A stretch of 64,000 nt of DNA, from assembly GCA_905221605.1 (NCBI GenBank), contig CAJNDS010000042.1, positions 43,501 through 107,500 of the forward strand, given 5' to 3'. The translations under genes and the position numbers were made by a program. The notes beneath the pieces are model-generated. The model saw only the letters and a program-made list of their open reading frames with translations. It made no database searches and was not told the origin of the DNA. Positions 1 through 64,000 of the stretch are shown in pieces (position 1 is the first letter of the stretch; each line of letters opens with the position of its first letter). Source of the stretch: Symbiodinium natans (taxonomy: Eukaryota > Sar > Dinophyceae > Suessiales > Symbiodiniaceae).

Positions 1-744
1 ACTAGTCATGCGCTTTCAGCTTAATTTCGCCTCAACTACTAGCGGAACACCCAAATGGGGGGAGGGGGGGGGGGGGGTTGGGGATCTGACTGGCCACTTC
101 AGCCTATTGCTGCCCAAGCCCGAAACCACGTCTTGCTACGTGGGGCAGGCGACTCCACGTCAGCAAGCAAGTCATGCTGTTGTCCGAGTTGTGTAAGGGT
201 ACTGGCAGAGAGACTTTAACACGGCCTGTGCAACAGCAAGCGCTTAGGCGATGCCCAAAATGGTGTCAGCGCACAGGGGTTCTTGGAAAGTGTACACGAT
301 CGAAAACTACAATGTTGCTGACAAATCCTACACAGATGCTTTGCCTGTATGATTGTACGAGATGGTACCATGATGTGCCATGCCTCCGAACGCCCGTAGG
401 TCCGCAAGCCACCCAAACTCTGAACAAAGATTCACTGATCTGAGCGAGAAGGCAACAGCAAAGCGAGCCTCTCTTTCAAGAGCGCCGCCAACCGTTCACT
501 TGAGGCAGCATGACGGCTTAAGGATGGCGGCTTCCTCAGAAAAGAATGGTATGATGACTATTCTCAGCGGGCTCTTGTTGCTGACCTATGTGCACAGTGG
601 TCGACATGTGATGTCACAGCCCAGACACGGCCAATAGGAAGGCAAACCGGTTTTGCTGCAGGCAGGCTGAGCAGATACCAAGCTGCCACCACATCCCATC
701 AAGACAGTCGATGGAGGGGAGCGTCTTGTCTGTGTGTACTGATA
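1..744. other. No gene resolved; G-rich tract near the edge
   Basis: No reading frame here looks like a conserved protein on either strand. The only clear structure is a nearly pure G tract at about 57-80. A few short open frames exist, but their composition is random and they lack usable splice context. A short exon could still be hidden, because exons of 30-80 nt are normal in this window. Confidence 0.5.
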
Positions 745-1077
745 TCAAGAAGAGTGCACAAGGGACCTAAAAAGGTCACTTGGACTCTCTTGTCCCAAAA
801 ACACATGTGCCTTCATGTGCCTCATCCAATAGTCTGTGCCACAGCTCATCAATGCGTACGTGTCCCGTCTAGAGACATAGAGCCAATGCAGCATTTCGTT
901 GACTTCCATGCTTGCAGACGCTCTCGCAACTAAGCGACACGAACCGCCTATGATGCTATTGACAAGCAAATCAGAACTGGCGTGGGCGTGAGGTTCTGGC
1001 GGCGCAAAGCCGTGACGGTCACTGCTCCGAAGCGGATGTTCCAGTGCCTGCACTCGCAGCTTTCTGCCATTTGTCAA
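745..1077 (-). CDS. Possible coding segment, unrecognised
   Basis: This is an open frame of 110 codons on the strand that carries every other gene. The composition is plausible for protein, but I recognise no domain and cannot place splice sites with confidence. It could be an exon or a chance frame. It is listed only because the strand agrees and the frame is longer than its neighbours. Confidence 0.18.
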   Translation of the reverse strand: MTNGRKLRVQALEHPLRSSDRHGFAPPEPHAHASSDLLVNSIIGGSCRLVARASASMEVNEMLHWLYVSRRDTYALMSCGTDYWMRHMKAHVFLGQESPSDLFRSLVHSS

Positions 1078-1220
1078 GGTCGTTCAAGCCCTGCGTTCAG
1101 TCCACGAGCTGCACGATAAAGAAAGCAGGCGGGTGTCGGCTCTTCTGTAGCGAGTGCTCGGCTGAGCTGGGCACGGCATGGGTTGCTGTCAGCGAAGCAG
1201 GGATGGGCCTGTCACAGAGT

Positions 1221-1481
1221 TCAGAAACACGAAGCTTTGATGTTTCGACTTTCGATGTCTTTAAGTGCCTGGTTCGGGTGTCCCGCACCGTCAACTCCAA
1301 CTTCTCCGCTGGAGGCCTGGCACAAGGGGTATTTTAACAGTATTCCAAGGGTTGCGGCTTGGCATTCAGGGAGAAGGTATGACAGAGCAGGCTCTGCATT
1401 CCACTCTCGGCACTGGATGCAAGGCTTCAGGTCGTCGAGCTTGGGCTCTTTGAAGCTCACTCTTGTGCAACACGCCGGCAT
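1221..1481 (-). CDS. Possible coding exon, unrecognised
   Basis: The first half of this minus-strand frame (about 1330-1460) reads like real protein, with mixed charge and regular hydrophobic residues and two Cys in 'KPCIQCREW'. The part below about 1330 is less convincing and may be intron. No family is recognised and the flanking exons were not resolved. Confidence 0.25.
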   Translation of the reverse strand: MPACCTRVSFKEPKLDDLKPCIQCREWNAEPALSYLLPECQAATLGILLKYPLCQASSGEVGVDGAGHPNQALKDIESRNIKASCF

Positions 1482-1499
1482 GACACGATGGATATGTGC

Positions 1500-3274
1500 G
1501 TGGCCTCAGCGTAAGAAAATCTCCAACGCCGGGAGGGGCCAGAGGCCATCAGAGGCCAAGGGGTGCACGAGTTCTGAGGCTGGAATACCCCGCGCAAGAC
1601 AAATTCCACCGACCCCGACAGATTGGGCGGACGACCATGTACTGCGCATCGTGGCGAAATGCGTCCGTGGGAGGCTTTTCGATCACATCCTTGCAACCGA
1701 CAGGATCTGACTGTTCTGCTTAGCTTCCCTGGATTCGCTGCTAAGGTTTTTCATAATGCCAAACACACAGTCAGTCCTCTCTGACGTCCTCTGGCGCAGG
1801 CATCGTCTTGGCCTCCCCATCACCAGACGCTCTCCTCTCCTAGAGTCTGCGCCTTTCGAGGCGCCACCAGCAATACCAACAACCCCCCACCACGCCAGGC
1901 TGCGGACGCAGAAAGCCTCGAACTCATCCTCCTTTCCAGAATGCTCCGCCCTGCAGAAGTCTTGGCATGGGAAGGCACACTGCTTCAGTCAGGAGATTCC
2001 AAACTGAGCCTGTTCATACACATTCCTTCCCGCATCGATGCTGAGCGTATACAAAGAATCCGCTCCAGAACAGCAAAAGCTACGCAAGAGGCTAGGGGTT
2101 ACGCGTTCGGAGATGCCTGGGGTGTGGGAGCTGCTTCGAAGTTTCTTGAAGCTGCTGGCCTGAGCCTGGCTCGCTCGCTGGCCCGGACACGTGGGTAATT
2201 GCGCCTGAGCAGACACGAACATTAAAATGTTCCTATCCCCCCATCTCCATCTACCTATGGCTGCAAGATATAGATAGATTCGTGCATCTGCTACATACAT
2301 ATGTGGCATCTGTTGCAAATGTTACATGTGTTATGCTATATATGGAAAATATGCGGAGATATACGCATGCTTACCCACTCTCCCACGACAAAGCGCCTGC
2401 CGCCATTGCTGTCATGGGGCGGGTGGGGTGCCAACATACCAGAACTCCAAAAGTTTAAGGCACAGTATTCCAAGATTCACACAACAAGGAGGCTCAGATG
2501 TCCAAACCTTCACAAATCCACACAGGAGCTCGCCGTCTTCACCATTTGCATACGCCACCATACACCGACAAATGGAGGGGTCCCTTACCCGCGTGCTACC
2601 GATGCACCAACCAGTAAATACCATTAGTCGTGTCTTCGAGAAGAAACAGCCCTTCTACATGTGGGGGAACGAAACAAAAACAACGAGCACATGTGTACTC
2701 CCCCCCCCCCCCTAAAAGAAACACCCTCAATATGATTTCAGCGAACCCCACCTGGGGGGGGGGGGTGGGGGGTGCGTGGTTTTTGGAGGGGTAAATATTT
2801 ATAGATGCATACGTATATATAGTATGTACAGATATGTAGTATCTAACATCTACACATATAAGGACGTTGCTGTGACAGCGTAGCGCACCTGGCGCTCGGA
2901 GCTGGAGGAGGGCTTGCAACAGCGGCCATGGGCTCCGGGCTGCAGCTGCGGTACTGGGTATGAACCCTAAACGCCCTAAACCCCAAACCCTGAACACACT
3001 CACAATCCGAATGTAACATCGACTCTCTAACGGCTAGTAGGAGCCTGCATCCTGAACTTGCACAGCGTGCTATGGGACTCATATTCAGTAGCTGGGAAAG
3101 CCGGAGTTGAGCCAAGGCATCCCGCGCGAGAAAACATCGGGACACAAGAGGCATCTAGCCATCAGCAATGCCCCTTCAGCTGCCCCGCGTTGCGGCGACA
3201 TGATCCGGAGATTGCACGCATGCAGATGAAGATGGCCATACCTTGCCCTGCCAGTAGTGCTCTCGACCCACCCA
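1500..3274. other. No gene resolved; C/G runs and a degenerate telomere-like stretch
   Basis: No convincing coding exon was found. Visible structure: a C run at about 2701-2712, a G run at about 2754-2773, an AT-rich stretch with ATA/TAT steps at about 2800-2860, and a degenerate CCCTAAA-like stretch at about 2966-2998. One minus-strand frame at about 3020-3160 could be exon, but this was not provable. Confidence 0.45.
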
Positions 3275-3392
3275 TTAATAAATAATTATTATTATTACAC
3301 TTATAATTACAATTATGATGATTATTTCATTTATTATTAGTATTGTTATTATTCGTATTCTTATTGTTACTAGTATTATTAATCATAAATGA
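3275..3392. repeat. AT-rich low-complexity tract (ATT/TTA)
   Basis: About 115 nt made almost only of A and T, dominated by irregular ATT, TTA and ATA steps. It stands out sharply against GC-balanced flanks. It is a degenerate trinucleotide microsatellite with no coding potential. Confidence 0.85.
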
Positions 3393-3476
3393 AGGCCCGG
3401 AGTGGCCGCAGCTCCTCCGTGATGCTAAGCCACACCGCTTTGAGCGTTCGGGGCTGAGGTTCGAGGGCCAAGAAGA

Positions 3477-3522
3477 GGTTTAGGGTTTAGGGTTTAGGGT
3501 TCAGGGTTTAGGGTTTAGGGAG
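3477..3522. repeat. Interstitial telomere-like repeat (TTTAGGG)
   Basis: About six consecutive copies of TTTAGGG, one with a single change (TTCAGGG). This heptamer is the Arabidopsis-type telomere repeat also used by dinoflagellates. The tract is far too short and internal to be a chromosome end, so it is an interstitial telomeric sequence. Confidence 0.92.
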
Positions 3523-3611
3523 TCTTAAACTGTTTTTCGTCGGGGCCCTTTGCACTTCAGGCCGGAACAGGAAAATCACCAGAAGGCAGACTGAAGAATC
3601 ACCAATCGTAA

Positions 3612-4650
3612 CTAGCGATTTATTGGAGAAGGGCAACCTTCGGCCAGGTATGTATAGGGATGATCTCGCACCCTTGGGTCTGCCAGCGTGTGTCTTGAAA
3701 CTCTAACCCCCACACCGTCGGACTTGCTTTGCAAGCCAAGCACCCGGTCAGAGTTTACTGCCTGTTCCAGCCGGACATCAAAACGAATTCTCGGATTCAC
3801 ACATCGCAAATGGACACATCGTTGCCAGAGGCGTCACTTTTGTGAGAGCCTGACTTGGCTTTGGTCAGGCTTGTCGTGTCACAGGTTACTACTTACTACT
3901 TCAGGGAGCTCCGGGCCCCCGCAGGCTATGTTCCTGTGCCGGAAACAGCTGCTGCAAGCAGGACTACAGGAATGTTGCAAGAGGTTTTGCCGGGGCACAG
4001 GTGCTCTCCCGTCCCTGTACACACCGCAATGGTCCCTCTTTCTGCATGTCTCTGCTACTTTTCTGCTACCCTTCTTCCGTGTAGGGATTCTCCGCCAGCT
4101 CCTCAGAACGTTCTCGGATGCAGGCGAAGTTGGCATCCTGCATCAATCTTCTGGATTCGGATTCCGCTTCCGCGGTTGCAGCCAGTAGTGTAGGACTTGG
4201 ACTAAGTTTCGGCTACACATGGCTACACCAAGTCTGTAGTTGCTACTCTGCGCCTGCACATCTTGCCCGTTCAGACCACCCAGCATGCAAATAACAGCAG
4301 AAGTGTTCGTAGAGTCATCAAATTCAAACAAAGCTCAAACCCGACAATCGTCGGTTCTGACTGCACCAGGAGCCATCGGAAGACATGCCGAAGTACACTG
4401 TCTAGGAGCATGCTAGATTGCACCTCACTGAAGCAATTGCAACTGCTACTGCCGAGTCCAGCATCCAGGACAGAAGCCGCAAGAAACCACTGCAGTCGAT
4501 GCAGCTGCCCCGCTGCTCCACCTCCCCAAAGCGGATGCTCACTGCAAATTCTACGGGGGGGCCTTGCTGGACAGCCATGTTGCGCATGAGACATCTACAC
4601 TCCATTCCCGAAGTATCCGGTCTCGAATCCGCACGAAGACACAATACGTG
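3612..4650 (-). CDS. Unrecognised gene, several coding exons
   Basis: Four separated minus-strand stretches have strong protein-like composition: about 4440-4610 (includes 'VEFAVSIRFGEVEQRG'), about 4255-4330 ('DDSTNTSAVICMLGGL'), about 4085-4185 (acidic, 'MQDANFACIRERSEEL'), and about 3700-3800 ('RIRFDVRLEQAVNSDRV'). They are separated by non-coding gaps of intron size, as in the better resolved genes here. I recognise no domain, and the exact exon ends and start were not determined. The order and shared strand suggest one gene, but two cannot be excluded. Confidence 0.4.
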
Positions 4651-5780
4651 ATTTAATATGTGTTAGCGTCGGCCTCAGCACATGCTGCCAAGAGGAGTAT
4701 GTTGGAGGGGTTTCTGCTTTGCATGGTGTGTATGGAAGACACAATGCAGCGGCACACTATGCTCACCTATAAAGTATACTACAAGGATATAGCTGGGTAT
4801 CTTCAAGCGGTCCATGTTGGCAAGAAGTCGGCCCGTCTGAGGGTGCAGCAGGCAAGGTGTTCTGCATATCAAGTGCAGCTCGCGCCTGGTAAGACAACAC
4901 CAGGGATTCTCTATGCGCAAGATGCACTTCTAGCCAGCTTGTGCCAGCGTTATATTGGTCGTGCGCGAATCACTCGCCGAAAGTTCACTGCGAGGACTTG
5001 CTGCTCTCCACGCCTACGAGGGCTAACGGTCGCGCTTGCGCCTTCAGCAGTTTCAAGTGGGTTGGCGTCAGAGGAACTCCAAGCTCACCTTAAGTCCGAT
5101 TGTCAAGGCATCCATCGCAGTCCATCGCATTTGCACTGCAACGTTTTCGAAGTACTCTGCTCTGCTCCCCGTCGTCCTACGCACCTACACAATGCGATAT
5201 TCGCGCGCTGCGCCCTGCGCGCCACATCCTTGGAGAGCGGCGCAGCAGCTTCCACAGCCGCGAATGGGTAAGCTTCGGTTCCTCGGTCACCACGCTGTCC
5301 CAGGGTCCAGTCGCAAACTCGCAAACCGCCACAACCGCAACATCCTACAACAGCGGACTCGACTTGATGTCTGCACTTGCAGCACTTTGCTCAGTGATGG
5401 CCGGGGCATGAGCAGACTGAGGCTCTTCTGATGAAATCCGCTCCAGGCCTGAAGGATCTCACGAATTTGAGCATCAACACCCTGTCGATGCCCGCTTTTT
5501 GCACTTTGTGCCCTTCAATTTTTGGTGCTATTTGCAAGGGTTGCCGTACTCGGGGTATGGTCACTAGGGCGTCCCGAGCAGTGCTCCCGAGGCGAGTGTC
5601 TGAAGATGTCTGAAGTGCTGAAAGCTACGGGAATCGGATGTGTCGGGGTCGCGATCCCGGCAGCTGTCGTAGGTACAGATTCAATGATATGAGATGGGCT
5701 CAAGGCTCGCGGTATATGGGGATTGCGTAGGAACTACCACTCCACCGGGAAGCTGAAGGAGAGTGCACTATTAAATACCC
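4651..5780. other. Mostly unresolved, a few coding-like minus-strand stretches
   Basis: Short minus-strand stretches at about 5010-5090 and 5150-5280 read like protein (the first includes 'PLTPTHLKLLKAQARPLA'), but I could not join them into a model or name a family. The overlapping plus-strand frames of similar length look like their shadows. Confidence 0.3.
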
Positions 5781-5781
5781 T

Positions 5782-5991
5782 TCAACTGAGCAGAAAGTAC
5801 AAGGAACGAGTATTGGCAACATGTCCGAGTGTATGCTGCACTTGACACCATCTTCGTCTGCGGCCCACACTGGGTTCAGGGACAGGTTCCTCATCTGAGT
5901 CGCTGTCACTCCTCCTGTCCTCGGCTTTGCTGCCAGCAGTCCCCACCTCCTGAGCCCCGTCATTTGAGCCTCGAAATGGCCTCCTGAGCAC
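5782..5991 (-). CDS. Acidic/basic low-complexity coding exon, unrecognised
   Basis: The frame encodes a segment with a Ser-Asp-Ser-Asp-Ser-Asp-Glu-Glu run followed by prolines and an Arg cluster ('SVGRRRRW'). Such alternating Ser/Asp runs resemble casein-kinase-2 sites in disordered linkers; that is an analogy, not an identification. Flanking exons were not resolved. Confidence 0.35.
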   Translation of the reverse strand: MLRRPFRGSNDGAQEVGTAGSKAEDRRSDSDSDEEPVPEPSVGRRRRWCQVQHTLGHVANTRSLYFLLS

Positions 5992-6895
5992 GTGGCATTA
6001 GAATGCTCGCACCATGTAACGAAGACCTCGGCACGCCAAGGCTGAGGTACTAACAAGCGACCATAGCAAAAACCAACTGACTTGCCAGCGACCTTGACTC
6101 TTAGGAGTCAGCAACCCGAAGCTCCTCTTGCTCTTTGTCAGAGAAGAGGTGCGATCTGGTTTGACTTTCCACCTCGAAACAACTTAAGAATTTTGCAAAT
6201 AATCTACTGGCATCTACTGAGTAGATCGGAGTCATGGAGAGCCTGAATACCCATCATCAACATGTCCTGGCTCCGGGGGTCTCGCTGTCTTAACATCCTC
6301 TTCGGTCTGCAGGACGCGCAGGAAGTGCACCTGATAACACAGCTTAATCAACCCAGCATGGTGTGGGGAGAGTCAAAAAAGCCAGACTCAGGCACGCAGC
6401 GCACACAGGCAGACACAGAGAGAGACAGATAGGCAATAAACGGAGGACGGACAGACAAAGGAAAGAAAAACCAACAGACGCAGACGAAGAACAGACGGAG
6501 AGCAGACTCAAGAAACATGCAGAGACACGTGAGGACACACCGAGATGGGAACAAACACCCGCACGCCCAGAACATGGACATAAACACAGCACCCGCCGAG
6601 CCCCGCACGAAATTCCAGAACGTGATGCCTGGAGCGCCGGGCAGCCCCACCTCCTCCTGAAGGCCACGTTAACCCAAAGAAGGCCAGAATTGCGACACAG
6701 TGTCTGAGCTTTCAAAGAGTGCTGTCACAAACAATGTTGCACCTCACTTGCACCTCCACGGCGTGCGGAGAGGCGCGCTTGCTCGAGCAGGCCTCGCACC
6801 CACATCGGCGAATCAAACATGCATGAAGCGTGTTGGGCCGAAACTTTTGAAACCATCTTGAGAGAGGGGCGAACGAAGTGCCTCTGATCGTCCAC

Positions 6896-9317
6896 CTACG
6901 TTCGACCACCCGAAAGGACAGCGGCAAGCTGGAAAATTTTTTGCGGAGGCTCATGACTCGTGAGCGTTGAAGTCCAAGCAGCTGTGCGAAGATCAATCTT
7001 CAAGTCAGACAGAAGTGGTGGCATTTCGTCGCGAGTAAGCTTCCGATTGCCGTCTGTGTCGTACCTCGATGCTGGCATGCGCTTGACAGTGCTGCCCTGC
7101 TTGTCTTGCAACATCAGGGTTCTTTGTCACTACCACTCTCCAGCTTCCATGTGCCCAAGTACCACTTTGCACCCAATCATACTTGACAAAACTTCTTGAG
7201 CTTCAACATCAACAGATCGAGACAATTGAGCCTCTCTACCCCTTTAGAATCATCTTGAATCATCTTGAACCTTCCCTTGGAAAATTCCGAGTCGGTCGAG
7301 TCGACTAAGCCTGAGACTTGTCGAAGGCCTGCTGAAAGGTTCGGACCTGTTGCAACTGCTACCTTATGTCATATGTGCTGTATACTATATACAATAAACT
7401 ACATACCATGCATATATACACATACAGGCACAGATAAATACGTAGACACGCCAACTAAGAGCTCAATCTTATTTACAAGTACTACACTATGCAAGATTCA
7501 CATGAAGCGCCCTATTCCCCGATTCCCGACAAGCCGGTGAGTCCCCGAGCCTCGTCATCTGTAAAGCCTGCCTGGCACATTGTTTCGTAGAGATGTAGCA
7601 GGCACCACGTGAGACCACAAGTCATGCCCCACTTCTGAAAGGAAGGGTCCACCAAAACCCCACCACCTGCTTTCGCATCTGGCTCAGGATTTGCCGCCGC
7701 ATGTTGTCAAGCACCTGCACGAAGTCGTCCTTGGGAGCCGCAAAGCTCCCGCAGATTTGCGGGCTCCAGATGTGTGCTCCACAAGGGCAAGATCTGCACA
7801 AAAACCCTGGGCCCTGCACGAAATCAATGTAGCGTGAGTCCCGAACCCCTGGTCAAATCTTCTGAAGGAAATCGCCCGACTTTCCAGAGATAAAAGCTCC
7901 ACAAAGCTCGGAGCTGCCAGTGCCCGCCTTGCAGACACTGGCTTATCACGCTGACGCTGACACGCCGATCCATTTGTGTAAGCACTGACCTCAGGATGAC
8001 AGACACAGAGAAAGCGAGTTCAGAATCCTCAATGTCAATGAAAGCCTGAGGGTAGTTGAGGGAAGAGCTTCAGGCAGTCTTGCTTCAGAACAAGTTCGTC
8101 TTCGCAGTTGCGGTCGAAGACCTGATAGTACATCGGATGCTGCAGAGACGAAAGACTTCAACAACGATGCCGCTGCCTGCTTCAGGTGGCTGAGGCACTC
8201 ATCACGGTGAAGCCTCGGCAGCAAGCCAGAACCACCTGAAGAATGGATTCCAAAGGGCACGTGACATCACAAGACTTGGCCCCTCACCGAATCAGCCTCA
8301 AGAACCTGATCCAATGCATGCCAGCCCGGATGAAACAAAGATGGACAGGTTGAGGTTTCGAGTTGGGGAGTTTAGATGAGTTTAGGGTTTGCTGGCAGTC
8401 CCTCTTCCCTGTAGGACGCATGGCTGCTCGAAAGTCTTACAACACCACGGTGTCGACGTTGTCGACTGCAAAGCAAACTACTTGCGGCCAGGGTCTAGAG
8501 CGTCCCCATTTACCGCCATGCGACCTACCAACTACGACAGAACAAGCCGAAATCTTGAACGTGCTACCTTTCGTATTCAATTCCTCTTTCAGAAGAACAC
8601 AAAAAACTCAAAACATGGCAGACAAAGCAATCTGCTCCGAGCCACTCTGGAAAGCCCATTCGGTCGGCGCCGTCCAGGTTCACGGACTGGCGCAGCGTCG
8701 TGCGATTTCTTGTTTCAAGGAAGCCAGCAATGGGGAGGGGGTAAGATGGCTTGTGAAGTGCTCGATGATGCTCTAGCTCTAGGGGTGATGTTATGTTGAA
8801 TCCGAATCCAGGCATAAGTTGACGTCCAGAGTCAACGCTTCAGAGGGTTTCTCCTCAGTACGACCGAAGCCAAGCAAACCATGCGCAGCAAGTACACGGA
8901 GCCATGCAGGTTTGGGTCCTTGGACAAAATCACGGTGCCTGGAAGTAGCTGTCTGCGGCATCCAACCTTAAATCGGGCGCCTCTCCCAGTGCTTTGGATG
9001 CCTCATTTCACACTTTTGTATGCCGGGGTTGTGGCTCGATGCTGAAGCCCAGCCACCGCAATATGGAGGCGACCTCCAACACGCCCACCTGTCCCGAGCC
9101 TTAGGGTTCCATGGTGCCATCGTGCCACCCAACAGCACGACACTGCCCTGCACATCCCTGCACTACGCCACTACGCCGCTATGCCGCTATGCCTATGGCG
9201 AGCTCTGCAGGAGAGCTCCCAAGCGTGCTCTGGAATGTGGTTGACATGTCCATGACACCTCTGCTTGAGTCAACCACCTTCTGTGTCGAAAGCGCGAAAC
9301 ACCTCGAAGAACTCGTC
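6896..9317 (-). CDS. EF-hand calcium-binding protein (multi-exon)
   Basis: This is probably a calmodulin-superfamily Ca2+ sensor. The first resolved exons join cleanly. Exon 9278-9317 ends inside helix E ('EVFRAFDTE'). Exon 9036-9099 completes a perfect 12-residue loop (D-T-E-G-S-G-Q-V-G-V-L-E), giving acidic ligands at positions 1, 3 and 12, then helix 'VASILRWLGFS'. Exon 8939-8966 follows. Exon starting 8686 carries a second, loop-like 'NLDGADRMGFPEW'. Exon starting 8121 has a degenerate loop ('VFDRNCEDELVL'). An exon near 7670-7755 is helical ('DDFVQVLDNMRRQIL'). The exon starting 7063 has another good loop, D-T-D-G-N-R-K-L-T-R-D-E. Donors are GT, GC, GC where resolved. The N-terminus upstream of 9317 and the stop below 6900 were not found. 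Known EF-hand proteins bind Ca2+ through these loops; the target here is unknown. Confidence 0.68.
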
Positions 9318-9575
9318 CTAAGTGGGTCGGTGACAGAGCTCAGCCAGCCTCAAACGGCGCTGCAAAGTGAGGCAACCACGACATCGCATCGGCTGAATCC
9401 ATCCTTGGATACATCAATCGCAGATGTCGGCCGGGCGAGTTGGTCACCCAGCTTCCACCATCCCAGGTTCTGCCCACAAGCCCATTATTACCCAGTGTAT
9501 ACCCAGTGTCCGTGCGGCAGAAATCTTGCGCCAGGTGAACAAAGCATTCGAAATCGATTTCCTGGTCCTGCGCAG

Positions 9576-9577
<2 letters not shown>

Positions 9578-9611
<34 letters not shown>

Positions 9612-9790
9612 GCTCGCGTGCACAAACAACAGCCGACGCGGCTCTGTGTGTTGGTCGATCTCGATCTTTCTCTCTCTCTCTCTCTCTCTCTCTTCTTCTT
9701 ATTCTTATTCTTATTATTCTTCTTCTTCTTCTCATTCTTCTTCTTCTCATTATTATTCTTCTACTTCGCCTTCGTCTTCTTCTTCTTGTA
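9578..9790. repeat. Compound microsatellite (CA)n, (CT)n, (CTT/ATT)n
   Basis: A run of CA dinucleotides at 9578-9609 is followed by a CT run at about 9668-9692 and then irregular CTT, ATT and TTC steps to about 9790. Long open frames across it on both strands are artefacts of the repeat. It lies just upstream of the resolved start of the EF-hand gene. Confidence 0.95.
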
Positions 9791-10177
9791 CCCAGCGAAG
9801 GATCTCTCTCTCTCTCCGTCTCTCCTACACGCATAACCTCCCCGAAGGGAGGCCGCCCTCGCTGACTCTCTCTTTCTCTCGTCACTTGCTTTCGTTCGTA
9901 TGCTTTTCTCCATCCTTTGTACTTGCCTGTCTTTTCTCTCTGTTAACTCTTCATATTGACCACCCGTTTGCGCTGCTCTTCTTGCGGGCTTGGGGATGCT
10001 TTTGGGTGCCCTCAGCTTGAAGGGTGGAGCTGCAGTCCTTGGAGACCTTCTGTCGCTCCAGGAGGTCCTCCAAATCTGCTCGCCTCAGTCATCTTGGCGA
10101 GCTGCGTTGTTGTGACTCTGTGGCTCTCCTTGTGGTTCTCCTCCCCACCCTGAACGCCCATAAGAAACTTACCAAAC
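9791..10177. other. Pyrimidine-rich, no gene resolved
   Basis: The plus strand is rich in C and T, with scattered CTCT runs continuing the adjacent microsatellite. No minus-strand frame here has convincing protein composition. Confidence 0.45.
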
Positions 10178-11860
10178 TCAGCAGCACATCCGCACAAAAG
10201 ACATGGACCTCGTAAACAAAAAGCACAAGCCAAGCCCTACAGGGCCCATCTTGAAGCCAGAAGCGCTTCTAGGATGTGGCTCGTCCTCTGAGTTTTTGAG
10301 ACTTTTTGGAGTGCAGGGCCCAAAACCTGACCATATTGGGTTTTTGGAAAAAAGGCTTACGTCAATCAAGGTCAGGGTAGATGCAACCATGATCAACCTT
10401 GAGCGCCGTGCAAAGCAATATAGCCAAGGTATCGAAAAGCCTCCTTAGCACATGGTGACACGCTCGTGGCGAGCGGTCTCCAATGAAATGATGGAATGCA
10501 CTCTCTACACTGCAGTGCTACCTTCTGTGTGTACTTCACAGCAGACGACAGTCCCACTACGATTGCCAGCACGGGCAGCACCCTCACGTGTGCAGTCTTT
10601 TACCTCCAAGTGAATGAAGTATGTTTATTCCTGGCAGCATTTGTTGCGGCATCATTACTCCACAATCCATGACAGCTTGTGCTTGGGCACTGGCCTTCAG
10701 GTCGTCCTGCCGCAGCAGGCCTGGACGGATCTTTCATCGTCTGCACAAACTCAACAAAACGACGCCACGCACTCTGTGTTTTAAACAGCGGTTGTCACCT
10801 GATCCTATGTAGTCAACCTTGTCGAACTTTCGCCTGTACCTGGCATCAGCAAGACTCTGCAAGAAATGCAGAAAATGACAAGACACAGAACCTCTCACTT
10901 GCATTCCGTAATAAACGACGTGGAACATGTGGCCTGGTGTTATTCAGCAATGATGTATTAATCTTATTTGTGTGGCAGGGGTTGGCAGAGGCACCAGGTA
11001 ATCTCAGCCTCTCTAAGACGCCTTGCCCAAACCTGAGCATGCACAACACACAGGCTGCTGTACTGTGGCAACCGCGAATTATAATGTTCCAAAATTGCTG
11101 CGCAGCCAGGACTTCTGAGTGGGGCTCCAGGTACTCACGGAACTGCATACCCTGCCTGAGCTTACATGCCAAATATTTAAGGCACTTGGCGCATCGAAGC
11201 TCGATTGCCGGCTTTCTTGGCACGTGATTGATGCTGAATCACAACCGTCTTCCCTCGAAAGCTACGAGTACCTGGCAAGAACTCTGACCGCTTTTCTGCA
11301 TTCATGCTGCTGTACCCTAATTGGTTGTTCCCTCAGTACAGATATGACACATGTCACACATGTCCTTCTGATAGTTTCCTCCAAGTCACTCTTCCAAGTT
11401 CTGACCACCCTGCTGCCGAGACAAGGCTCGCTTGGCTGCCTGGACACGTCGAGGCAACGCACGGTGTGTCTTGTGCTTCGATGTGTAGCACCACTGCGTC
11501 AGAGCGCAGATGAGAGTTGCTGAGTAATTTCAGGGTCTTTCATACTCAAGCCATGGCCGCACAGGTTATCTTCACGGGGCTTAAGTATATGCAGCATACC
11601 ATGGCAGCGAGCTTACATGAGATTTGAAGGACGACTGCGCTGGGAAGGCCTTTTCCTCTTTCTTCTTCTGCATCTGCAGCAAAACCTGCCAGCAAACATG
11701 TCAAAACACGTCACAATGCAGGAATCTGAGATTTGAGAGCCGTCGTGGTTCAAGGCAACTGGCCTTAAAGAGTAGAAGTAGGGAGACAACTACTGGGCTT
11801 GCGTACCTGGCCTCGTTCACAAGCTTCACGCCCATGCTAAGCGTCTGTGGCCCAAACCTG
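10178..11860 (-). CDS. Unrecognised gene(s), several coding exons
   Basis: Several minus-strand stretches look coding. About 11800-11860 ('GPQTLSMGVKLVNE') and about 11625-11690 ('VLLQMQKKKEEKAFPAQ') join in phase across a GC donor and an AG|G acceptor, giving a lysine-rich helix. About 11330-11420 contains 'KSDLEETIRRTCVTCV'. About 11085-11220 contains 'CAKCLKYLACKLRQGMQF'. About 10760-10870 contains 'SLADARYRRKFDKVDYIG'. I recognise no family. The span may hold one gene or two; start and stop were not set. Confidence 0.38.
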
Positions 11861-11884
11861 GTCTGATACAACAAGAACCCTCAA

Positions 11885-12060
11885 CACGAAACCCTAGAAC
11901 CCCACCCTAAACAAACCCCACATGCGCTCGAGCTCTGCGTTCTCGACCCCGCCTTTTCATGGTACCGCCACGCTACACCTCCAAACCCTGCTCGTTAACC
12001 CTGGAAGCGCTGATCCTACACCTCAACCCTAACCTTGAACCCTAAACCCTAACCCACCAC
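11885..12060. repeat. Degenerate telomere-like repeats (CCCTAAA variants)
   Basis: Scattered CCCTAA and CCCTAAA units are interrupted by unrelated sequence, best preserved at about 12022-12056. A second weak stretch with ATAAACCC units lies at about 12340-12430. The orientation is CCCTAAA on the plus strand. These look like decayed interstitial telomeric sequence. Confidence 0.75.
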
Positions 12061-12588
12061 GAACCACGGAGAGCAGAGTGAACCATGAACGAGAGGCATG
12101 GGATCGAAGGGTGGTATGCACGGGGGAGGGGATGCCATGCCGATAAAGAAGGTAGCAAGCTTGCGGTGACCTGACGGCTCTCCAAAACGAAGAAGAGTCA
12201 ACATAAGCCCGAGATAGCACAGGAAAACTCACCCCGAAACAACCTCAAAGGAAACCCGAAATGAGTTCAACATGTTATTTCGGGTGGTTGTATAGCTTAG
12301 CATGTTTCAACAAGACATTTGTCTCCAAAAAAACCTACACCCTCTGAACCTATGAACTCTATAAACCCAAAAATAATAACTATAAATAACTAAAAGCCCT
12401 ATAAACCCCATAAACCCTGCAGTATAAACCCTTCCTTTGCTTTGTTCGACTCGGCCCGCAGATTGCAGCGACTCTGATACCCGGGTGCCAGGCAAACTCA
12501 TCAGTGCATCTCCCATATCCCCTTCCGGCACCTGCCCACAACCCTCTCAGAGAAGCACAAAGAGGGCAAGAGGCAAGTGTCACCAAGC

Positions 12589-13262
12589 CTCGCGTAGCTT
12601 GGAGCCCACGACCGGCACGGCAAACTTGTAGAAGACCGCATAAAGGTCTCTGACCTGAGACCGGAATGAGCCCTCTGTAAACAAGAAACCCATCTGAACC
12701 CATCCGACGTAAAGTGTGTGACCGACCTCTGCTTGTGAGAAGCCCTCCGTCTTCTTGTAGACCTCGAGCTTTCGCTTAGGGTTTTCGCCCAGGGCTTTCT
12801 GCATCCCTTCGTGAAGCTATGCCCTCACCAGAGAAATTATGCTTCAAAGTCTTCCAGGGTTCCGGCCGTAAGCAAATGGATGAATTCATGGAACTCAATG
12901 GTGCCAGTGTGGTCCTGGAGGAGACAACAGCTGTCGAATGCTGTCGAGGGGCGGAACCGCCGTGATAGAAGCCGACACAGCAGCGGCATGCCGGCTCCTC
13001 ATCAACCACAGCGATGGCAGCTTCCTGAGTGCCAAACAAGCAAGACAGTCAAGGGGGGAAGCAGAAGCTTGCCTGGGCACATGGGCTCTGAGCTCCAGAC
13101 CACCGTCGATTTGAATGGCGTGATGCTGAAGGAGCGCATGACGCCCTGCCGTTTGGCGCAACGCGCAGATGGGCGAACTGGATGGCAAAAGCCAGCCTCG
13201 ATCTCTTCGGTGTCCAAAGAACCCGAGCCATCTTCATCAAACTCCCGAAACACTCTCTGTAC
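12589..13262 (-). CDS. EF-hand protein with a canonical loop pair (multi-exon)
   Basis: A likely calmodulin-like Ca2+ sensor. Resolved exons: 13197-13262 (22 codons, loop D-E-D-G-S-G-S-L-D-T-E-E in 'VFREFDEDGSGSL'); 12998-13024 (9 codons, ends 'AIAVVDE'); 12843-12914 (24 codons, completes a second loop with 'DHTGTIEFHEF'); 12727-12798 (24 codons, 'KALGENPKRKLEVYKK...'); 12589-12654 (22 codons, 'VRDLYAVFYKFAVPVVG'). All five are phase 0 at both ends. Donors are GC, GA, GC, GT and GC; acceptors are AG. A helix exon between 13024 and 13197 ('LLQHHAIQIDGGLEL') is likely but its ends were not fixed. Coding-like sequence continues upstream to about 13500 ('ILEITQKLTKFATLDF') and downstream near 12450-12530. 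Length and partner are unknown. Confidence 0.72.
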
Positions 13263-13557
13263 CTCAAGACAAGGAGACAAGCTTGCAGGAAAGTTGGGCC
13301 TTTATTGGGGTAGGCCTGAGCCCGCTCGTAGGATGTGTACTGTCCTATGAAGCGGAGGTACTCCTGGACAGGGGATGTCACAAGGGTAAAAGACCGGAGG
13401 CCGGGCAGATTGAACCTCGAAGTCGAGGGTAGCGAACTTTGTGAGCTTCTGAGTGATCTCCAGAATGACCTGCACTTTTCTGGACACGCAAGAGGGGACC
13501 ATCCTGAGAGTGCTTATGGCAAAAATTGAGCTCAGCCGGTTGCAGTAGGCTGGAGAA

Positions 13558-13602
13558 GCGAAGGGGGGAGGGGGCAGGGGGCAGGGGGCAGGGAGCGGCT
13601 GG
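13558..13602. repeat. G-rich minisatellite (GGGGGCA units)
   Basis: Repeated GGGGGCA-type units (GGGGGAG, GGGGGCAG three times). Four closely spaced G runs could form a G-quadruplex. The tract is between coding stretches and is probably intronic. Confidence 0.8.
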
Positions 13603-14325
13603 GGGGGCTCCGCGAGTGCAGGCGGCAGTTGGTCGGGTCCCAGACGGTTCCAGCGCCATTACAAGAACTGAGAAGAAACGAGAAGTTCACGGTCCGCCTG
13701 GACTGCAGAGGGCGATAGCTGAACGTGCAATACCGGATGCCTAGACCTTTTGCCCTGAACTGTGCAAACAACAGGCAGCTGCGCATAGTGACAGAGTGTG
13801 CACGCTCCCGTGCCGACCCAGTTGCCTTTCCTGCTCTGTCTCGAGACGCTGTCTCACTTCCAAGCGCATTCGACCTAGTATGACCTAGTATCCAGTAACC
13901 CCGTATCAGCCAGAAGCACCATATAGATATAGGTCTGTTCTATCTGTAAAGTCCCCGTGTAAAGTGAGTGGTCTAGCACAACATTGAGCCAACAATCAAC
14001 CTCTAAACGGGTGAGACCTCCTCGCCGAAGCCAGGAGCAATTCCGGTGCGTTTGCGGAGCAGTGATTCTGCTATAGCGAGTGGCCCACTGACCCCAGGCA
14101 ATCTGAACGGTCTTGTGCTTTGCCTGCATGAGTCTAGAAGTACGTACAAGTGTGGCATACCGAGTTGGGATGCAAGCAGCACTCGCCAAAGGGTGACACT
14201 TCCTCAGTCCACGCCACATGGACAACTGCGGCACCACCAACACAGAAGAACCAGCAAGGAATGGTGGGTGAGGCCACACGCGCATCATGCATCAACGTGG
14301 TGCCACCGAATTTCTCTGCCGGACC

Positions 14326-14574
14326 CTAATAACGGGGCCTTCCTAGTATGATTGAAAAATAGGACCGTATTGGACCGTTTTCGACAATGCGCCGTTGTGT
14401 TGCAGCTAAAGCGTCAGGCTGGAGACCTGCACAGCAAGTCCATTCTGCGTTTGCGATCGCGATCTGGCCACTTGAAGGACTGCATCGGTTTGCTAGACTG
14501 ACCCGATGAGGGATGGCCCAGCTCACGATGACCGCTTTGCGGTAAAAGGATAAGCCAAAGAGCATCCGCTTCAC
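14326..14574 (-). CDS. Possible coding exon, unrecognised
   Basis: The upstream part of this minus-strand frame, about 14505-14574, includes a hydrophobic, tyrosine-containing stretch ('LFGLSFYRKAVIVSWAI') that reads like real protein. The rest may be intron. No family is recognised. It may belong to the 3' end of the gene at 14.8-16.4 kb or to the 5' end of the EF-hand gene below. Confidence 0.28.
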   Translation of the reverse strand: MKRMLFGLSFYRKAVIVSWAIPHRVSLANRCSPSSGQIAIANAEWTCCAGLQPDALAATQRRIVENGPIRSYFSIILGRPRY

Positions 14575-14799
14575 TCCAGTGATTTTGGCATGGCCGCTAC
14601 CTCAGCTTAACGCCATGTCACCACCGACACTTTCCACGCGCAAGATGTGGATGACAAAGCAAAGATAGCAAAGGCTCACAAGCATGAGGCCACAGCAAAT
14701 TCATTGTGATGACGGGCTCGGCTTTGGTTTCCTCGTGCAATGCGACAGAATCACTGAGGAGCCCTCCCCACCAACTGCGCAAGCCGGCGCAATCCGTTC

Positions 14800-16415
14800 A
14801 ACCATGTTCAACCCCGACCTCCAGGTCGCCACGCTCCGCCAAAAGCTCTGCGGCACGGCTGGCCGCGCGCTGGCGGATTTCAGCCTATGCACCCTCCCCT
14901 CAATACCACGGTATGCTTCTTGAAACCTTTAAACTGTCTAAAGCTCGTCGAGGACCCCCACCTCCTTGGCCACCTGCTCGCGCTTGGCCAGCTCTATGGC
15001 GCGTTGAGTCCGATCCCACTCGTCTTGGTAGGACTTCAGCTGCAGAATGTCCTCACGTCGGCCAGTCAGGAATTTGTCACATGCAGCCATCAGAAACCTA
15101 GTCAACGACTTGCGTGTGACTGAATCAAAGGTCCATAGCCACTGAGTTTGATGTCTCCGGCTTGCAGCACCCGCACAATCCACCGCCACCTCAGCTCAGG
15201 CACTTCACTCAAGCAAACGAGCCGCGCAGGCCTTTTTCATGTGCAAAGCTGCCGTGCAGCTAAGGTTCTGAAAAGAGAAAGCAGTACCCGGTCGATTGCC
15301 GCCATCCAGCGCACAGTCCATAGGCACGGTGTTAAACGATCCAAGATAATGCAAGGGCTGTAACGAGCTGCTGTGACATGTTAGTAACATGTTTCTTGTT
15401 GCCTCATGCGCTTTGGGGTGGCGTCCCCGGTCACAAAGCGGCGTGGCTAAGAACTACAACCGCAACCTCTGTTGGAGATGCTTGCCTTCACAGAAGCAGC
15501 TGAGGTGGTCTCTGCATGTATCTGACCAAGACTCCAAGCCAATGATCTGCGAGGTTGAGCGATGGATGCACAAGGCCATCCTGACTGGCTGTTGACATGG
15601 TGCCTACCTACCTAAGCTCTCCACCTGGGCATCAATCTTCAGGTAGCCCAAGTGAATCAATGCCTTCTCAAGGTCATCTACCTTGTCACACCATTCAGCA
15701 TGCTTTGCTCCGAGCTGTTTCCGCTGATGCATCATGGGAAGGCTGGGTGCACCACGTCAATGTCTGAACCTCCCGTCCCAAACAGGCAACTTCTGGATCT
15801 CATAACTGGCTTGAGAAGACGGATGGAAGTCAGCTCACACTGCCAGCATTCTTTGGGGCTTGCTTTCGGGGCGCATCGCCCCTAGCTTGCGGCATCCCAG
15901 GCGCTTCCAATGCTCTTGAAGCGATAGAAAGCTTCCCTGATTCTCTCCTTGTGCCCATGTCGCTCGCGATGCAAAATCTATCACTGTAAGCGGGCTGTGC
16001 AGACACGCTGTCCTGCTCTGATGCTGGAAAGCTGGAGATGTCTTCCACCTACAGGAGCGGCAGCAAGCATCCGTGCACCCAGTACAAGCTAGCAAACCTG
16101 CGACTCAGTCTTATCAACAACAAATAACAGCAATGAAGGCCATGGCAAATCACGTGTTCGGCGCTGGAAGGCCTCGGGCCTCGGGACCTATGAGCCATGT
16201 CTTACCACTGCCTTGAAGCGGGTATACATCTGCGCAGGAGCCTCTGCAGCAGGTTCGCAAATGCTGCGAAACGTAAGTTTCCCTGACCACGGATGGCTTT
16301 CCAAAGCAACTTGATGTAAACAGGCCAGATCTTCCGGCGGATCGAGGATCTCCTTCAGCTCGAACTCGTTCCCCAAATCGGCCTCGTTGAACGCCTCGAT
16401 GCTTGGTTGCTCCAT
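14800..16415 (-). CDS. Charged, partly coiled-coil protein, unrecognised
   Basis: The probable start is the ATG at 16413-16415, because no in-frame acceptor lies just upstream. Exon 1 (16206-16415, 70 codons, begins 'MEQPSIEAFNEADLG') ends at a canonical GTAAG donor. The next exon starts at 16048 in matching phase ('VEDISSFPASEQ', Ser-rich). A helical exon at about 15612-15740 follows ('EWCDKVDDLEKALIHL'), then about 14940-15120 ('QDEWDRTQRAIELAKREQ', strongly coiled-coil) and about 14800-14880 ('IRQRAASRAAELLAERG'). I know no family with this order. The charge pattern suggests a structural or scaffolding role; that is inference only. The stop was not located. Confidence 0.5.
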
Positions 16416-16456
16416 GCCGACAAGAGATGTGATTTGTGAATTGTATGACGTGAACA

Positions 16457-17092
16457 TCAAGTGACAAGTGACCGAGAGAATGCGACGGCAAACAACCCAG
16501 TCCTGTCCTTCCTTTCAAAAAGTCCCTGCATGTCCCTGGTATGTACACCTTGCCGACAAGCTACGGTGCGCCGCAGAAGTCTGGCAACTGTCTCTTCCGC
16601 AAGGGAGGCTCTCCTCACGGAGTTCCTCCGCGACTCGCCTGATTCCCAAAAAGGCTTGAGATGAAGAGAAGTGAAGACGACCACAAGAAGCAATGGACCA
16701 ATGGACTCTCCAACCGATGTCTCCCACCTCCTTTGGCTGACCGTGGTGAGCCGTCCAGGAGCTCTTTGCGAGCCTGTGAAGATGTCTTGCGTGGTCTGTC
16801 TAACACCCGGCCATGCATGACGTGCGCATAAAGTAAAGAGGTGATCGAAAGGCACCCAAACCATGCGGAAGTCTGAGTTCTGTACCGCTTGTTGGGCGGC
16901 AACAACCACATCGCCGAACTTGGCCAGACAAAACAGGTGCGCCATCCAGCACAGCAACCAATCGGCATGCGGCATGTTGATGGGTTTACTGTAAGACATG
17001 TGGTCTGCGGGTCGTGAATGACCTGAGCTGCCTGCAGAGTTGAAGCTCTGCTTGATGGAGCTTTTTCGCCGGCCCTGGCGGTTTGCTCTCAC
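16457..17092 (-). CDS. Coding exons of an unrecognised gene
   Basis: The stretch at about 16830-16985 has strong protein character, with 'HADWLLCWMAHLFCLAKF' and 'GDVVVAAQQAVQNSDFRM'. A lower stretch at about 16530-16640 is plausible in either of two frames ('RRASLAEETVARLLRR' or 'GIRRVAEELREES'), so an intron boundary must lie between. No domain is recognised. It lies directly upstream of the gene starting at 16415 and may be the 3' end of a separate gene. Confidence 0.38.
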   Translation of the reverse strand: MRANRQGRRKSSIKQSFNSAGSSGHSRPADHMSYSKPINMPHADWLLCWMAHLFCLAKFGDVVVAAQQAVQNSDFRMVWVPFDHLFTLCARHAWPGVRQTTQDIFTGSQRAPGRLTTVSQRRWETSVGESIGPLLLVVVFTSLHLKPFWESGESRRNSVRRASLAEETVARLLRRTVACRQGVHTRDMQGLFERKDRTGLFAVAFSRSLVT

Positions 17093-17099
17093 GTTCTCA

Positions 17100-17960
17100 C
17101 TCCTACGTCTCCATGTCAGACCGCCGTGATCTTAACCCTCAATCCTAGTATAAACCTTGAAAACCAGCTGCCTCCAAGGTCTTTTCGCTATCCTCCTCCT
17201 CCTCCTTGCTGCCTGGGATCCTGGCCAGAACCTGGGTGCCCTTGGCGCCGCAAAGACTTGGGGCAAACTGAGGGGGTCTTGGGTGGGGGGGTCGGGGAAT
17301 GGGGGCGTGGCTTTAGTTTGGGGGTGTGGCTTGGTAGGGGGTCTTGGGTCGGGGGGTGTAGCAGTGTCGCGATTCCTAGCCATGCGTTGCTGGTGCGCTT
17401 TCTGGGATGCCTTGACAAGAAGCCCCCCGAAAACTTTCTGGGTATTGCGGTTGGGTGAGGGCAATTCGGGGAAAACTGGGACAACCAAAATTCAGGAACC
17501 CGTGTCGCTAACTCCGTGGTGCCATTCGGGGCCCTTGAGCCACCAGTTCGGGGACCGATGTGGAACGCCCTGCAGTCTGGAAAGACTTCTGGGGCATTCG
17601 ATGGCTTTCGTGAGGTTCTGGGAGCGTGGTTTTGGCCCACTTCAAAGTGAGCTCGCACGGGATCAGCGCGCACCAGAAGTGACAACTATACGTGCTGCAA
17701 GCAAGCAGGCAGGCAAGCAAGCTCATCGTTCTGAAATGAAAGGGGACTGATCTTGACAATTTGTCCTTTCTCTGCTACCTGCTACCGTGCTGATGAAGCT
17801 GTACCAAGAACTCCCCGGCTTCCGACATGGCCATAGCTTCGTGTTTTGCTGAAACACACCTGCTTGAACTGGCATAACTCTCAGGAGACAGGGCGGGGTT
17901 TAATAACACATTGTCCTATTGTCCCCGCTCCAATACCTCGATGGCATCACTTTCGCTCGG
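17100..17960. other. G-rich, no gene resolved
   Basis: The plus strand has irregular G runs from about 17265 to 17360 (GGGGGG, GGGGTG steps). Long overlapping frames on both strands follow from this bias and have poor protein composition. No exon could be supported. Confidence 0.45.
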
Positions 17961-17973
17961 ATTGGAGGTTTAG

Positions 17974-18036
17974 GAAACCCTAAACCCTAATTAAGCCCTA
18001 AACCCTAAACCCTAAACCCCAAACCCTAAACCCTAA
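17974..18036. repeat. Interstitial telomere-like repeat (CCCTAAA)
   Basis: About seven CCCTAAA units, with one short interruption (TTAAGCCCTAAA) and one CCCCAAA variant. Orientation is C-rich on the plus strand. Confidence 0.92.
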
Positions 18037-18176
18037 AGGCTGCGCGAAGCTTGGAAGCTGGCCCACAAGGAATCCTCCTTCGACCGCCGGCGCATGAAAA
18101 GGCTGGCACCAGAGACCTTCTTCCTTGGAGAGCAGCGAAGCAAAAGTACACGCTTCGTGCACTTAGCCTAAACACC

Positions 18177-18238
18177 TCCAAACCCCAAACCCCAAACCCC
18201 AAACGCCAAACCCCAAACCCCAAACCCTAAACCCTAAA
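18177..18238. repeat. Variant telomere-like repeat (CCCCAAA then CCCTAAA)
   Basis: About six CCCCAAA units (one CGCCAAA) run directly into two CCCTAAA units. The variant differs from the canonical heptamer by a single T-to-C change repeated in phase, so it spread with the array rather than mutating unit by unit. Confidence 0.88.
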
Positions 18239-18562
18239 CGTTGCAGTGCACTCGTGGGCGCCCGGCAGTCCAAGCAGCTCTCGCACGCACATGGGAGATC
18301 CACTGTTCACGACCTGTATCGGCCTGCTGCGGCTGCTGTACCGGAACACTCTGAAAGTCCCAAGCCCACAAGGAAAAGGGGAGGGGAGGACAAAAAGATG
18401 GGTGGTGCTTGGGCCCTAGCAGCTGGCCCAGCATCTTCCTCTCCGCTGCCGTGCCTCGCCGGCGAAGGCCACAGCAGTCCACAACAAAAGTCACCGATTT
18501 TTGTCCCCCACTGTTCGTGTCATGAGGCAACCCCGAACATAGCTGACCTCCCCATTCTCGAG

Positions 18563-18642
18563 CTAGCTCAGGCTCCGACGCTGCACCGCGCGTCGGTAAG
18601 CCATGTCAAATGCCTCATCAAACTTCATGACTTCGTTGACCT
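18563..18642 (-). CDS. Likely terminal exon of an unrecognised gene
   Basis: A pyrimidine-rich stretch and CAG acceptor on the minus strand are followed by an open frame 'VNEVMKFDEAFDMAYRRA' plus a few residues and a TAG stop just below 18565. The composition is clearly protein-like, while the frame above the acceptor is not. The rest of the gene was not resolved; the AT-rich stretch at about 18920-18940 is intronic or intergenic. Confidence 0.42.
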
Positions 18643-19124
18643 GGCACAGGGGAGAAGCCGAAAAAAAAAAACACCATCTGTACTCTAAACTCCAAACCCT
18701 AAATATCCTATTCTGCCCAAAGAGGCCCCAAACAGTAAGGAGACCCTGTGAGCCCAGGGGTCCAAAAGCCACGACCGTTTCGCATTTCGCGAACACAGAA
18801 GCCGCAAAAGAACATGATGACAGCTTCCGGGACGGTCCAAAAAGTGAGCAGGCTTTGAGAAAATCCCAGCTTTCTCGACTCATTAGGAACCCCTTGGGGG
18901 TAACATAACATGAACAAATATTATATATATATATATGGACTAACATGAGTACAATACATATGAATGCAAATATGAACACAAAAACCAAAGAATCATCCGA
19001 AATCCCAAGCGCTGTCCGGAGAATCGCTCAAGGGCCCTTGGGCCGGCCTCCTGCTTGGCCTTCTTCCTCTGCTTTAGCTGCGCCTCGCGCAGAGGAACTT
19101 AGGGGGCCGCCCTGAAGAACTGTC

Positions 19125-19130
19125 GGGGGG

Positions 19131-19163
<33 letters not shown>

Positions 19164-19177
19164 CGGGGGGGAGGGGG
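19125..19177. repeat. Long poly-G run
   Basis: An uninterrupted run of 31 G at 19132-19162 is flanked by further G runs broken by single C, T or A. Such a tract is prone to sequencing and assembly length error, and could form G-quadruplex. Confidence 0.95.
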
Positions 19178-19795
19178 CCTTAGGGTTTTCTGTTATGGTT
19201 TTTGCCACGTTTTTCGGACTGTGTGATGGTGGTTGGTGGTTAATTACTAGTGTATATACTGTATGTTCCTAGGCAAGCACGCAGCCCACTCAAGCTTGGC
19301 GTGTTTTTCCTCTAAGCTTTTATCACACCTCAGACGCCTTGCCGGACTGTGCCAACAAGAATGAGCTTGGGGCGACGCTGAAAGCTTCTGACAGAAATGC
19401 TTGATGTGCTCAGCTCCAGCGGCACAGACAGCTGGAGTTTTTGTGGGCGTACGCACGTGCCACGTACTGATAGCTTTCCACGTGCCAATGATCACGATGG
19501 CGCCAGCTTCTTGGCTCTGCAAGCACTCCCTGGTTGGCATCCGGCTTCAGATCTGCGAGGTCGAATCCAAGATCTTCTCCATCTGGCTAGCCCGCAGGCA
19601 CCAGCTACAACTCATCTCGAAGCAAGCTTTCGTTTGCAGCTGCTGCCTTACAGGACTTGCCGGTTGCAAAACTGCCTGGCTGGCTGTCACAGCAAAAACA
19701 TGTTCGACTGCCGAGAAGATGCTTCTTCCCAAGCTTCTACGCAGATCGCATCGTACAAGATGAAATCCTGAGGAGACAAGTACTGCAAGGTGACA
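19178..19795. other. No gene resolved
   Basis: Downstream of the macro-domain stop. Open frames on both strands are present but none has convincing composition or splice context. It is presumably 3' flanking and intergenic sequence. Confidence 0.4.
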
Positions 19796-20895
19796 TTAGG
19801 ATAAGAACGCATCGTGCTGCAGGATGTGCAGCCCAAGGTCTATTCGTTGCACATCCCCAACATGTTGCAAGGCTGCTTGGACGGATACCTTGTGCAGACA
19901 GCAAAGCAGCGACTGCCAAGATGTGCCTGCACTGGCAACCGAGCCTCAAAGCACAGCAAAGAATACTAAAGCGTGCATCGGGCCTTGGCTGCAGAGTCCA
20001 GGGAGTCATATCCGCCGAAGCCATTTACACCACAGGAAATCGCCGGAAGTGCAATGGATTCTGCACGAGCCTTGGCATCCTAGCACCTAGAACACTGCTT
20101 GGAAAGCCGTCCTCTTAGATAATCTTCTTTACTGATGGACAAAGCCTTCAAAGAATTGCAAACCAGGCACTGCGTTTGCCAAAGCGAAGATGTTCCTGTA
20201 TGTGTCTGCCAGCACCTGCTCTGCCTTCTTGTGGGCTTCCGCTGTAGACTTCGCAGAGCCAGCACAGCGGACTGCTGTGTCATAGTCGGGTCCTTGTATG
20301 GTCAAGATAAGAACAGCCGCACTGCAGCAACAGACGCATAAAGTCGACAGCTTGCAATACACCAGGCCGGCATGCAGAGAACAAACCACGAACGGCAAGC
20401 AAGACAACACGCAACACAAGGTAACTACAGCCTGAGTGGCCAACGGCGTGAATGACATGCGCGCACTGGAGCAGGTGACCGCGGGTCAGCCGGGCTTCTC
20501 CACGAGGGCAGCGCACCTTGCCTCCATGGCCAGGCGCGGATGCCACCCAGTCCTCGCTTGATGTCGTGCCCTCCACAAGAGGCAAAGACAGGCACTCCAC
20601 CGCCAGCCCCGGTCCTTCACAAAAGTGCACATTAGCGTATATTCAATGAATGATTTGAAGTGCACATTCGTGTTCTGCAGTACATGCGACCTGTGACAGG
20701 TCCTGCGCGAGAATGCACTGCCGAATTCACATCCCGGCGCCCCATGTGGCGCCAGTACTCCGGCTGTTGACTTGGCTCTAGATGCACGTTAGCAGCATTC
20801 ACAATACAGTCCCCTCGCCAGTCTGCAATGTTCCCTTGCAGCAGTCGCAGGCAGGTGCCAGAGCGCCGGAATGCGGAGACTAAGCGTAAAGACAT
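19796..20895 (-). CDS. Macro-domain (ADP-ribose-binding) protein, complete
   Basis: Six exons give a 206-residue protein: 20703-20895, 20570-20614, 20441-20521, 20171-20292, 19984-20070, 19796-19888 (621 nt including TAA). It is one macro domain and little else. In order: 'LLQGNIADWRGDCIVNAAN' (ligand-binding Asn pair), 'DVNSAVHSRAG' (in place of the usual GGGVDxAIHxAAG, so the glycine loop is altered), 'CPRGEARLT', 'HVIHAVGPDYD', 'DTYRNIFALAN', 'SIALPAISCGVNGFGG' (usual SIAFPAISTGxYGFP), 'VQRIDLGLHILQHDAF'. Known macro domains bind ADP-ribose and many remove it from proteins or O-acetyl-ADP-ribose. Introns are 88, 48, 148, 100 and 95 nt with donors GA, GC, GC, GT, GC. An in-frame upstream ATG at 20982 could extend the N-terminus by 29 residues; I chose 20895 because the domain starts there. 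No signal peptide is seen. Confidence 0.86.
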
Positions 20896-22537
20896 GGCTG
20901 GCCCCCAGATGCCGACATCTTCGGATTTCGAAAGCTTTGCGAAGACTGAAAAGGAGTGCTGCATCAGTTGCAAGCTGCTCATCCCCTGCCACTACATCAC
21001 ACTGCACACCACTAGTCTGCCTGCAAACCGCTCATTCGCCGGAGTAGCACCGAACGAAAAGTGCTAAAGCCACTTAGAGGCCTGAGAAGCTTGAGGCACA
21101 AAATCAGGCTCCGAACAAAAGACGTCTGATTGACCCACCCTAAATTCCTCGCAAAGTGCCAAGCCCTGGGCAGGATTGTCAGTAGTCTGGACTTGTTGCT
21201 TCACAGTTTTAGCAAGGAAGCATGCAATCTGATGCATGGCAGCATGGCATGCAGGAGGTTTGGCGAAGAGAAATGCTGTTTCGGAGCATGGGGTTCTCGT
21301 AGCAAAAGGTAGAATGAGGTGCAAAGTCACGTGGTGCTGCCGTCGTTTGATGACACTTCTCCGGCGTGCAGAGTCAACATCGCAGGCCTTCGATGGCCAT
21401 GTTGCAGAGAAGCTTGCAGACAAAGTCGGAAAACGGAGCCCGCCCTCCTCGGTGTGAGCTTCTTATCCAACGAAGCAGCGGCTCCGAGAGGATGATCCAG
21501 AATACAAGTCTTCTTCTTCCCTCGCCAGTCCTTCAAGGCCAAAGGTGCTGAAGAGGTCATGGGACGCCGCTCTTGAACACCTGCGAGCAACAAGCTTGTC
21601 ACCCCAACGCCACGCATCTTTCGGAACCCACGCCCACGCCCGCGCCCACTGCCTGGCCCAGTCCGTGGGCGAATAGCTGGAGCTGATGGCCTTCGCCTCG
21701 CAAGGACTGGATTTCAACTCTCGTCAGGTAGCAAAAACACACTCATCCCAACATGGATGCTCCTGGACTTACACATCAGTGTTGCAGAAATACACACCCG
21801 TAAATGAGAAACCCCACAGTATGGACGCTGCACGTCGTTGTCCAGGCGTAAGGGCTCAAAACCCACAATCCCTGGCGGACGATGATGTTTTAGACGGAAC
21901 TAGACATTTTTTTTATGATTTATCCCGCAATTTGGAGGGCCGGGTTAGCACCCAAGCAGATGCTTGGATTTTTTGTTGTTTGGTACTTGTAGAGTTGACT
22001 CAAACGACCGGTCGGTGCGCACACCCGAGATGCATGCATCGAGTATTGACCTTTGAACCCCCGGTTGCCCGAACACACCCGAGACACACACATCGAGCGT
22101 TCATCTCTGAAGCGCCCTGGCCACATCGCCCAAAGTGCGATGCTCAAACGCGGACGCTCTAGAAATTGATGCAGCTGTTTACGCTCACTTGTGTCGTTCG
22201 CGCGTTCACGCACTTATAACAAATTACCTCGCACATTTCATATGCAACATGCTGATTGTTTGTTTGTGCCCGCGTGAACAGTGAACACCATTACCTCCTC
22301 GTCAAGGTAATCCTGGAAGCTATAATCCCAAGGGCTTAAGTGTGATTCCCCAATGTTGACCCTACCAGGCGATGCAAAAGAAGGCTACTGCCGAGATCTG
22401 CCGAGTAAAGCCCGCATGAGAGCACGTTGAGAAGAAGTTCGTTTCAAGAGCCCTGCCTGCCGAGAAGTGGTGAAGAGCTGCTGGCTCCTTGCGAAGTCTG
22501 GTCCAAACGGAACTGATGCAGCAGACTCAACCCACCC

Positions 22538-22540
<3 letters not shown>
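20896..22540. other. Upstream of the macro gene; possible coding stretch at 21.07-21.25 kb
   Basis: A minus-strand frame at about 21067-21240 ends with a stop and reads like protein ('NPAQGLALCEEFRVGQSD'). It may be a terminal exon of another gene or a chance frame. At about 22020-22115 a motif with CACACCCGAGA and CATCGAG occurs twice about 57 nt apart. Nothing else is supported. Confidence 0.32.
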
Positions 22541-22569
<29 letters not shown>

Positions 22570-22655
22570 GCGACCCCCGCCATGAACACACGTACGAGTA
22601 CTGAAGAAGAAGAAGAAGAAGAAGAAGAAGCAGAAGAAGAAGAAGAAGAAGAAGT
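22541..22655. repeat. Poly-C run and GAA microsatellite
   Basis: A run of 29 C at 22541-22569 is followed, after about 30 nt, by irregular GAA/GAAGAA repeats at about 22602-22655. The Leu-, Glu- or Phe-rich open frames across it are repeat artefacts. Confidence 0.95.
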
Positions 22656-25630
22656 GCGTGTCTCTGTGTGTGTGTGTGTGCATCTTGCCTGTTGCTCCCA
22701 CCGGTCCAAAGGCCATCCGTGCCAGGACGGGCTTTCCTGTTTTTCCTCATGGGGTTCTATTGCGGCGTGAGCCGGGTCGATCTTCGTAAAGTAAATGACC
22801 GCAGTGCATCGGTTGGTGTGGCCCATCTTGCCGCAGTTGCACCACTTCGCGTGCAAAGCGCCCATCAGATCACAAGCATGACTCCTGACCGCATCACGAT
22901 GCTGTATCACATCACTTGAGACTTCACAGTGCAAGCCATGTGCGAACCACTGAACATGTCGACGGCGGATGCAAACCTGCTGCGTGGACGTTGAGGAAGG
23001 CTCTCGCGGCAGTCAGGGGAGGCTGCACCAAATGTTTGATACCCGACAGTCACGTCCAAGAACGAAACAGGTCGTGAGGGACGGGAAGAGATGCAATGTG
23101 GTTGCACGACGACAACCGTCGGACCGTTTGCTGAATCGCGTGGCCAGCACTATCGTTTGCTTTGGGCATCCGAAGCACCGTACAATTGGAGGAGCACTAT
23201 ATGCCAGGACTTCCATCGATCAAAAAGGATCTACTGCACCCAACATCAACGAACTGACTTGGAGGCAAAGGGTCCTTGAAAGCTAAAGCCCTTGTGCTCC
23301 ATCAGCGTAGAGCTGAGAGTCAAGGGCAGATCCTGCATTGCTTTAGGCAGCCTTCTAAATCTACTAAAACCAACAAGGGTTCTCTGGGCGGAAAGTTCGG
23401 AAAGGAAAGGCGGCCTTCAGCCTCATCTTGGGGCTGGATCTTGCATCGCGGCTGCCTGGGGCACTTTGCGCGAGCGCCTTCGTGCAGTTACAGCATGTGC
23501 TGAAACCTCCCTGCTGTGTGCCCAGCGCAGCGCACAAGCGCTCAGGGAACGCGCCACTGAATCCGGCCTTACCCATTCGCCGATACATTCTGAAGGCTTG
23601 CAGCCTTCAGTCTGGCTACGATATGATAAGCACAAGCGCAAATCAGCCCCGTGCGGTTGGCGTCCGGTCATGCTTCAGTTGAGGTTCTCCTGCCAGGCAT
23701 TGCAAGCTCTGCGATGGAAAGCTGGAGGATTGAACGCAAGCAGCCTCTTCAAGGACATGGCATGCAAAAACGACCATTGCGGCTGTGCTGGTCCGAGAAA
23801 GACGCCTAAACAGCAATGCACATGCCAGCGACCGTGCGTACTTTGTAGTCACTGAAATGCAAGTCATGACATGCTGGTAGCTTCTGCCCAAGCACAGATG
23901 CTGCACAAAATGTGAACCCTGACTTGTAGCAGAGTATTGATGATCATGATCTCCATGCCGATGTACTACTCCAAGGCAAATGCTGCGAGGAGAACATGTG
24001 CACGACATCGACTGAATCTTCTGATCTGCGCAGATTCATGCTGCTCCTTCGCATGTAACTCCGGAGGAACGTGACCCAACTGACTCAACACTTTCATGCT
24101 TGGGCATCCCTGCACTCTCCGCCATGGACTTCCAAAGCCTTTGCAATGCTCTGTGGGGCTCCCTACTACCCTGATGGTGTTGTAATGGTATTTGAAAGGC
24201 ATTTGCACCAATCTCTGCAAGGCATCGAGTCGAGGCTCTTCGCACGGCACACCGCAGCTCCGCCAGCCCCTTGTGGCCCTCAACCCCGGTCGATGACGGC
24301 CCTGCTCCCACTGCATTTGGCTCCGTCGGCTGCTCTTGGCCCATACATGTTCGGCGACATTCCAAAGCATTCCAAGCTTAAGTAACTGAAGCACTTCAGC
24401 GGCATTGTTAGAGGCATTTTCCTGCAGGCCTCTGGAGGCTCCGGCGACTGCAATTCTCTGAGAGAAGGTTGGTCGTTTAGTGTGTTTGAAGAATCGACAG
24501 GGGAGTGACTCTGTGGGTGTCCCTCGCAACAAGCTTGCTGCGTGCTCTATAGTGCTTACTACTTGACTCAGGACAGGTATCGTATGCGTGGCGGACAAGC
24601 TCAGACCTTTCTGCACATGCCTCCGGCGTTGATATCTTGCAAAAGCTACTGCAAGTGGGTTGTAGCTGTGAGACATAGTTGCGCGCAGCAACGATTTGCA
24701 CCTACACTGTGTCTACGTTACAAAACTGGCTGTTAAGGACACTTCGATGTGAAGGGACGACTCTTGCACTACTCCGTCCATCGACGGCAAGCGTGTGAGG
24801 AAAATCCGCTCCTGGTCTACTTGGATGCACGCTTCATCTTGGAGGCATATTAGGTGAAACACGGGGGTCGATTTGGTAGGGCGGCCATTCTAGCACGGCT
24901 GCTCTCCACTCGTTAAACGGCTGTGCTGAAACATTGTCGCGTCTTGCGACTGCCTTGCCCTAAACTTGCACTCATGGCGAAGTTGCATCTTCAGCTCTGC
25001 TCATGCCCACCTTTGTCAGTTCCGACTTGAGAGCCCAGTATGAGAAAACGTCGCACAGGCTCGGACTGCGTAGCTCATGCTGTCCACATCATTGCCATAG
25101 CCATAGTCCTCGTCTGCCTCTTCGGCCTGCATGTCGACGTCTGCGCTTCAGGAAGCGTCGCACGGGCAGACTTGGTTGACATGGCAGGGAAAGCCTAGAG
25201 TCGAATCATGTCGAAACCCAAGGAAGGTCATGGAATGCCTGCTCGCCGCTGTCGGCAAGGTCCGGCGAGAAACTGTGCGCAAGGCAGTAGAGTCACCCAC
25301 ACAGCTTTCCTTGTGCACGTCTGGGCGCTCGACTGCTGCAATTCTCGGACGGCAGCTAGAGCTCCCTCCAGAACCTCACATGCAGGCCAGACCCACATGT
25401 TGACTCCGGTACGGGTATCTCCAGCCTGTGTTGAAATGCCCGGAACAGTCTCAGAACATTCTGCACCACAATGCCTCGTTGGGGAAGGCCAACATCAGCG
25501 GAGGCAGGGTCGTGGTCTGTGGGACGGGCCTCAGCTCACTCAGCCCATGGGGGTGCTGAAATACTGCTTGCTGCTTGTGTAGGCACACGAAGCCCACATC
25601 TCCCAGCTCTGCCTTTCGGAGGCTTTGGGC
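22656..25630. other. No gene resolved in about 3 kb
   Basis: Two long frames occur: 187 codons on the plus strand (23292-23855) and 241 codons on the minus strand (23966-24691). Both are rich in Arg, His and Gln, have no recognisable motif and overlap other open frames. The minus frame is longer than expected by chance and agrees in strand, so it could hold exons. From 24740 to 25630 no frame is convincing. Confidence 0.35.
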
Positions 25631-25766
25631 CCCTAAACCCTAAACCCTGAACCCTAAACCCTATATAATCTACCCTAAACCCTAAACCCTAAACCCTAAA
25701 CCCTAAACCCTAAACCCTAAACCCTAAACCCTAAACCCTAAACCCTAAACCCTAAACCCTAAACCT
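25631..25766. repeat. Interstitial telomeric array (CCCTAAA)n
   Basis: Four CCCTAAA/CCCTGAA units, a short break (TATATAATCTA), then about 13 consecutive perfect CCCTAAA copies from about 25673 to 25765. This is the longest and least decayed telomere-type tract in the window, and its perfection suggests recent origin or ongoing homogenisation. Confidence 0.97.
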
Positions 25767-25902
25767 TGCTCCTATTCTCTGAGTTTCCGGCGTGGCCTGC
25801 TCGGGATTGGAGTTCGCCTGGGTGTAGACCCCGGCCTGGTCTCGGCTGCTGCAAACCCGCCTTTGTGGCTGAAAAAATCCCAACCCTGAGGGCTTTGGGT
25901 TT

Positions 25903-25930
25903 AGGGTTTAGGGTCTAGGGTCTAGGGGGC
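25903..25930. repeat. Short telomere-like tract in opposite orientation (TTTAGGG)
   Basis: Two TTTAGGG units followed by two TCTAGGG variants. It sits about 140 nt beyond the CCCTAAA array and faces the other way, so the two form a head-to-head telomeric pair. Confidence 0.85.
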
Positions 25931-26196
25931 TTTGCGGCTTTAGGGGTTGCCAGCTCCGCTTCTAAGCACCACCAAATCCATTACCCCCCAAACCCAAAGC
26001 ATTCTGCTGGTCCTTTCAGTGCTGTTGGGGCGCGTCGTGTTTCGTGGCTGCGGGGCATTTCGCGCTTAACAATCTTCAGGGAGGTGCTTCAAACTGAAGA
26101 GCAGGGGCCCTGTCCGGTACCCAAAACCTCCGGGTCGGAGGTGAAATACATTGACATACATTGAAGCGAGCCGTGAGGCCCCAAAGGCAGAGCGGC

Positions 26197-26928
26197 CTCC
26201 TTACAACACAGCCTTTGCAACAGCGTCTCGCGCACAGAGCTTGTTTTTGTTCACTCCGCCTTCTTTTCGCAACAAAAGTGTACGCTCCTGGTCACGATTG
26301 CTCAAAAGATGGTGGGCGCTTATGCGAGTTCCGATCTTGCCAACGATCTTGCTCACCTGCATGTGCTTAAAGGCAGCCAAAAAGAAGCGCCAAGATGTGC
26401 AGAGGTGACGGTGGCCTCGGCAAGCAGCTGGGATGCCCGAGCTGCTCTGCCACCTCGGCCTTCTACCACGGGCAAGATGGCCACGGCAATCTGTGCTGTG
26501 CTCCTGAGCGCATGGACACCTCTTAAGTCTGAGGATGTCTTATGGAAGATACCGTGGCGTGCTTTTCTTCTGAGAGAGGCGCTGCTTGAACTCCTCCAGG
26601 CAGCTCTGAAACGAGCGGCCGCTGTCCACGATCAGCGCATCGGCATCCACATCTCCTGCGTCTCCAGAAACCCTGGCAATACGAACACCAGTGCATGGCC
26701 ATCAGTAGCTATGCAAGGTGAAGCTGCAGCAAGACGAAGCTGGCCTGAGACGACCTGGATGCCCTTGAGCTGAAGGATCTTTAGCCAGTCTGTATGAGGA
26801 CTGTGCACGCGAATGCGCTGACCAAAGAGGCCTTGGGGGAAAGCAGCAGGAAAGTGTCGAGACTTCAGCATATGGGAACCTGGTGCATGAATCGCTTTGA
26901 GTGATTTTCTTCCAGAATTAGTCTCCAA
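26197..26928 (-). CDS. Unrecognised gene, three coding stretches and a stop
   Basis: Three minus-strand stretches are clearly protein-like: about 26700-26870 ('RIRVHSPHTDWLKILQLKG'), about 26575-26665 ('DADALIVDSGRSFQSCLEE') and about 26200-26365, where a CATGCAG acceptor is followed by 'VSKIVGKIGTRISAHHLL', a Lys/Asn-rich segment and a TAA stop near 26200. The first and second are in different frames, so an intron lies between them. I recognise no domain. The start is upstream of 26870 or at one of its in-frame ATGs. Confidence 0.45.
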
Positions 26929-27020
26929 TAGAAATTTCAGTCATAGCAGTCATAGCAATTGAAGTCAGGCAGCAGAGTCCAAGTCTTTGCTGCCATTCCT
27001 CCAGACCTGGAAGCTCTCTA

Positions 27021-27485
27021 GACCTATTGTTCACATCTCTGAGCCCTTGATTCCTGCCATGTGACATTATCGACTGTCTTTTGCTCGCACTGCAATTACA
27101 GTAACGAATCGCCCTCCCAAGATCCTCGTGACCATGCGGGTGACGAGCCGAGAACCTTGGGAAGCCTTACTCAGGCAGGCCAGATTTGTTTCTGCTGCCC
27201 TGGGCTGTACACCGACTGTCTGCGCAGTCTACGCGCAGTACATTATCCAACGTTTCGTCCCAAAAACATCAAAACAGACATAGAAGCCAAGGAAGACCTA
27301 TTGTTCACATCTCTGAGCCCTTGATTCCTACTATGTGACATTATCGACTGGATTTAGCTCGCATTGCGTTTGCAGTAGCGAATCGCCCTCCCCAGATCCT
27401 CGTGACCATTCAAGTGACGGGCCGAGAACCTTGGGAAGCCTTACTGAGGCAGGCCAGAGTTGTTTCTGCTGCCCTGGGCTGTACA
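27021..27485. repeat. Direct duplication of about 190 bp
   Basis: Two copies, 27021-27210 and 27295-27485, are offset by 274 nt. They begin GACCTATTGTTCACATC and end near GGGCTGTAC, with about 10 percent divergence by eye. They lie just 3' of the PAN gene stop, and neither looks coding. Confidence 0.85.
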
Positions 27486-27576
27486 TGGACGTGCCGCTTG
27501 TGGCACAAGATCGAAGCATGGTTCAAAAACCTACAGAAACCTGCTTAAACGCCTGGCTTCGGTCACGCTAAGCAAC

Positions 27577-29958
27577 TCAAACAAATAGCCGTCGTCCCGC
27601 CCTGTAGCCTTCACATCTGTAAGTATCCGCACTCATAGCAGTCCCATCCCCATCAACTCTGGTCCAGTGACTGCACACCTCCCCTTCGGCAATTGTGCTG
27701 GCAAAGGTCAGACAGGCAAACCCCTCAAGACTCTTGGAACTCTCCACTGGCTCTGTCCACACTTCACAGCGACCTGCGCTGTACTCGATGCCAGTGCATT
27801 CCGGTGTCAGAATGCACTTTGTCTTGCATGCATCTAGCCCAAACTCTGCGTGCACCACGTAGTAGTCTGGAGAATCATCATCAGGGTTGGCTCCACTGCA
27901 CGCCCGCGCAGACCCACCGTCCAGAGGTTCAAAGAAAAGGTGATCAGGGAGCCTGCCGATGCTAGACGAGCTGGTCTCTATGGACTCGCTGGTCATGATG
28001 GACTCGCTTGTCGTGATAGACTGGCTCGTCGGCGAAGCGCTGCTGGAAGTGATGGACTCGCTGGTTGTCATGGACTTCGTGGACGTGATGGATTCGCTTG
28101 TGCTGATGGGGCCGGCCATGTAGCTTTCGCATTTGTGAGATTCTGCAGTCGTGACGCTCCCATTCCCTGCAACTCTGGTCCAATCACTACAAATCTGCCC
28201 TTCCGGAAGTGTGCTGGCAAAGGTCAGACAGGCAAACCCCTCAAGACTCTTGGAACTCTCCACTGGCTCTGTCCACACTTCACAGCGACCTGCGCTGTAC
28301 TCGATGCCAGTGCATTCCGGTGTCAGAATGCACTTTGTCTTGCATGCATCTAGCCCAAACTCTGCGTGCACCACGTAGTAGTCTGGAGAATCATCATCAG
28401 GGTTGGCTCCACTGCACGCCCGCGCAGACCCACCGTCCAGAGGTTCAAAGAAAAGGTGATCAGGGAGCCTGCCGATGCTAGACGAGCTGGTCTCTATGGA
28501 CTCGCTGGTCATGATGGACTCGCTTGTCGTGATAGACTGGCTCGTCGGCGAAGCGCTGCTGGAAGTGATGGACTCGCTGGTTGTCATGGACTTCGTGGAC
28601 GTGATGGATTCGCTTGTGCTGATGGGGCCGGCCATGTAGCTTTCGCATTTGTGAGATTCTGCAGTCGTGACGCTCCCATTCCCTGCAACTCTGGTCCAAT
28701 CACTACAAATCTGCCCTTCCGGAAGTGTGCTGGCAAAGGTCAGACAGGCAAACCCCTCAAGACTCTTGGAACTCTCCACTGGCTCTGTCCACACTTCACA
28801 GCGACCTGCGCTGTACTCGATGCCGGTGCATTTCGGTGTCAGAATGCAATTTGTCTTGCAGGCACCTAGTGTAAACACCGGGTGCACCATGTAGTAATCT
28901 GCCAAGTTGTCATTTGGGTGGCTTCCCCTGCATGCCCGTGCAGACCCACCGTCTAGAGGTTCAAAGAAGAGATGGTTCGGGAGCCTGCCGATGCCAGACG
29001 AGCTGGTCTCTGTGGACTTGCTGGTCATGATGGACTCGCTGGTCGTGGTCACCGAAGTTGTCAAAGCCTCGCGTGTAGTGGACGAAGAGCTGGTGAAAGA
29101 CTCACTGGTGTTGCTTGGCACACTTGTTGTGACTGCATCTTTCACCTTGCAATGGCAGCAACTCAAACGATAATGTACATCGTAGGGACCCCATACTTCT
29201 GATCGCACCTCCTCCGTGAGCTTGATCCAGCAAGAACCCATGCTCCATCCAAACAACCAAGCTGCGTCACTGCACTCGTGAGGGTATCGACGCTCATCGG
29301 TGATGGGGGTGCTCCAATAGCCGGATCCACTCTCACAAGAGAGTTCATAGTCACCGCCACATGCAAGGAACCTGACGCCCTTCCAATTCGAATTCTCCCA
29401 CCCGTCGTTGTAGTGCCACCTAGCCGCTCGGGGAATCAGCGCACAAGGATTCTTTCGCCAGCACGTGAAGCTCGACAAGTTCTTGAAGGCCTCAATGGTC
29501 CGTGTCCACAGTTCACAGCGGCCCGAGCTCGTTTCCACCCCTGTGCAATTGGCGCGTTTCAGGCAAAGCTCCTTGCACTCTGCTTCCTGGACTGCTTTCA
29601 CCTCGTAATAGCTGTCATGATTGTCATTCATGCTGCTGCCCCGACATGCACCTGGCGACGCGGAGAATTCTCCCGGGCCAAGCTTGGCAATGAGCATGCA
29701 CCCGGGTTCTCGCCCTGTTCCAGTGTGCACAGATCGCCGGCAGCAAGTGCGAAACAGGTGATCAATCCAAAGCTTCGCATGGCGAACCAGAGCGCGCAGA
29801 GATGGCTTGAGCGCTACTTGCAAGACAAAGTCGGTTAGCCCCGAGCTTGAGGTGCAAGTGAGGCCAACGCAAGCTAGGCCCCCGATTGTTGCACGGCCTG
29901 TTTTCTTCAAGCTCAGCCTGCAGACCTTTTCAAAACAAAGCACAAGAATTGCACTCAT
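27577..29958 (-). CDS. Secreted PAN/apple-like repeat protein, intronless
   Basis: A single uninterrupted frame of 793 residues. Residues about 103-166, 342-405, 514-577 and 686-749 are four related Cys modules, each with a Cys near the start, 'CKTKCILTPECTGIEYSAG' or a variant, then 'RCEVWT' and a final 'FAC'. This is the Cys-x3-Cys plus C-x-G-x-E pattern of PAN/apple-like extracellular modules, which usually bind protein or carbohydrate. Each of the last three is followed by a W/C segment ('SDWTRVAGNG'). Residues about 172-270 form a separate Cys- and Trp-rich domain. Ser/Thr-rich linkers ('TSESITS' repeats) suggest O-glycosylated stalks. Modules 3 and 4 are an almost exact 172-residue duplication. 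The N-terminal 90 residues lack an obvious signal peptide, so the true start may be downstream or a 5' exon may be missing. Surface adhesion is inferred. Confidence 0.75.
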   Translation of the reverse strand: MSAILVLCFEKVCRLSLKKTGRATIGGLACVGLTCTSSSGLTDFVLQVALKPSLRALVRHAKLWIDHLFRTCCRRSVHTGTGREPGCMLIAKLGPGEFSASPGACRGSSMNDNHDSYYEVKAVQEAECKELCLKRANCTGVETSSGRCELWTRTIEAFKNLSSFTCWRKNPCALIPRAARWHYNDGWENSNWKGVRFLACGGDYELSCESGSGYWSTPITDERRYPHECSDAAWLFGWSMGSCWIKLTEEVRSEVWGPYDVHYRLSCCHCKVKDAVTTSVPSNTSESFTSSSSTTREALTTSVTTTSESIMTSKSTETSSSGIGRLPNHLFFEPLDGGSARACRGSHPNDNLADYYMVHPVFTLGACKTNCILTPKCTGIEYSAGRCEVWTEPVESSKSLEGFACLTFASTLPEGQICSDWTRVAGNGSVTTAESHKCESYMAGPISTSESITSTKSMTTSESITSSSASPTSQSITTSESIMTSESIETSSSSIGRLPDHLFFEPLDGGSARACSGANPDDDSPDYYVVHAEFGLDACKTKCILTPECTGIEYSAGRCEVWTEPVESSKSLEGFACLTFASTLPEGQICSDWTRVAGNGSVTTAESHKCESYMAGPISTSESITSTKSMTTSESITSSSASPTSQSITTSESIMTSESIETSSSSIGRLPDHLFFEPLDGGSARACSGANPDDDSPDYYVVHAEFGLDACKTKCILTPECTGIEYSAGRCEVWTEPVESSKSLEGFACLTFASTIAEGEVCSHWTRVDGDGTAMSADTYRCEGYRAGRRLFV
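27690..28824 (-). repeat. 516-bp tandem duplication inside the PAN gene
   Basis: Bases 27690-28308 match 28206-28824 with an offset of exactly 516 nt (172 codons). The match is essentially perfect until about 28800, where it diverges. The reading frame is preserved. A third, older copy lies further upstream in the gene. Confidence 0.93.
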
Positions 29959-30023
29959 TACACCCTATAAGTATATCCACATTCACCAGACCTCACCATC
30001 AGACTCCCCAGCATACCGCCCCT

Positions 30024-30047
30024 TCGCTCCCCCCTCCCTCCCTCCCT

Positions 30048-30085
<38 letters not shown>
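30024..30085. repeat. CCCT/CT microsatellite
   Basis: Several CCCT tetramers pass into a CT dinucleotide run and then CTTT steps. It lies just upstream of the PAN gene on its coding strand, so it reads AG/GAGG there. The Arg/Glu-rich frame across it is a repeat artefact. Confidence 0.95.
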
Positions 30086-30094
<9 letters not shown>

Positions 30095-30705
30095 GGGGGC
30101 ATGGGGGCAAGCCCCCGGGCGTACGCGCCCGCCCCGGTATGCAGCTCTCTCTCCATCTCTCTCTCTCTGGATCATGACATCCACTGAATAAAAAAAGGGC
30201 TGGCCGAGCTGCGGGAGCGCAAGCGATCCAAGGATGTCAGTTTCTGCGTCGCCTGCCCACCAGCGGCCTCCAACTCCAAGCCAGCGGTCCTGCTTGCAGG
30301 AATCTGGCACACTGCGGGTGCGCTCACGCTGGCAGGTGCCAGCAGCTACACAGCAAAGGCAGAGGGAAAAGTGAGGAAAAAAGAAAAAAACCTGCAGTGA
30401 GCTCTCTTCATGTCTTCTCTTGCCCCGTCAAACGCAGCCAAGTTGCCAGCTCTGGGGCTCCTCGCCGGGGTGCCATGCGCTGCGAGGCAGGCAGGCCACA
30501 CCGAGGCTTCCGTCCCAAAGCCGCCGGACCTCGGTTTGATGAGAATATAAAGCTTCAGGTGGACGCCGCTGGAGACTGGACATCCCTAAGGCATATTTGG
30601 TATCATTTTACTGAAGCTACTGGTTTTTGCCGCCAAAAAAAGGCCGCATGCCTCCACTCTCAGGTTCTGGCTGTGATGGAAGCGTTGAAGTGCGTTGGTG
30701 ACAGC

Positions 30706-31790
30706 TCAACTCCTTGATCCAAGGTCCAACTGCCGCAGCCGTCCGAATTGAACAAAAGAATCTTTTTCTGCCAGTAGTGTTATTATTCTTATTCTGATTA
30801 CTGACATTAATTTTGTTCTTATCCAACCCAGAGGACATGCATCATGCACGATCAGGCCATGCGCTGGAAGCTTCTCATGAAGATCTTGCCGCCAAAGCTC
30901 GTTGATCGGCTGCCTGCGCGAGAACCTCGTCGAGCAATCCGCGTGGAGAGACTGCCAAACGGAAGGGGGCTTCAAATCCTCACAGAAAGCGCATGAAATC
31001 AGCAAAGCACAGACGCAGAAGAGTTGCACAAGGTTGCGCGGACCCGTCCTTGCGGACTGAGGGGCACCTCTTCCAGTGAGCCCACAGCAAAGCTAAACCT
31101 GAGCAAAGTTGCTGCCAAGTATTCGGGCGGAAACGCCTGCTGCTTGCAACATTTGCGACATTGCACGATGCTGCTTGGTCCTGGAATGACCTGCACCACG
31201 CCGGGTACGAAGTACGAAGCCTGTACTATCTTTGAGCCTCTGAGCCGAGGCACGGATAGATGCGAGTGACAACTCTGAGCTGTACCATGAGAAGGGCGTG
31301 ACGACGCAGGGCCGCAATGACTTCCAGCTCGTCCGTACCGAGCACCGCCACAGTGTCGTCTGAGCACGCAAAGGTCGCCAGGAAGGGCAGCGCTCCCGTA
31401 TCCAGGACCTGGCCTCGGACCTCCATCAGAAACTGGGTCACACGAGCAGCAGCGTTGGGAGCCTCCAGCAGCACTCCCACTTTGGGGAGCGCACTCCATG
31501 CACTGAAAGCAACTCTTGGGCTGTCTACAGGCGGCTTCTGAGCAACGATGACCATATTCTCAGATGTGGTGAGCGCGGGAGCGTACTCCAGCAGCTCTGT
31601 GCAATATCCCAGCTTCTCCAAGATGTTCGCGCGACCTGCCTCAAGCAGTTGCCTCACTTCACGCCCCATCTCAATCATGGCCTTCCTGCCGCCAAAGGTG
31701 TGCTCCCAGCCTTGTCTTGCTTCAGCCAGCTAATGGCATCACGATCTAACTTATCAATCAGAGGATACATAGTACTGAAATGTACTGAAG
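30706..31790 (-). CDS. Unrecognised gene, well-supported coding exons
   Basis: Three minus-strand blocks have strong coding character. About 31240-31735 is one long exon: it begins near 'LAEARQGWEHTFGGRK', continues through 'RANILEKLGYCTELLEY' and 'FACSDDTVAVLGTDELE', and is mainly helical with short hydrophobic strands. About 31095-31200 contains 'VVQVIPGPSSIVQCRKCC'. About 30830-30985 contains 'DLKPPSVWQSLHADC' and 'LHEKLPAHGLIVHDAC'. The frame change between blocks requires introns. No known family came to mind, and no signal peptide or membrane segment is obvious. Confidence 0.5.
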
Positions 31791-31799
31791 CGCTGCAGA

Positions 31800-32222
31800 C
31801 TAATCAGACTGGCTGCGCTGCCAGCTCTTGAAAGACTTATCCGAGCCATTTCCGCCATCTTGGTCAACTCTCAGCCGTGCGACGGCGAGTAGCTTCACCA
31901 GCATGGGCCACTCACTGGCTGAGAAGCTGCGCTCGCGGAGGTAGCTTGGATTCGAGTACTCCTCGGGATATCTCGGGCTGGATGGGTGCTTCCGAAAACT
32001 TGTGATGCCGGTTTCTGCAACTGCCGAGTTGCAACGGCCTTTGTGTGTCCTTTCTGTATCAAAGAAGCTTGCAGTGACCAGGCTGACTGAAAACAGGCGA
32101 TACCATGCCGGCGCCGTGTATATATGCGCTAAGCCGCTAAACCAACGTGCCCCAAATTATGCCGGCGTAGACCCCAAACAGTGAGGAGGGCCAGAAAAGG
32201 CCAAAGAAGGCCAGAAGTATAG
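31800..32222. other. No gene resolved
   Basis: Between the unrecognised gene above and the inverted-repeat element. Short frames only, none convincing. Confidence 0.4.
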
Positions 32223-32523
32223 AGATCCCAAATGCCTCCGGTGGGGAAGCCTCCCGTTCCAAATTGGGAAACCATGGGAAACCACACATAAGGTAGTTGT
32301 GCAAATCACAATTTAAACCACATGTGGCGCAGGCAAGGGGGGGGGGCTCAAGATGGTGGCACATGGAAAACAAAAATATTTTGGTGGCGTTGGACGTTGT
32401 CTTAGTGGTTTTGATAAGGTTATTCCACTTCTCTGTCAGTCCTACCGTCTGGGGCACCATACGGCCTTTCGAAAAACACATAGCCTTGACAGATACTCAG
32501 TAAGCAACACAGCAAGAGTTGCT

Positions 32524-32815
32524 GAGCTCTGAACACTCAAGAACAACACTCCAGAAGTAGAACTACATCAAAACGACAAGCCAAATCAACTTTTTCTGGA
32601 CCGACAAGTAGAAATAGCTTGTGGCAACAGCAGAATGGTCACTGTGGTTTTCCAGGGGTGAAAGCATGGTCTCTCAGCAATACAGCAGAGTTAACACAGA
32701 AGTAATGATCATGCTGTTGAGCTCTGAACACTCAAGAACAACACTCCAGAACTAGAACTATATCAAAACGACAAGCCAAATCAACTTTTGTGGCAACAGC
32801 AGAATGGCCACTGTG
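32524..32815. repeat. Duplicated segment inside the inverted-repeat element
   Basis: A block beginning GAGCTCTGAACACTCAAGAA occurs at about 32524-32600 and again at about 32718-32793 with few differences. A second shared block (TGTGGCAACAGCAGAATGG...) occurs at about 32619 and 32791. Together they indicate a direct duplication of about 190 nt, followed by an internal deletion in one copy. Confidence 0.85.
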
Positions 32816-32964
32816 GGCCTCAAGGGTCTGAGGCTTGAGGATGGCTCCCCTTAGTTTGGGGTGCTTCTAATTTCTTTAAAGGGGGTCGGGGGGGGAGGGG
32901 GGTGGGGGGTGGTTTATGAAAAGCAGTGCGACAGTTCATCGACTTGGGACCCCATACTCCAAAT

Positions 32965-33391
32965 CCCACTTGCGCTTCCGCGCCGCGCGCGGTAGCACAA
33001 GCGACCCCATCCGCAGCACAAGTGCGCGCTATGGCAACCTGTACTTGCGCCATGGATGTGGTCACTTGCGCTTCCGCGCCGCGCGCGGTAGCACAAGTGA
33101 GCTTTGGAGTACGGATTCAGGATTTGGCAAGTGGCTGAAAACAGACTCTTTACAGTGAGGAATTTTGGTTGACGTGCGCTTACGCGCAGCGCGGAAGCAC
33201 AAGTAGGTGAAAACGGACCATTTAGAACGAGGATTCTTGGTGGACTTGCGCTTACGCTCGGTGCGCGGAAGCACCAGTAGGTGAAAACGGACCATGTAGA
33301 ACGAGGATTCTTGGTGGACTTGCGCTTACGCGCGGCGCGCGGAAGCACAAGTAGGTGAAAACAGATCATTTAGAACAAGGAATTTTGGTTG
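32965..33391. repeat. Cluster of five GC-rich palindromic units, three in a 74-bp tandem array
   Basis: The palindromic core (ACTTGCGCTTCCGCGC paired with a near reverse complement ending in GCACAAGT) occurs at about 32968 and 33063. Variants then occur in three tandem units at about 33171, 33244 and 33318, spaced 73-74 nt. Each core can fold into a stem of about 15 bp with a GC-rich tip. The long minus-strand repeat-protein frame across it is a by-product. Confidence 0.85.
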
Positions 33392-33469
33392 ATCTGCGCT
33401 GGGATCACGAGGCTGCACTATCCGACACTTTGGAACGGGAGGCTTCCCCACCGGAGGCATTTGGGATCT

Positions 33470-34195
33470 TTAGAAGAAGAGCACCGACACTCCCGGGGAC
33501 AAAAAGTACAAAAGTTCGTGGGGGGCCGAATTCCCTTGGGGGTCAAAAAGACGCCAACCACTGGAAGATTCGGCTTTGCACGCGTGTTGAACTTGGGGGC
33601 CAAAAGACCCAGCTGATGCTCATGATGCTCAACCCCAAAATCGCTAACCCATAATACTAATAGACTAACCCCCGGCACCCAGCCGCAGGGTTGACCCTAA
33701 AACCTAAACCCCCCCTAAACATCCCTAAACCATGTGCTTTTATTGATCCGTTGCGGTGGGCAACCCCCCCCCCAGAAGAGGCCTGAAGAGGCCACGAGAG
33801 GCCGGAATTCGCGCGAACCCACAGGGGGAGCATCGAAATGCAACGGAATTCGCGCGAAACCACAGCGGCAGCATCGAAACGCAACGGAATTCGCGCGAAA
33901 CCACAGCGGGAGCATCGAAACCAAGGCCCCGTCCCACCGCCGCGCGCGCCGTTGCGGTCAGCAACCAATTCCTTTACCCTGAAGGTAAGAACCCCATTGT
34001 GCAAGCACTGTTTGGGGAACAAATGTCACGTCGAAGGCTCTCCATGCGACTCCTGTGGCTTCTCTCCCCAGTCCACGCGGGACACCGTCCGCGGACCGCA
34101 CGCAAACATTCCGCAAGAACAGCTGAACATCAACACGCGCCCGAAACACAGTCGCGCACCAGGAACTAGTAGTCAGAGATTCCAAAGCCTCCGAC
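33470..34195. other. No gene resolved; 41-bp tandem repeat inside
   Basis: Overlapping frames on both strands come from the short tandem repeat at 33805-33925. A minus-strand frame near 34100-34200 might be a 3' exon of the TRM13-like gene, but its phase does not fit the last resolved exon. Confidence 0.4.
33805..33925. repeat. Three-copy 41-bp tandem repeat
   Basis: Units start GAATTCGCGCGAA at 33805, 33846 and 33887, exactly 41 nt apart. They differ at only a few positions. Confidence 0.93.
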
Positions 34196-34379
34196 ACTAA
34201 CAAAGATTATGCGTATGAACCGTATGAAGAGATGTCTCACATGTGTCCCGGCCATGGACACTGACCAATGGAGCGCAAAGAGTGTTCACGTGGCAAAATA
34301 TGCGTGGACACTGCAGGGAAGGCAGATGGTCCCACAGATGGTTTAGTGGGAGGGGAGGGGGCAGTATGTTGGAGCGCAC

Positions 34380-35190
34380 TTGCAACTTCTGTTTGTTTCT
34401 GCGCTTGCTTTCCAAACCCTCTAGCCTGCGCTCCTCAAGATACTGAATCTTCGAGTGACAGCACGGAGCAATGAGGATGGCATCCACCGAGGTGGATGCC
34501 AAGGTCTGGAGCAGCGCATCGGTCGCAGCACCACATAGATGCTTGGCTACGACACAGACACGCCCAGAGTGCCCAGATCTCAGGCTTTGGATCTTCTCAA
34601 GCACCCGCGAAGAATCACGCACATCCAGCACGACCCGCTCGGTGTCGACACGGTCGAAGCCACCGATGCCGGCATTGATCTCAAGGGTTGTCAAAGTACA
34701 GCCAGGCATGAGCTCCTGAAGTACCTGATGTCACATAAAGAAAAGAAGACACAACAAAGGCAGCAAACACTATAAAGCCACTAATGCTTGCAGATGCGAA
34801 GTCGAAGGAGCCGAGTGGCCCGACCAAGGAGGCCTTTCCCAGCACCCACTTCCACGATGTGTGCAAAGGGCCCACGTGCCAAGACCTGTCGGCAAAGACT
34901 CTCCACCTGCTGGCCATGTCTGCCCAAATAAAGATCGCAAAGGTCGATGCAGTCTGGGTGTTCTCTGAGAAGCTGAAACACGACCGAGGCTACGCGGGTG
35001 TCGGGGCCATCTGCAACCTGGCAAAGGCAACTTCCTGGTCATGTCATGAAACCCCCTTGCAACGACTCCAGCATCTGCCACTTTCTCTATCATCCATCTG
35101 TGTGCTTTGGTTCATGCTTTTGCGTGCCTTTGCTGGCGGCAGCTGCTTGACGCTATCATGCAACTTGGCAAGCAGATCCGGCCAGGAATG
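34380..35190 (-). CDS. TRM13: TRM13-like tRNA 2'-O-methyltransferase (partial model)
   Basis: Resolved exons: one ending at 35128 ('LLAKLHDSVKQLPPAK'), 34820-35017 (66 codons) and 34380-34724 (115 codons), all joined in phase 0; donors GC, GC, GT. The SAM-binding motif is 'HIVEVGAGKGLLG'. An acidic strand follows ('VVLDVRD'), then 'CVVAKHLCGAATDALL', the signature 'SKHLCGxATD' of the TRM13 family, and 'LIAPCCHSKIQYL', matching its CCHH-type motif. Known TRM13 enzymes methylate the 2'-oxygen of ribose 4 in the tRNA acceptor stem. The N-terminal zinc fingers and the usual C-terminal 'tSWA' segment were not placed, so 5' and 3' exons are missing from the model. A frame near 35190-35280 with several Cys and His could include the N-terminal finger. 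The gene lies just downstream of the MORN gene, same strand. Confidence 0.72.
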
Positions 35191-35355
35191 GTGACCACAG
35201 GGGTTGCAGTTCGAGTCCGCGTGACATGCAGCGGAGGCATACCCAGACTCCATGGAACAGCTACGCACATGCAAAGCAGCGGAGCGGATCCTTCCTGCGG
35301 GGATTGAATTGAACACGACTGGCTGCAACAGGAATTTATGTGAAGTGCTTTGGGG

Positions 35356-35385
35356 TATAGGGTTTAGGGTTTCGGGCTTAGGATG
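35356..35385. repeat. Short telomere-like tract (TTTAGGG variants)
   Basis: GGGTATAGGGTTTAGGGTTT followed by CGGGCTTAGG: about two good TTTAGGG units with decayed flanks. It lies in the intron or 3' flank after exon 35433-35503 of the MORN gene. Confidence 0.75.
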
Positions 35386-35432
35386 GCTGAAGATTCCTGC
35401 TGTGCATAGCCAACAAGCTTTGCATAGCCAGC

Positions 35433-36660
35433 CTTGGGCAGGTCGCTTACCCATTCTCCGACGAAGACCTTCCCGCTCTCGGCATAAAAGTAGGAGCCGC
35501 TACCTTCTCTCATGTCCTGGCAGGAGGCCACTCTGCCCGGCTCTGCCCTGCAACTGTACACAATAAAGTGACGTTCAACTGAAGAGCGCACGTTGAGCCA
35601 AAAGCCCTCGTAGCAGTCACCATTCGCCTGGCAACATCCGCACATGGTCCAACGGTGGGAACTCCGGTCCAGTTATCGTCCGATGTTTATGTCTGGCTCC
35701 CTTACGGCCCCCTCAGAGGCTACTGGGCTACAGTTCACCCGCAGCCTTCGTCAAGGTCCCCTGCCCAGATCGAAGGCCATTGCTCCACTCGCCTATGTAC
35801 AGATCGCCTGAGAAGAGTCTGCAAGGCAATGATGGCCGTGGAGCTGCACGCAGTGCCGCAGTGAGGGGAGGACCGTTGCTATATCGCAGCAATCCCTGGC
35901 CATTCATCTTGCCCTGCACAGGTCTTGCTCACAATGTGAGCCTTGACGCAGGGCACACCACTGCCTGGGTCCAGTCTCCCTGGAAGAACTGCCCGTCTTT
36001 GAAGAAGCACGTGCCACGACCTACGCACAGTCAGTGGCTCTAAGCAACCTGCATGAAGCATCACGAAGCTGACACAATGCCTAACTGAGCCAGCTGAGCC
36101 AAAGGCCATGTCGTTTGTCGTTCTTCCAGCCGCCGACATAAAGCTTGCGAAGCTTTTTCGCCTCCGTGTCCCAAGCACCCAATCACTGCAACCAGCAGGT
36201 CCAACGAGGATCAGCCTTGCCAAACGGCACCCAGAGCGTCCCCTCGCCATTCCTGCTAGCGGACAATGCACTTCACACTGGTTCTGGTGGTGGGTTCTGT
36301 CTCGGGCTCAAGCCGCATGCCGTTCGCCCATTGGCCCTCGTACTTCTGGCCGTTCGGGAAAACCTGTAGCCGATTGTCTACATTTAGGTCGCGTGCAGCC
36401 CCCTCCATCTCACAAGCACTGACTCATGTGTACAGGTTGGCAGCCTGCACGCCATAGCCGTTTTTCTGGTTGTCTTAGCTCTTGCAAGGTGCCATCATGA
36501 GTCTGCAGCATCTGGAGTTCAGCGTGTCCAAAAAACTCACACTGTCCCAACATGCCGGCCGAGCAGCTATCCCACTCGCCCTGGTAACTAGCTCCTTTTT
36601 CTACCTCCCCAGTCTTGGAACCATCCTGCGACAAGGTGCACCGAAAGCTTCGCAAGAAGA
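35433..36660 (-). CDS. MORN-repeat protein (multi-exon)
   Basis: At least eight MORN motifs (Y-x-G-x-W-x-N-x-x-x-G-x-G). Exons: about 36655-36568 ('GASYQGEWD'), 36445-36473 ('NQKNGYGVQ'), 36314-36363 ('GQKYEGQWANGMR'), 36216-36252 ('NGEGTLWVPFGK'), 36107-36161 ('LYVGGWKNDKRHG'), 35965-36020 ('RGTCFFKDGQFFQGDW'), 35874-35913 ('GKMNGQGLLRYSNG'), 35746-35807 ('LYIGEWSNGLRSGQG'), 35588-35627 ('NGDCYEGFWLNV'), 35433-35503 ('YFYAESGKVFVGEW'). Every junction keeps phase. Nine of ten donors are GC, one GT; one intron is only 54 nt. Exon 35433 probably joins a C-terminal exon near 35300. MORN proteins often sit at membranes, binding lipid or scaffolding cytoskeleton; this one's partner is unknown. The start upstream of 36655 was not resolved. 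Confidence 0.8.
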
Positions 36661-36833
36661 TCAGATCTCCATGTCAACAGCTGCTCTCGCACCCTCCCAG
36701 TCCTCTGCGATGATGTGTTTACCTACCTGCAGCATGCCCAGCATGGTCAGCATGCCAACCTAACAAGCCTCCTCTTGCATACTTTCCGTTATACTAAGTT
36801 GTAAATATTAAAGGCTATAATTCGTATGTATAT

Positions 36834-36955
36834 ATGAATATATATATATATGTATAGATATAGATATAGATATATATAGATAGATATAGATATATATAGA
36901 TATATATATAGATATATATAGATATATATAGATATATATATATATATATATATTC
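36834..36955. repeat. AT/GATA microsatellite
   Basis: About 120 nt of TATA, GATA and ATAG steps, ending in a pure TA run. The Ile/Tyr-rich frames in all three minus phases are repeat artefacts. Confidence 0.96.
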
Positions 36956-37690
36956 TGCATCCGGCATTTTGCCGTTCCAAGACCCGTACCCAGTAGATGG
37001 TCCCTCGCTGACCGGTCCTGAGCACTGGCGGATTGCCCGAAAAGCGTGCAGCATAGGTGAACAGTGGGGGGTAGTCGCTTTCGGGGTGGTTCCTGAACAT
37101 TTTGGGGGGTTCCTATAACAAAGATCAAGGTATTGTATTTGTGATCGTTGCATTCATCTAGTTATTTTAATGTGTGTGTGTGTGTTTTTTTTTTACTTTT
37201 TCTGGGGTGGGGGTGGTGCATTCAGAGAACCCCGATTTAGTTTGGGAAATGGCCATTTGTGTACGCTGAGCGAGTGCATGGCGTTTGATCACAAAACCTC
37301 GCCCCAAAACAATCGTGCAAGTCCCTAATAGACCATGATAAACCCATAGAAACCCCAAAAAAATTTCTCAAGACGACCTTTAGATCAATCCCCACATGAG
37401 AACCGCAAAAGGAAGAAGTTCGAGAGATCTCAAGAGCAGCGCCGGGGCCCCGACTTCATGGCTTTTCGATCGTGCTTCCTGCAGCCCAGTCTTTGGGAGA
37501 CGCCAAAGGCGCGGGAGGGGGGGGGGGGGGGGGGTGGTTTGAGGTAAGAGAAATCTGTGTTCAAGTGAGGCCCCCGGCTTCCAAAGAACTTCTGGTCTGG
37601 GCCTGGAGAAGACGGGGAGAGATGTGCAGGGAGACCGATTGCCCTCCATCCTGGGCTTCCCGCGCTCTCATGGTCGCCATGCTCACCTGC
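36956..37690. other. Intergenic; poly-G run at 37517-37534
   Basis: No supported exon. A GT/T tract lies at about 37170-37195, and a run of 18 G at 37517-37534. This probably separates the ELAPOR-like gene (3' end near 37.6-37.7 kb) from the MORN gene. Confidence 0.45.
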
Positions 37691-40600
37691 CTCTCTTCGG
37701 CAGGCTCATAGGCCGGGCCCTGCTCGCAGCAGGATGATACCGAAGGAGGGTCGACATGGAATCACTATGGAGTCCACGCCATGGAGTCACACCATGACCT
37801 TGGAGGACGGCGCGATCGAGGGCGACATCGGGGAGCCTGGATCCGCCATCCTTGGCTTCAGGGTTTCGCAGCCCCTTGAAACGGCATTTTCTCATGAGCC
37901 TGACAGGGCCGTTGCCCCCCAAGCTCCCGGCTGCGCAGTCAGCAGCAAGGCGGCACAAGCACCCCCGGTCACCAGCCAACTACCATTAACGACCAGTCCC
38001 TAGATTGATTGACTGGAGCCGAGACCTCCCGACACACGATGGCACATGGAAGCTCGAGTCAGCTCAGTGTCGCTCTCCTACTTGGCCCTTTCGGAGAACC
38101 TCATGCTAAGCCTTATACTTCTACATGTCTCGGACCTTCATGAAACTGATGTGCAAAGCCAATTATTGAGCGCCTACACCTCACTTACCTCCTGTCATCC
38201 ACTTGGGTTTACAAAGGAGAGTGGGCCATGCAAGCAAGAGGGTGTAGGCGTCAAACGTTGGCAACAGCCAATGCCCCCGCTTTTCACACTTGCGGGCTGT
38301 CAGGCACTCCGATGCTGGACGGCGCAACTCCATTGGCATGCGGCTCCTCCAAGACCATGTACCTTGAATAACGCCTGGGCGCAGAGAAGTGAAGGATGTC
38401 GGAGCGCATCGTACAAGTACTATGCCAAAGCTGAATTGCCCGCCTTCTCAGGAGCAGGACATAGCAGCTGAGACAACAGAGAATGCAGCCCACAAAGGCC
38501 CCCATCGCGACAAAAGCGAGGATGTTCACCACCTTCCATCCATCACAGTCAGCAGAGTCAAACATTCAAACACCACATCGGATCAAGCAACTTGTGTAAC
38601 TTTCACTCAGAATCCTGCTACTAGTATAGCAAGTTTCATCCCCATCCCTCCCTCAGACTCCGCGGCAAAGCGCCAAGGAACCCCAGGACACGGGCGCCAG
38701 AAATCTGGTGGTTTCGGAATGCCCCCCCTGCAACCGCTGGGCGCCACGTAGCTCACGCGCTGGCCTGCGGCAATCCCACGCGTCTCGTCTGATGATTCGT
38801 GCTGTCATTCGAAGAGCCCTAACCAAGGTTCGGCCTTTCACAGAATCGCACTGGTGGGGCACCGTCATCTCCCAGTCACCTGCCACTGAAGGGCAAGACA
38901 CCGGCAAGACAGATCCTAGACAGGGCTTAGATGGGCTTAGTGTTGTCCAAGGGGAGTTGAAGTCAAGTGAAGGCCAAAGGCAGACGAGGCACCCTCTTGG
39001 CATTGTGGACATGCCAAAGGCGTCGACCACTCCAATGCCAGGTCCTCGCAGCCACCTAAGCACATGGCTGAATTGCCGGACTCCAATACCCATAATAAAG
39101 GAAAATATTCCTTAAATCATAATAGGTATCCTTCTATGGTTTAAGGAATATTCCTTAATTCAGGGGTATAGTGGAGTCTCTGGGCCTAACCCTTGGGCCG
39201 ATGCCTGGAGTCTGCGGCCGCATGGCGCTGAGAAGCTTCATGTCCAGGTTGTCGCGTCGTGCGTCTGGATCACCTTGGAACGGTGCTTTGATGAGCTTTT
39301 TGAGTGCTTTTTGCAACCCTATGCCGCCTAATTATACCATAGACCTCCCGGAACCCTAAACAGTGGAAATCCCTGAGCAGTATACCTATACACCTCGACA
39401 TCGCCAAATGAAGATACACGCCCTACGCCTCTAGCTGCTCCCAGGAGGCAACTTAGAAGTATGTGAAGCTCCCGCCGGGTCCGCTGTCCCATCTGGTCCA
39501 ATGGCTCACATTGACCAACAAAGTTCAGCCAAAGGCCCGGAGGCTTGCCCTCGTTTGGCTTTATCTCACGCAGGGTTTCGGCAAAGGGCCGCAAGGCGGA
39601 GGGCGACGAGACTGTCGCGTCGCACGCATCGCCCTCGCTGCTGGCTCTTGGAGGTAAGACTTCCCAAACGTACGCTGCCGCAGCTGCAAACTGCTGCGAA
39701 ACGCCCGGGAATTGCTTGGGCTCGAGTAAGCTCATGTAGTAGGTCCGGTCCTATAACAGGGGATGCCAAGCAAACATAGTCACAAGCAGGCTGTGAGAGG
39801 GCTCCTCCGGTCCTCCACCTCGATAGCTCTGAGACCATTCACTTGTGAGGAGTTCCAGGCGGTCAGGATGGACTGGGAGCTCCACTGCAGCCTGCCGGCA
39901 CCCCCCAGGGTGACCAGCGGCTTGCAGAAGCTGGCCCCTGCACAGGGACCCATGAATTCGCCCAACGAGAAGCAAGAAGAAGACAACAAGCGCATATGGC
40001 ATGCATAAGCGCACGTAAGCGCAATATGAGGCGAGAGCCTGGGTCGCTGAAGGTTCCAGGACCACAGGGAGTGCAGGTGGCAGAACCCCGACCCCGATTG
40101 CCGCTGCTCGCACGCCCAGCAGGGCATCGGCTGCAGCCTGCAGAATCTGGGCAGCAGCATACGGCTGCAGGATAATCATAATACATCATAGTACAGTCCT
40201 CCCCAGTCTTGCCGACTCTTCCCTGCTTTCATCGTTTCCGGGACCTTCTTGGACAGGCTCGCCGCCGTCCATGGCCGTGCTCCATCCCGGTGGGCAGGGA
40301 TGGCACCTTGGTTTCCGGATTTTCCCGGTTCAGATTCCTCCCATAGTCATGTTTGCAGGAGAACCGGCCCCTGAAACGGCTGAAACGGGTGCACGAGGCA
40401 CACCGTGGAGTTTACCAGGCCGCGGCCCGGGGGACATGTTTGGCATGGCCCTGCTTGGCTGGCGCCTTTCAAGGTACGGAGCTGGCCCAGCTATTACAGA
40501 GCTCGCATTCGATGAGGCACGTAGAGAAGAGCACGTGATGGGCACATGCAAATAGCGGCACCTACAACATTGGTCACGGAGACATTCAAGAGCCGGAGGC

Positions 40601-43600
40601 CACTTCCCTCCTGCTGCAGGCTGGTGTCTGCCGCCTGCTCCTGTACACGACACGGCGCATTCCCAGCATTTTCAGCTGCGGCCCCAGCCCTTAAGAGAAG
40701 TGTCCTCCAACTTTGGACCAGTGTAGCGCCACACCCAAGTCACCCAATGCCATCCGGGCTCCATGCCTGGGGGGACTCCGATGCAAAATGGAACACCACA
40801 GAATCTCGCAGAATGATAAGGAGGTCGAGCAATGCGGACTGGACTGGGCTTTATGTTGAGGGCACGAATTACCCACATACGCCCACGTGGAAGACGCACA
40901 TTTCTTACCCAAACCTGCGTTGCAGCCGAGGCTCGCAACGAAAAATGCAAGCGCCCGTCCAGGAGAACCTGAGCCGCCATCCCTGAATTGGTGGACTGGA
41001 TGGAAATCTAGGCTGTGTGTTGGAGGCACTGCCACATTCAAGCGGGCTTTTCGATTTCTTTTAAGGGACTAGAACAAGAACGTCGCCCCGGTTTGCATTC
41101 AGGCTCGGAGATGCTGTCTGACTTTTACACTTGAAGCGATTGACAGGTTCCCAGGCTGGCCCCAGCAGCTAGCAGCGTGCCACTTGCTAAAATTCTTGGG
41201 CGGGCGGGGCCGCGGATTGGCGCCGTACAGCTTGTTTTTCGCACCATGCGACAGGACAGCTGCAAGTTGGTTGAAGGGAAGGGCACGGTATTGTCGGCGA
41301 CGGACAAGTTTGCAGTCTACTTGCCCTATCCGCTCAACACAACGCCGAGACCTGAACCGGCAGAAGTCAGTTTCTGCCCAAGCCACCACTTCTGGCTGTT
41401 GAGGTTCATGATCGACATACAGAGCACCCGCTGCCGACCAGGCTCCAGCAGGCTTCTCCTCTAATGTAAACTTCATCCGCCCCGGATTGGCCAAGGAAAC
41501 CTCAGATCGCAGACATCCCAGCCCAAGAAAGTTGAGAGTCATGCTGACCAGCGTCTGAGTGCACAGTAAAAAACATGCCCACAACCCACGGGTCCACCAT
41601 GCCCCCACCCTCGCGCCAGCTTCCTCCGGTCTCCGCCCCTGCTCACCCACGCTCCGGACCCTCGTATCTAGCTTTCATGGAGGCCCCGCGGCCCCCCTCT
41701 TCTCAAATATGCGTGCAGCACACGTCACGGAAAGCCATGGCAGACTCCACTCCTACACCCCAAGCCCCAGAACCATCCAGAACCATAGGCCCAAAACTGA
41801 AGCCGAGTCCTTGTCCTTAAGAAGGCCGCACGTGTTCCACACCTTCCTGGCCTCTGTACTCTCTTTGGTAAACTCCCCTTAACTCTATGTTCTCAGCTCC
41901 GGAAGGCTTCAAATACCAGAACCAACAGAACCAACCACAAGGGTTTTGCGCTTACTTAGGAGTTGGGGTGTGGAGATGCAAGCGCAAGAAGGTCTCAGCT
42001 TGGGCGAGCTGATTATCTCCATTCGGGCCAAGATGCATCCAGAGTCAACAGAGCTTGATCTGCCCTGGCTGAAAGCAGAGCCTTTCGAGGATTTTTGTGA
42101 AGTGCCCAGTTTGCTGTTTGGCAAAGGTTCGCATTCTTGGGCTGTGTGTGGGTTTGTGCCTCCGCTTCGGCGCCACCACCTCCAAGGAAGGCGGTTCCGA
42201 CCTCGACGGCGGAGCCATCCTGCGAGACAAAGCGTCCACGGAGCCACGGCAAGTCTGCAGAGGCTTCGTTCCAGCATGGACATTGCGAGCGGGCCACGGG
42301 TGCTAGCTGCCAGGAGTGTGACTGATCTTCGACGGAGGGTCGGCCTCGACGTCCACAACAGTTCAAGTGTCAAGATGTCTCAGGCCCTGCCAGGCTCCCC
42401 TTGGCATGCGGCCCCAGATCCAGGACGTAAAGTTCTCCGGGAACACCTCCCATCGGTTTACTTTCCTTGCGCTTCAGGGATGAAGGTCTCCGAAGTTGCT
42501 AAGACAGATGAAGCTGGAGTTGGCTAGAACATGCTAGAACGTCATGTTTCATCATACATGCAGGCAAAACACAAAACGGGCAGCGCAAACTTTGGCGCTG
42601 GACACGTTCGTGCAGGACGATTCACCTAAGCAACACCCACAGTGCAGGCTTGCGTGCGGCAAATCTGGGCCGTTGAGGTGCGGCAAGGAGACTTGACTTG
42701 GGGGGGGGCAGGGCTATATAAGTGGTTTTTGCGTGACAAGCGTTTGTGGCTTGCAAGTGAGTAAAAAGGCTGAGCCTCACTTCCACCTGGCCTGAGACCA
42801 TGTCTCGGACCTCTTAGGTATCGTAGAGTCGGTCTTCAGACCGCCTGCTGAGCCCCTGGAGAAGTCTGCTCACTTTCCCGTTCGATTGAAGATTGCAGCA
42901 GGCAGCAGTGCTTCAGCTGTCGCACAGTAGGAGTGTTTTCTGTTTTTGCTGTCGTGGCTTTGTTGTCGTCGTGGCCGGGGCGCGCCTAGTTTTGCAATTG
43001 GCTCTTGACTGTTGCTTCGAATGAAACGAATTAATGCAGGTATCAGTCCTGAAACAGTCTTCCTCTGTCGGTGCTGCGCGTTTCGGTGCTGCCAAGGGTT
43101 CAGCGTCCCAAACCGTCTGGAAAACATCTTGGCAGACTCAAGTTCGGTGCTTGAAACTACAATGCGAAGGTTTACAAGGGAATGACTTTAAGCCTGAATG
43201 CCCATGAGCAGCCCCCTGACGCTTGCTCCTTCAAGCCTCCTAAAAGGAGAGTCCGAGCCACGCAGGTGCCACCATTGGGCCTCCACCGAAATGGCTGACA
43301 GGGTGGGCACTGCCGAACCCTCAGCTGCACAGTGCTTTCAAGCTGCTTGCCGTGTCTTTAAAAAAAACTTTCGGCTCTTCACCGCGCCAATAGATCTGAC
43401 AAGCATCCTGTTGTTCGTCGTGATGCCAACCATTGCGTTGGCCGAAAGTGTCGTCTGGCAAGTCATGGGCTGCCGCCAGACCGCATGAACCATGGTTTTG
43501 TTTCCTCGGATTCACAGTCACACAAGCAGCTGTTGACTAGCATTGCAACAATGCACACACACAGGCACATGCACTGATCAAGAACCCCTGCATAATCACG

Positions 43601-43785
43601 TAATTTCGAGTGTATAGCGGATGAGTGGCATGTAAGTCTCCCCACATGCTTGTGAATGTCTTTCGGCAAAAGTGTAGCAACAAGCAGGCGTTGCGATGCT
43701 TCCGATAGAACTATATATATATATATACATACATACCAATCTTGGTGCCACAAGGGGCCCGCAACCGATCTAGATGCCCCTGACA

Positions 43786-43819
<34 letters not shown>

Positions 43820-46206
43820 CGTGGGGAAAAGGGGGTTTTTAGGGTTTAGCGTTCTTGCACCTCAGAGTTCATAGCGTCTCCTAGCTGACTCGGCAGGGCT
43901 TCTCTGCATATACAACAAGATGTGGTCAGATGTGGAGAAGATGCGCAAGCACTCTGCCTGCAGCGCCCAGGCTGGGTGTTGGGTCGATCACATTGTGCAA
44001 TGCGGTTTAGGGGCCTAAAAAGTCAACCACACGCAAAGATGTAATTCATAAGCTTTTGTCGTTGGACCCGCTGCCGCGAAAACCTGGCATTTCTTAATTC
44101 TGCATTTGGGTCGTGCGTACTTATATATGCGAAAGTTCGCAAACTTCGGGTTTTCTGTGAAAGGAAATCAACAGCCATGGTTATGCAGGCAATCCTGTTT
44201 TAGTTCCCGATTGTTTGCAATCATGTTCCTTCCCTAGGTTGTCTTAGAGTCTTTGCGATTTTTTGAACTATTGCGAGAATTCTTGAATGTTTGCACAAGG
44301 TTTGAGATCTTACGAAAGCTTTCGCATTTACTGTTGGGCAAGATTCGATTTTTGAGCTTTCGACGTTGCGCTGTTTTGCGAAAATGTGCGAATTCAGATC
44401 AGCCACATAACTGAGGCTGACCTGTACTGGCTGCAAGGCTTCGCTGCTGATCTGTGTCAGCCTATCCAGCTCAGCCCCATGTACTATAAGCCCAGGTAGG
44501 CGCTGACATTTGCCCCCCTCGCACTCATGTGAAGTTCAGCGTCCACGGCAAAAGACGGAATCGGACGCCGCGGCCTTGCTGGAGTTCCACGCCCGGTAAA
44601 CGATCCTGATGCGGACATCCATGGTACTGCAACGGCCAGTAGTTGCCAAGACCAGCCGCCAAGGTTCTGTGCATCTTGAACCGTACAAGTCCGCCGGACC
44701 TGTCGAGGCTGAGCTATGGTGTGTACGAAAGAGATGCGTCTTGCATGGCACACGAACGATGCCTTGCCTGGCAAGAATCTGAGCCAACACTGCCAGCCGG
44801 GGCCCAAGAGCCCCGAGGGCATTTTCGGCAGAGAATCCGGTCCACCTGCACCTCAAGAAATTTCAGCAAATCCCCCCGAGCTCCTGGTAACCCGCCTTTC
44901 TGAGCCGCGTGCTTCTGAGTACCTGGGATGCAGGTTTTCCACAATCCACGCGGCTGCGCTGCAATCACAATTTACACACCTTCCTCAGCTTCCAATAAAA
45001 CGAGGGGCTGATCACGGCCGCAGGTCTGGCAGTGTCCGCTGCCGGGACTGCTCAGCACCTGAGAGCTTCAGTGTCTTCCAAGACGCGAGAGTCAGACCCA
45101 CTCGTTGTTGCATCTTGTGGCCTTCGATGGCCTTCGCCTTCTTTAAATTGTATCCTATATTCCGGTACTTGCGGAGCAATGTGCCGAAAAGCCTTTGAAA
45201 ATCTTGATCGTGTGCGGCCGTTCATATGCCTTCCAGGCCATTAGTTGTAAGAAAGGCGGCGCAGACTGAGCGGCGTTGTTGAGGGCCGAAAGAATGTCAA
45301 ACGCTTCCAAACTTGTGTACGTGACAGAGAGAACAAATCCAGAAAAGCAGGGCCCTGATCTGAGCATAGTGAGCTACGATGTGTCTACGAGGCTCGAAGC
45401 ACACTGCGGTGGAAGTGCAATGGCTGCGAGTTCAGCCCAGGCACCGAGCAGCTGCGGCAGGTCAAGTCGCCGTGCGCCGTGCCTCAGGACTCACAGCCAC
45501 ACATCAGCACCCAGCTGCTTCTGAACCGGTCTAGCTGTGCAAAGCCTGCCCCGCCTGACACTTCTAGCAGCTGTAGCCGTGCACGATCTTCCCCAGCTGT
45601 GGTTCCAAAATCCTGTTGCGGCGCAGAATCTGAGCAGCAGAACTGCTAAGAGAGGAAGCACATGGTACAGTAGCAAGACCCAAAGCCCAAAGTCCTTCTT
45701 GTACGTCCACGTGAAGCTGCGAGAGCCACGAGAAACAGGAAATCTGACATCTTGCCAGGGAGCCACTTGAGAGCGGAGGGATCCATTGAAAACCTCGCAT
45801 GTCTTGAGCCCTTGCAACTCGTGGAATGCCAAAAAAAATGCGAATGCGGAAGTATGATATAATACAACACTATAGTCACATAATACACTCAGTTGCCAAG
45901 GTTAAGGCCCCGGCTGGTTCACCGTCAATCTCAAAGACAAGGCCGTCGTAGCCCCTGAGTCAAAACTTGCGATGAAGGCGCTCTGCAGTGACTTGCGACG
46001 CACTCTATCTGAATTCATCTGTCAGTTGCAAGTTCTCTGAACGGCTCTAACACAATAAAGACGAGCTTCATTTCTGCGTCCACTGCATAGCGGAAGCGAA
46101 TATAGCCGTCGCGAACAAAACGTACAGAATACCTGAACTCATTCACATCCATTTCTCCCTCAAGCTGTCCATAGGAGCCTACATGAAAGGCGACAAAAAT
46201 TGGCAA
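37640..46206 (-). CDS. ELAPOR/EIG121-like type I membrane receptor (long, partial model)
   Basis: Minus-strand exons in this order suit a large secretory-pathway receptor. (1) Beta-sandwich segments at about 46.05-46.17 kb ('GYIRFRYAVDAE'), 45.90-45.96 ('GYDGLVFEIDGEPAG') and 45.69-45.82, ending 'SRSFTWTYKKDFG'. (2) Exon 44768-44845, 26 codons, 'VDRILCRKCPRGSW' plus 'GSVGSDSCQ', a GCC2/ephrin-receptor-like Cys repeat. (3) A second beta domain at about 41.35-41.55 ('VSLANPGRMKFTLEEKPAG') and about 40.68-40.8 ('PGWHWVTWVWRYTGP'). (4) Exon 40048-40137, second Cys repeat ('CSRCPAGRASSG...CTPCGPGTFS'). (5) About 39.44-39.73, with an MRH-like pattern ('LWLNFVGQCEP', 'RRELHILLSC'). (6) Exon 38444-38532, transmembrane helix ('NILAFVAMGAFVGCILCC'), followed from 38374 by a basic tail 'RRYSRYMVLEEPHANG'. 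Human ELAPOR proteins share this layout and act in the endolysosomal system. Many exons remain unplaced, so two genes are possible. Confidence 0.5.
39104..39152. repeat. AT-rich inverted repeat (hairpin)
   Basis: Arms 39104-39120 and 39136-39152 are complementary at 16 of 17 positions, with a 15-nt loop. The motif GGAATATTCC next to it is itself palindromic. It lies within the span of the ELAPOR-like gene, between the MRH-like and transmembrane exons, so it is intronic. Confidence 0.8.
41700..44760. other. Unplaced middle of the ELAPOR-like span; poly-G run at 43786-43819
   Basis: I could not assign exons between the first Cys repeat and the second beta domain. A plus-strand frame at 43198-43488 and another at 41946-42527 are open but have no recognisable motif. 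A run of 34 G at 43786-43819, followed by TTTTTAGGGTTTAG, lies in the middle and could be an assembly weak point. If this span is intergenic, the receptor model should be split here. Confidence 0.4.
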
Positions 46207-46448
46207 TGATTCACATCTGAGGGGCGTTAAATAAGAGAAAATCCAGTGAAAGCCGCGGTTGTCTCCAGAGTGCAGGAAGCTGCCAGCTGGGTCGGCAGCC
46301 CAGAGTGAGCAACCTTCGAGCGCTTTTTCGTGTCTGCGGGTGTCTGTGGCTTCCCTCGCTCAGCCCTGGGCCTTTCTGTGAGGCCTCCCAGCTGTCCGCG
46401 TTGGTCAAAACCTCGCCTCGACACAGAAAGCCCCCTCACATTGCTCTG

Positions 46449-46467
46449 CCCCCCCCCCCCCCCCCCC
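46449..46467. repeat. Poly-C run
   Basis: Nineteen consecutive C between the PA-domain exons and the first ELAPOR-like exon. It is probably intronic if the two form one gene. Confidence 0.95.
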
Positions 46468-46779
46468 GCCCCCAAAACCCCAAACATCCCACGAACAGCA
46501 CCCCCGGCGCGCCGCTGCGGTTCGTTGTGGGTGCGGCCTCCCGCCTGCAAACGCTCTCTCGTACCATCTGCAAAGCTTATCACAATGCAGGAAGCCCAAC
46601 CTGTCAAGGCTGCAGCGGGTGCTCGGGATTCTGAAATACAACCTCATCAAGAAACAGGAACTCAGGCAACTCAGGCTGCTGGCTTCAGGCGACATGATAC
46701 CCCAGCGCTCTTCACGCGGCGCACAATATAGCTTACTCTGCCAAGCAGCGACTCGCCCTCAGCGGCAGCGTCGGATGCC

Positions 46780-47397
46780 AAGGTCACCATCCGCTCACCT
46801 GCAAGTGCGGCCAAGGACAAAAATCTGTGATGACCTGTCTAAACACATCACTGCTCTACTAGGCAAAAAAAAAGTCGGAAGTGATGCTTGAGGAAGAAGC
46901 CATCCTCGCGGGTCACCATGTAGATCGGGATCCCCGCAGCCGAGCCTCACATGCCCAAGAAGCAAACGGCCGCCGATTCTTTGCACAGCGCCACTTCCCT
47001 GTTGAGCCCCGTCACTGTTTGGTGCCGCTGCAGGGATGAAATGCGGCCTCACATGCTTCTTGGGTCCAATCTCAGCCATGCAAAGGTAAAAGCGTGGCCT
47101 GTGGAAGAGGTTGTTGTACACAATCACGGCCTGAGCGCTGTGTGACATTGTGTGCGGAAGCATCTCGTGGGCTGTCACACCCAACCTTGGCACCCGCAGC
47201 TTCAAGGTGCTGCGTCTTCGTGGAGAAAGGACAGGTCCCTCGAGGTTGGTAGAGTCGCAAGAGCGCGCAAGGACTCTACAACTGACACCAGGCATGAACT
47301 TCATGAACACTTGGCCTCGTAGTACCAGAACTGCTGCACCGTCGATTGCGCTGTCACCGCCTCTACGAACGACAATGCATGGGTGGGCAACCTTCAA
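46780..47397 (-). CDS. PA (protease-associated) domain exons
   Basis: Four exons join in phase into a PA domain: 47316-47397 ('GDSAIDGAAVLVLRG'), 47186-47238 ('TCPFSTKTQHLEAAGAK'), 47067-47130 ('AVIVYNNLFHR...'), and from 46945 ('GIPIYMVTREDGFFLK'). The core 'LVLRGTCPFSTK...AGAKAVIVYNN...IPIYMVTREDG' matches the PA fold of vacuolar sorting receptors, subtilases and PA-TM-RING proteins. Donors are GC, GT, GA. A helical piece at about 46730-46795 ('LASDAAAEGESLLG') probably follows. PA domains sit on the lumenal side and often select cargo or substrate. No protease or RING domain follows; instead the next coding sequence on this strand is the ELAPOR-like receptor, so these exons may be its N-terminal part. 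Possible upstream exons lie at 47.98-48.3 kb. Confidence 0.72.
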
Positions 47398-47690
47398 CCT
47401 TCATCTGCAGTGTGCTTGCTCTTGAGAGGACATGTTGAGGTTGTTGCACAAGTTGCACACTTGTACCCAAGTCAAGTTCTTCGATTGTTTTCTCCGTGCA
47501 TAGGTTCAATGCACTTCAGTCCCTCTTGGTCCAACCCCAGACGATGTGACACGATGTGCCCAAAATTGTGCGTTCCCATGGCTGAGGTTGTTCTCAAGTC
47601 CGACACCGGGAATGGTGAGCCCGCAGCTGATCGGATCGCAGGCCAACCCATCGATGGTGTGGAAGGGCACCTTCGCGCCGGCGCGCGCAC

Positions 47691-47966
47691 ACACAACACA
47701 CAACACACAACACACAACACACAACACACAACACACAACACACAACACACAACACACAACACACAACACACAACACACAACACACAACACACAACACACA
47801 ACACACAACACACAACACACAACACACAACACACCACACAACACACAACACACAACACACAACACACAACACACAACACACAACACACAACACACAACAC
47901 ACAACACACAACACACAACACACAACACACAACACACAACACACAACACACGCACAACACACACAA
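47691..47966. repeat. Heptanucleotide array (ACACAAC)n
   Basis: About 38 copies of a 7-bp unit, with one break (ACACCACACAAC) near 47834 and degenerate ends. Because seven is not a multiple of three, all reading frames stay open and give low-complexity Thr/His/Asn or Cys/Val repeats. These are artefacts, not proteins. Confidence 0.97.
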
Positions 47967-47969
47967 GTA

Positions 47970-48360
47970 TGAAGCTTCCTCTAGGACCCTAAGAAACAGG
48001 GGGAAGTCAGCGGCATAATCTTTCAAGCAGAGCTTGGCAGCGCCCAGCTTCATCACAAAGTCACTTGAATATATTGGCCCTTCACTCCCCGACTGTTTCG
48101 GCAATTCTTGTTCTCTGTCACATCACGCCGCGGACCTGCAGGGCAACGTCCGGCAAGTTGCGGTTCCAGGTGCCAGCCCTTGAAAGCCGCGTCATGGCAA
48201 CAGAGAGCCAACAGAGAGCCATCACGGTACACAGCGGCATTCAGGAAAACTTCACTGATTCAGCTTTTTTCCGGGGGCCGAACCGGGTCTCTGCCGAAAG
48301 GCCTTCAGCTTGGCCAGCATGCTCCAGGTGGAGAACCTGGAGAATGCGTCATCCCATGTC
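47970..48360 (-). CDS. Possible 5' exons of the PA-domain gene
   Basis: Two minus-strand stretches read like protein: about 48165-48260 ('VFLNAAVYRDGSLLALCC') and about 47975-48060 ('GAAKLCLKDYAADFPLFL'). They are in different frames and would need an intron between them. They lie upstream of the PA exons, and the heptanucleotide array would then be intronic. No domain is recognised. Confidence 0.33.
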
Positions 48361-48399
48361 GGTAGCTGTCAGCGTGAAGCGTGAAAGGGCTGAGTGCCC

Positions 48400-49296
48400 C
48401 ACGCAGGCCAGCCGAGCTCCTCCACCCACCGTCCAACCTGATTTCAGCAGAACAGCAGCCGAAATCAATCTGCTGCTTCAGGAGTCAAGGCTTTTCGCCT
48501 CGTGAAGACATGTGGGAGACTGGGTTCACTGCGAGAATCTGCTTCACGGTAGAGGCATGATGTCGATAGCCCCTCCGGCCAGGTCCTCCATGAGGAGAGG
48601 GCACCAAAACAAGCCGGCACAAAAAGCACAAGGCCAGCAAGGCCTGGCCCAGTCACCCAAAGAACCATCCAAATGGCCTTGCTCACTTCAAGGGCTTTGA
48701 TGGGGGTTCAAGGGTTTTGATGGGTTTACGCACGAATATGCGATGGAGGGGCAGGGGGGGGGGTGTAGACGGGGCTGCCCCACATCTCTGATGGTCCAAA
48801 AGAAGTTCGATGACCCCCAAAACGCAAGATTGTCAGCAACAATGAAAGCCAGCTGCTAAAGAGCGTGATATGTGAAGTGCGTGCTATCCTTAGCACATGC
48901 CGGATCTCGCAAAACGCGTGAGGTCCACTCTGAGTTCCCATCGGCCGCCGCCCAGAGAGAAGCGCCCCGGAGCGCATCGTGTGCAGACGGCATCCAGCTG
49001 GCCCTTGACTCCACGCTTCTTTCCTGGGCATTCCCAAGACTACCAGCTGTCTGACAACCAATGAACATGATACTGTAAGTCCTAAACCCTAATGATACTG
49101 TAGATACTCTGAATTGTGCCTTTCCCGCCGCCCCTCCTCTGTATCCGGTGGCTTAAGTTCTTCTCAAGCTGTGCAAAATGCAAGCGCTGCCCAAGTGGCC
49201 ACGCTGAAAACTGAAACAACGGGCATGCTGCAAGTGAGCCGGTTCAAAGAGAGGCCCACGTTGCAACTTGTCCGGATAAGGTCTGTGGCATCGGTC
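48400..49296. other. No gene resolved; G run near 48754-48763
   Basis: Downstream of the lipocalin stop. A G run lies at about 48750-48765, and a single CCCTAA unit near 49083. Frames here lack convincing composition. Confidence 0.4.
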
Positions 49297-50430
49297 CTAC
49301 ATGAACATCGGCGTCATCGTCCCACACTCACTTTGGTCCACATCATTCAAGACGGACAAGTCAAAGCCCTTCTTGGTGGCAATCTCCCTAACCTTCTCCA
49401 CCAAGGCAGCATCACGCTTCTGCTCGCGAGTAAAGATCCACAAGCCAGAGCCATTGGTGCCAGTGCCCGTAGTGCAGCCCGCATCAGTGGCAATCTTGGG
49501 GGGACCACCCGAGATCAAAGCGTAGCCGGCGGCCTCATCATAAGCGATGACCCAATATGGGCCTGCCAGGAAAGAGGGCAAGAAGCAAGGAGCAACTGCC
49601 AACTGCCCGCGGCTCTTGTCCACCACTTTGGCGCAGAGCATGCTGCCGGAGTCATGAGCCGTGTGAGGGGGCGCCACGTCTTCCGCATGGTTGTGCACAT
49701 TGACATCGTATCCCCAAAATGTCTTCTTGGCCGGGAGCGTGTAGTCAGCATAAACGCAGCGGTTCTGGGACTTGGGAAGGTACTTCACTGGCATCTGTTG
49801 TTGAATGTACCATCGTTTGGAGATGAAGCTTTCCAGGTCAAAGCTCTGCACTGAGTCAAAGCCCTCAGGTGGGCACGAGGCCTTCGACTGCAAAAACTCT
49901 GCTGCGCTAGTGCTCTTCGTAGTCTGCAGGCAGTCCGTGGGATTGTCGCCGGCTCCAAAGGACGGGCTCACCTTTGTTTCGGTGACAGCGAAGTCCTTCC
50001 CCACAGGCTTGCATCCTTCAGCAGAGCCGCAATACAACATGCGCATATTGCAGTAGTTGGTGGAGAAGTCTTTCACTGAGAACACTTGGCTCTCGCTGCA
50101 GCCTTGAATGTTGCAGGTGCCGTCCGTGCCGTCTTCAAAGGTGAATTTTATCTTGTCCGTGTACTTCTTGTTCCCCGTGACACGCTGCAAATCCAACTCG
50201 CCTGAGCTATGCCCATCAATAGTGTACGTGCCATTGTTGTGGGGGTCATGCCATTTTCCAGTGCTGATGCCCGCCACTCGAGCTTCCATCTCAGACATGA
50301 CATCCTTGCATGACGCCTTGGCGGTCACATCAACCTGACAACTGGCATGTACTAACGATTTCGACCCCGGGCAAGAGTTGGCAGCCGCGAAGGGAGCAAT
50401 GGCAAAGGCTGCAAGCAACCTGCGGGACAT
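49297..50430 (-). CDS. Secreted lipocalin-domain protein, intronless
   Basis: A single frame of 377 residues. I chose the ATG at 50428-50430 because it is followed by a typical signal peptide ('MSRRLLAAFAIAPFAAANS'); the frame is open 70 codons further up, but that part is Cys-rich and unlike a leader. Residues about 20-170 form a Cys-rich domain (about 10 Cys, 'FSTNYCNMRMLYCG'). Residues about 187-370 fit a lipocalin barrel: 'ISKRWYIQQQMP' in place of the GxW motif, 'YWVIAYDEAAGYALISGG', and a closing helix 'KVREIATKKGFDLSVL'. Lipocalins bind small hydrophobic ligands; bacterial Blc, apolipoprotein D and violaxanthin de-epoxidase share this fold. The ligand is unknown. The absence of introns contrasts with all neighbours except the PAN gene. 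No spliced-leader relic is seen upstream. Confidence 0.8.
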   Translation of the reverse strand: MSRRLLAAFAIAPFAAANSCPGSKSLVHASCQVDVTAKASCKDVMSEMEARVAGISTGKWHDPHNNGTYTIDGHSSGELDLQRVTGNKKYTDKIKFTFEDGTDGTCNIQGCSESQVFSVKDFSTNYCNMRMLYCGSAEGCKPVGKDFAVTETKVSPSFGAGDNPTDCLQTTKSTSAAEFLQSKASCPPEGFDSVQSFDLESFISKRWYIQQQMPVKYLPKSQNRCVYADYTLPAKKTFWGYDVNVHNHAEDVAPPHTAHDSGSMLCAKVVDKSRGQLAVAPCFLPSFLAGPYWVIAYDEAAGYALISGGPPKIATDAGCTTGTGTNGSGLWIFTREQKRDAALVEKVREIATKKGFDLSVLNDVDQSECGTMTPMFM

Positions 50431-50640
50431 GGCCAAACGAAACGGCTGGACAGGGTTCACACTGGATGTTCTGAGAACCTGCTTCACGCAGCCGCAGCAA
50501 TCACATGTGGCGCACACTCGAGTCCTTCCGAGTCTCAACAACAACAAATGTCCATCACATTGAATGCAAAGCTTGTCCAGGCAAGCGTCCATGATTGTAG
50601 ACGGTTGTAACCTTGGAATAGCGGGGTCAGTTGAGGTCAT

Positions 50641-52956
50641 TTGTGAACAAACAGGACCTGACAGCTTGGAGCCGCCAAGACACCTTCAGGTAATGATCTG
50701 GCTCGCATGGTTGGTCGCACGGGAGGTCCAGACGCGGTGGGGGAAGGTGTGGCCGGATGCTAGTGTTGCAGGTGCCTGGGAGGAGTAGCCAAGGTAATCA
50801 GGAGGATGCAATTGAGGATTCTCTCGTGTCTCAAAACCCTTGTTGGCCCACTTTCGGAACAAACCTCCACCTGATCAGGGTCAAAGATTTCACAGCCTCA
50901 TGTTCCGAAGGGGGAGCGCCTGGATCCACATAGGCAAAGGCCTCGCGGACAAGACCGGCGCCTGGTTTCAAGTGGCACTCGCTGATGTCGTATCGATACT
51001 CCTCCGCATGCATTCGATGCAAATACGACATGTACATAATGTACATGCATGATGTACATAGCTCATGGCATCATCGAAGTCGTAAGTCAGCTCAACCACC
51101 ATCAACCACCAATGCCTTCTCTTGACAGGCTCGGCCAGCAGATTCGGCCAATCCTGATGCTGTGTGCTTGGGACAAGAGGGAACAGCAATTTGACGCCAG
51201 CACAGCAAGGCCTGCACAGGTCAAGACGAGGAGGGACCCATGGAGGCGGACATGGCGGGACATGTTCGGCCATTCGGCTTGCTGGGATTTCTCACAATGC
51301 TTGCTTGCCAGGCGCATGCTAGGCAAACCTAATATCCTTTACACCATTAAAAACGAAAGCAACGTCTCTTGGGCTAGAGGTCGAGGATTCAGGGCGCTGT
51401 TCAAGCTCTCATGCGTCACAAGCTGTGGTGTCCCGTAGCTGTGCTTCGTTACCTGCTGGACTGTTTTAAGTCACACATAACTTTTGCTCAGCTTTCCGTC
51501 ATTGATACGAATGAAACAGCTGCTGCTAGTTGAGAGATTCAGAGGAAAGTGCTTTGTACAAGAGGAAATCAGAATGTCTCTGCACCTTTTGAGAACAATA
51601 GAAGTCTCTTCTTGATGGAAAAGCCCACTCTTCTTCTCAACATGATATCGTTGAGAGATCTTCCGTTGGTTCATGATGGGACGAAGCACCTTTTGAAGCC
51701 TGATCAGAATGAAGACAAATGAGGTTCGCCAGGTTGTTTCAGGTCAAGATAATATCTTGCTACAGCTTCCACAGCTCTAATTGCGCGTCTTCTGCAGCGG
51801 CTAAATTAGCGCGCTGCAGAAGACGAGGAGAGCTGTGGAAGCTGTAACTAAATGAAGCTCATACCAAACTGTAGGCCGTAGGCATATCTTGCACGGGTTG
51901 ACTCAACACACCGACAGTTAGCAACTGCCACATTGGTGGATGGCGTCAAGCTCAGTGCATCCTGAACTGGAAAGTCAGGTCACATCTGGAAGCTGGTATA
52001 TCTCGGTCAAAAGTGTGTGGCAGTTGATGGCGAGTTCCCAAAGTCAGTGATGTGGCAAAAGTGCCAGGAATCTCTATTCTTGGAATCTGAACACCGGCCA
52101 TGCTCTTATGCTGACATAAACTTCTATACAATACTATGTACCACTGTTCAGGTAATGTTTGCCTCGGGGCTCTTTATTCCTCATGGCAGTTCGCTCATTC
52201 TTGTCCGACGGTGCAAAATTGGAAATAGTCATGACAAAAAGGAAAGTGAGCTTTCTCCTCAGGCAACCAGGCAAAAGAACAGATGAAGACACATGAAACA
52301 AAAATGATGCCTTCTGCAGTGACGAACCAGAAAAGCACCACGCACAGTTGTTGTTCACGGCTGGCACGAGGCTGCTTGCGCCAGACCGCATGGAAAATCG
52401 CAAGGAGGCGTCGCAGGTCTGTTAAATAAGCAAAACGACCGGGAAGGACAACTCATTTCTTCCCGTGGCCGGAACTAATGATGGCGCAACGACTGAAGCG
52501 CTCGTGACCAATTGCCGGTCAAGCTGCAGGAATCAGTCAGCCAAAAAATAAAGGTTGGAAGGGCTGCCGTGGTGAAGCCAAAACTTTGCTAGCTCCCCAC
52601 TTGCCCGAGGTATGTCCCCTTTTGGGGCAGCTTCCGGTTCGGCATTGTTTCGACGGTCTTCCCCCCTCGCTTATGGCGCTGTGTCGATGCCACCGCCATG
52701 ATATCTTTCTCGGCGCCCCTTCGGCACCTCGACGACCTGGTCCTTAACTGACCACTTGCACACTCCATCAATCTAACCCATGCTGTCCTGAGTCCTCAGA
52801 AGGGACACAGATGCCAACGCCCAAGGACAATCTGCAGCCTCGTGTCCTTTGACAGCACCATGTCCAGAACCTTGGATGAAGGTCGGGTCTATAAGGCTTG
52901 GGGTACTTCCATGTACATCCCGGATTCCAGCACATGGCACTAGCCGGACCTCTTTC
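50641..52956. other. No gene resolved in 2.3 kb; strong hairpin inside
   Basis: Between the anoctamin stop and the lipocalin gene. Frames are short and AT-richer than average at about 51480-52320. No exon could be supported. The only strong structure is the hairpin at 51761-51846. Confidence 0.45.
51761..51846. repeat. Nearly fully paired 86-nt hairpin
   Basis: Outer arms 51761-51778 and 51829-51846 are perfectly complementary (18 bp). Inner arms 51786-51799 and 51812-51825 are perfectly complementary (14 bp). The tip GCTAA-A-TTAGC adds 5 bp with a single-base loop. Only a short 7/3-nt internal bulge breaks the stem. Confidence 0.93.
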
Positions 52957-55900
52957 TTAAAATACCGGAGGATGCTCTAATGGGCAACTGAAGTCGGAAG
53001 TCCCAGGTGCATCGTCGTTGTACTCCTCGATCCGCAGGTGCGCCACGGACTTTGCTGAAAGGAAGCTCTCGACCGCGAACTTGAAGAGCATCAGCGCCTC
53101 AGGGAAACGGAAAGCAGCCAAAACAGCCTCTGTCTGAGCTGCACACGCGCCCGAGCCCAGAAATGAGCTCAGGCGAGTAGGTTTTAACCACTGGGCACCC
53201 TAAACCCTAAACCCTCAACCCTCAACCCTAAACTCTGTGCCAAGGCGAGATGCAAGCGGACACGGCAACGCATTACACGCCATCACAAGCGAAGAATCTC
53301 AGGTTCCCGCGCGCTCAGCAAGGACAAAGATGAGGAGCATGCGGAAGTTGCTGCTTCCTCCAACGTTGTAGATGAACACGACCTTGGTGAAGCATTTGCA
53401 GGTTCTGACAGTTGGGAAAGCGGTCCTTTTGCTACACTGGAATTGCGGCTCTGCGTCTTAAGGTACCGCACTGCCGCCAAAGCGAAAACCGAAAATGCGA
53501 ACTGGGAATATGCGGGAAGCTGGAAAGCGCGCATTCGGGAAACCAAAAGCACAGGTTCGTGAAACTGCCGAATGCGTTGTCGGTCACACACAAATTCTGG
53601 AAACTGGAAAAGAAACCCTGCATTCATGCAACTGGAAGAAGTGAACCGGAGTGCAGGTCTATGATCCCTGCACCTCGGCCCGGGTTATCCCCCCACCACT
53701 TCCCGGAAAAGTTGCTTGAACGCCGCATCTCCGGAATGGGAAACTTTGAATCGTGAAATTTCTTGAATCGCATAGTTTCCAAAGGGGGGGGGGGGGGGGG
53801 GGGGGGCAGGAATGGGAGAACACGAGAAGGGGAGGACACCCCACCCCTGTACCCTCCACACCAAGGCACGATGTAGCAGGTGACTGTGACCCCTATGTAG
53901 GCCACGACGTTGAGGATGGAGCTCCAAGCCCCGATGCCCTCCTCAGCAAGGTAATGGCTCGGGTAGCTGATGCGCAGAGCAGCAACATCAAGTACTCTAT
54001 AGCTGACTCAGAAAGCAAGAGCATCGTCGCCTGGACGCGGGGAATCACCCGTTGGTGGATGTAGCAATGCTTGTAGCCGATCAGCCTTTCACAGACTTGG
54101 GGGTTCTTGGTGTGGACTTTGGGGCAATCATGCCCGGCCTCTTTAAGGGAAAGGCGGCCAGGAAGCAGAGAATGCAAATGTAGGGTGATGTCACCCCGAA
54201 CCTCGGCATGCTGCAATCAACTCTCAGCTGGGGCAGTTGCCCAGTGTCCCCTTGCCGCGCGTACATTGCGATGAAGCCAAAGTTGAACACAACCTGGGGC
54301 TCGCGACGAGATGCAAAAAAAACAAGATCGCTACCAGCTCCGCAGTATCACACGGCCGCCTTGCCCCTACTTTGCCCATCCTAGCCAAAGCCGGAGAGAT
54401 GCTGAACAAGCAAAGCCCAGGCACATCTTGGTAGTCTCGGACTTCGTCCGTGACTGTGTACGGTGCTCCGAATGCCTCCAGGGGCTGCAGGTAGCTGCTG
54501 TTAGCTGCAGGTAGCTGTGGGCATTTTTTGGAGCAACCTGCGTGTCGGTAGGGCCCTATATAAAGTTCTAGGGCCCCTGCCTGGACCTCCAAGTAGCTCA
54601 AGCCATCGCCTGAAGCGACCGTCTGGAAAAAATGACGTACCGGAAGCTTTGACAGGCAAGCAAACCCGACCGGTAAGCATCGCCCGTCTTCCAGCTTGTC
54701 TGCCCGTGCCATGAAGCATGACATGTCGTCCAGCATTCTCTACGGAAGTCATGGTCCCAAAGCTCAACCGTCATTCCGAGTCGAGCAGCTTTCGCCGCCC
54801 TTCTTCCTGGAGATCTCACGTTTGATTCTGAAGTACATCACGGCAATCGAGATTCCGACTTCCACTACCATCGATATCACCTTGTGGGCCAAGGCAGTGG
54901 CAACGCCATTCAGTGCTGCGACATCCGAGCGGCTTGGCACTTGTACGACTATAGACTATAGCCTTTCCTAACCCAAGCCCAAGCAGGGGCAAACCTGATC
55001 AAGGTTGGCCATGGCCTGGGTTACGATGAAGACCGCCAGGTCGGCTCGCACCATCCTGAGGCAGCCTGGCAGGGCAACGCGGCAAAACGAGACGGCACCC
55101 AGCCTGCTTCTTCTAACTCTTGCGCGCTTCTGACTAAGGATCCTGCAGACCTCCTACGGCTGGCTTGCCTTGCAGAGGATGCTCCGTCAATCCCTTCACT
55201 TCTGGGCAGCCCTCAACGGTGGGCATAATGAGGAGGGTGTAGAAGAAAGGATAGTAGAAGATCACGAAGTTGACGACAAAGAGCTTCAATGTCATGGCCG
55301 ATTTCACGTCCAACTCTGTGCCTTGGCACCGGGAACCCCTTAAAGAGACCCCCAAAGCCATCTCAAGCTCCAAAAGAGACCCTACGGCCCACCTTACAGT
55401 GTTCCGGCTTCGTGGGCTTATCAAGGTCTGGGACTGCCACATGGCTCAGGGCTCCAATACTGCTTTTGGGACTATATTTCGGTAATTCAGGTCTGCAAGC
55501 AAAGATTGAGGTCTTCCCTGCGCTGAAGGTTTCTGGCCGACCCTGCATCTCCCTTCTGCGCACGGCAACCTTCCTTGCCCGACTTGAACTTCAACTGGCC
55601 CCGAATCATCCATGGTCGCCTACACCAGCATGAACCAAGGCGCGCCAGTTCTCACGCTCAGTCAACATTGGCGAGATGGCCATCCAGGCGAAATTGACAA
55701 CTTTGATGTTGAGCGTGATCAAATACCTGGGTGCTTGAGGAACACCGCCTTCCCTACCCCATCCCCCGCACGCTAAAGAAATGCCAAGAGAGAATCACCT
55801 TGTGCCGCGCGATGATGCCTGCACATTGAGCCCAAGGGCTTGGCAGCCAGGACGTAGTAGGAGTTTGGCATGCCCAGGGTAGTGCCGTCTGGACTGGCAA

Positions 55901-58500
55901 GGGCATCACTCCGTGAACTCGTCAAGAACCAAACCACGCCGACCGTTTCAGAGATGAAGAGCGCACAGAGCAGCCAGTGAAAGAGTAGTCGCATCGTTTC
56001 CTTGAAGGTGCCACGCAGTTCGTCCCTGAAGGATTTCCGGACCTCGGATTCAAGGAATCCGGCTCCCCAAAAACCAAACATGAACTGCTGCAAGCCGAGC
56101 GCTGCAATTAGCATCACTTCAGGTGAGTCACTGGGGCCACGTCAATATTCGCACCCATCATGCCCCAGCGCAGCGTCTTAAAGTCCATGTCTTGCTTGTA
56201 ACTTGCCTGGCTGCGCATGGCTGTGCAACCTGTATCCTCGACAGAAACCCGGCAATAGAGGTAAGCGTGCGCAGATTGAGTTGACCCTGGCAAATTCTCC
56301 TCGCTTGTCTTCAAACCGACATGCTATTCATCATCCAGACTTTGCCAGGCTGCAAGGAACCATGTCGTCCACAAGCACAACCCAACCCCAAAAACGGAGT
56401 TGACGATGTGAACCTCACAGGTTGTGCTCGGCAGTAGAATACCGCTCAGACTCACAGGCAAGCGACATCGCGAAGGACTAAAGCTTAAGACTTAAGATTG
56501 GCTTAGACTCAAGCTGTTGAAGGCTTATGCTCTTTTGCCCTTCTGGGCTTTTTCCCGCGACTCCCTGGCAGAACAACGGCCCCCTGCCCCCGCGACAATG
56601 ACGGATACGTGCAGGCTCTTAAAGCGATCGCTCTGCTGACCCTATAACTTGTCGGCCTTCTCCAAGGACAAGAGCGTGGAGGTGCGCAGTAAGGTAACGA
56701 TGATGCCGAACACGGCTGGGATCAGCAACCACCTCGGAAACTGGGCATCCGCATATGTCGTTACCTTTGTGAAGCCACCAAATAGAAAGCTCTCGTGAGC
56801 CAAGGCTCCGCACAAATGTGCTGTAGAAGTGGAAGAAGTAGGCAACCTGAACGCCAAAATACCTTGGCGCCGGAAGGCTCTTGGATGGCTTTGGAGCTTC
56901 ATGTCTGTTGTAAGCGGAATGCGGCGCATTTCTCCCTGGTCTTTCTCAGTCTCCATAGACAGGTTAACCCCTAGCCTAACCTCGTAAATCCCTCAATATC
57001 CCTGAAGTCGTCAAGCGCTCAACATGCTGCCTGCGAGAGGGCTCCATTGACTGTGTGCTGGAGGCGACGTCGAACAAAATAAAGTATGCCAGCCAAAACA
57101 CCTTGAAAGAAAGTCTGGCATGGTCGGCGAAGGCCACTGGATCTTCAGAGGATTGCTCCAACCACGGGCATAGAGCTCCTGCACCTTCTTGTAGTCATGG
57201 GCAGCAAAGAACTTCGTGACCACCTCCGCCTCAGGGCTTACAGTAACTCGCAAGACCAGCCCCGAAGAACAAGAAGAGTTGCAGTCAGAAAGTGTTGTTT
57301 TTTGTGGGCTCTGGTGGGCTGACGAGAAAGCGAGAAGTCGTCGCGCCTCCTCGAGCGCTGCCATGTTGATGACTTGCGTGATGGTCCGCCTCGTGACTCG
57401 AAGCTTGTCCGGCTCGGAAAGCTCTTCCAGCTTCGCATGCTTGTCCTCCGAGTAGTGGACCTTACGCTCCCATTTTGAGTACAACTAGGATAACTAGGAA
57501 CGTGGACAAGCAATCATTCGGAACACTACTGCGGTGCCAGCCCCAAGAAGGCAGAGCAAGTGCAACAAGAAAGCAATTTTCAATGGCCGACATGTGCAGA
57601 CGCAAAGAACACAATGCCGCCAGACAAAACGGCCCTTTACCTCCTAGTCATAACCGCTCATGATCTGGCCCAAAACATCGCTGACACAATGAGAGGCTAA
57701 AGCTGCTTGCTACGGCGACTGGTACAAGGAAAGACATCCCCATTGCTTCTCGCGCATGCTGACGACAAACTTCAGCCAAGCGACAAAGGCTCCCCCGAAG
57801 TTGTCGATCGGCAAGCCGTCAAGGTATCGCTCTTCAAAGTTGAGACGGGTAAAGTCGAAATCCTCATTTGGCAGCTCACCTCTGACTGTGCTGCCCCTGA
57901 CCTCAGCATGCCCCAGTTGCGGGCCTCCCCATTGATGACCTTTCGATCAGTCGGGACCTTCACCAGTGCTGTCTTGTATGCTTCTGGCTTCACCCGTGCG
58001 CGGACCTCGCAAGGCTCGGTTGCAAGTTGGAGGAAACATCATGGCAGCAAAGGCCGCACCTCGTGCTTCGCCGCAAGGGCACGGAGAGCCTTAGGATCCT
58101 CGATGGAAATAGCGACAAAGTGCTCATCGCCATCCACAGAGGGGAACTCTGCAACGTTGCAGCCGTTGTCTGGCAGAAATCAGACATCCCCTTTGCTAAA
58201 AACGCCGTGAGGCTTCAAGGACGACGTGACGGGTCTTTGTGTGGAAAGCTGCCGAAGGCCACGTTGCTGCCGTTTGACATATTCTGGCCTGACAGCAGCT
58301 CCTGGATCTGCTCCTGGGCGGCCTTGATGAAGTCCTGCAGCACAAGCCAAGGCCCTTAGGCCCATCACGAGATGACTAGCATTGAGAAGCCCATGGTCCA
58401 TCCGAGGTCAAAAAAGGGACCAACGTGCATTGCTCTGTCCTGCTTGGAGATGCCTTCTTTGACCTGCGGCGGCATCGGGCCACCAAGAGTAAAGGCGGCC
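52957..58500 (-). CDS. Anoctamin/TMEM16-family membrane protein (multi-exon)
   Basis: Anoctamins are multi-pass Ca2+-activated lipid scramblases or anion channels. Exons in family order, with approximate positions: 57.15-57.22 kb ('FFAAHDYKKVQELYARGW'); 56.82-56.88 ('RYFGVQVAYFFHFY', the YFGEKIAxYF motif); 56.65-56.75 ('FPRWLLIPAVFGIIVTLL'); 55.92-56.09 (membrane segment); 55.63-55.71 ('NFAWMAISPMLTERENWR', the LTxxEN motif); 55.18-55.30 ('TLKLFVVNFVIFYYPFFY', the core pore-helix motif); 54.99-55.06 ('CLRMVRADLAVFIV'); 54.79-54.88; 54.42-54.60 ('TVTDEVRDYQD'); 54.24-54.28 ('FNFGFIAMYA'); 53.87-53.95 ('GAWSSILNVVAYIGV'); 53.31-53.40 ('VVFIYNVGGSSNFRMLL'); and a last exon from about 53135 to TAA at 52957. 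N-terminal cytosolic exons lie at 57.3-58.5 kb ('NEDFDFTRLNFEERYLDG', 'EHFVAISIEDPKALRAL'). The start is not fixed and may lie near 58.9 kb. The Ca2+-site acidic residues were not assigned one by one. Confidence 0.78.
53196..53236. repeat. Telomere-like tract inside an anoctamin intron
   Basis: Two CCCTAAA units, two CCCTCAA variants and one more CCCTAAA. It lies between the penultimate (53.31-53.40 kb) and last (53.13 kb) exons of the anoctamin gene. Confidence 0.88.
53784..53806. repeat. Poly-G run in an anoctamin intron
   Basis: Twenty-three consecutive G between the exons at 53.87 and 53.40 kb. On the coding strand it is a C run, which could act as part of an acceptor-side pyrimidine tract for a downstream exon. 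Confidence 0.95.
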
Positions 58501-58960
58501 TGTCACTGGGGGGGAGGCTTTGCATGTCGTGGATGGGAAGGTTCTAGCTAGCTTCATGCGTGCAGCCATCCAGCGCGTCCCGCCTGCCAAGCCTTCGTCG
58601 GCTTTGCCATAGGCTGAAGATATTTCTGCTGTGTTTTTGGGTCACCTCGATGTGTGCAGCAGACAAGAAGTCGAGAAGCGGCCGTGCTGCTACCACTTGC
58701 CGTTTGAACCACTGCCATCCAAGAGGCTGCCTTCAGGGTGCGGAAAAACCATCACAAACTGAGCATTCCTGGGCGATATTGCAAACACGACCAGACAAGG
58801 CGTCTGGCCCGACCACGGATATAACACCACGGATGAACATGGGATGGCAAGAGGCTGGAAGCTCAGATGAACTCTGCTGCCCATGATCGTGGCCGTTTTC
58901 GTCTCCTCAAGTCTCGGCCATCCAGGCCACAAGAATCCACAATATGGGGGTTCCCGAAAT

Positions 58961-59217
58961 TAGGGGTACCTTGTTGGGGTCCTTATTTATAAGGGAATCC
59001 TGCTATTTGGGGGGTCTATATTCGGGGTCCCTTATCTTCATAAACCCCAAAAATGACGAAAGAACCAGGGCACCTCCACGAGCCGAGCCCTCTCATCGCG
59101 GGAACCAGGCGGTACGCTCATGGTGTGTGTGGATGTACACAGGCAGTAGGGACCCCTAATATACACCCCCAGATGGTAGGATGCCCTTGTAAGTAGGACC
59201 CCAACAAGGTACCCCTA
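58961..59217. mobile_element. MITE-like element with about 75-bp terminal inverted repeats
   Basis: The left arm starting TAGGGGTACCTTGTTGGGGTCC at 58961 is the reverse complement of the right arm ending at 59217. The outer 21 nt are perfect, and similarity continues inward at about 75-80 percent to about 59034 on the left and 59147 on the right. The 257-bp element has no coding capacity, so it would be non-autonomous. Weaker similarity extends a few bases outside both ends (GGTTC...AAAT versus GGGTTCACTAAAC). A clear target-site duplication was not identified. Confidence 0.75.
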
Positions 59218-59219
59218 GT

Positions 59220-62171
59220 TTAGTGAACCCAAAATGGCGGCCGTGTCTTGTGCCATGACAAGGCTTGCTTCAATGTCCTGTTCAGTGAAACCCAATAGCT
59301 GCAGTGTCTCTTGCCATGAAAATGCTGATGGGGAACCGACTTAAACTTCGGCTTCAAGCCAATGGGCATGCACCGACAAAATACTTTGAACTCATTTACA
59401 ATCCTTATCGAGGTGTGCCGCAAGTTTTCGCAACATATTATCAGCTGTAAAGCATCAGGAAGTGCACAGGTCCCGGACGCGAATTTTCTAGACATGCTAC
59501 AGCACGTGTGAACACTTGACATTCGGCCTTGTCGCTGTGAATTTTCGAACTTCCGCATTGCTTTCGTGCTTGGGAGCGGGGGTTGTCAGTGGCACACAGT
59601 TGCACACAGTTGCACACAGTTGCACACAGTTGTAGCACGATGTTGCACACCGTTGCATCATGTTGCATCTGTCATATGTTGCACGTTCCCAGCCTGGAGC
59701 GGTCGCCGGCATTTTGCATGCATGCTGAGCTGTGCTCTGTGCATCTCCGCTGCGCTCTGTGCATCTCCGCTGCGGGGATAGTGCTAGCAGCTGCTTTTCC
59801 AAGAGTTATTGATCGCAGAAGAACCGGCCTCCTTAGGAGGCGCAGAGGCGATCATGGTGCAATCATATAGTCTCAGTCAGCACATCACAAAACGGCGCTC
59901 AGACTTTGACTCGTCCCCGAAGGGGGAACACCTGGCAAGACAAGAAAGAGATGGATATACTTTCAGTTGATCCAGGAAGCCAAGCAAGTCTAGGTCTAGG
60001 TATTATTCGCGCATCTTTCTTGAGCGGTCGGTTCGTGCAGAGCCTCAACTTGAACCGCTAATTTAACCGCGTGAAGGACCAGGAAATGGGTGGTAAAAAC
60101 AAAGATTCAAAAACAAAGGAAGGAAACTGCATCGGAGATGCTACGACTCAGTTGACTTGAAGTGGCCACGCAGGGCAACGCTACTCTGACACGGCTTCAT
60201 GACCAATACTTTCTTTGCTAGCCAATGTTCGAATGTTCGCGAAAGTGGGTGTGCCAAGCATGACCCTGAGCAGCTCCACCCTCGCGCTTTAACAAACCGC
60301 AGATGGCAGAGAAGGTTCCTGGGCCCCTTTTCGGCCACTTTTGTTGTTACTGACACTGCAGTCTGCTCATGTTGCTCATCCTGCTCTCTGTGGAACTCCA
60401 CAAGGGTTGTACTGGGATGGAGCTGCTCACAGAAGGGATTTAGGATGAATTATACTTCTAATCTTTTTGGGCTGGGCCCTGAACATCCATGAACCATAAG
60501 CCAGGTGACACTGCCCAAGCAGTCGCTATAGTACTACGGCTATGACCGCGGTGTGTACACTGCTGCTTCGAAATGCACAAACAAAAACCAGCCAGCAAAC
60601 ACAACGGGGAACCGTATCAATTCTCGCCGAGCGGCGCGTGCAAAAGGAATTCCTGAGAGAACGGACACAACCCGACGGCTTGTCTGGTCTCTGCTGCAAG
60701 GCACATCTAGATTCGGCGCGCTTCATGAGGCTGCTGCGCCTGGCATGCCCGGTCTTCGCCTCATGCATTGCAAAAGGTCTTCCCGAGTCCGGCTACAGAA
60801 GTGTTGGAAAGCTAAAAAGAGGGCGGGCTGTATCACTCCGGGCATCTCATGCCAAGCTCCAATAAACCAGCAAGCATGCAAAGAACATCCAACAAGCACG
60901 TGCATGAAAAGCCCGAAATGGATTCCCACCTGCTCGGTCTCAGCAGCGTCCTTCGGCATCCTCCTCGCTTCGGCGGTACCTCAGCGGTTGCCGAACACAA
61001 ATGTGCTAGAATTGAAGTAATTACTCAAAATCGTATGCAGCGGTTCTGTCCGAAAAGGGCCAGGATACTCTCCCACTTTGGGGCCTTGAGTTTGGGCTTG
61101 AGGTTTGCGGGGAGCTAGCGCCTTCCCTTCCCGACCCTTCGGATCCCCATTGACATGGTCCCCGGGCCAGGCATGGGCCCGAACCAGCCCGATGGAGAAG
61201 CGGGACCTCGAAAAGCACCGGTGTCTCCACAAAATGTGGAATTGCTTTGAGAGGACAAGGCCACCTGCAACTCAAGCGCAGACAGGAGTCACCAAGCGCG
61301 GCCCAGGAGCCAGGGCTTTACTCTGAGGAGGCCGGCGATCAGGCCGACTCCTTCCTGACAGATGAGGCATGCCCCCCCCTCCCAAGGGGGATTTTCACCA
61401 GGATACACCATGATACACCCATCCATCCGATGCGCACAAGGTGACGGTGCTCGATCCAGCGAAAGAAGTATCTGGGGCTTAGCAGGTGTGCGGAATTTTG
61501 GTTTTGTTCATCAACATCGTCCTAAAACCATCCTCCCGAATGGTCCTGCTGTGCCTTGCGGAGCGAATCTCCGCGACACGTCAAGACAAAAAAGACGAGG
61601 CGCAGACGCAGAGACGCACAAAACAGGACGGGACAGGGCAGGAAGGAACTAAAAATTGGAGGGACTGGGGGAATCATTCTCAAACCCTCCTCAAATCATC
61701 CGAAACCCTTTCCGGACCCTCTCCGGGGTTGTCTGGGCTTGTGTCCGGGGCCCCTTTTGCGCACCTTCGCTAGGGTTTCCGAGGGAGGCTCTCATAAATC
61801 ATCTCTTCAAAGTTCAATCAGGCCCCGGAAAGGCTCTTCCGGGCCTGCCTGCCCGGAAAGCTAGAACCATCCTCAACTCGTCCGTGCCAAAAGCGGCGCA
61901 AGAAATGCTAGAGGAAGATCTGAGAGATCAGGGAAGGATGATGTTAGGACGACGATGCCGACCAAAAAGCGGGGTGGAAAATGACTGCGGATGATTTGAG
62001 GAAAAAGAGGAGGGTGGTTTTAGAAATTTTTCGGATGATAACGAATGTTTTTGGCGACCTCCAAGTTTAGCTGAACAAACTCATATGATCAGGGGTCTGC
62101 TTCCACTGAATTCTAGACCCTAGACTTTAAACTCTATAGCCCCTGATCATCCCCGAACCCCCCCTGCGCAC
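59220..62171. other. No gene resolved in about 3 kb
   Basis: A minus-strand frame of 112 codons (59220-59558) directly abuts the inverted-repeat element and could be element- or repeat-derived; it has no motif I recognise. A 10-bp repeat (CAGTTGCACA) occurs four times at about 59596-59637. From 59640 to 62170 the frames are random-looking. The C-terminal kinase exons should lie somewhere below 62172 but were not found. Confidence 0.4.
59596..59637. repeat. Short 10-bp tandem repeat
   Basis: Four copies of the unit CAGTTGCACA, followed by weaker TTGCACAC and TTGCATC echoes to about 59680. Confidence 0.88.
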
Positions 62172-64000
62172 CGTGGAGATGAACACGGGGATCTTGTAGC
62201 GCGCAGCGAGGATCTTTCGGCGGAGGTCCCAATCGTCTCGGCCCTGCAGGATGGAGGTGAATTAGGGCGCAGAGAGATGCGCAAAGCATACAAATACCAC
62301 GAAGCTCGAGTTTTCGAGCTCTGGGCCTGGCAGTGTCACTGCAATGAACTACAGTTACTTACGGGCTGAGGCGACAAGATCACAACTCGGGCAAGCTTGA
62401 CCAGCTACCGGCCGCGCCTTAAACGGTTTGCGCCCGCACATCATGATGTATAGGATGACCCCACAGCTCCAAAGATCGGAGGCGTACGGGACCTCACGGA
62501 GGTGGGCAAAGGGCAGGGCGGGCTCTCACCCAAGATCCTCAACGGCGACCCGTGCGGAAAGCTCTGCCCTGTGACGGAAGCTGCAATCCGGTGCCAGCTG
62601 GGGGCGCCGCACACCATCTACCTCGGAAAATCACACAGCAGACAGCAGCACACAACAGCACAACCCGAACGGCTGCTCTCCAGAATGTCAACATCCGCCA
62701 GTATAGCTCCACAACGAAGTCGAAAGACAACGGTTAACATCACCGTTGCCACTCGCTCAGGTTTTGGGAGAAGGCCCTTCTCATCAAAGCTGAACCCCCG
62801 CCGCGCCTTGTAGAACCTCTGGGGCCGCGTACTCCGGGGACCCAGACGTCGTTGTGATCCGCGTTTCCCTGCAGCTCCGGGAAGGTGGCTTGGGCTTGTA
62901 GTTGTGCGTTCCAGGGTGCGTGGTGTGGGTATCGTGCAGGCTTGGCAACTTGAGTCAATGGCAAGCGCCCAGAGTGCCCAGTGTGCGCCAGAGTGCCCTA
63001 GAATTTATAATCGAAGTGTTGGGAAGCGCCACTGGCTTTGGCGGGCCCAAGGCTCCCCAGCCACTGGGTGCCCCGGCCAAGGCTTGAGTGCTGTGCTCAG
63101 GCCGAAATCCGCGATCATCACGTTCCTCTGCTCGTCCAGGAGGAGGTTCTCGAGCCTGTGCCGTTTCTTACGGCCCGGGCTTGCCGTGACCCGGTGGGCC
63201 TCCGAGACCTATTAGGAAAATCGTTTGGGAAGTTCAGGTCTTCCTGGCAGGATCCCATGTCGGTCCCGTTTCCGTCTACCTGTGAAGCGCTTGCCATGCC
63301 CTGCCGGAGGTCGGCTGGTGCGTGCTCGTCTCGTGTGTCAAAACGGCCCCTACCCCACCCCACATTCCCCACTGTCCGCCAACCGAGCGAGCGAAAACTT
63401 GAAAGAGCCGTGGCTGCTCTCAAGCTCAAGAGGAGAGCAGGCCGACACCAACGTGGCAGGATCATATGGAATCACATGAATCGGCATTAATGGCATGGGC
63501 CCGTGCAGATGATGGGATCCTGTTGGAAGTGGGCGGCAACCAGAGATCCACAAGACAATGCGACATCACAAGCAGTCTTGAGGCTCCGAGTGCACTGCTT
63601 GAGGTCTCCGTGCACGACGTTCGCGGCGTGAACCTTGCAACGTGAACTCTTCTCAGGAGACCTTCAGTACCCAATGCTCATAATAAAAAACCGGTCTTGT
63701 CTGATGTTCCTCCCACGCATCTCTTGTACGATGCAACTGCTCCCAGCCCACATTCACTGTAAACCCCAAACTGCTGCAGAACGAAATGCAGAACCGAAAG
63801 ACGATCCCACAATGTAGCCGCGCACATGGCAAGCGCCTCTGCGAGGCCGGCAATGATTTGCCGGAAGAGGCGGCGGGCCTGCCGCAAGTCGCGACTTTTG
63901 TTGTTGGAAGACAGGCTCTCTACTTCCAAATGAGCGCCCGAGATGTTCTCTGGAGCGGGGCGCGAAGTCTAGAGGGATGCTCACAGAGGGAGCGGGGTGC
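62172..64000 (-). CDS. Ser/Thr protein kinase, non-RD type, 5' cut by the window edge
   Basis: Exons of a kinase catalytic domain. From the edge to about 63.83 kb: 'LRQARRLFRQIIAGLAEAL' (helix E). 63599-63633: 'VHAANVVHGDLK' (catalytic loop). 63084-63155: 'LENLLLDEQRNVMIADFGLS' (metal-binding Asn and DFG). 62807-62868: 'TTTSGSPEYAAPEVLQ' (activation and APE segment). 62418-62492: 'YASDLWSCGVILYIMMCG' (helix F). 62172-62243: 'DDWDLRRKILAARYKIP'. Resolved donors are GC, GC, GC, GC, GT. The catalytic loop reads H-G-D, not H-R-D, so it is a non-RD kinase; the catalytic Asp, the loop Asn, the DFG and the APE are kept, so activity is plausible. The overall pattern is close to CAMK/SNF1-type kinases. 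The N-lobe lies beyond 64000. A small exon may be missing between 62.49 and 62.81 kb, because the phases do not match, and the last subdomains were not found. Confidence 0.8.

Follow-up and report, generated by a model that had tools for sequence, protein, structure and literature searches.

On the minus strand of the window, the whole 64,000-nucleotide stretch of Symbiodinium natans contig CAJNDS010000042.1 that was analysed, lies a gene candidate of ~10 kb that extends from about 48.2 to 38.3 kb and in which 27 exons were placed, many of them small and some as fragments only. All parts are on the minus strand, and the PA domain at ~47.4 kb therefore stands near the 5' end. The range of 37640..47397 given in the original prediction takes in the PA domain and stops short of a candidate first exon further up (48136..48240, minus strand; MPLCTVMALCWLSVAMTRLSRAG...). 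This uncertain exon, drawn from the list of open reading frames and a three-frame reading, is signal-peptide-like by eye, ends in CTGCAG followed by GTCCG, and has no Pfam match. From the PA domain onward, a spliced model of 18 exons and 381 residues, with no stops, covers the PA domain, a first beta-sandwich and a first cysteine-rich module; its exons were picked by homology and phase and to stay open, and the selection was not blind. Neither Rfam matches nor tRNAs were found in the window. A codon-bias scan of both strands picked a few exons (the transmembrane exon and PA exon 4) along with low-complexity stretches, and was not decisive, plus-strand stretches reaching comparable scores. The best reading of the locus is a PA domain that would be joined by in-phase splicing to an ectodomain of ELAPOR type, and that a single minus-strand gene encodes a type I membrane sorting receptor of this make-up is held with slightly better than even confidence.

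The PA domain is assembled from five small minus-strand exons, as had been predicted. These are exon 1 (47316..47391; VAHPCIVVRRGGDSAIDGAAVLVLR; donor GC), from a Pfam join and the splice model; exon 2 (47186..47238; GTCPFSTKTQHLEAAGAK; donor GT), which came from a spliced profile search and completes the RGxCxF loop; exon 3 (47067..47130; AVIVYNNLFHRPRFYLCMAEI; donor GA), whose end is uncertain by several residues; exon 4 (46877..46945; SAAGIPIYMVTREDGFFLKHHF; donor GA), from the spliced profile search and the Pfam join; and exon 5 (46737..46798; ERMVTLASDAAAEGESLLGR; donor GTAAGC), which lies beyond the Pfam-matched stretch and passes in phase 0 into the first sandwich. The corrected join matches PF02225 at 46.9 bits (E 3.1e-12; cut-off 23.9), and the match within the 381-residue model reaches 43.5 bits (E 3.6e-11). 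Likewise, the spliced PA score is 47.5, whereas the best of the 123 window tiles outside the target reached 19.1 (126 were run, and three minus-strand tiles overlapping the target were set aside) and the best of 500 dinucleotide shuffles 21.7. A by-eye join, VLVLRGQVFMKFMPAHEML..., reached 13.6 to 15.9 bits, below the cut-off of 23.9, and in two scorings a SprT-like match outscored PA; it was dropped after the spliced profile search yielded RGTCPFSTKTQHLEAAGAK.

That this PA domain is of the plant vacuolar sorting receptor (VSR) type, as had been proposed, does not follow from its relatives. At E values up to 1, 13 PDB sequences were matched, every one of them from an aminopeptidase, keratinase, C5a peptidase or transferrin receptor, proteins that carry PA domains, and no VSR chain was among them; the nearest solved relatives are from bacterial peptidases, namely YwaD (E 7.7e-7) and keratinase KP1 (3e-4). 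The RGxCxF loop reads RGTCPF, and this motif is general to PA domains, being seen, for example, as RGECSF at two other loci (L001 and L064). Bacterial genomes were also scanned. The PA sequence of another locus (L002) gave 575 pattern matches, none of them confirmed, and a YwaD piece gave 53 loci from which a PA profile was built. The latter profile is not blind, YwaD having been picked after it weakly matched the target, and the Pfam result does not depend on it.

Between the last PA exon and the first exon of sandwich 1 lie 325 bases, in which, as predicted, there is no recognisable other gene. Exon 5 ends in AGA before the donor GTAAGC and can be joined in phase 0 to an exon that begins GTTTTG after the acceptor GCGAG. 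The residues AEGESLLG of exon 5 align with those immediately before the first sandwich of ELAPOR1. Donors in the 18-exon model (n=17) are GC in 11 cases, GT in three and GA in three, all types reported for Symbiodinium in PMC4083563; a G follows the acceptor in 15 of the 18 exons, relative to 29.5% of the 706 AGs in the region, a comparison in which the choice of exons was not blind. No sequence within five mismatches of the 21-base spliced leader was found on either strand of the window, which is weak evidence for a leader that is supplied in trans. For S. natans, PMC8045281 describes full-length PacBio cDNA and cDNA selected by DinoSL.

The short gap also bears on the reading of the locus as two adjacent genes of the same orientation, the first encoding a small secreted PA protein and the second an ELAPOR-like receptor. 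Here, the PA protein would end at the in-frame stop after PA exon 5 (46673-46671), and the receptor would begin within the next 260 bases. Symbiodinium genes are aligned unidirectionally, according to PMC4083563, such that adjacency on one strand is by itself no evidence for one gene, and an ATG-initiated frame at 46695 (MSPEASSLSCLSSCFLMRLYF...) likewise supports a separate receptor. However, the gap is only 325 bases long, and its donor is good and its acceptor in phase. Of the five ATGs in 46736-46300, four start frames that stop inside this interval, leaving that at 46487 (MFGVLGAGGGGGGQ...) open, and none of the five frames opens, by eye, with a clear signal peptide. Finally, the N-terminal module of ELAPOR1 (positions 1-65) is undetectable in the region, scoring 34.5 against a control mean of 35.8, a score that 16 of 22 controls equal or exceed; it is the PA domain that occupies its place. 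Two separate genes are thus considered quite unlikely, and the PA and ectodomain exons would, on the preferred reading, be joined in one transcript.

The likeness to ELAPOR1 is carried by two cysteine-rich, TNFR-like modules, both of which were predicted as Cys-repeat modules and are confirmed as such, and both of which appear ELAPOR1-like in sequence. Module 1 (43262..45482, minus strand) consists of seven exons in the in-phase splice model (45482-45425, 45050-44990, 44845-44752, 44699-44660, 44626-44575, 44523-44492 and 43319-43262). None of 1000 shuffles aligned as well to ELAPOR1 (here, a 907-residue reference stretch), and two of 1000 did so with cysteines held fixed. Module 2 (40039..40610, minus strand; exons 40610-40550, 40465-40393, 40306-40263 and 40137-40039) was equalled by none of 1000 shuffles, also with cysteines fixed, and its refined chain scores 118 versus at most 86 in shuffles. 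This second chain, of five exons, has no stop. At the level of the two halves, the N-terminal half scores 102 against ELAPOR1 (the best of 500 shuffles reached 63, or 71 when cysteines were fixed) and the C-terminal half 117 (73 and 83, respectively), and both are colinear with ELAPOR1 positions 67-600, sandwich 2 being mostly gapped. A spliced ELAPOR1 scan that was blind to the exon choices detected only these two modules, with module 1 scoring 69.0 versus a control maximum of 65.0 (n=22). For the other five segments, 5 to 19 of 22 controls reached the target score, and each time the antisense strand of that region outscored the target. A spliced alignment to the single ELAPOR1 sequence in which introns were lightly penalised strung chance fragments together throughout and was set aside.

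In database searches, module 2 comes closest to ELAPOR1. At E values up to 0.1, its PDB matches are ELAPOR1 structures only (8.9e-5), and its top Pfam family is PF23091, TNFR_ELAPOR1_6th (E 1.8e-5; 25 bits, below the cut-off of 33.2). An earlier join of the C-terminal half likewise matched only ELAPOR1 among PDB sequences at E up to 1 (three of 177635 sequences; 3.2e-6), a search in which cysteine-rich composition inflated the score of the best domain (bias of 6.8 out of 16.5 bits). Earlier joins of this half also gave E values of 0.0045 and 0.0022 with PF07562 (NCD3G) versus 1.6 and 0.017 with the ELAPOR1 TNFR model, all below cut-off.

Cysteine-rich modules also occur in adhesive proteins, and the gene product may be viewed instead as a PA-bearing surface or matrix protein whose cysteine modules and sandwiches would act in adhesion, like those of mastigoneme-like Mst1 or of cysteine repeat modular proteins (CRMPs). 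The cysteine repeats of ELAPOR1 themselves match Mst1 (PDB 8tx1, E 1.5e-7), and the module type is therefore common to both. The S. natans genome, moreover, has many places with such repeats, with at least 148 matches to PF07699 (150 scored out of 540 candidates), some in very long frames. The C-terminal half matches one cysteine-repeat frame elsewhere in the genome (E 5.2e-4, 32% identity), a frame that by eye has several hydrophobic segments. Against the adhesive reading, the PDB matches of module 2 are to ELAPOR1, with Mst1 absent from them, its top Pfam family is the ELAPOR1-like TNFR, and one transmembrane helix with a short YMVL tail suits a sorting receptor. An adhesive protein is accordingly judged unlikely, though worth keeping in mind, and a sorting receptor is preferred.

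The two beta-sandwiches, which in the ELAPOR family are galactose-binding-like, lie in the places expected from the original prediction, and each is weakly supported. Sandwich 1 (45546..46411, minus strand; exons 46411-46372, 46313-46254, 46178-46067, 45954-45909, 45793-45695 and 45612-45546 of the in-phase splice model) corresponds to ELAPOR1 positions 67-199 and has no relevant Pfam or PDB match; nor was a relevant PDB match found for the first half after PA. Sandwich 2 is represented by weak fragments at 42413..42460 (NRWEVFPENFTSWIW) and 40915..40968 (VLLDGRLHFSLRASAATQ) and by its last strands at 40705..40766 (MEPGWHWVTWVWRYTGPKLE; donor GA), all on the minus strand. Against ELAPOR1, the two sandwiches were equalled by 23 and 46 of 1000 shuffles, respectively, relative to 20 of 1000 for the PA piece, for which no match to ELAPOR1 is expected. 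The MRH-like exons of the original prediction could not be upheld. Fragments such as DRTYYMSLLEPK and GQRVSYVAPSGCR, read by eye from 38700..39750 of the minus strand at the place of the ELAPOR1 MRH domain, were matched by 730 of 1000 shuffles, and 19 of 22 control tiles scored as high in the spliced scan. The MRH profile PF23087 found no matches in the genome in a search that ignores introns and that found nothing in any control genome either.

Within the MRH-like reading lies a run of seven G bases (38722-38728) that may interrupt its frame; one G more would carry the reading on. This run, together with an expected architecture that is partly missing, is what might be seen in a decayed or misassembled locus, that is, a pseudogene or an assembly chimera. 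The 18 consecutive exons contain no stop, however, and neither do the five exons of the second chain, all of them chosen to be open, and the low-complexity runs fall in introns of the present gene model. Decay or misassembly is thus considered very unlikely, and an intact gene remains the preferred reading.

At the 3' end, the predicted transmembrane exon was recovered at 38444..38550 of the minus strand (DCDGWKVVNILAFVAMGAFVGCILCCLSCYVLLLR), where a strongly hydrophobic segment can be read directly. In phase with it is a cytosolic tail exon (38284..38374, minus strand; RRYSRYMVLEEPHANGVAPSSIGVPDSPQV and a stop) with the motif YMVL, and the tail would read RRRYSRYMVLEEPHANGVAPSSIGVPDSPQV provided that this last exon runs to the stop at 38284. 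One transmembrane helix and a YXX-hydrophobic tail motif can thus be read from the sequence. The tail had been predicted to be basic, which it is beside the membrane and not beyond. Similarity of the transmembrane and tail part to ELAPOR1 was not significant (138 of 1000 shuffles).

No second copy of the same domain order was found in the S. natans genome, and there is thus no comparative support from this source. When the 381-residue model was searched against the genome, 15 of 17 matches were the window's own exons, and the remaining two (E 0.09 and 0.69) were rejected as copies, as they scored like controls. With the C-terminal half, 10 of 17 matches came from the window; the best of the seven others is the cysteine-repeat frame mentioned above, and the rest range from 0.045 to 0.49. 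Six of these seven (all but locus L049) were examined as possible copies and taken for cysteine-repeat proteins or chance. In 2321 frames from 44 other genome loci, sandwich 1 and module 1 had no matches at E up to 1, and the PA part matched two of these loci (L001 and L003).

Taken as a whole, the locus has a PA domain, ELAPOR-like cysteine modules and a possible in-phase splice across 325 bases, which partly sustains the fusion originally proposed; the MRH domain and a VSR-specific PA domain are the parts for which no support was found. The most likely product, by analogy with its relatives, would be a type I receptor, encoded by one gene, that carries Golgi cargo to a lysosome-like organelle. 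Its order would be a short N-terminal region, PA, sandwich, TNFR-like module, sandwich, TNFR-like module, a further stretch, a transmembrane helix and a short tail. In the lumen, the PA domain (through the Arg of RGTCPF, in the manner of plant VSR1), the cysteine modules, or both would bind soluble Golgi cargo, the YMVL tail would engage clathrin adaptors, and cargo would be let go in the acidic lysosome-like organelle, possibly a future trichocyst. This sorting function is inferred from relatives. Inceptor/ELAPOR1 is described, in PMC11659164, as a trans-Golgi network (TGN)-to-lysosome sorting receptor with a YXX-hydrophobic signal. In plants, PMC12796998 describes cargo binding by VSR PA domains via Arg95 of RGDCYF, and PMC5264500 describes VSR tails of ~30 residues with YMPL.

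Cargo choice for lysosome-related organelles in dinoflagellates and other alveolates is poorly known. It is tempting to suggest that dinoflagellates possess a lysosome/vacuole sorting receptor, made from a single transcript, that unites two cargo-binding platforms found separately in plants and animals, a proposal given about an even chance. If true, it would link two sorting-receptor lineages through the plant cargo-binding PA domain and the ectodomain of animal ELAPOR, a receptor recently reported to direct proinsulin to lysosomes, and would bear on whether the ELAPOR architecture is older than animals. A full-text search of the open-licence literature found no description of a PA-ELAPOR fusion, and the combination may already be present, unannotated, in public proteomes.

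Comparison with known systems helps to place the gene. Mst1 (mastigoneme-like, PDB 8tx1) has cysteine repeats in common with ELAPOR1; however, it is absent from the PDB matches of both halves of the Symbiodinium gene. Alveolate CRMPs and GCC2/GCC3 proteins (PF07699) share ephrin-receptor-like cysteine repeats, which are abundant in the S. natans genome. The examples examined from that genome, labelled here as CRMPs, are long single-exon frames, some with several hydrophobic segments, whereas the Symbiodinium gene is built from tiny exons and has a single transmembrane helix and a PA domain. VSR1 differs in that its loop residue Tyr99 is replaced by Pro in the Symbiodinium gene, and Pfam recognised neither a thioredoxin-like domain after PA nor EGF repeats (of which VSR has three before the transmembrane segment) when the 381-residue model and the second chain were searched. 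ELAPOR1/inceptor (KIAA1324; PDB 9vqm, 9vql) differs in that an N-terminal cysteine module of its own (positions 1-65) stands at the place taken by PA in the Symbiodinium gene, and identity to ELAPOR1 is low, with the MRH domain not demonstrable and the sandwiches weakly so. Its succession of sandwich, TNFR-like module, sandwich, TNFR-like module, transmembrane segment and YXX-hydrophobic tail is nonetheless that of the present model. Finally, the gene resembles VSR1 in its PA domain near the N-terminus, its RGxCxF loop with a carboxylate-binding Arg, its type I topology and its short YMxL tail, which reads YMVL in the Symbiodinium gene and YMPL in VSRs.

All parts of the gene read on the minus strand of the window (C42:43501-107500, from a searched genome of 759,417,921 bases in 2543 contigs), and the gene therefore runs from approximately 48.2 kb down to 38.3 kb. 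The original prediction of a PA plus ELAPOR-like receptor at 37640-47397 holds as to the common strand, although not as to this span, and the extra tail exons that it extended to 37640 are possible, although the model does not require them. Just upstream of PA exon 1 is a 278-base ACAACACAC-type array (47689-47966) that is probably intronic. Directly upstream of the receptor gene, a separate, single-exon, lipocalin-like frame occupies 49300-50094 on the minus strand; its start appears hydrophobic by eye, and its Pfam matches are Lipocalin_2 (E 8.3e-5, 23 bits, just below the cut-off of 24) and VDE lipocalin (E 0.021). Downstream, minus-strand frames at 35397-36423 contain MORN-like repeats, as judged by eye, and the single stretch tested had no Pfam match.

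The PA domain was recovered with a spliced profile alignment permitting GT, GC, and GA donors, using an aligned profile of 53 bacterial PA loci plus two PA frames found in this genome. This join replaced one made by eye, which had reached only 13.6-15.9 bits against PF02225, and it recovered the exon piece RGTCPFSTKTQHLEAAGAK immediately N-terminal to AVIVYNN. The corrected chain, whose loop reads RGTCPF, matches PF02225 at 46.9 bits (E 3.1e-12; cut-off 23.9), confirming the predicted domain. Searched against the PDB at E up to 1, it matched 13 sequences, namely bacterial aminopeptidases, keratinase, C5a peptidase, and transferrin receptor. Its spliced score is 47.5. Of the 126 2-kb tiles run across the window, three overlap the target and were excluded; the remaining 123 reach at most 19.1, and 500 shuffles reach at most 21.7. 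The profile was also run on both strands of 40 genome loci, taking the initial 2000 bases of each (80 strand-loci in total), and scores above 19.8 came only from the three PA loci, two of which are themselves in the profile. This profile is not blind, because its seed was picked after a weak match to the target had been seen; the PF02225 model is independent of it. Elsewhere in the genome, there is a contiguous PA domain at C1986:209750-209974 in which an insertion of seven residues follows the RG loop position.

The ectodomain was aligned to the ELAPOR1 chain of PDB 9vqm. The part following PA scored 102 (maximum of 500 shuffles, 63, or 71 with cysteines fixed), the second-half fragments scored 117 (shuffle maxima of 73 and 83, respectively), and the two halves aligned colinearly to ELAPOR1 positions 67-600, gaps taking up most of the sandwich-2 stretch. 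Both predicted cysteine-repeat modules are borne out: module 1 was equalled or bettered by 0/1000 shuffles (2/1000 with cysteines fixed) and module 2 by 0/1000, whether cysteines were fixed or free. In a second test, a spliced ELAPOR1 scan blind to the chosen exons, these two modules alone beat all 22 control tiles (69.0 versus 65.0 and 56.5 versus 49.5). A refined second chain of five exons runs from the last part of sandwich 2 through cysteine module 2. At E up to 0.1, its only PDB matches were ELAPOR1 structures (8.9e-5; 3 of 177635 sequences), and its best Pfam family was ELAPOR1-like TNFR, with an E of 1.8e-5 and 25 bits, short of the 33.2 cut-off. With rougher joins, PF07562 (NCD3G) outscored that family, all under the cut-off. 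The first half after PA gave no useful match in the PDB.

The ELAPOR-like nature of the two predicted beta-sandwiches is only suggestive. Sandwich 1 aligned to the expected ELAPOR1 positions 67-199, but shuffles were as good in 23/1000 cases, and in 46/1000 for sandwich 2, as compared to 20/1000 for the PA piece, a control not expected to match ELAPOR1, which aligned to an unrelated place. The spliced scan gave controls reaching the target in 16 of 22 tiles for the N-terminal module, 14 for sandwich 1, 5 for sandwich 2, 19 for MRH, and 6 for the C-terminal part, with the antisense strand outscoring the target in each of these five segments. MRH-like exons had also been proposed and were not borne out, since 730/1000 shuffles were as good as the fragments. 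A seven-G run at 38722-38728 (minus strand) breaks a reading resembling an MRH end (RVSYVAPSGCR / HSETTRF), through an assembly error, an intron, or a real frameshift. The transmembrane exon, which encodes VVNILAFVAMGAFVGCILCCLSCYVLLL, continues in phase into the tail RRRYSRYMVLEEPHANGVAPSSIGVPDSPQV, which contains the tyrosine motif YMVL and stops at 38284; transmembrane segment plus tail match ELAPOR1 without specificity (138/1000 shuffles as good).

At the junction, the GTAAGC donor of PA exon 5 leads in phase, across 325 bases, to the first beta-sandwich exon, and 18 exons from 47391 to 43262 yield 381 stop-free residues. Because junctions were picked by homology and phase, the fact that the exons join in phase does not by itself count as independent evidence. 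Better evidence, although exon choice was also not blind, is the short gap together with a G following the acceptor AG, a Symbiodinium splice feature described in PMC4083563 and found in 15/18 exons versus 29.5% of the 706 AGs in the region. The same source describes GT, GC, and GA donors, with GC approximately as frequent as GT; the 17 internal donors here are GC (11), GT (3), and GA (3). Between 46736 and 46300 there are five ATGs, four of whose frames close inside the stretch and one of which remains open, and by eye none of the five frames looks like a signal peptide. The 21-base spliced leader, allowing up to five mismatches, is absent throughout the window. The PA domain and the cysteine modules are present in the gene, and we infer that PA and ectodomain share a single transcript. 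The best explanation, which we hold with modest confidence, is one minus-strand gene for a PA plus ELAPOR-like type I sorting receptor; the score of the PA control against ELAPOR1 is the main reason for setting that confidence slightly lower, with each of the three rival readings slightly higher.

No second copy was found in the genome at the sensitivity used. The 381-residue model gave 15 matches in the window plus two weak others scoring like controls, and the C-terminal half gave 10 in the window plus seven others, the best of which (E 5.2e-4) lies in a cysteine-repeat frame. Ephrin-receptor-like cysteine repeats have at least 148 matches in the genome (from 150 scored of 540 candidates), on contigs such as C631, C2125, C1324, C2461, and C224. 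Many are clustered and lie in long frames that lack introns, the longest of 2410 residues; they resemble cysteine repeat modular proteins. Within the window, telomere-like heptamer arrays (GGTTTAG, AAACCCT, CCAAACC, and CCCTAAA; up to 19 copies) are interstitial, lying inside the contig at 3477-3520, 17975-18037, 18178-18239, and 25631-25765. Two 130-base arrays approximately 500 bases apart (27980-28109 and 28496-28625) have a common 18-base unit and identical statistics, and therefore suggest a local duplication.

Searches of open-licence papers turned up no relevant description of a PA and ELAPOR combination, and the cargo and destination of the receptor are proposed by analogy. Most likely, the lumenal ectodomain would capture cargo in the Golgi, adaptor-dependent transport of receptor and cargo would follow, and acid would release the cargo in a lysosome-like organelle. 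Inceptor/ELAPOR1 is described as a sorting receptor that sends both proinsulin and insulin to the lysosome for degradation and carries a YXX-hydrophobic signal (PMC11659164). VSRs, which are said to occur in alveolates too, have a short tail of approximately 30 residues with YMPL (PMC5264500), where the present gene has YMVL. Likewise, the PA domain of VSR1 is described as gripping cargo C-termini through Arg95 of RGDCYF (PMC12796998), whereas the corresponding loop of the present gene is RGTCPF.
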